Shown here: positions 1-20,191 of the stretch, piece by piece | Numbering within the stretch: position 1 is the first letter of the stretch | Layout: each line of letters begins with the position of its first letter | IMG/VR virus record: IMGVR_UViG_3300032117_000191 | Span: 1-20,191 of that record | From: a virus | Reading direction: 5' to 3' (one strand) | Length of the DNA stretch: 20,191 nt | Made by a program: the position numbers and the translations under genes | The notes under the pieces: model-generated | What the model was told of the DNA's origin: nothing | The model's database searches: none | Seen by the model: only the letters and a program-made list of their open reading frames with translations

Positions 1-123
1 GAATGGAACACCTCTGCGTTAAAATTAGCACTGCGGTGCGGATTTGTCGAGGAGGGTAGGATTAGCAAGGCTTACCGTAGAGATGGTGTAGATCGGTCTA
101 TGGTAATGATGGGGAGAGAATAA
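1..123 (+). CDS. GNAT-family N-acetyltransferase, C-terminal fragment (partial at 5' end)
   Basis: The frame is open from the first base to a TAA at 121-123 and gives 40 residues. They read like the last strand-helix-strand part of a GNAT acetyltransferase: an N..A.+L...CGF.EEGR motif at residues 3-20, then a K-A-Y-R-.-D-G segment and a final M-V-M-M strand. GNAT enzymes move an acetyl group from acetyl-CoA to an amine; the substrate here is unknown because the N-terminal half lies outside the window. The stop overlaps the ATG of the next gene (TAATG), so it belongs to the virion operon. Phage GNAT genes in structural blocks are known, but their targets are mostly uncharacterised. The family call rests on a short but typical motif. 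Confidence 0.7.
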   Translation, partial: EWNTSALKLALRCGFVEEGRISKAYRRDGVDRSMVMMGRE

Positions 124-971
124 TGTCGTTTATAACTAATGCAATTGGTAGTGTCTTAGGAGATTTGACAGGGGCTAATCAACAGGCTCAAGCTGCCCAA
201 TCCGCTGCCCAAACTCAGGCAAATGCAGCAAATTATGCTGCCAACCTACAAAATCAGCAATTTCAAACAAATCAGCAGAATTTAGCACCTTATATGTCAT
301 TGGGGGCGGCTGCAATTCCACAACTAATTTCAAGTCTTGGATATACTCCTCAAACAAATTCATCTGGTCAATTGACTGGATTAAATGGTCAAGGATTTCA
401 GTTTAATCCCTCTAATTTGGCTCAAACTCCTGGGTATCAATTTACTTTAAACCAAGGTCTTCAGCAGTTACAAAATGCAAATTCATCGACTGGACAAAAT
501 CTTTCTGGGGCGCAACAAAAGGGAATGTCTAATTACATTACTGGATTGGCTAATCAAACATACAACCAACAATATCAAAATGCTTTATCCACATACAACA
601 CAAACGCTGGATATTTAAGCGGATTATTGCAAACCGGTCAAAACGCTGCTGCCGGACTTGGCACAATGGGTATGCAAAACGCACAAAACGTAGGTAATAC
701 CCTAATGGGTGGAGCAAATGCAACCGCAGCAGGGCAAGTTGCAGCAGGAAATACTCAATCTAATGCTTTAAATAGTTTAATGCAATTAGGACTAGGTGGA
801 GCAGGAATTTATTCTCTTGGTGCTAAATCGGGAATGAATACTGCATTATCAAATGCAGGGTCTAAGTTATGGTCTGGATTAACTGGTTTAGGGGGCGCAG
901 GAGGTGCTGCAACAGACGCATCTGTTTATGGTATGAGTCCTGATATAGCTGCATTAATCGGTTTAGTTTAA
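123..971 (+). CDS. Putative DNA-ejection / internal virion protein (first of three)
   Basis: A 282-residue protein, very rich in Gln, Asn, Ala and Gly and poor in charged residues. The N-terminus (1-20) is amphipathic, with the start M-S-F-I-T-N-A-I-G-S-V-L-G. Residues 20-55 are a Q/A-rich, probably helical stretch. Around residues 95-185 there is a pattern (TPGYQF.L..GLQQLQN, then SGAQQKGMSNY, then YNQQYQNAL..Y) seen in phage proteins annotated as DNA transfer, injection or internal virion proteins. The C-terminal part is Gly/Ala-rich. Such proteins leave the capsid with the DNA and help build a channel across the envelope. It is coupled to the upstream gene by TAATG and followed 10 nt later by another virion gene. 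The role is inferred from composition, family pattern and position; a tail adaptor is the main alternative. Confidence 0.65.
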   Translation: MSFITNAIGSVLGDLTGANQQAQAAQSAAQTQANAANYAANLQNQQFQTNQQNLAPYMSLGAAAIPQLISSLGYTPQTNSSGQLTGLNGQGFQFNPSNLAQTPGYQFTLNQGLQQLQNANSSTGQNLSGAQQKGMSNYITGLANQTYNQQYQNALSTYNTNAGYLSGLLQTGQNAAAGLGTMGMQNAQNVGNTLMGGANATAAGQVAAGNTQSNALNSLMQLGLGGAGIYSLGAKSGMNTALSNAGSKLWSGLTGLGGAGGAATDASVYGMSPDIAALIGLV

Positions 972-981
972 GGATAAAAAT

Positions 982-2523
982 ATGCCAATAGATGCCTCAA
1001 TAATCCCTACAAAACAAAACATTCCCGATTTCGGTGGTTTTGTGAATAATCTTATGAACTTGCAAAAGAACAATATTGCAGTTCAACAAGGCAATTTGCA
1101 ATTACAACAACTTCAGCAAGAAATTGATTTAAACAAAGCATCTTCCAAAGCTATCCAACAAAACACGGACGAAAACGGAAATGTAAATATTCCTGGTGTT
1201 ATTAGTATGCTTTCAAAGTCTCCAGAGGCAGCGACTAATTTAGCACCAACAATTACATCTTTACTTGGTCAACAAGGAACTCAACAAGAAAATATTAGCA
1301 AACAACTAGGAAATTTGGTTCAAAAGAACACTATTTCTGGTCAGCGTTTGGGTGGATTGGTTCAAAAAATTGATAAAGGTGGTTTTGTAACTCCTGAAGA
1401 ACATGCAAAAGAACTAGGTTCTTTGATTGCTGAAGGTGCATTAACTCCAGACGAGGCTCTTTTACATTTAAGAATGGCCCCTACTCCAACTGGAGACAAA
1501 AAGAAAGATCAAGAGGCTTATCACAACTTTATCAAACAAGAGCATTTTGCAACAATATCCAATGCGGATCAGCTAAATAAACTTCTTGGCACTTTACAAC
1601 CAGGCGCAAACGGTCAACCGGCATCTATTTACGACCCTATTACTGGCACATTTAAGCCTGTACAGTACGCAAATCCTAATCAAGCACAACCGCAGACTAA
1701 CTTAGCTCCTGGCGCATCTGGTACACCTTCTGGACAGTTTCCTAGCGCACCTCCACAAACTCAAGACCCAGTGGCATCTCAATTGATGTTCCCTGTTCGT
1801 CAACCTGGAACTAATTACGCACCATTGCCAAATGAGGACACAAAGACCCAAGAAGGCGGTCAATACGTCAGTGGATTGATAGATAGAAAGAAAAACCTTG
1901 TCACAGACCGTAGAAACTTGGATGAAATGCTCAAACAAGTTGAAAAGGTCAAAGAGGAAACAATGCGGATTCCAGGCGGTGATTTGCCTGTAGTTGGTGG
2001 TGCAGTCAATCTTGCAAATAAAGGAATTCGATACGCAAGTAGCATGGTTGCAGATCCAAAGTATCAGCAATTGTCAAAAGACATTGCAAATATGCAGATA
2101 TCCAATCTAAAAGCTGCCGGTGGTTCAATGGATACGGTTGCAGGACAGGCTTTACAGGCTCATGCAAACGGAAGTGAAGTCTATGATCCAGATGTACTCT
2201 TAAACATTGGAAGACGAGCAAAATCAGACATGAAGAATCTTGATCTTCAAACGGACGCAGCAACCAAGTTTATTAAGCGTTATGGCGCAAATAACATGGA
2301 CACATTTAAGAAGATCTGGGGTGATAACGCAGACAGTAAGTTATTTGAAATGATGAATCATCACGAAGATAAGACAATGACGGATGAGCAGAAAAAGCAG
2401 AAACGTGATGAATTAGCCGGTATAACTCCTGGAATGTCTGCTGAGAAAAAGAAAGAACTATTAAAAGAATTTAAAGACAAGCACGAAGTTATTCAAAAAT
2501 TAGTTAACACAGGCGGTCTGTAA
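982..2523 (+). CDS. Putative DNA-ejection / internal virion protein (second of three)
   Basis: A 513-residue soluble, largely helical protein. Residues 20-60 are Gln-rich and coiled-coil-like, and the middle (about 205-270) is a Pro/Gln-rich linker. The C-terminal third (about 290-475) has the pattern found in many phage ejection-type proteins: a central Q-L-S-K-D-I-A-N-M-Q-I, a G-S-M-D-T-V-A-G-Q segment, then Y-D-P-D-V-L-L-N-I-G, ending in F-K-K-I-W-G-D-N-A-D. I know this C-terminal module from podovirus-like genomes, where its biochemical role is unproven. An AAGGA ribosome site lies 7 nt before the start, and the stop overlaps the next ATG (TAATG). Placement between two other large virion proteins supports a P22/T7-like set of three ejection proteins. 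Confidence 0.65.
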   Translation: MPIDASIIPTKQNIPDFGGFVNNLMNLQKNNIAVQQGNLQLQQLQQEIDLNKASSKAIQQNTDENGNVNIPGVISMLSKSPEAATNLAPTITSLLGQQGTQQENISKQLGNLVQKNTISGQRLGGLVQKIDKGGFVTPEEHAKELGSLIAEGALTPDEALLHLRMAPTPTGDKKKDQEAYHNFIKQEHFATISNADQLNKLLGTLQPGANGQPASIYDPITGTFKPVQYANPNQAQPQTNLAPGASGTPSGQFPSAPPQTQDPVASQLMFPVRQPGTNYAPLPNEDTKTQEGGQYVSGLIDRKKNLVTDRRNLDEMLKQVEKVKEETMRIPGGDLPVVGGAVNLANKGIRYASSMVADPKYQQLSKDIANMQISNLKAAGGSMDTVAGQALQAHANGSEVYDPDVLLNIGRRAKSDMKNLDLQTDAATKFIKRYGANNMDTFKKIWGDNADSKLFEMMNHHEDKTMTDEQKKQKRDELAGITPGMSAEKKKELLKEFKDKHEVIQKLVNTGGL

Positions 2524-5123
2524 TGGGAACATTTGCTGATTTTCTTGATGACGTTGAGACTGAAAAGCCTCAATCTAAGAATGTTCCTGCACCGATCAGG
2601 AATAACAATCCAGGCGCACTCATGCCTGGTGGAAAGTTGGCACAGTACAAAACTCCAGAGGAAGGACTTGCAGCACTTGATAAGAACTTAGCAAGTTACG
2701 GAAAAAAAGGTGTAAGCACTTTAGCGGATGTAATCTCTAAATGGGCACCTCCTAATGAGAACGACACAAATGCTTATATTGCTCACGTTGCAAAAGTTGC
2801 AGGACTTGATCCAAATCAAAAGATTGATTTAAGTAATCCGTTGATTCGTCATCAAATATCTGCCGGAATTGTTCAGCATGAGAATGGAACTAAAGCCATT
2901 TATCAACCGTCTGCACAAGTCAAATCAACTTCCTCAGACTTTGCCAGTTTCTTAGAAGATGTAGGAGAAACACCAAGTCAAGCTAAATCGGTAGCTCCAG
3001 TTGTCCAACAAGCCCCACAAGTAACTCAGACTGCGCCAGTCGTTCAAGCTCCTGCAAGACAGATGAACGCAGGGGAAAAGATGTATCAAAACAGAATCAA
3101 TGCCTTAAAAGACTTAGGTATTGGTCTTTCATCATTGGCAGATGTGACAGTTGGTGGGGTACTTCCTGCTGTTGCCGGTCAAGTTACTTATCCAGTAGCT
3201 AGATTTTTACAACAAACCCCTGAACAGGCTCAAGCCACAACTGCTAAGGTTACTGATGCTCTTGAGAAACCTTTTGGTAAGGCTTTTGGAGTTACCGAAA
3301 CTCCTGCTTATAAGAATGAATTGTCTCAAAATGCTCTAAACTTTATTGGTGAGAATATCAATAAAGGGGCGCAGTATATATCCGAGAAGACAGGAATTCC
3401 AACTGGGGACGTTCAAAGTTACATTAATTCTTTGACTTTAGCAGCCGGTAAGCCTGTAGGTCAAGCAATGGGTAAAGTTGGAGGTGCAGCATTAAATCAA
3501 GGTGCTAAGTTAGCCCAAGAGTTTAAAGAGGTTACAACTCCTCCAATGAAAACTGAAATTGCCCAACCTAGCGAGGTAATGGCAGGATCAACAGGCGCAG
3601 CAAAGACAACCACAAACCCCTATCCTAAGTTTACTGGTCAAGAAACTGGTAAGGGTGGAGAGTTCCCAATGGTGAAACTTTCCAACATTTCCAAAGATGT
3701 ATCTCCTAAAGAGCAACAAACCAGAGCGCAAATTGCAACCGAAATCCTTGGGGACAAAGATGCGGTTAGAACTGGTGTAATTACAGGAAATGAAGACACT
3801 TTAAGAAACGAGCACACCGAGGCTAAATCTTCTAATCAGACTCCCAAGGCTCAAGTTCTTAGGGATCAACTGGCTAGAGAGCAAAATGCTTTGTCAAATT
3901 ATGCTCAAGATCGTATTAAAAATACTGGAGCAAGTCAAACCCTAACGTCTGATTACGAAAGAGGCCAGGCAATTAATGATGCCTTTGCCGGTGATCAAGG
4001 ATTGACTGGATTCTTTAAGACTGCCAAAAATCAGTTATATGACGAGGCAAAAACAAAAGTTGGAGAGAATCCGATTAAGACAGGGCATGTTGATACTTTG
4101 CTTAACAACGAACAATTTAGAGCCGGTCTTGGATTAAAAGGCAACGAAGGAGTTGCATCTAGTGCTGAAAAGCTAATTAATTTGGCTAAGACTATTGGAT
4201 TTGAGGATGAGTTTGGTAATAAATATGCTCCAAACACTATTGGCGCATGGGATGCAGTTCGCAAATCTTTAAATTCAGAATGGACAAAAGATAATGCGTC
4301 AGTGATTAGAAAGATTAACACTGCTATTGACAAAGATATAGCAGGGGCAGGAGGTCAGGAACTTTACAAAAAGGCTGATCAATTGCATCAAGCCGAAAAG
4401 ACTTTATTCTCGTCCAAGGGCATTAAATCAATCTTTGGTGATATTGATCCTAATGGAGTTCAGACTGGTACACCTTTTGAGAATATTCCTCAAAAACTTA
4501 ACAGTATTCCCAAAGATGAATGGGCACACATATTTGATACTGCTGACAAGATATCCAAAGGAAAGATTGACGGCCCAATTAATAAAGAGACTGGATTGCC
4601 TAACTGGAGTATTGAAGTCCCAGAGGAAGTAAGGCAAAATGCTGAAAGGGCAAAAGCTGAGATTAAGGGCGCAATTGCTAGAGAAATCTACGAAAAAGGC
4701 TCAAAAAGGGCAGGAGTTTGGAATCAAAACGATGTGACTTCCATTCTTAATGCAAGAGCCGAAAAGATTAAGCATGCGTTTGATCCAGAGGAAATTAAGG
4801 CTTTTCACACTTTAAATGTTGGTGGTCAAATCATGCCTGGGGTTCATGGGTATGAAGGCGCAGGGTTACAAGAGCAAAGACTTGGGATGCTTGCAAGTCA
4901 TGCTCCAAAGATAGGTGCTGCAACTGGTGCAAGTATTGGATCTGTATTAGGCCCAACTGGTACGGCAGTAGGTGGTTATTTAGGTCAAAGAGCAGGAACT
5001 GCATTTGAGCAAAGTTCACTTGAAAAGGCTTTAAATAAAGCAGCGACTGAGACACAAAAAGAGATGAAAAAGAACGCACAAAAAGCTAGTATTTTGAATC
5101 TCAGAGAGAACAAAAAGGATTGA
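2523..5123 (+). CDS. Large internal virion protein with peptidoglycan-hydrolase-like N-terminal domain and glycine zipper
   Basis: An 866-residue protein. Residues about 24-128 form a compact domain (RNNNPGA, TPEEGLAALD, I-S-K-W-A-P-P-N-E-N-D-T, I-V-Q-H-E-N-G) that I recognise from phage virion proteins described as lysozyme-like or PRD1 P5/transglycosylase-like. It would open the cell wall locally during DNA entry. A short acidic motif F-A-D-F-L-D-D-V at residues 4-11 recurs as F-A-S-F-L-E-D-V at 140-147, flanking the domain. The long middle part is helical. Residues about 796-826 form a Gly/Ala/Ser zipper of the type that inserts into membranes, followed by a Lys-rich tail. The start is coupled to the upstream stop. 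Size and order fit the largest ejection protein of a podovirus. The hydrolase activity is inferred. Confidence 0.7.
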   Translation: MGTFADFLDDVETEKPQSKNVPAPIRNNNPGALMPGGKLAQYKTPEEGLAALDKNLASYGKKGVSTLADVISKWAPPNENDTNAYIAHVAKVAGLDPNQKIDLSNPLIRHQISAGIVQHENGTKAIYQPSAQVKSTSSDFASFLEDVGETPSQAKSVAPVVQQAPQVTQTAPVVQAPARQMNAGEKMYQNRINALKDLGIGLSSLADVTVGGVLPAVAGQVTYPVARFLQQTPEQAQATTAKVTDALEKPFGKAFGVTETPAYKNELSQNALNFIGENINKGAQYISEKTGIPTGDVQSYINSLTLAAGKPVGQAMGKVGGAALNQGAKLAQEFKEVTTPPMKTEIAQPSEVMAGSTGAAKTTTNPYPKFTGQETGKGGEFPMVKLSNISKDVSPKEQQTRAQIATEILGDKDAVRTGVITGNEDTLRNEHTEAKSSNQTPKAQVLRDQLAREQNALSNYAQDRIKNTGASQTLTSDYERGQAINDAFAGDQGLTGFFKTAKNQLYDEAKTKVGENPIKTGHVDTLLNNEQFRAGLGLKGNEGVASSAEKLINLAKTIGFEDEFGNKYAPNTIGAWDAVRKSLNSEWTKDNASVIRKINTAIDKDIAGAGGQELYKKADQLHQAEKTLFSSKGIKSIFGDIDPNGVQTGTPFENIPQKLNSIPKDEWAHIFDTADKISKGKIDGPINKETGLPNWSIEVPEEVRQNAERAKAEIKGAIAREIYEKGSKRAGVWNQNDVTSILNARAEKIKHAFDPEEIKAFHTLNVGGQIMPGVHGYEGAGLQEQRLGMLASHAPKIGAATGASIGSVLGPTGTAVGGYLGQRAGTAFEQSSLEKALNKAATETQKEMKKNAQKASILNLRENKKD

Positions 5124-5126
5124 TAT

Positions 5127-5534
5127 ATGAGTGGAATAATCCCAAACGGTAGGCAACAATTCTTTAATTCCAATGGTGGCCCATTGGCAGGGGGATTTGT
5201 CTATTACTACATCCCAGGCACAACAACATTTAAAAACACCTATCAGGATGATACTTTAACAACTCTCAACACCAATCCTATTGTTCTCGATGGAATTGGA
5301 AGTTGCCAGGCTTACGGTTCAGGCTCTTACCGTCAGCAAGTCTATGATGTGAATATGAATCTGATCTGGGATGTTCAGACAGATGCGCCCCAATCTTTCT
5401 CATTTTCTGATTACACGATATCGGAATCTAACAGTAAGCTATTTTTCTATTTCCAAGGCACTCCGATAGCTTCCTTGGATCAGTACGGAAACTGGAAGAC
5501 TCTTGGATCTGTATATAGTGCAACAACCCCATAA
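5127..5534 (+). CDS. Tail fibre/tailspike N-terminal head-binding-like protein
   Basis: A 135-residue protein preceded by an AAGGA site at 5116-5120. The first 80 residues follow a common phage tailspike/fibre anchor pattern: F-F-N-S-N-G-G-P-L-A-G-G, then Y-I-P-G-T-T-T, K-N-T-Y-Q-D, N-T-N-P-I-V-L-D and G-S-Y-R. This is the kind of beta domain that fixes a fibre to the virion. The C-terminal part ends in a short strand-rich segment (A-S-L-D-Q-Y-G-N-W), and there is no long receptor-binding region. That is unusual, since such anchors normally lead into a long beta-helix or enzyme domain. It is probably the base of a multi-protein fibre made with the next genes. No frameshift is visible at its end. 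Confidence 0.7.
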   Translation: MSGIIPNGRQQFFNSNGGPLAGGFVYYYIPGTTTFKNTYQDDTLTTLNTNPIVLDGIGSCQAYGSGSYRQQVYDVNMNLIWDVQTDAPQSFSFSDYTISESNSKLFFYFQGTPIASLDQYGNWKTLGSVYSATTP

Positions 5535-5543
5535 GGAACGAAC

Positions 5544-5867
5544 ATGGCAGGAACAACAATCGGGGCAAATGGCATATTACTGAGTAACTGGACAACGGCT
5601 ACAAGACCAACCAGTCCGGTTCTCGGTCAGATGGGATACAACTCCACTATTTTTAACGTAGAGACTTGGAACGGTGTTAGATGGGCGCAAGGTGGAGGAT
5701 CTGGTACTGGTGGGGGATCGGATACAGTATTTGTTGAAAATGGTCAAACTGTAACTACTTCTTATACAATACCAACAGGATATAACGCAAGTAGTACCGG
5801 CCCGATCACAATCAATTCTGGCGCAACAATAACAATTCCTAGCGGTAGTCGTTGGGTAATTTTGTAG
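5544..5867 (+). CDS. Short tail fibre/appendage protein
   Basis: A 107-residue protein with an AAGGA site upstream (5533-5537). Residues 19-50 carry a widespread phage tail motif (A-T-R-P-T-S-P-V-L-G-Q-M-G-Y-N-S followed by a W-N-G-.-.-W strand). A Gly/Ser linker follows at about 51-59. The end (about 80-107) is the short repeat-like beta segment G-P-I-T-I-N-S-G-A-T-I-T-I-P-S-G-S-R-W that caps many phage fibre proteins. Both modules are normally parts of longer fibres; here they make a whole gene product. It is probably a structural appendage component; the receptor is unknown. Confidence 0.65.
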   Translation: MAGTTIGANGILLSNWTTATRPTSPVLGQMGYNSTIFNVETWNGVRWAQGGGSGTGGGSDTVFVENGQTVTTSYTIPTGYNASSTGPITINSGATITIPSGSRWVIL

Positions 5868-5879
5868 AGGAAATTAATT

Positions 5880-6302
5880 ATGAGTTATGGATCAGGTTTA
5901 ATGGATGTAGTTCAGTCAAGTACGACTGGCACACCTACACAATTTAATGATGGGTCGGGTACGCAAGTTGGTACGCTTTGCAGGGCTTGGGTAAGTTTTG
6001 TAGGATCAACTGCAGCAATTAATGCTTCTTTTAATGTTTCAAGTATTACAAGAGCAGGAACAGGAGCATATACTGTAAATTTTACTAATGTTTTATCTGA
6101 TACAAATTATTCAACTTTAGGAACTTGTACAGGCAGAGGTGGTTCAGGAAGTCCAACAAGTAACTTATCAATTGGTTATGGGTCTGCTTCAACATCAAAT
6201 GCAAATGGAACATACTCTACTTCTGCGGTTCAAATTTATGTGCAAAGTAGTACTGGTAGCACAACAGATGCTCCAACTGTAAGTATTGCAGTCTTCAGAT
6301 AA
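5880..6302 (+). CDS. Tail fibre/appendage protein, copy A of a duplicated domain
   Basis: A 140-residue Ser/Thr/Gly/Asn-rich, beta-type protein with an AGAGGAAA ribosome site 8 nt before ATG. Residues about 35-80 hold the motif W-V-S-F then N-V-S-S-I-T-R-A-G-T-G-A-Y-T-V-N-F-T, then D-T-N-Y. I recognise this from phage tail-fibre-associated proteins. The same block occurs in the next gene, with about 83% DNA identity over a 42-nt core (6074-6115 against 6513-6554). There is no signal peptide and there are almost no Lys residues. It probably sits on the tail fibre tip or shaft. Confidence 0.6.
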   Translation: MSYGSGLMDVVQSSTTGTPTQFNDGSGTQVGTLCRAWVSFVGSTAAINASFNVSSITRAGTGAYTVNFTNVLSDTNYSTLGTCTGRGGSGSPTSNLSIGYGSASTSNANGTYSTSAVQIYVQSSTGSTTDAPTVSIAVFR

Positions 6303-6314
6303 GGATAAAACAAA

Positions 6315-6722
6315 ATGACTTCAATCATAAATGCCTCACCCTCTAATGGGATAACACAGACTGCCGATGGTTCAGGTCAAATTAAATTGCAAGCTAATGG
6401 GGTTACTACTAATGCTTTGGCTTGGGTAAACTTTAACGGTACATCTTCAGGAACAATTACACCAAAAGCAAACTACAACGTAAGTTCTGTTACAAAAAAT
6501 GGTACTGGAGATTATGTTTTAAATTTTACAAATCCTTTATCTGATGCAAATTATTCAGCAGTTAGTAGTTCTGGAAGAAATGGAACAGGTACTGGTGGTT
6601 ATTTGTCTTTGGTTGGAGACAGATTAGCACCAACCACAACTACACTTCAAGTTTATACAATCACTACTTCAGGTGGTGTAACTGATGCATCTTATGTAGC
6701 AGTAGCAATTTTTGGAAACTAA
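6315..6722 (+). CDS. Tail fibre/appendage protein, copy B of a duplicated domain
   Basis: A 135-residue paralogue of the preceding gene. The motif W-V-N-F-N-G, N-V-S-S-V-T-K-N-G-T-G-D-Y, L-N-F-T, D-A-N-Y aligns with copy A without gaps in the core. The last third differs, as expected if it is the variable surface. The start follows AAGGATAAAACAAA. A tandem copy of a fibre domain suggests either a hetero-oligomeric tip or a recent duplication undergoing diversification. Function is inferred from the domain pattern and the neighbouring fibre genes. Confidence 0.6.
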   Translation: MTSIINASPSNGITQTADGSGQIKLQANGVTTNALAWVNFNGTSSGTITPKANYNVSSVTKNGTGDYVLNFTNPLSDANYSAVSSSGRNGTGTGGYLSLVGDRLAPTTTTLQVYTITTSGGVTDASYVAVAIFGN

Positions 6723-6734
6723 AAGGAAACAATC

Positions 6735-7163
6735 ATGTCACAAGTAATCGTATATACAAACACAAGCGGAAATGTCTCGGTTTGCGTCCCTACTGGCGAA
6801 CTACCAATTCAAACCGTCTTAGTTAAAGATTGTCCTGCCGGTGCGGTAATCGTTGATGATTCAACACTACCCCAAGGCGATGATGCTTTATTCTTTAACG
6901 CATGGACACTAAGCGGAACAACTGTAACAGTTGACATGACCAAAGCTAAAACAGAAGCTACAAATCAGTTAAACGCAATGGCTTATGCTGAAGTACAACA
7001 CAGAGCAAACAAAGCAGGTATTGGACTTAGTAACGTGATGGCAGACTCTGATTGGACTACCGCACTCACAACGGCTAGATCAGCAATTACTGCATCTACA
7101 ACAACCGCACAACTTGTCGCTGCAATTGCACCAGTTCAGTCTGCTATTACTGCTAACGCATAA
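6735..7163 (+). CDS. Tail fibre assembly-like / fibre-associated hypothetical protein
   Basis: A 142-residue protein starting after AAAAGGAAACAATC. The first half has two short beta repeats around I-V-Y-T-N-T-S-G-N-V and L-P-Q-G-D-D-A-L-F-F-N-A-W-T-L-S-G. The second half (about 72-142) is helical and begins V-T-V-D-M-T-K-A-K-T-E-A. The F-F-N-A-W followed by V-.-M-.-K-A pattern is shared by small phage proteins encoded next to tail fibres, and it resembles the arrangement of fibre assembly chaperones. A chaperone role would fit its place inside the fibre block, but I cannot show it from sequence. Confidence 0.5.
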   Translation: MSQVIVYTNTSGNVSVCVPTGELPIQTVLVKDCPAGAVIVDDSTLPQGDDALFFNAWTLSGTTVTVDMTKAKTEATNQLNAMAYAEVQHRANKAGIGLSNVMADSDWTTALTTARSAITASTTTAQLVAAIAPVQSAITANA

Positions 7164-7172
7164 GGGGTTACT

Positions 7173-7682
7173 ATGGCTATCGTCCTTGATGGTTCAAACG
7201 CTAATACGGTTGGCATACCTAACCTTGGCACTGCTCAGGCATCCACTTCGGGAACGGCAATAACTTTTACTGGTATTCCTAGTGGAGTTAAGCGTATTAC
7301 TGTGATGTTTAGTGGAGTTTCCACAAATGGATCAAGTAATTATCAAGTTCAAATCGGATCAGGTTCTGTTACATCTTCTGGTTATAACTGCGGATTTACT
7401 TATTTAAGTTCTGCGGTAACAACTGCAAATGCAACAAGTGGATTTGTAATAGCTAACCCTGCGGGAGCAGCGGTAACTTTTAGTGGACAAATGATTTTAG
7501 CTTTAATTTCTGGTAATACTTGGACTTCATCTCATGTTATGGGTGAAACAGATGCTGCAAGAACAATGATTGGGGGCGGTGTTTCTCCTGCTCTTTCTGG
7601 AGTTCTTGATCGAGTAGTAATTACAACCGTCAACGGAATAGACACATTTGACGCAGGATCAATCAACATTCAATACGAGTAA
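7173..7682 (+). CDS. Tail fibre/appendage protein, last of the fibre block
   Basis: A 169-residue, almost entirely beta-strand protein rich in Ser, Thr, Gly and Val, with a GGGG site 9-12 nt before ATG. It carries a recognisable phage fibre module: G-T-A-I-T-F-T-G-I-P-S-G-V-K-R at about 27-41, and the end signature S-G-V-L-D-R-V-V-I-T-T-V-N-G then D-T-F-D-A-G-S-I-N-I. Proteins with this ending are common in phage tail regions and are likely receptor-contacting or tip proteins. The stop is followed 3 nt later by the start of the lysis region. Confidence 0.65.
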   Translation: MAIVLDGSNANTVGIPNLGTAQASTSGTAITFTGIPSGVKRITVMFSGVSTNGSSNYQVQIGSGSVTSSGYNCGFTYLSSAVTTANATSGFVIANPAGAAVTFSGQMILALISGNTWTSSHVMGETDAARTMIGGGVSPALSGVLDRVVITTVNGIDTFDAGSINIQYE

Positions 7683-7685
7683 ATC

Positions 7686-7862
7686 ATGGCAGAAATAGAC
7701 CCAAATGTACTGAAAGAAGTTGCGAAAGAAGCCTTAAAAGAATGGCTAAACGATCAATTTGCTGCCTTTGGTAAGTTTACTTTAGGTGGATTAATGTCCG
7801 CAGCGTTTGCCGGTCTAGTCTATCTTTGGTTGGCCTCGCATGGTTGGGTTATCTCTAAGTAG
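7686..7862 (+). CDS. Small membrane protein at the head of the lysis region
   Basis: A 58-residue protein. Residues 1-24 are charged and helical (K-E-V-A-K-E-A-L-K-E-W-L-N-D). Residues about 31-50 form one hydrophobic helix (L-G-G-L-M-S-A-A-F-A-G-L-V-Y-L-W-L-A), ending in S-H-G-W-V-I-S-K. The K-E-W-L-..-F-A.FGK then TM pattern is known to me from small phage proteins encoded just before lysis genes. It could be a holin, pinholin or antiholin partner, or an unrelated membrane factor. It starts 3 nt after the previous stop. The predicted topology is cytoplasmic N-terminus and one pass. Confidence 0.65.
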   Translation: MAEIDPNVLKEVAKEALKEWLNDQFAAFGKFTLGGLMSAAFAGLVYLWLASHGWVISK

Positions 7863-7891
7863 GTGCAATCATAGATCCTTTTACTTTAGCG

Positions 7892-8365
7892 ATGATGGCT
7901 CTCGGTGCGGTTAAATCGGGAGTTGCTTTTTACAAGGAAGCTAAATCAGTCGGTAAAGAGGCAATTGGGGTTATTACTGAGATCGCAGACGGTCTTGGTT
8001 CTTTTTTTGAACATCAAGAAAAGGCAATTGAGTATGCAAAAGAAATTGAGAAAAACCCGCCTAAAAACAAAAGTCTTCAAGCCATTGCCCTTGACAACGT
8101 ACTTAGACGAAAAAGACTTGAACAAGCCGAGGCAGACCTCAGAACAATGCTTACATGGGAAGCCCCTCCAGAATTAGGATCACTTTGGGCAGACTTCCAA
8201 GAGGAACGATCTAAGCTAATGGCAGACAAGTCTAAGTTTGACAAAGCGCAAAAAAAAAGGACGAACAAGAACGCATACAACTTCAGTCTGATAGAGAAGA
8301 TTTCCAGTTTAAGGTTGCAATTTGTATCGCAGTGCTTGTCTTTACACTCACTTGTTTTAGTTTGA
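7892..8365 (+). CDS. Coiled-coil lysis-region protein, zero-frame product (upstream half of a frameshifted gene)
   Basis: A 157-residue zero-frame product. Residues 1-35 are a hydrophobic-to-amphipathic helix and 36-122 are highly charged coiled coil. The frame stays open upstream to 7859 and reads I-I-D-P-F-T-L-A just before the ATG at 7892. That matches the usual start of this aquatic-phage family, so translation may really begin at the rare codon ATC 7868 or ATA 7871, next to AGGTG at 7861-7865. The ATG at 7892 has no ribosome site. After an A9 run (8250-8258) the zero frame adds only 35 residues of non-family-like sequence, whereas the -1 frame continues with a TM helix and a plausible C-terminus. 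The short form is therefore either a minor product or the non-shifted product. Confidence 0.6.
   Translation: MMALGAVKSGVAFYKEAKSVGKEAIGVITEIADGLGSFFEHQEKAIEYAKEIEKNPPKNKSLQAIALDNVLRRKRLEQAEADLRTMLTWEAPPELGSLWADFQEERSKLMADKSKFDKAQKKRTNKNAYNFSLIEKISSLRLQFVSQCLSLHSLVLV
8250..8260 (+). promoter_or_regulatory. Probable -1 ribosomal frameshift (slippery) site
   Basis: Nine A residues occupy 8250-8258, followed by GG. In the zero frame the codons are CAA AAA AAA AGG, so the A AAA AAA heptamer at 8251-8257 is a classic tandem-slippage site. A -1 slip reads AAA AAA AAG GAC. No strong stem-loop or internal Shine-Dalgarno stimulator is obvious within about 40 nt on either side. Confidence 0.55.
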
Positions 8366-8514
8366 TGTATTACATTCGACAAGATTATCAGGAAAGTCTC
8401 AAAGGGGACAGAGCGCATATTGAGTTTAAAAGAAAATTTCAGGCTAACTCGGTTGAGATGGAATGTTTAAAGATTTTTCAAGAAACAGGATTTCTACCTA
8501 AATACTGCCCATGA
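8257..8514 (+). CDS. -1 frame extension of the coiled-coil protein, with TM helix (frameshift product C-terminus)
   Basis: In the -1 frame the reading continues from AAG at 8257-8259 to TGA at 8512-8514 (85 codons). It gives more charged coiled coil, then a transmembrane helix V-A-I-C-I-A-V-L-V-F-T-L-T-C-F-S-L-M-Y-Y-I, then a basic/acidic tail ending K-I-F-Q-E-T-G-F-L-P-K-Y-C-P. The only in-frame initiators are weak (GTG 8332, inside the TM helix), so it makes most sense as the C-terminal half of the gene starting at 7868-7892. The fused product would be 207 residues from the ATG. Its stop overlaps the holin ATG (ATGA). A homopolymer sequencing error is the alternative explanation, but it would yield the same fused protein. 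Confidence 0.6.
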   Translation, partial: KDEQERIQLQSDREDFQFKVAICIAVLVFTLTCFSLMYYIRQDYQESLKGDRAHIEFKRKFQANSVEMECLKIFQETGFLPKYCP

Positions 8515-8819
8515 TAGGACTGAACCAAACATCTTCTACAAACGACTCTGACGATACAGGGTGGTTAAACTCCAAATGGAGACCTTGTATGGGTTGGATG
8601 TATATGGTTGTCTGTTTCTGTGATTTTGTGATATTTCCGGTGTTTTGGTCACTCGTTCAGATTTACGGTAAGGGGAAGGTTGATGACCAATGGAATCCGT
8701 TGACTTTGCAAGGCGCAGGATTCTTTCACTTGGCAATGGGTGCGGTTCTTGGAATAACCTCATTTGGCAGATCTCAAGAGAAAATGACGGCAATGACTAC
8801 ACCTACAACTTCAAAATGA
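8511..8819 (+). CDS. Phage holin, 3-TM family
   Basis: A 102-residue protein with the pattern of the 3-TM (GTA-type) holins: W-R-P-C-M-G-W-M-Y-M at about 23-32, a hydrophobic helix with F-C-D-F-V-I-F-P-V-F-W, then Q-W-N-P-L-T-L-Q-G-A-G-F-F-H and A-M-G-A-V-L-G-I. Holins collect in the inner membrane and open holes at a set time, releasing endolysin. The ATG overlaps the TGA of the frameshift product (ATGA). No ribosome site lies within 15 nt; the nearest AGGA is 20 nt upstream. An internal ATG at 8588 (residue 27 region) has TGGAG upstream and could give a shorter form. The C-terminus is Thr/Ser-rich and charged, as usual. Confidence 0.85.
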   Translation: MIGLNQTSSTNDSDDTGWLNSKWRPCMGWMYMVVCFCDFVIFPVFWSLVQIYGKGKVDDQWNPLTLQGAGFFHLAMGAVLGITSFGRSQEKMTAMTTPTTSK

Positions 8820-9247
8820 TCTATTACAACCTGATATTTTCACTACTTATAGCTATTCTTTCCGCGGGGGGAGGATGGTATATAGAGCACCTTAGATATG
8901 ATGCTTTAGAAGCTGAGTATCAGGTATTTAAGGATCAAGTTGCTACTAAGGGTGAAATAGCTCAAGAGCAAGTAAAAACCGAAGTTGTAGAGCAAAAATC
9001 AATTACCCAAGGAGTTGTATCAAATGAAAAAGCTAAGTTGGCTCTTGTTGATAGTTATTATGCAGGGTTGCGCATCAAAGCCCCAGGTGATACCGGTAGC
9101 AGTTCAGTGCCCCAAGTTTCCATCTCCTCCAGAGGAATTGATGTCATCCCCAAAGACACAATATCTATTGAACACGATTGCGCCAGTGAAACAGTGAAAT
9201 TGATGGCTTTGCAAGATTGGATTAGACAACAAAGTGAGTTGAAATAA
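8816..9247 (+). CDS. Rz: Rz-like inner-membrane spanin
   Basis: A 143-residue protein. I place the start at ATG 8816, which overlaps the holin stop (ATGA), because the N-terminal helix then begins at once. An upstream in-frame start would lie inside the holin gene. Residues 3-17 are a signal-anchor helix; 20-75 are a charged coiled coil with E-A-E-Y and Q-E-Q-V-K-T-E. The end has the L-Q-D-W-I-R-Q-Q motif typical of Rz proteins. The i-spanin spans the periplasm and joins the lipoprotein o-spanin, encoded inside it in another frame, to fuse the two membranes at the last step of lysis. Confidence 0.82.
   Translation: MIYYNLIFSLLIAILSAGGGWYIEHLRYDALEAEYQVFKDQVATKGEIAQEQVKTEVVEQKSITQGVVSNEKAKLALVDSYYAGLRIKAPGDTGSSSVPQVSISSRGIDVIPKDTISIEHDCASETVKLMALQDWIRQQSELK
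9024..9197 (+). CDS. Rz1: Rz1-like outer-membrane lipoprotein spanin, nested inside Rz
   Basis: A 57-residue ORF lies entirely within the Rz gene in a different frame. It starts at ATG 9024, with AAGGAG at 9009-9014 about 9 nt upstream. Residues 4-13 are hydrophobic and lead to a lipobox-like M-Q-G-C with the lipid-bearing Cys at position 16; Gln at -2 is unusual. The mature part is short and Pro-rich (K-P-Q-V-I-P, K-F-P-S-P-P), as in Rz1. The partner is the i-spanin encoded around it. The nested arrangement and signal peptide together make the call strong despite little sequence conservation in this family. Confidence 0.8.
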   Translation: MKKLSWLLLIVIMQGCASKPQVIPVAVQCPKFPSPPEELMSSPKTQYLLNTIAPVKQ

Positions 9248-9696
9248 TGGAATATTCAAAAGACGGATTAAAGCTGACCGAACGATTTGAAGGATGTAGG
9301 CTTGAAGCCTACCCTGATCCTGGAACTGGTGGTGATCCTTGGACAATTGGTTATGGTCACACAGGAAAAGATGTATTTCAATCCCTTGTAATAACTCAAG
9401 AATACGCTGAAAAACTGCTCTTAGAGGACGTTCAGAAGGCAGTAGCTAATGTCAATGCTCACCTTAAAATAGAAGTCACACAAGAGGAATTTGACGCATT
9501 GGTGGACTTTGCTTTTAACTGTGGTTGCGGTAACTTGGATAGCTCTACTTTACTTAAAAAAGTAAATGAGGGTGACCATGAAGGCGCAGCAGATGAGTTT
9601 TTGAAATGGGACCGGTCTGGAGGTCATGTTATGGCAGGACTGCTCAAGCGTAGACAAGCGGAGGCAGCGTTATTTTTATCGGATCTATCGAAATGA
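9247..9696 (+). CDS. Endolysin, lysozyme-type muramidase (GH24)
   Basis: A 149-residue enzyme that cuts the MurNAc-GlcNAc bond of peptidoglycan. It has the T4/P22-like E-D-T triad: Glu15 in E-R-F-E-G, Asp24 in A-Y-P-D, and Thr33 in W-T-I-G-Y-G-H-T. The spacing between D and T is three residues longer than in most P22-type forms (insert G-G-D). The rest shows the usual V-D-F-A-F-N-C-G and L-L-K-R-R-Q-A-E signatures. There is no signal peptide or SAR helix at the N-terminus, so it needs holin holes for export. The start overlaps the Rz stop (TAATG). Confidence 0.9.
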   Translation: MEYSKDGLKLTERFEGCRLEAYPDPGTGGDPWTIGYGHTGKDVFQSLVITQEYAEKLLLEDVQKAVANVNAHLKIEVTQEEFDALVDFAFNCGCGNLDSSTLLKKVNEGDHEGAADEFLKWDRSGGHVMAGLLKRRQAEAALFLSDLSK

Positions 9697-9908
9697 ACGA
9701 TATAGCAGATGACGCACATTACACCGAGGAAATGCACAGGGAATCAGCACTGAACGCAATCAGGCAAAGGGAAAAGGCAAAGTACACCGGATTTTGCTTA
9801 ACTTGCAACGATACTGCTTTGCCAAATTCTCAATTTTGCTCTAAAGATTGCCAGGAAGACCAAGAATTAATTATCAGGATTGGTCGAATAAAAGGAAAAG
9901 TAAATTAA
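9693..9908 (+). CDS. Small zinc-finger protein, DksA/TraR-like
   Basis: A 71-residue protein starting with ATGA overlap on the endolysin stop. The N-terminal 30 residues are an acidic/basic helix (A-D-D-A-H-Y-T-E-E). Four cysteines at 35, 38, 49 and 53 form C-x2-C-x10-C-x3-C, a zinc site like that of small phage DksA/TraR-type proteins. Those proteins can bind RNA polymerase through its secondary channel, but the usual acidic fingertip is not certain here, so a generic zinc finger is possible. It is the last gene of the rightward lysis operon; its stop interlocks with that of the opposing operon. Confidence 0.55.
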   Translation: MNDIADDAHYTEEMHRESALNAIRQREKAKYTGFCLTCNDTALPNSQFCSKDCQEDQELIIRIGRIKGKVN

Positions 9909-10117
9909 TAACTTAGGATTTTGTCGTATTTCTTACTTTGTTCTATCTTTGCATCATAGCCTTTGTGCCAGGCTTTCTGCCAAGTTTCGTAATTACTTTC
10001 AACATAAGGCTTATCAGTCTTTAGAAAATCAATAGCTTCTTGCACCTCTTTCCATTTGTGGTGACTGCTTTTGTCTAAGAATTTCTGTATTCTTTCTATT
10101 GCTTCATCTCTAGTCAT
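9905..10117 (-). CDS. Hypothetical protein, last gene of the leftward operon
   Basis: A 70-residue, Lys/Glu-rich, mostly helical protein with no TM segment and no motif I recognise beyond two amphipathic helices (E-A-I-E-R-I-Q-K-F and V-Q-E-A-I-D-F-L) and an aromatic stretch Y-E-T-W-Q-K-A-W. The start overlaps the stop of the gene before it (ATGA), so it is translated as part of the operon. Its stop codon interlocks with that of the opposing + strand gene (9905-9908). Confidence 0.7.
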   Translation of the reverse strand: MTRDEAIERIQKFLDKSSHHKWKEVQEAIDFLKTDKPYVESNYETWQKAWHKGYDAKIEQSKKYDKILSY

Positions 10118-10449
10118 TCTTGTCCCCTTGCACGAATAGCTTTAGCTAATGGAACTCTAATATTGTTTGGATATTCAGGCAATTCTAATGATTCACATAT
10201 CTTTGCACATTCCTCACGTTCTTTTAATATTGCTTTTTCAATCATTTGTTTTTCATATTCAGTCCAATCACCTTTTGACTCAATACGATTCCAAAATTCC
10301 TCACGTTCTTTTTCTGCTATTAGTTTGGCAAAGGCTTCAATATCTTTGTAAAGTAATGACATATCGGATAAACTTTTTCTATCGTAATGGTTCATCCAAT
10401 AATCAGCTTTTTTTCTAGCAATCTCAGTTACTTCTTCTTTAGTCATCAA
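10114..10449 (-). CDS. Hypothetical phage early protein (charged, helical)
   Basis: A 111-residue protein that starts M-M-T-K-E-E. Two ATGs in tandem (10449 and 10446) overlap the previous stop. The body is a long charged helix with repeated E-K-E-R-E-E and K-E-R-E-E-C-A-K-I-C-E segments, and it ends in I-R-A-R. Proteins with the A-K-L-I-A-E-K-E-R-E-E and C-A-K-I-C-E pattern are frequent in phage early regions and have no known function. The 5' coding bases are nearly the same as those of three other genes in this window. Confidence 0.7.
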   Translation of the reverse strand: MMTKEEVTEIARKKADYWMNHYDRKSLSDMSLLYKDIEAFAKLIAEKEREEFWNRIESKGDWTEYEKQMIEKAILKEREECAKICESLELPEYPNNIRVPLAKAIRARGQE

Positions 10450-10709
10450 ATATATACTCCAAAACTCATTGCTTCACAATCAGAAATATCATTCTTGTAC
10501 CATTTTCTTTTTTTTAAATTTCGAGACTTTAATAAAAGTGCATTGTCAATTCTTTGACTCATACTGCACAAAACATCATCCTGTTTTGGTGAGCAATATC
10601 CTTGTTTTTCCACATTTGTAGCAAACTTTTCCCAACCGTACCCTGCTTTTTTACATATTTTAATCATGCACAATTGTTGTTCAGTAAAATTAATTTCTTT
10701 AGTCATCAT
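10446..10709 (-). CDS. Hypothetical phage early protein
   Basis: An 87-residue basic protein (86 if the second ATG at 10706 is used; that one has the better spacing to GGAG). It has seven Lys/Arg-rich segments, Cys at several places (Q-L-C-M-I-K-I-C, Q-G-Y-C, D-V-L-C) and a K-S-R-N-L-K-K-R-K-W stretch that could bind nucleic acid. I do not recognise the family. It overlaps both neighbours by a few bases, which supports expression as part of the operon. Confidence 0.65.
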   Translation of the reverse strand: MMTKEINFTEQQLCMIKICKKAGYGWEKFATNVEKQGYCSPKQDDVLCSMSQRIDNALLLKSRNLKKRKWYKNDISDCEAMSFGVYI

Positions 10710-10812
10710 AAACTCCTACTAAGTAAAGAAAGAAAATAAACGCACCAGTTGAGACTAACCCTGCAAGCATTATTATTGATGCAAAAATAATAGAATCAAT
10801 TAGTGCGTCCAT
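10699..10812 (-). CDS. Tiny single-pass membrane protein (37 aa)
   Basis: ATG 10812-10810 to TAA 10701-10699 encodes 37 residues: a short acidic head M-D-A-L-I-D-S, then one long hydrophobic helix (about residues 8-34), then Y-D-D. A GGAG site sits 5 nt before the ATG (minus strand). The gene fills the gap between SSB and the next gene and overlaps the latter by 11 nt. That fit, with the ribosome site, makes it a probable real gene despite its length. It may act on the host membrane; function unknown. Confidence 0.65.
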   Translation of the reverse strand: MDALIDSIIFASIIMLAGLVSTGAFIFFLYLVGVYDD

Positions 10813-10823
10813 TTTTACTCCGA

Positions 10824-11237
10824 TCAAAAGGGTACGTCTGAGTCCATGTCATCAAAGCCCGATCCAGTATTGGAAGGTTTTTGATTACTTTGTGGATGTT
10901 TAGCGGAATCTTTCTCCCCTCCAAGCATGCGGATTGTGTCTGCTTTGATATGGTGGGAAGTTTTTTCGATACCATTCTTATCCGTATATTTCTGGGTTAC
11001 AAGCGAACCCTGAATAAATAGCATTTTCCCACTTTTAATGTACTTTTCACAGATTTCAGCCAACTTTCCAAAAGCGGTGATATTGTGCCACTCGGTCTTG
11101 GTTTTAAGATCCCCAGACTTGTCTTTCCACTTCTCCGAAGTAGCTACAGAGAAGTTAGCTACTAAGTCCCCTGAAGGCAAAGCTCGGATCTCTGGATCTT
11201 TCCCACAATTACCGATAATTTGAATTTGGTTGAACAT
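10824..11237 (-). CDS. ssb: Single-stranded DNA-binding protein
   Basis: A 137-residue SSB. The OB fold covers residues 1-108, with the usual opening N-Q-I-Q-I-I-G-N-C-G-K-D-P-E, then F-S-V-A-T-S-E-K-W, T-E-W-H-N-I-T-A-F-G-K-L-A-E, and G-K-M-L-F-I-Q-G. The linker is short and polar, and the end is the acidic D-S-D-V-P-F tip through which SSBs recruit repair and replication proteins. It coats single-stranded DNA for the ERF protein and exonuclease of the same operon. The ribosome site is AAAGGGG just before the ATG. It overlaps the upstream gene by 29 nt. Confidence 0.95.
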   Translation of the reverse strand: MFNQIQIIGNCGKDPEIRALPSGDLVANFSVATSEKWKDKSGDLKTKTEWHNITAFGKLAEICEKYIKSGKMLFIQGSLVTQKYTDKNGIEKTSHHIKADTIRMLGGEKDSAKHPQSNQKPSNTGSGFDDMDSDVPF

Positions 11238-11403
11238 TGTTTCCCCTTTCTAGTTCGTCTGCTAAAGTTCGGTATTGAGCCGAGTTAAATAAATACATCC
11301 AGTGAAGTACATCATGTTTTTCAAACTGGTCAAAAGCTAGAACCATGTAATACCACTCTAAATGCCTTAATTCGTAGTAATTTAAATGTTTATTTGTGTC
11401 CAT
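11209..11403 (-). CDS. Hypothetical protein between exonuclease and SSB
   Basis: A 64-residue protein rich in Tyr, Leu, His and Trp (N-Y-Y-E-L-R-H-L-E-W-Y-Y-M and V-L-H-W-M-Y-L-F). It overlaps the exonuclease end by 14 nt and the SSB start by 29 nt. I do not recognise it. The aromatic-rich helix could bind a partner protein or membrane surface, but it is too polar for a clear TM helix. The overlaps on both sides support translation within the operon. Confidence 0.65.
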   Translation of the reverse strand: MDTNKHLNYYELRHLEWYYMVLAFDQFEKHDVLHWMYLFNSAQYRTLADELERGNNVQPNSNYR

Positions 11404-12157
11404 TTTTAGTCTGCCAAAATTGAAGTAAGTTAGTGAACATTAACCAACCTTTTTTAAGGTCTTCCTCCGTCCATTTGTGGAGGACAACTAAACCAGGTAC
11501 GGTGCGAGATACAAAAGCATTGGCACACTCGGCATGCGGAAGTCTCAAACCCATGCGGTAAGCTGCAAGTTGCATTAAGTGCTCGTCATAGCCAACAATC
11601 TTGTCATCCTTGTCAAATTCCTTGGTCTTAACGTCAATCACAACTCCATGCCCTGCGGTGGTATGTAAGTCGGTCTTTCCTCCAAATCCAAGCTCATTAG
11701 CAAAGCTCATCTCAGGAATCCAAGTTTGCCGTCCATAATTCTCGGTGATCAAATCCTCAAAAGATTGAACGTGATCAGGGTGATTACCGTAGCCTTTGCC
11801 CTCAAAGTATCCCTGAATGGACGCATGGATTTCAGTACCTCGGTTAGCTGCCTCTTTGCCCTCCTCCTTGGAGTCTTGCATAATTCGGCTAATCCAGTCC
11901 TCCTCGGACTCGTCTGGACGCTTTGGCAGGGTTAGTGCAGCCATTAGAACCTGGCGTTGAATCCAAATGTTTAAAGCCGGTTTAGCTGCGACATTAAGGA
12001 TTGTTGTAACACTTGGAACTAGAGATAAAGTCCTGGCATCTCTAAGGGTAGTATTGCGTTCTTTGCCGTTTTTACCGATTACGGTGTACATTGGATTACC
12101 CAGACGGTCATACCAATGTTGTGACTCGGAAGCTCTGATTTCGTTTTGTGTTGTCAT
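11390..12157 (-). CDS. PD-(D/E)XK exonuclease, RecB/Cas4-like
   Basis: A 255-residue nuclease. The motifs of the RecB-like PD-(D/E)XK family are clear: R-G-T-E-I-H (His111), E149 region, G-G-K-T-D-L-H (Asp163), V-I-D-V-K-T-K (Asp175 and Lys177), and Q-L-A-A-Y (Gln196, Tyr200). In phages such enzymes resect double-stranded DNA ends to make the 3' single strand used by an annealing protein. The gene directly upstream in the operon encodes an ERF annealing protein, and an SSB follows, so the three form a recombination module. The start overlaps the ERF stop (TAATG). Confidence 0.85.
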   Translation of the reverse strand: MTTQNEIRASESQHWYDRLGNPMYTVIGKNGKERNTTLRDARTLSLVPSVTTILNVAAKPALNIWIQRQVLMAALTLPKRPDESEEDWISRIMQDSKEEGKEAANRGTEIHASIQGYFEGKGYGNHPDHVQSFEDLITENYGRQTWIPEMSFANELGFGGKTDLHTTAGHGVVIDVKTKEFDKDDKIVGYDEHLMQLAAYRMGLRLPHAECANAFVSRTVPGLVVLHKWTEEDLKKGWLMFTNLLQFWQTKNGHK

Positions 12158-12795
12158 TATTTAGCCCCTAATTTTGTCTTCATTTGATCTTTAGCTTTTA
12201 CCGTAGCAGACTTGTACATTTCGTTATTCACGCAATATTTGTAAGCTACTTTAAAAGCCTTTTCTAGTTCGTCTAAGTCCTGGCAGTCTCCGATAGCGGT
12301 GACCAGATCGGCAGCTACAGATTCGTTGAATTCGGGTTGTTGAACATTTGTTATACGCTTTGGTGTTACTTGATGGGTATGAGCATCTGCATCATTGTCC
12401 CCCTCGGTAGGGATTGCAAAGGCTTGAAATGCAGCGTATTTATATGCAGCACTCATAGCTTTATTAGTTGCTTTATCTCCTGAATCCATTGCCTCACCAA
12501 AGGTTTTGACAGTATGCTTAGATCCATCTTCTGCAGCTACAAAGTCAAATTCGGCTTCTACGGTTACATAAAAAAGCGGTTTTCCTGCTGCGCTGATTCG
12601 TTCATCACAAATTCTGGTCAACATCCTGGGAAGAATACAAAGTCCATGTTCAGCCAATAAAGGCGAAATAGCGTTGTAAACATCGTCAATTCCCCTGAAT
12701 TTGTAAGTAGCCCCCTGAGAGTTTGTGCGGTCTTTGGCAATGCCACTTTTAGATAAAGCTAATTGAATAGCGTTGATTGCTTTATAAACTTTCAT
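12157..12795 (-). CDS. erf: ERF-family single-strand annealing recombinase
   Basis: A 212-residue protein, taking M at 12795 as the start. That ATG overlaps the stop of the tiny TM gene upstream (ATGA) and has AGGGGC before it; a 17-codon upstream extension in frame is less likely. The N-terminal half has the ERF pattern: Y-K-F-R-G-I-D-D-V-Y-N-A-I, L-L-A-E-H-G-L, and G-E-A-M-D-S-G-D-K-A-T-N-K-A-M-S-A-A-Y-K-Y-A. ERF proteins form rings and anneal complementary single strands during recombination and genome circularisation. The C-terminal 80 residues are a variable acidic/helical part. Partners are the exonuclease and SSB in the same operon. Confidence 0.88.
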   Translation of the reverse strand: MKVYKAINAIQLALSKSGIAKDRTNSQGATYKFRGIDDVYNAISPLLAEHGLCILPRMLTRICDERISAAGKPLFYVTVEAEFDFVAAEDGSKHTVKTFGEAMDSGDKATNKAMSAAYKYAAFQAFAIPTEGDNDADAHTHQVTPKRITNVQQPEFNESVAADLVTAIGDCQDLDELEKAFKVAYKYCVNNEMYKSATVKAKDQMKTKLGAK

Positions 12796-12878
12796 ACCTG
12801 TGCCCCTGTTAAATATCCAATAATAAATACGCAAATAATGATGCAAGCGTAAACAACTAATTTATCTTCTTTCTCCAT
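12792..12878 (-). CDS. Tiny single-pass membrane protein (28 aa)
   Basis: ATG 12878-12876 to TGA 12794-12792 encodes 28 residues: a charged head M-E-K-E-D-K, then a hydrophobic helix of about 16 residues (V-V-Y-A-C-I-I-I-C-V-F-I-I-G-Y-L) and a short tail. The start overlaps the previous stop (TAATG), and its own stop overlaps the ERF ATG (ATGA). It has GGAG 10 nt upstream. This exact fit between two genes is good evidence for a real gene. Function unknown. Confidence 0.65.
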   Translation of the reverse strand: MEKEDKLVVYACIIICVFIIGYLTGAQV

Positions 12879-13072
12879 TATTTGATCTCCTTAAGTGGTG
12901 GATATAAAGCATCAAGCTCAAGTCTGCGAACAAACTTGATTAATTCAGCCTGAGAAGTTATTTTGTGTCCAGTGTAGTCATGGACTAGATTTAGGACTGA
13001 TACGATACCGTCTTGGTATCCATCACGGTAGTAATCCAAATTGGATTTTGAGGGGAGATTTTTATTTTCCAT
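12878..13072 (-). CDS. Hypothetical protein, first gene of the leftward operon
   Basis: A 64-residue protein, the first after the leftward promoter. It has AAGGA 11 nt before ATG. It is amphipathic and helical, with Y-Y-R-D-G-Y-Q-D-G-I in the first third and L-I-K-F-V-R-R-L-E in the last. I see no zinc site, DNA-binding motif or signal peptide. As the first early gene it might be a regulator or host-takeover factor, but that is only position-based. Confidence 0.65.
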   Translation of the reverse strand: MENKNLPSKSNLDYYRDGYQDGIVSVLNLVHDYTGHKITSQAELIKFVRRLELDALYPPLKEIK

Positions 13073-13125
13073 CTTCAGTTTTCCTTAGTTAAAAATGACG
13101 TACAGGTTTGTAGCGTCTGGGATTG

Positions 13126-13154
13126 AGTATATACTTTAATCGACACACTTTTGA
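13126..13154 (-). promoter_or_regulatory. Probable leftward early promoter
   Basis: On the minus strand TATACT (13131-13126) is a full-strength -10, inside TATATACT. The hexamer 17 nt upstream is TCAAAA (13154-13149), a weak -35, and an A/T-rich stretch follows upstream. A start near 13119 would give a roughly 45-nt leader to the ATG at 13072. A weak -35 suggests an activator or regulation by the repressor. Confidence 0.45.
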
Positions 13155-13196
13155 TGGATTTTGCAAAAAAATATTAAAAATGTTGGATTTTGTCCA
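13155..13196. promoter_or_regulatory. Putative repressor operators between the divergent promoters
   Basis: The 9-mer TGGATTTTG occurs at 13155-13163 and again at 13184-13192, 29 bp apart (about three helical turns). The second copy is part of an inverted repeat TGGA-N5-TCCA (13184-13196) and overlaps the -35 of the rightward promoter. Their place between the two promoters and next to a Cro-like gene suggests binding sites for that repressor. Confidence 0.45.
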
Positions 13197-13212
13197 TTTT
13201 TGTGGCTATACT
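13183..13212 (+). promoter_or_regulatory. Rightward early promoter of the Cro-like gene
   Basis: TTGGAT (13183-13188) and TATACT (13207-13212) are separated by 18 bp. The predicted start of transcription is about 13219-13220, at the ATG of the repressor gene, which has no ribosome-binding site. The transcript is therefore probably leaderless. Confidence 0.55.
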
Positions 13213-13219
13213 TTACATT

Positions 13220-13387
13220 ATGGACATTAACAAAGCAATTGAATTGGCAGGATCGCAAAGCAACCTTTCTAGGCTTTTAGGGGTATCTAGGGGCGCAGTT
13301 TTCAACTGGACTTTAAAAGGTTTGCCTAAAATGCGAATTTGGCAATTGAAAGTGTTGCGTCCAGAATGGTTTGAAATAATCGTGTAG
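13220..13387 (+). CDS. Cro/YdaS-like transcriptional repressor
   Basis: A 55-residue DNA-binding protein. I start it at ATG 13220; an in-frame TTG at 13190 would put a non-conserved ten-residue extension in front and lies within the promoter. The helix-turn-helix is plain: A-I-E-L-A-G-S-Q-S-N-L-S-R-L-L-G-V-S-R-G-A-V at about 6-27, then W-.-.-.-G-L-P and L-K-V-L-R-P-E-W-F, the usual Cro-family ending. It would bind the repeats in the divergent region and control both early operons. No CI-type partner repressor is visible in the window. Confidence 0.85.
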   Translation: MDINKAIELAGSQSNLSRLLGVSRGAVFNWTLKGLPKMRIWQLKVLRPEWFEIIV

Positions 13388-13487
13388 AATTTGTTTAAAC
13401 ACGGCTAGGGTAGCTCCCAAAAAGACGATTCGTTACCGTCCTGCCGACATTGTTTTAGTAACGGCAACCAATTAACGTAAGGTTTAC
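13388..13487 (+). other. 100-nt untranslated leader with small inverted repeats
   Basis: No gene here. CGTTAC (13431-13436) can pair with GTAACG (13458-13463), and TGCCG (13442-13446) with CGGCA (13462-13466); the two pairings exclude each other at 13462-13463. A small GCTA-GGG-TAGC hairpin is also present near 13404-13414. There is no U-tract, so I do not call a terminator. It may be a regulatory leader for the replication genes. Confidence 0.35.
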
Positions 13488-13721
13488 ATGGCAACATTAA
13501 CTCTTAAAAAAGCCAAGCCTATTGGCGAAATTCCACTTTCAAATCTTGATGGGAAATTTGTCGTTATGCGACAGTCTCGCCATGTCAGATCATTTAGATT
13601 TACCTGCTACATGGATACGCATGAACAAGCTATGCGTGAAGCTAATAGGTTAACCAAAGCAAATCAAACTGAGCGTTATCTTGTACTTCAAGTACAAGGT
13701 TGGGCTGATTGGGAGATTTGA
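13488..13721 (+). CDS. Hypothetical protein upstream of the replication gene
   Basis: A 77-residue basic, beta-rich protein with AAGG 8 nt before ATG. There is a Lys-rich N-terminus (T-L-K-K-A-K-P), a central V-V-M-R-Q-S-R-H-V-R-S-F-R-F-T, and an end Y-L-V-L-Q-V-Q-G-W-A-D-W. I do not recognise a family. Its stop overlaps the next start (TGATG), so it is co-translated with the replication gene. Confidence 0.65.
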   Translation: MATLTLKKAKPIGEIPLSNLDGKFVVMRQSRHVRSFRFTCYMDTHEQAMREANRLTKANQTERYLVLQVQGWADWEI

Positions 13722-14485
13722 TGCACTATTACAAATTTAATATTGCCGATTATCGAAAAGATACGGTACATCTAAATACTGTGGAACATGGTATTTATCG
13801 TCAACTTATTGATTGGTATTATTTGGATGAAAAACCTATCCCAAAAGAAACCGAAACGGTTATTAGGCGGTTACGTTTGGGTTCTGATGAGCAAAAATAT
13901 TTAGACATAATTCTCAAAGAATTTTTTAAAAATACATCCAAAGGATATGTACATACAAGAATTGAAGTTGATATTCATGGTTATCAAGAAAATTCTGATA
14001 AAAACAGAGCCAACGGAAAGCTAGGAGGTAGGCCAAAGAAAACCCAGTCGGTTATTTCTGGGTTATTAAATGAAAGCGAATCAAAAGGCAACCATAAACC
14101 ATTAACCATAAACCAAGAACCATTAACCAATATAAATACTATACAGGCGGGAAACAAGTTCCCCCCTTGTCCTAGTCAGCAGATTTTGGAATTATGGAAA
14201 AAGCATTTACCTCATTTACCTCAACCTAGAACATGGGAAGGTAGTAGGCAGTCGAATCTTAAAAATCGGTGGATACAAGCAAGTAAAAATTCAGATTATT
14301 CTGATGGTTACACAAATTTAGAAGAAGGCATACATTGGTGGGATTCCTTTTTTGAGTACATTGCTAAGGATACAAAACTGGCAATTGGGTTTGAAAGCAA
14401 GGATAGAACTTGGAAGCCAGATTTGGAATGGGTGGTAAATGCAAGCAATTTTCAAAAAATTATTGATGGGAAATATAACAAATGA
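13721..14485 (+). CDS. Phage replication protein with DUF1376 domain
   Basis: A 254-residue protein. I start it at ATG 13721 because M-H-Y-Y-K-F-N is the normal beginning of the domain, it overlaps the previous stop, and GGGAGA lies just upstream. Residues 1-100 are DUF1376 (H-G-I-Y-R-Q-L-I-D-W-Y-Y, I-L-K-E-F-F, then N-G-K-L-G-G-R-P-K). The last 100 residues resemble the C-terminus of phage replication initiators/helicase loaders: R-N-R-W-like Y/W pattern, W-W-D-S-F-F, W-K-P-D-L-E-W-V-V-N-A-S-N-F and I-D-G-K-Y. Such proteins probably open the origin and bring in the host helicase. No separate helicase gene is seen here. Confidence 0.75.
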   Translation: MHYYKFNIADYRKDTVHLNTVEHGIYRQLIDWYYLDEKPIPKETETVIRRLRLGSDEQKYLDIILKEFFKNTSKGYVHTRIEVDIHGYQENSDKNRANGKLGGRPKKTQSVISGLLNESESKGNHKPLTINQEPLTNINTIQAGNKFPPCPSQQILELWKKHLPHLPQPRTWEGSRQSNLKNRWIQASKNSDYSDGYTNLEEGIHWWDSFFEYIAKDTKLAIGFESKDRTWKPDLEWVVNASNFQKIIDGKYNK

Positions 14486-14778
14486 GTTTTAAAAAATCAG
14501 AAACACAATCCGATGACCAAAAAATAGTATTTGGTTTTTGTTCAAAATGTTTGTCTAAAGTATTAAATGAGGAATTGATTAAATTTGGAACAACTTGTGA
14601 GTCTTGTTTTAATGCTTATTGTCAAGAATTGAGTCCTTACGATCCTTTATATAAAAAATATGATGGAGATCCTAAAGGTTGGGCCAAACGAATAATTGAT
14701 AGGCATAAATCTGGTGAAAAAGTCAGACCAATTTCATTAAAATTTGCAGAGGAAGCATTGAGGTCGCTTTATGTTTAA
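14482..14778 (+). CDS. Zinc-ribbon protein of the replication region
   Basis: A 98-residue protein. The start overlaps the previous stop by 4 nt (ATGA). Cys pairs C-S-K-C (20-23) and C-E-S-C (39-42) make a likely zinc ribbon. The C-terminal half, with P-K-G-W-A-K-R-I-I-D-R-H-K-S-G-E-K and E-E-A-L, is a helical pattern I have seen in phage proteins next to replication initiators. It may help load or couple the helicase; this is a position-based guess. Confidence 0.65.
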   Translation: MSFKKSETQSDDQKIVFGFCSKCLSKVLNEELIKFGTTCESCFNAYCQELSPYDPLYKKYDGDPKGWAKRIIDRHKSGEKVRPISLKFAEEALRSLYV

Positions 14779-14953
14779 AACTATTTGGCAACCAGTCCCA
14801 AGGTGGGATATACCAATCAAAGAATTAGACCGAGCAAAGTATCCTATCAGACGTGATGAGTTTAAAAGGGTCAGACCGGTAAAAGACGGTAGATCAAACA
14901 GTGGAACTAGACCCAAGCCTGAAATGCGAATTTGGATGTTTGAAAATGTTTGA
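14771..14953 (+). CDS. Small basic hypothetical protein
   Basis: A 60-residue, strongly basic protein with many Arg, Lys and Pro residues (R-R-D-E-F-K-R-V-R-P-V-K-D-G-R). It overlaps both neighbours by 8 nt, which is typical of genuine phage genes packed into an operon. It may bind nucleic acid; I recognise no family. Confidence 0.55.
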   Translation: MFKTIWQPVPRWDIPIKELDRAKYPIRRDEFKRVRPVKDGRSNSGTRPKPEMRIWMFENV

Positions 14954-15149
14954 CTGGGATGCAGAGTATGAATCAATCGTCAAGTTTTATGCTCAGTTAG
15001 CACTAAGACCAGGATGGAGAGAATATACAAGAGGGATTGTAAAAGAGAAAATGCAAACCGAGCCAATATTTAAAAACTTAGGGAGGGATGTAGGAAACAG
15101 AATCAAAGAGTTAGAAAGTGTAAGTTTATTAACAACTAAGGAAAATTGA
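14946..15149 (+). CDS. Hypothetical protein of the early operon
   Basis: A 67-residue protein. I take ATG 14946 rather than the upstream in-frame ATG at 14901, which would lie deep inside the preceding gene. It is helical and basic, with Y-A-Q-L-A-L-R-P-G-W-R-E-Y and N-R-I-K-E-L. The G-W-.-.-Y pattern with a following V-K-E-K-M is shared with small phage proteins of unknown function. Confidence 0.6.
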   Translation: MFDWDAEYESIVKFYAQLALRPGWREYTRGIVKEKMQTEPIFKNLGRDVGNRIKELESVSLLTTKEN

Positions 15150-15151
15150 AG

Positions 15152-15364
15152 ATGAAATCACAAAACGAACAAATATTAAATTATTTACAAAAAGGTAAGT
15201 CGATAACCGCAATGGATGCTTTTAGGCTATTTGGATGCTTTAGATTGGCAGCGAGGATCAGAGATTTAAAAGATGATGGTAAAAAAATAGTCTCCTCAAG
15301 AAAACACGTTAAAAACCAATTTGGAAAAGACGTAATCGTTGCAGTTTATTCATTAAAGGCTTAA
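15152..15364 (+). CDS. Small helix-turn-helix protein
   Basis: A 70-residue protein starting at ATG 15152, with AAGGA 9 nt upstream; a TTG two codons earlier is possible. It has Q-I-L-N-Y-L-Q-K-G-K-S-I-T, then A-F-R-L-F-G-C-F-R-L-A-A-R-I-R-D-L-K-D-D-G. This is a winged-helix pattern found in many small phage DNA-binding proteins. It may control the early operon. It is followed after 2 nt by the lipoprotein gene. Confidence 0.7.
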   Translation: MKSQNEQILNYLQKGKSITAMDAFRLFGCFRLAARIRDLKDDGKKIVSSRKHVKNQFGKDVIVAVYSLKA

Positions 15365-15366
15365 TC

Positions 15367-15642
15367 ATGAAATATTTACTTATACTTTTAATTCTTGCAG
15401 GATGTTCGACAACTCCTGCACCGGTTCAATACGCTAACCCTCCAATAGTTCCTATTGTCCTTGACCCCAAGGTGCAGCAGATGAGCAGGGAAGAAGTAAT
15501 CTCGGCTACGATCCAATGCGAGAATTCAGGTCTTAGGGCAGTGCCGGTATTCTCTAAAAGATTGGTAAGCGGATACTTAACGGATATTGTGATTGATTTG
15601 CAATGTCTACCTAAGCGTAATATTTTTGATGGGAAATTCTAA
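15367..15642 (+). CDS. Small lipoprotein encoded in the early region
   Basis: A 91-residue protein with a short lipoprotein signal: M-K-Y then hydrophobic residues 4-11 and the lipobox L-A-G-C with Cys13. The mature part is Pro-rich at first, then has E-E-V-I-S-A-T-I-Q-C-E-N-S-G-L-R-A-V and a beta end with V-I-D-L-Q-C. Two Cys (near 50 and 79) may form a disulfide in the periplasm. It has no lysis gene next to it, so it is not a spanin. A surface role such as blocking superinfection is possible, as for some phage lipoproteins. Confidence 0.7.
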   Translation: MKYLLILLILAGCSTTPAPVQYANPPIVPIVLDPKVQQMSREEVISATIQCENSGLRAVPVFSKRLVSGYLTDIVIDLQCLPKRNIFDGKF

Positions 15643-15845
15643 TGAACGCAAAAAAAGCAAAAGCACTCAGAAAATCATTAAGAGAAAACAACATTGACGT
15701 TTCTGATCAAACTTATGAGACAGATGTAAGGCGAGTTGGCAAACAAACTCAACTTAAAAAAGAATCAGGTCGATCAATGTACCAAATGCTAAAGAAGACA
15801 ATGTATGAGTACGGACAAAAGAATATTCGTTCTCAGCCACTCTGA
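15642..15845 (+). CDS. Small basic hypothetical protein upstream of ninB
   Basis: A 67-residue, Lys/Arg-rich helical protein (K-K-A-K-A-L-R-K-S-L-R-E-N and R-S-M-Y-Q-M-L-K-K-T-M). It overlaps the lipoprotein stop by 1 nt (TAATG) and the ninB start by 41 nt. This type is found in many phages just before nin-like genes. Function unknown; nucleic-acid binding is likely from charge. Confidence 0.65.
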   Translation: MNAKKAKALRKSLRENNIDVSDQTYETDVRRVGKQTQLKKESGRSMYQMLKKTMYEYGQKNIRSQPL

Positions 15846-16209
15846 GGCAAGGAAAAGGGCTAAAGAGTTTGTTTCAGTAGCTCCCGAGGGTTGGGTTGTA
15901 GAGTGCAAGCCTATGACCCGATCTTTGGAGCAAAATAGCAAACTTTGGGCATCTTTGGCAGACATTGCTAAACAAGTAGTCTGGCATGGAAGGAAACTTA
16001 GCGCAGAGGATTGGAAACACATATTTTCGTCTGCAATTAAAAAACAAGAGGTTGTACCAAACATTGACGGAACTGGGTTTGTAGTTTTAGGTCAATCAAC
16101 TTCTAAAATGAACAAAAGCGAGATGAGCGAACTGTTGGAGTTGATCATGGCTTTTGGTGCTGAACATAACGTAAAATTTGAGGATGATTATGCCGAGGTC
16201 GAAAAGTGA
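15805..16209 (+). CDS. ninB: NinB-family recombination protein
   Basis: A 134-residue protein. The family signature is S-L-E-Q-N-S-K-L-W-A-S-L-A-D-I-A, followed by W-K-H-I-F-S-S-A-I-K-K and, near the end, M-N-K-S-E-M-S-E-L-L-E-L-I-M-A-F-G. Length fits the family. NinB (Orf of lambda) binds single-stranded DNA and supports recombination, replacing host RecFOR. It works with the ERF/SSB/exonuclease set encoded leftward and with NinG downstream. ATG 15805 is within the previous gene. Confidence 0.88.
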   Translation: MSTDKRIFVLSHSEARKRAKEFVSVAPEGWVVECKPMTRSLEQNSKLWASLADIAKQVVWHGRKLSAEDWKHIFSSAIKKQEVVPNIDGTGFVVLGQSTSKMNKSEMSELLELIMAFGAEHNVKFEDDYAEVEK

Positions 16210-16369
16210 GATTACAGGATCAAAAGTAAACATTGGTTTGAGAATGACTGAAAATCAGCGAGATATGTTTAAGGCACTTGGGGGAATCCAATGGTTGAGA
16301 AACTATTTGGATAGGCAGATCAGATCAGAGGAAATACAACTTGGAATAAATAAGGAAGAACGAAAATGA
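16190..16369 (+). CDS. Small ribbon-helix-helix-like protein
   Basis: A 59-residue protein starting at ATG 16190, with GAGG at 16179-16182; it overlaps ninB by 20 nt. The strand K-V-N-I-G-L-R followed by M-T-E-N-Q-R-D-M-F-K-A-L-G-G and W-L-R-N-Y-L-D-R looks like a ribbon-helix-helix DNA-binding fold. It could be a small repressor. The fold is inferred from the pattern only. Confidence 0.55.
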   Translation: MPRSKSEITGSKVNIGLRMTENQRDMFKALGGIQWLRNYLDRQIRSEEIQLGINKEERK

Positions 16370-16611
16370 ATGTAGAAATAGAATTTTTAGAATGGGTACA
16401 TCCAATAGCAGGGGTTACTAAAGTCGAAGTTGAAGGTGGTAAACCTTTGGTGCTTAAAGCAAAGATTAAAAAAGAATGGTTAGAGTTAACGCCAACACAA
16501 GTTAAATTGTTATATGAAGGTGTACGAGAAGAAGCGATTAAAAGTGGTGAATCACTAAATTGGGTTTTTTATACTCACATAAACGCAGCATTGAAAGAAA
16601 AAAACATATGA
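16366..16611 (+). CDS. Hypothetical protein
   Basis: An 81-residue acidic protein with a beta-rich first half (V-E-I-E-F-L-E-W and V-L-K-A-K-I-K-K) and a helical second half. ATGA overlaps at both ends tie it into the operon. I recognise no family and see no signal or TM segment. Confidence 0.65.
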   Translation: MNVEIEFLEWVHPIAGVTKVEVEGGKPLVLKAKIKKEWLELTPTQVKLLYEGVREEAIKSGESLNWVFYTHINAALKEKNI

Positions 16612-16979
16612 CTAAAGAAGTAATGAACTGGAACAATAAGATTGGCGGTAAAAAAGCGGAAAGAATACCTTGTCCTGATGGTATTGAAGGGTGCTTAGTT
16701 GCTCACTACAAGGTTATTGAAGAACAAACCAATCAAGAGCAGGGTGAGCATGTGGTTGGAACAAAAACTTGGTTTGAAGACGACAAATTTGTCACACAAA
16801 ATTTGTATTACAGCGATGTTTATACCAAACCACAACAACGCAAGCCTCTGACGGATGAGCAGATATTGCATATTGTTAGCACCCATGTTGGTGAAATAAG
16901 CCCAAGTTACCCACTGGACAATTCTGATTGGATTAACTTTGCCCATGCAATTGAATCCGCTCATGGCATAAAGGAGTAA
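16608..16979 (+). CDS. Phage hypothetical protein with LTDEQI-type C-terminus
   Basis: A 123-residue protein. The start at ATG 16608 overlaps the previous stop (ATGA). The end carries P-L-T-D-E-Q-I and F-A-H-A-I-E-S-A-H-G-I, a motif common in small phage early proteins of unknown function. The first half has C-P-D-G and a strand-rich region. The next gene has a matching motif, so the two look like members of one loose family. Confidence 0.65.
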   Translation: MTKEVMNWNNKIGGKKAERIPCPDGIEGCLVAHYKVIEEQTNQEQGEHVVGTKTWFEDDKFVTQNLYYSDVYTKPQQRKPLTDEQILHIVSTHVGEISPSYPLDNSDWINFAHAIESAHGIKE

Positions 16980-16982
16980 CAC

Positions 16983-17315
16983 ATGACTAAAGAAGAAAAC
17001 AATTTTGGTTGTAAAACACACCCAGATGCACCACATGGATTTGTCCGTAATGCTAGTCATAGTGAAGATAGATATGTATGTGAATGTGAGTTTTGGGAGC
17101 CTCCAGAGCAAGATGAGCCTGTGGGAAAGTTTGCAAAGTTTAACGATGGTATTTGGCGAGAAGTTACAGTTGGTTCTTCTGGAGTGCCTCTCTATACTCA
17201 CCCTAAAGAATGGGTAGGGTTAACAGATGAGGAAATAGACGAATGTGATTGGGGTCAATCTGAGCGAGACCATGCCAGAGCAATAGAAGCTAAATTAAAG
17301 GAAAAAAATGCCTAA
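16983..17315 (+). CDS. Phage hypothetical protein with LTDEEI-type C-terminus
   Basis: A 110-residue protein beginning M-T-K-E-E-N, with AAGGAG 8 nt upstream. There is a Cys/His-containing N-terminal part (C-K-T-H-P, C-E-C), then G-V-P-L-Y-T-H-P and W-V-G-L-T-D-E-E-I, and an end A-R-A-I-E-A-K-L-K-E-K. This last pattern is very frequent in phage genomes; function unknown. Its first 13 coding bases equal those of the preceding gene. Confidence 0.7.
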   Translation: MTKEENNFGCKTHPDAPHGFVRNASHSEDRYVCECEFWEPPEQDEPVGKFAKFNDGIWREVTVGSSGVPLYTHPKEWVGLTDEEIDECDWGQSERDHARAIEAKLKEKNA

Positions 17316-17523
17316 ATTACCTCCTTACGACACCGGCAAGATAAAGATTGGATGCAGATACGACCCTCCACTAAGAGATCAATACAACCCAGATCAAGAC
17401 TGGATACAGGAATGGCTACTAGGAATTGAGAAAGATTGGTTTGAAAAGACTGAAAACTTGATTGAGTATGCAATTTACATCATTGTCATTTATTCAGTTT
17501 TAACTTTACTGGGAAGACCGTAA
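17308..17523 (+). CDS. Small phage protein with a C-terminal membrane helix
   Basis: A 71-residue protein overlapping the previous gene by 8 nt. The first half has a pattern known from phages (P-Y-D-T-G-K-I-K-I-G-C-R-Y-D-P-P, N-P-D-Q-D-W-I-Q). The end (about 50-68) is one hydrophobic helix (I-E-Y-A-I-Y-I-I-V-I-Y-S-V-L-T-L-L). In most relatives I know, the protein ends earlier; the added TM helix would tether it to the inner membrane. Confidence 0.65.
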   Translation: MPKLPPYDTGKIKIGCRYDPPLRDQYNPDQDWIQEWLLGIEKDWFEKTENLIEYAIYIIVIYSVLTLLGRP

Positions 17524-17524
17524 A

Positions 17525-17626
17525 ATGAGAATTGGGAGGTTAACAAGGCACTCCAGGATGTTGTACTTAGGGAATTTTCCTTGTTTCTGCCCTAACTCGC
17601 TGAACAACCAAATGGACTCCCAATGA
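17525..17626 (+). CDS. Possible tiny gene coupled to ninG (33 aa)
   Basis: ATG 17525 to TGA 17624-17626 gives a 33-residue ORF with R-L-T-R-H-S-R-M-L-Y and P-C-F-C-P-N. GGAAG lies about 9 nt upstream, and the stop overlaps the ninG ATG (ATGA), which has no ribosome site of its own. It may serve only to bring ribosomes to ninG. The same stretch can fold as RNA, so coding is uncertain. Confidence 0.35.
   Translation: MRIGRLTRHSRMLYLGNFPCFCPNSLNNQMDSQ
17531..17624 (+). promoter_or_regulatory. Nested inverted repeats covering the ninG start codon
   Basis: Three nested perfect pairings: ATTGGGAG (17531-17538) with CTCCCAAT (17617-17624), GTTGT (17560-17564) with ACAAC (17605-17609), and TTAGGG (17567-17572) with CCCTAA (17590-17595). 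The outer stem includes the ATG of ninG at 17623. It could hide the start until a ribosome translates through. Confidence 0.35.
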
Positions 17627-18171
17627 CTAAATGCAAGGTTTGCAGGGCAGAATTCACAAAACGAAGCATGACTCACAAGGCATGTAGTCCAGAATGTAGC
17701 CTAATCCTTGTCAATCAAGCCAAGGAGAAGGAAAAGGCTAAGGTTGAGAGACTAGATAGGGTAAAGACGAAAAAAGCCTTGGAGATCCTAAAAACTCGAT
17801 CAGACTGGATGAAGGATGCTCAAAAGGTATTCAACGAGTTTATTCGGGAGCGAGACAAAGCCGAACCCTGCATTTCCTGCCAAAGATTTCATCAAGGTCA
17901 GTATCATGCCGGACACTTCGTTTCGGTGGGTTCTAGGCCAAATCTGAGGTTTGACGAGCAAAATGTCCATCGTCAATGCGCCCCATGCAACAATCATCTT
18001 TCTGGCAACATCATCCACTACCGGATGAATCTCATTGAAAAATTGGGAGTTGAGGCAGTTGTCAGGCTAGAAACGGACTTTGAGCCTAAAAAATATACGA
18101 TTGACGATCTAAAAGAAATTATTACAATTTACCGAAAAAAGGTTAAAATGTTAAAAGCCGAGTGTCATTGA
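17623..18171 (+). CDS. ninG: NinG (Rap-type) recombination nuclease
   Basis: A 182-residue protein of the NinG family. A zinc finger is formed by Cys4, Cys7, Cys21 and Cys25; a Lys-rich coiled helix follows (30-80). The nuclease core has C-I-S-C (83, 86), H-A-G-H (95-98), then N-.-H-R-Q-C-A-P-C-N-N (114-124), an HNH-like metal site. In lambda this protein cuts branched DNA made during Red recombination; here it matches the ERF/exonuclease/NinB set. The start has no ribosome site and overlaps a 33-codon ORF. Its stop overlaps the -35 of the next promoter. Confidence 0.92.
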   Translation: MTKCKVCRAEFTKRSMTHKACSPECSLILVNQAKEKEKAKVERLDRVKTKKALEILKTRSDWMKDAQKVFNEFIRERDKAEPCISCQRFHQGQYHAGHFVSVGSRPNLRFDEQNVHRQCAPCNNHLSGNIIHYRMNLIEKLGVEAVVRLETDFEPKKYTIDDLKEIITIYRKKVKMLKAECH

Positions 18172-18195
18172 CAAAATTTCAGATTTTGTGATAAT
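18168..18195 (+). promoter_or_regulatory. Strong sigma70-type promoter for the virion operon
   Basis: A perfect TTGACA -35 (18168-18173), a 16-bp spacer, and GATAAT -10 (18190-18195) preceded by TGT (18187-18189), an extended -10. Transcription would start near 18202. It is the best consensus promoter seen in the window and overlaps the ninG stop. Confidence 0.8.
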
Positions 18196-18236
18196 TCGGT
18201 AATCTGATCAGATAAATCCCTATTAGGAGTACCGAA
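18195..18236 (+). promoter_or_regulatory. 5' leader with palindrome and hairpin around the ribosome site
   Basis: TTCGGTA (18195-18201) and TACCGAA (18230-18236) are perfect inverted repeats. Between them lies the perfect 12-bp palindrome ATCTGATCAGAT (18202-18213) and the ribosome site AGGAG (18225-18229). Because transcription probably starts at about 18202, the palindrome may act as a DNA operator or as a 5' end hairpin rather than the outer stem forming in RNA. Confidence 0.45.
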
Positions 18237-18237
18237 A

Positions 18238-18459
18238 ATGGCAAAAATGGAATATGAAAGCGATGCAGCAAAAGACAAGATGGGCAAATCAGGCTTAAAA
18301 GATCCTGGTCACCTCCAAGTAGCTGCGAACTATGCAACAGAGTGCAGAGACGGCACAAAAGCCTATATCCGTCCTCCAATGGGGCCAAAGAAAGAGCCAA
18401 ACTTGACCAACGGAGTTCCAATGCTCCCACAAAAGAATATTAATTCTGGTAACAAGTAA
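18238..18459 (+). CDS. Hypothetical protein, first gene of the virion operon
   Basis: A 73-residue basic protein with AGGAG 8 nt before ATG. It has K-M-E-Y-E-S-D-A-A-K-D-K-M-G-K near the start and Pro/Gly-rich, probably unfolded sequence after residue 40. I do not recognise it. Being first behind a strong promoter, it should be made in quantity. The stop overlaps the next start (TAATG). Confidence 0.7.
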   Translation: MAKMEYESDAAKDKMGKSGLKDPGHLQVAANYATECRDGTKAYIRPPMGPKKEPNLTNGVPMLPQKNINSGNK

Positions 18460-18665
18460 TGGCTACAAAAGTCGCTAAAAAGGTTGAGGTTCTTTCCATG
18501 CCGAGCCGAGATATGGCTCAAGAAAAGAAATGGCAAGCAGAATCTGACCTTAGAACGCTTCAGCAAGCAAGAGAAATAGAGGCAAGTCGGTCAAGAATGT
18601 CTGCTGCAAAGCGGATCGCTGACGAGCAGATGAAGGCTCTTTCTAAGATTAAATTGAAAAAATAG
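18459..18665 (+). CDS. Small charged helical hypothetical protein
   Basis: A 68-residue Lys/Ala/Glu/Arg-rich protein, one long helix by composition (E-K-K-W-Q-A-E-S-D-L-R-T-L-Q-Q-A-R-E-I-E). It ends in K-I-K-L-K-K. It could be a small scaffold, DNA-compacting or virion protein. No family is recognised beyond similar short proteins at the start of phage structural operons. Confidence 0.7.
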   Translation: MATKVAKKVEVLSMPSRDMAQEKKWQAESDLRTLQQAREIEASRSRMSAAKRIADEQMKALSKIKLKK

Positions 18666-18674
18666 GGGTAGATT

Positions 18675-19106
18675 ATGGGACACATAGCTTTAGGTGTAGC
18701 ATTTGAAGACATGAACCTAATAGGTTCACAAGCCATTGCAGCCGACAACTCAACTGGTCAACTTGGTTACAGAGTTGGTTATAGCGGAACAATACCTTCG
18801 GTAACACAAGCCACAAGCAAGTCTACAGGCGTGACAATCAACAACGCTTTGGGTAAGATTGTGATGAATAACGCTGCTTTAGCTGCATCTGCTGCGGTTA
18901 AATTTACAGTTACCAACTCATTAGTGACTGCTGGTGATGTCCCAATTGTGGTAATTGCATCTGGTGGTACTTCAGGCGATTATTCGATTGATTGCTCCGC
19001 AGTTGGCACAGGATCATTTGACATTACTTTACAAAACATCTCCGCAGGATCACTTTCTGAGGCAGTTGTTGTAAGTTTTGCACTAATACAAGCGATTGCA
19101 CTGTAA
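18675..19106 (+). CDS. Phage structural-type beta protein, copy 1 of a tandem pair
   Basis: A 143-residue protein made of Ser/Thr/Val/Ala/Gly-rich strands. The core pattern is V-T-Q-A-T-S-K-S-T-G-V-T-I-N-N, G-K-I-V-M-N-N-A-A-L, then F-T-V-T-N-S, D-V-P-I-V-V-I-A-S-G-G-T-S-G-D-Y, and F-D-I-T-L-Q-N-I-S-A-G-S-L-S-E-A. Proteins with this pattern are known to me from phage head/structural regions and may decorate the capsid. GGGGTAG before ATG is its ribosome site. The next gene is a diverged paralogue. Confidence 0.65.
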   Translation: MGHIALGVAFEDMNLIGSQAIAADNSTGQLGYRVGYSGTIPSVTQATSKSTGVTINNALGKIVMNNAALAASAAVKFTVTNSLVTAGDVPIVVIASGGTSGDYSIDCSAVGTGSFDITLQNISAGSLSEAVVVSFALIQAIAL

Positions 19107-19108
19107 TC

Positions 19109-19537
19109 ATGGGCAATTCCCAAGCAATAGGGGTAGCTTATTCTGACCAAAACATCATTGGTGCGGACATAGTTTCTGCAAATAATGTGTTTGCAATTGG
19201 GCAGATAGGCTACGCAGCAGGGAATTATTCAACTGTTACACAAACAAACAACAAGAATACTGCGGTAACGATCAACACTCCTTCAGGGTCAATTGTTACG
19301 GCAAATTCACAACTCGCACCGGCAGCTCAAGGTGTTTTTGTTGTAAATTGTTCAGCAGTAAGCGCAAAAGACACCGTAGTTGCAAGTGTTGCAAGCGGTG
19401 GAACTCTTGGAGCGTACAACGTATTTGTCGCAGCAATAGCAAGTGGTCAGTTTACGATTGTGATCAAAAACTCAACCAACAACGCTTATTCTGAGGCAAT
19501 TCAGATCAATTATGCTATTTTGCATACCCAAGGATAA
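19109..19537 (+). CDS. Phage structural-type beta protein, copy 2 of a tandem pair
   Basis: A 142-residue paralogue of the preceding gene, 2 nt downstream. It shares G-V-A-.-.-D-.-N-.-I-G near the start, V-T-Q-.-.-.-K-.-T-.-V-T-I-N, the V-A-S-G-G-T-.-G-.-Y block, and the ending S-E-A-I-Q-I-N-Y-A-I. No strong ribosome site is visible, so it may be coupled to copy 1. Two different subunits of one capsid decoration or fibre-like complex are the simplest idea. Confidence 0.65.
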   Translation: MGNSQAIGVAYSDQNIIGADIVSANNVFAIGQIGYAAGNYSTVTQTNNKNTAVTINTPSGSIVTANSQLAPAAQGVFVVNCSAVSAKDTVVASVASGGTLGAYNVFVAAIASGQFTIVIKNSTNNAYSEAIQINYAILHTQG

Positions 19538-19539
19538 AA

Positions 19540-19680
19540 ATGCTTAAAAAATCAGCATCAAAGAAGGCTTTTAAAGAGAACGTGAAAACGGAAATCAAAG
19601 AAGGCCGTCCAGTTAAGCAAGCCGTTGCAATTGCCTATTCTGAAAAGCGTGAAGCTGAAAAGAAAAAAAAGAAAAAGTGA
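19540..19680 (+). CDS. Small basic phage protein
   Basis: A 46-residue protein, AAGGATAAAA before ATG. It follows a pattern very common in phages: A-F-K-E-N-V-K-T-E-I-K-E-G-R-P-V-K-Q-A-V-A-I-A-Y-S-E-K-R, with a Lys-only tail. The function of the family is not known; the charge suggests DNA or RNA binding. The stop overlaps a GTG start of the next ORF (GTGA). Confidence 0.75.
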   Translation: MLKKSASKKAFKENVKTEIKEGRPVKQAVAIAYSEKREAEKKKKKK

Positions 19681-19844
19681 GCAGGGCAAACGTCACTATT
19701 GACATAGATGACGAAACTCAAAAGGTAAACATCACTTTAATCGGTGATGGCTACGCTTTAGTCATTGCTCATGACTGGCTTATAGTTTTAAAGCAGTTTG
19801 GATTAGAAGTAACAATAGATCAACAACCTCAGACAATAAACTAA
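19677..19844 (+). CDS. Small hypothetical protein with GTG start
   Basis: A 55-residue protein. The start GTG at 19677 overlaps the previous stop. It has beta-strands (V-T-I-D-I-D-D-E-T, V-N-I-T-L-I) and a short helix (H-D-W-L-I-V-L-K-Q-F-G-L). It fills the space exactly up to the next ATG, 1 nt after its stop, which is the main support. I recognise no family. Confidence 0.55.
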   Translation: MSRANVTIDIDDETQKVNITLIGDGYALVIAHDWLIVLKQFGLEVTIDQQPQTIN

Positions 19845-19845
19845 A

Positions 19846-20191
19846 ATGCCCTCCTTGCAAGACTTATTAGATTCAGATAAGCCTTATTTTGGTAATCCAA
19901 ACATTGCCAAGCAGGGACAAAAAAGCACAAAATTAGCTCAATTGAGGGATGTAAACACTTTACCAGACCCTAAAACATACGCATTTATTAAAGGATTAAC
20001 TGGGACTGCTCCCGATGAAATGGGATTTAGCGTATTACATCCAGACGCTGCAAACATTAAAAATTCAGGTGAAGCGGGGTATGCTTTAAGTTTAATATCG
20101 CAATTAGCTCCTTTGATACCTAAATATGCAAGTATTGCAGGAAATGCAATTAATGATGCAATGGTTTATGGTGAAGGTAAATTAGCTAAAG
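19846..20191 (+). CDS. Probable virion-region protein, N-terminal part (runs off the window)
   Basis: The frame is open from ATG 19846 to the window end (115 codons). It starts M-P-S-L-Q-D-L-L-D-S-D-K-P-Y-F-G, then has T-L-P-D-P-K-T-Y-A-F-I-K-G-L-.-G-T-A-P-D-E-M-G-F-S-V-L-H-P-D, then a more hydrophobic stretch Y-A-L-S-L-I-S-Q-L-A-P-L-I-P. The P-D-P-.-T-Y and A-P-D-E-M-G-F-S-V-L patterns are familiar from large phage proteins of unknown function, possibly parts of polyvalent or virion-carried proteins. The end of the gene is needed to say more. Confidence 0.6.
   Translation, partial: MPSLQDLLDSDKPYFGNPNIAKQGQKSTKLAQLRDVNTLPDPKTYAFIKGLTGTAPDEMGFSVLHPDAANIKNSGEAGYALSLISQLAPLIPKYASIAGNAINDAMVYGEGKLAK

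Follow-up and report, generated by a model that had tools for sequence, protein, structure and literature searches.

A conserved run of nine A's and a probable frame switch in a gene just 5' of phage lysis genes

A phage gene lying immediately ahead of a holin carries an uninterrupted run of nine A's (A9), past which its protein appears to continue in the -1 frame: is the frame switched there by design, by which machinery, and for the sake of which product? The window, by which we mean the whole stretch of DNA that was analysed (20,191 nt, IMG/VR record IMGVR_UViG_3300032117_000191), is a 20.2-kb phage contig whose genes for SSB, ERF, NinG, and a P22_Cro-like regulator make up a gene set of the host-polymerase type. 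A preliminary description of this DNA had proposed that a -1 ribosomal frameshift at the run gates the holin, and so the timing of lysis, only frameshifted ribosomes being able to arrive at a holin start that has no Shine-Dalgarno (SD) sequence.

Results

Layout of the gene and of the lysis cassette

The description of the reading frames proved accurate (Table 1). The A9 run is read directly in the gene 5' of the holin; without a slip, translation ends 146 nt before the holin; and the -1 frame stays open through a transmembrane (TM) helix to a TGA that overlaps the holin ATG (8511-8513). The fusion product of the -1 frame has 215 residues, arranged as a helical coiled domain, the TM helix, and then a tail of ~40 residues with two conserved Cys. 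For this protein we found no Pfam family above cut-off, no PDB match, and no convincing PHROG (one weak match to phrog_26862, 1.5e-5). An AlphaFold model of the in-frame protein of one relative, L018 (see below), is all helical and poor (pLDDT 54).

Table 1. Features of the frameshift gene and the lysis cassette (positions in the window)
Feature	Position	Strand	Basis
Shine-Dalgarno-like AAGTAGGTG, 5' of the frameshift gene	7857..7865	+	Sequence; relatives have TAGGAG in this position
Probable non-AUG start, ATC ATA	7868..7873	+	Conserved N-terminal IDPFTLA; homology
0-frame ORF: soluble helical protein with a 35-codon 0-frame tail	7868..8365	+	Stop TGA 8363-8365
A9 slip site, 0-frame codons CAA AAA AAA AGG	8250..8258	+	Read directly; conservation
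-1-frame continuation: charged linker, TM helix, Cys tail	8257..8514	+	Stop TGA 8512-8514; fused-protein query, alignments
TM helix of the -1 product	about 8314-8376	+	Alignments of relatives
Conserved Cys in the -1 tail, EC...PKYC	within 8257..8514	+	Alignments
TGATG: 0-frame stop overlapping a -1-frame ATG; possible stop-start restart	8363..8367	+	Sequence
Holin	8511..8819	+	ATG overlaps -1-frame TGA (ATGA), without SD; PF11351, phrog_3427
Rz-like spanin	8816..9247	+	Overlaps holin stop (ATGA 8816-8819); phrog_2466 2.8e-5, scan from 8819
Phage lysozyme (endolysin)	9247..9696	+	TAATG 9245-9249 overlap with Rz stop; PF00959 1.9e-45
DksA-like zinc-finger protein	9693..9908	+	ATGA 9693-9696 overlap with lysozyme stop; phrog_54 2.2e-9

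The holin matches PF11351 (GTA_holin_3TM) with 26.4 bits against a cut-off of 24.8, over profile positions 62-122 of 123 only, and phrog_3427 at 1.6e-7. Its start had been described as lacking a ribosome-binding site, and the anti-SD duplex at 8511 is indeed +1.8 kcal/mol; the overlaps of the Rz, endolysin, and zinc-finger starts with the preceding stops are likewise as described. An independent holin start at Met27 (8589), which has a good SD (GGAG), was considered and rejected as unconserved, the Arg codon being AGA, AGG, or CGN in relatives. Two types of holin are found behind the same CCATGA overlap, one in L016, L017, and L105 (MKHNEHWF...) and the other in the window, L011, and L033 (MIGLNQTS...). 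Inside the Rz gene, in another frame, a small ORF (9015-9197, MKKLSWLLLIVIMQGCASK...) has the look of an Rz1 lipoprotein of the outer membrane, lipobox included.

At its 5' end the frameshift gene has an annotated-type start, ATG 7892, without an SD, and there is no ATG, GTG, or TTG between the in-frame stop TAA 7856-7858 and that codon. The anti-SD duplex is -5.7 and -6.4 kcal/mol for starts at 7868 and 7871, respectively, versus +0.6 for ATG 7892. The N-terminus IDPFTLA is conserved with only synonymous codon changes, and other clades have ATG or GTG at the aligned position. It is thus probable from these alignments that the true N-terminus lies at 7868/7871, upstream of ATG 7892, with a non-AUG start. 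Among 80 distinct homologous starts, 36 are non-AUG (AUA 23, AUC 10, AUU 3), mostly with an SD ~6-7 nt upstream and with downstream codons that change only synonymously. Such near-cognate starts are kept over several clades (7868-7873 in the window, L204-L216, L050-L081, and others), providing within one gene a rare natural set for the study of non-AUG initiation. Gene callers miss or split this gene, giving it a wrong start and a truncated C-terminus.

Conservation of the run

Relatives were collected from IMG/VR with the fused protein as query; 80 of 121 were taken, nearly all with match lengths of 3n-1. The only search pattern that crosses the junction, QKKKDEQE, would need A10 and so disfavors A9. 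Wider searches added groups down to about 45-50% protein identity and, with duplicates removed, gave 113 distinct loci that have an uninterrupted run at this site, A9 in 111 and A10 in two. The protein continues in the -1 frame after the run in every locus except L018, where A10 joins the frames. The run stands as C-A9-GG in 94 loci, as T-A9-GA (moved by one base) in eight, and as G-A9-GG in six; rarer contexts are G-A9-GT (two loci) and C-A9-GA, C-A10-GA, and C-A10-GG (one each). The C-A10-GA locus has arisen by substitution with the phase unchanged, and C-A10-GG is the context of L018.

An A9 by itself is not rare: shuffles of the AT-rich window lead us to expect ~4 on both strands, and one is seen. 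The significance of the run lies in its conservation across the aligned loci, which excludes a chance A9 in an AT-rich window; outside the site, only five runs of at least nine were found in 574 kb taken from 106 of the loci. As judged from the alignments, an A9 is kept at one place in a family of freshwater phages, in a gene just 5' of the lysis genes.

Relatives with a single-frame gene and no A-run had been named as a finding that would speak against the frameshift. They exist, but are limited to one small group of seven contigs (L153, L154, L157-L161) that share 39-43% identity with the member used as query. In the tree this group is sister to the A9 loci L201 and L202 and falls inside the A9-bearing family, which is most simply read as loss of the run. 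From the known-phage collection we recovered only distant single-frame homologs, the GenBank entries MW202462 and MW202484, and more weakly one in Roseobacter phage CRP-361.

Several individual loci depart from the common pattern. L018 (IMGVR_UViG_3300006108_000480) is nested among A9 relatives and has a natural A10 with the frames joined in one 215-residue ORF. The early-branching L201 and L202 (G-A9-GT) have a 0-frame stop no more than a few codons past the run and a shorter -1 product of 194 aa. In L078 the 0 frame is stopped early, at codon 48, with the A9 intact, possibly an error or decay.

Selection on both frames

Selection was assessed over 42 lineages with <92% nucleotide identity to one another. 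Both Lys codons of the slip site are AAA in 42/42 lineages; at eight other near-invariant Lys columns of the same lineages AAA and AAG are mixed. Synonymous diversity at the site is 0.27-0.35 of expectation, a drop that occurs nowhere else nearby. Over codons 2-23 past the site, the 0 frame contains no stop, versus 34.6 expected from codon usage, a count that comes from related and so not independent lineages, with contributions from several positions that have different residues. The control frame past the site has 74 stops (86.8 expected), and the 0 frame further downstream has 45 (35.5 expected). Beyond the site, the 0-frame tail shows only this avoidance of stops and no reduction in synonymous diversity, which rules out a conserved tail sequence.

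Taken together, the conservation of the A9, the invariant AAA codons, and the avoidance of 0-frame stops make it very probable that both frames are used and that the gene yields two products, one soluble and made in the 0 frame, the other made in the -1 frame and bearing a TM helix and a Cys tail. Against this reading, L201 and L202 stop almost at once after the run, and one group has no run. A homopolymer run and a non-canonical start might also suggest an error of sequencing or assembly, or a pseudogene in decay; however, the same run length recurs in >100 contigs from many independent metagenomes and both frames are under purifying constraint. We therefore reject error and decay for the family on the strength of its conservation, and for the window we give them almost no weight. 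Perhaps both a soluble and a membrane-bound form are needed, the protein acting as a regulator of the holin or of an envelope step.

Polymerase or ribosomal slippage

The site is an A run of at least nine inside a coding region, its length is conserved in homologs, and it joins separate ORFs, in-frame homologs being limited to the seven-contig group and one A10 contig. All of these are features of transcriptional slippage. A run of nine A or T allows efficient slippage of bacterial polymerase in vivo (PMC5009743), and for Baranov et al. the sign of purposeful slippage is that all homologs keep one run length (PMC1088944). We also count the host-polymerase-type gene set of the contig on this side.

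The run is at the same time a ribosomal slippery heptamer, A_AAA_AAA, which counts against polymerase slippage. The lineages compared have the heptamer in the right phase, and the next codon is AGG in 40/42 of them, which could slow ribosomes; bacterial genes make use of A-rich heptamers, and some frameshift genes have no known stimulator (PMC4066793). The fusion could accordingly be made by -1 ribosomal frameshifting alone, with no part played by RNA polymerase. We looked for the elements that might stimulate such a shift. For simple, pseudoknot-free 60-nt structures, there is no excess of folding in 31 lineages (|mean z| ~0.6 or less versus codon-shuffled controls), and downstream of the site the mean z lies between -0.4 and 0.5. 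Upstream, the mean anti-SD energy is ~-1 kcal/mol at 0-16 nt from the site, and values of -5 or below occur 5' of the site in only 0-3 of 32 lineages. Both a conserved RNA stimulator and an upstream SD stimulator were rejected on these scans. Furthermore, seven A's would suffice for a ribosomal slip, yet there are nine everywhere, even in loci whose run is shifted by one base (T-A9-GA, L204-L216) or flanked differently (G-A9-GT, L201/L202), although the amino-acid constraint Q/E-K-K-K accounts for part of the first and the ninth A.

Since there is neither a downstream structure nor an upstream SD and since the number of A's is constant, we infer that polymerase slippage is favored over slipping by the ribosome. 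It is probably the main mechanism of the frame switch, and a purely ribosomal origin of the fusion seems to us rather doubtful. The preliminary description was thus borne out as to the site of the frame switch, which is conserved, but not as to its ribosomal mechanism.

Under polymerase slippage, the host RNA polymerase would add one A while copying the A9, and the resulting A10 mRNA would be translated in the ordinary way; a -1 slip of ribosomes on A_AAA_AAA may add to this. Unchanged transcripts or in-frame ribosomes would give the soluble helical protein, and frame-changed transcripts or ribosomes the 215-residue protein with its C-terminal TM helix and short Cys tail. Selection would then act to hold the anchored and the soluble protein, made at the head of the lysis operon, in a fixed ratio, perhaps one that tunes the membrane or lysis machinery. 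If polymerase slippage is correct, phages would have here an A9 slippage gene of unusual conservation, and its natural variants (shifted run, A10, no run) are suited to tests of the mechanism.

Is the run kept for the holin?

In the branch of the window, the -1-frame stop overlaps the ATG of an SD-less holin, so that translation of the holin is probably coupled to ribosomes completing the -1 frame. This SD-less ATGA overlap is present in 13 of 110 distinct loci, all within that branch and with two holin types behind it, and the whole cassette (8511-9908) is stop/start overlapped. There is also a precedent for such gating in Shigella, where slippage in spa13 extends translation into the spa32 start and strongly affects spa32 expression (PMC5009743). 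However, the other 97 loci are arranged otherwise and still keep the A9. Four of them (L139-L142) have the ATGA overlap but with an SD, and most other groups have an SD before the next start, of about -6 to -9 kcal/mol where measured (weaker, -3.6, in L037). Moreover, the next gene varies: It may encode a PF11351 holin or a phrog_1544 protein for which membrane segments are predicted, it may be Rz-like (L104), or it may have no assignment. Because the next gene is of several kinds and mostly has its own SD while the A9 persists, the A9 is not kept for the holin, and gating was rejected as the reason for its conservation.

Even within the branch of the window, the claim that only frameshifted ribosomes arrive at the holin is unsafe. 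In 13/13 of the loci without an SD, an ATG in the -1 frame shares bases with the 0-frame stop (TGATG or TAATG), so that unslipped ribosomes might by-pass the frameshift and reach the holin; the gate may leak or may not exist. The proposal that the frameshift sets holin supply and lysis timing thus retains its overlap and its missing SD but loses its exclusiveness and most of the family, and we consider it unlikely.

The same overlap raises another possibility, that ribosomes which have not slipped terminate at TGA 8363-8365, enter the -1 frame by restarting at ATG 8365, and translate as far as 8514. All ribosomes could then feed the holin, and the frameshift would set the TM isoform alone. TGATG or TAATG occurs at a Leu-Met pair in 38/39 lineages that have the Leu, and in all 13 SD-less loci; stops at this place number 39 versus 25.5 expected. 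Set against this, the 0 frame of roughly half the lineages has already ended upstream, leaving the overlap unused there by unslipped ribosomes, and there is no SD near 8365; a relay of this kind is, in our judgment, improbable. The Leu-Met pair belongs to the TM helix and is encoded by TTG, TTA, CTG, or CTA followed by ATG in 38/39 Leu lineages, the Leu codon thus ending in A or G before Met. The overlap at this pair is present also in lineages with an earlier 0-frame stop.

A more far-reaching scheme for the branch of the window would have lysis metered by a near-cognate AUA/AUC start, A9 slippage, and an SD-less restart on one mRNA, the error rate of the host polymerase setting the supply of holin. 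We regard this scheme as speculative and quite improbable.

Discussion

We found no earlier report of the frameshift gene in the open-licence literature, and within that literature both the family and the very even way in which phages conserve it appear to be new. They place a deeply conserved recoding gene first in the lysis operon of a common freshwater phage group. Programmed slippage that gives two C-terminal variants is itself already known, from dnaX, IS elements, and spa13/spa32.

Two phage systems offer partial parallels. Lambda gpG/gpGT (PMC5009743) likewise yields a short and a frameshifted long product from one phage gene, but it is a tail assembly (chaperone) gene, and its site and mechanism differ from those described here. 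For the MS2 lysis gene, to judge from reference titles in PMC5009743, frameshift-gated lysis was once proposed, and activation was later ascribed to translation termination at the overlapping upstream gene. MS2 is an RNA phage, and its lysis gene has no homology to the present gene; its history nevertheless counsels caution over the gating claim.

Closer likenesses are found among bacterial slippage genes. Thermus thermophilus dnaX (PMC1088944; PMC5009743) also has an A9 on the sense strand, makes two products, and needs no ribosomal stimulator; its long product, however, is in frame, whereas that of the phage gene needs a change of frame (except in L018, with A10). In IS elements, a conserved A9 between orfA and orfB (PMC1088944) is, as here, a homopolymer of constant length that joins two ORFs, in that case of a transposase rather than a phage lysis-operon gene. 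In Shigella spa13/spa32 (PMC5009743), slippage extends the upstream product in the other frame and overlaps the next start, as in the phage gene, and it affects expression of the next gene. The genes and the biology are otherwise different: Here the extension is a TM helix, the A9 is conserved, and the next gene is a holin in part of the family.
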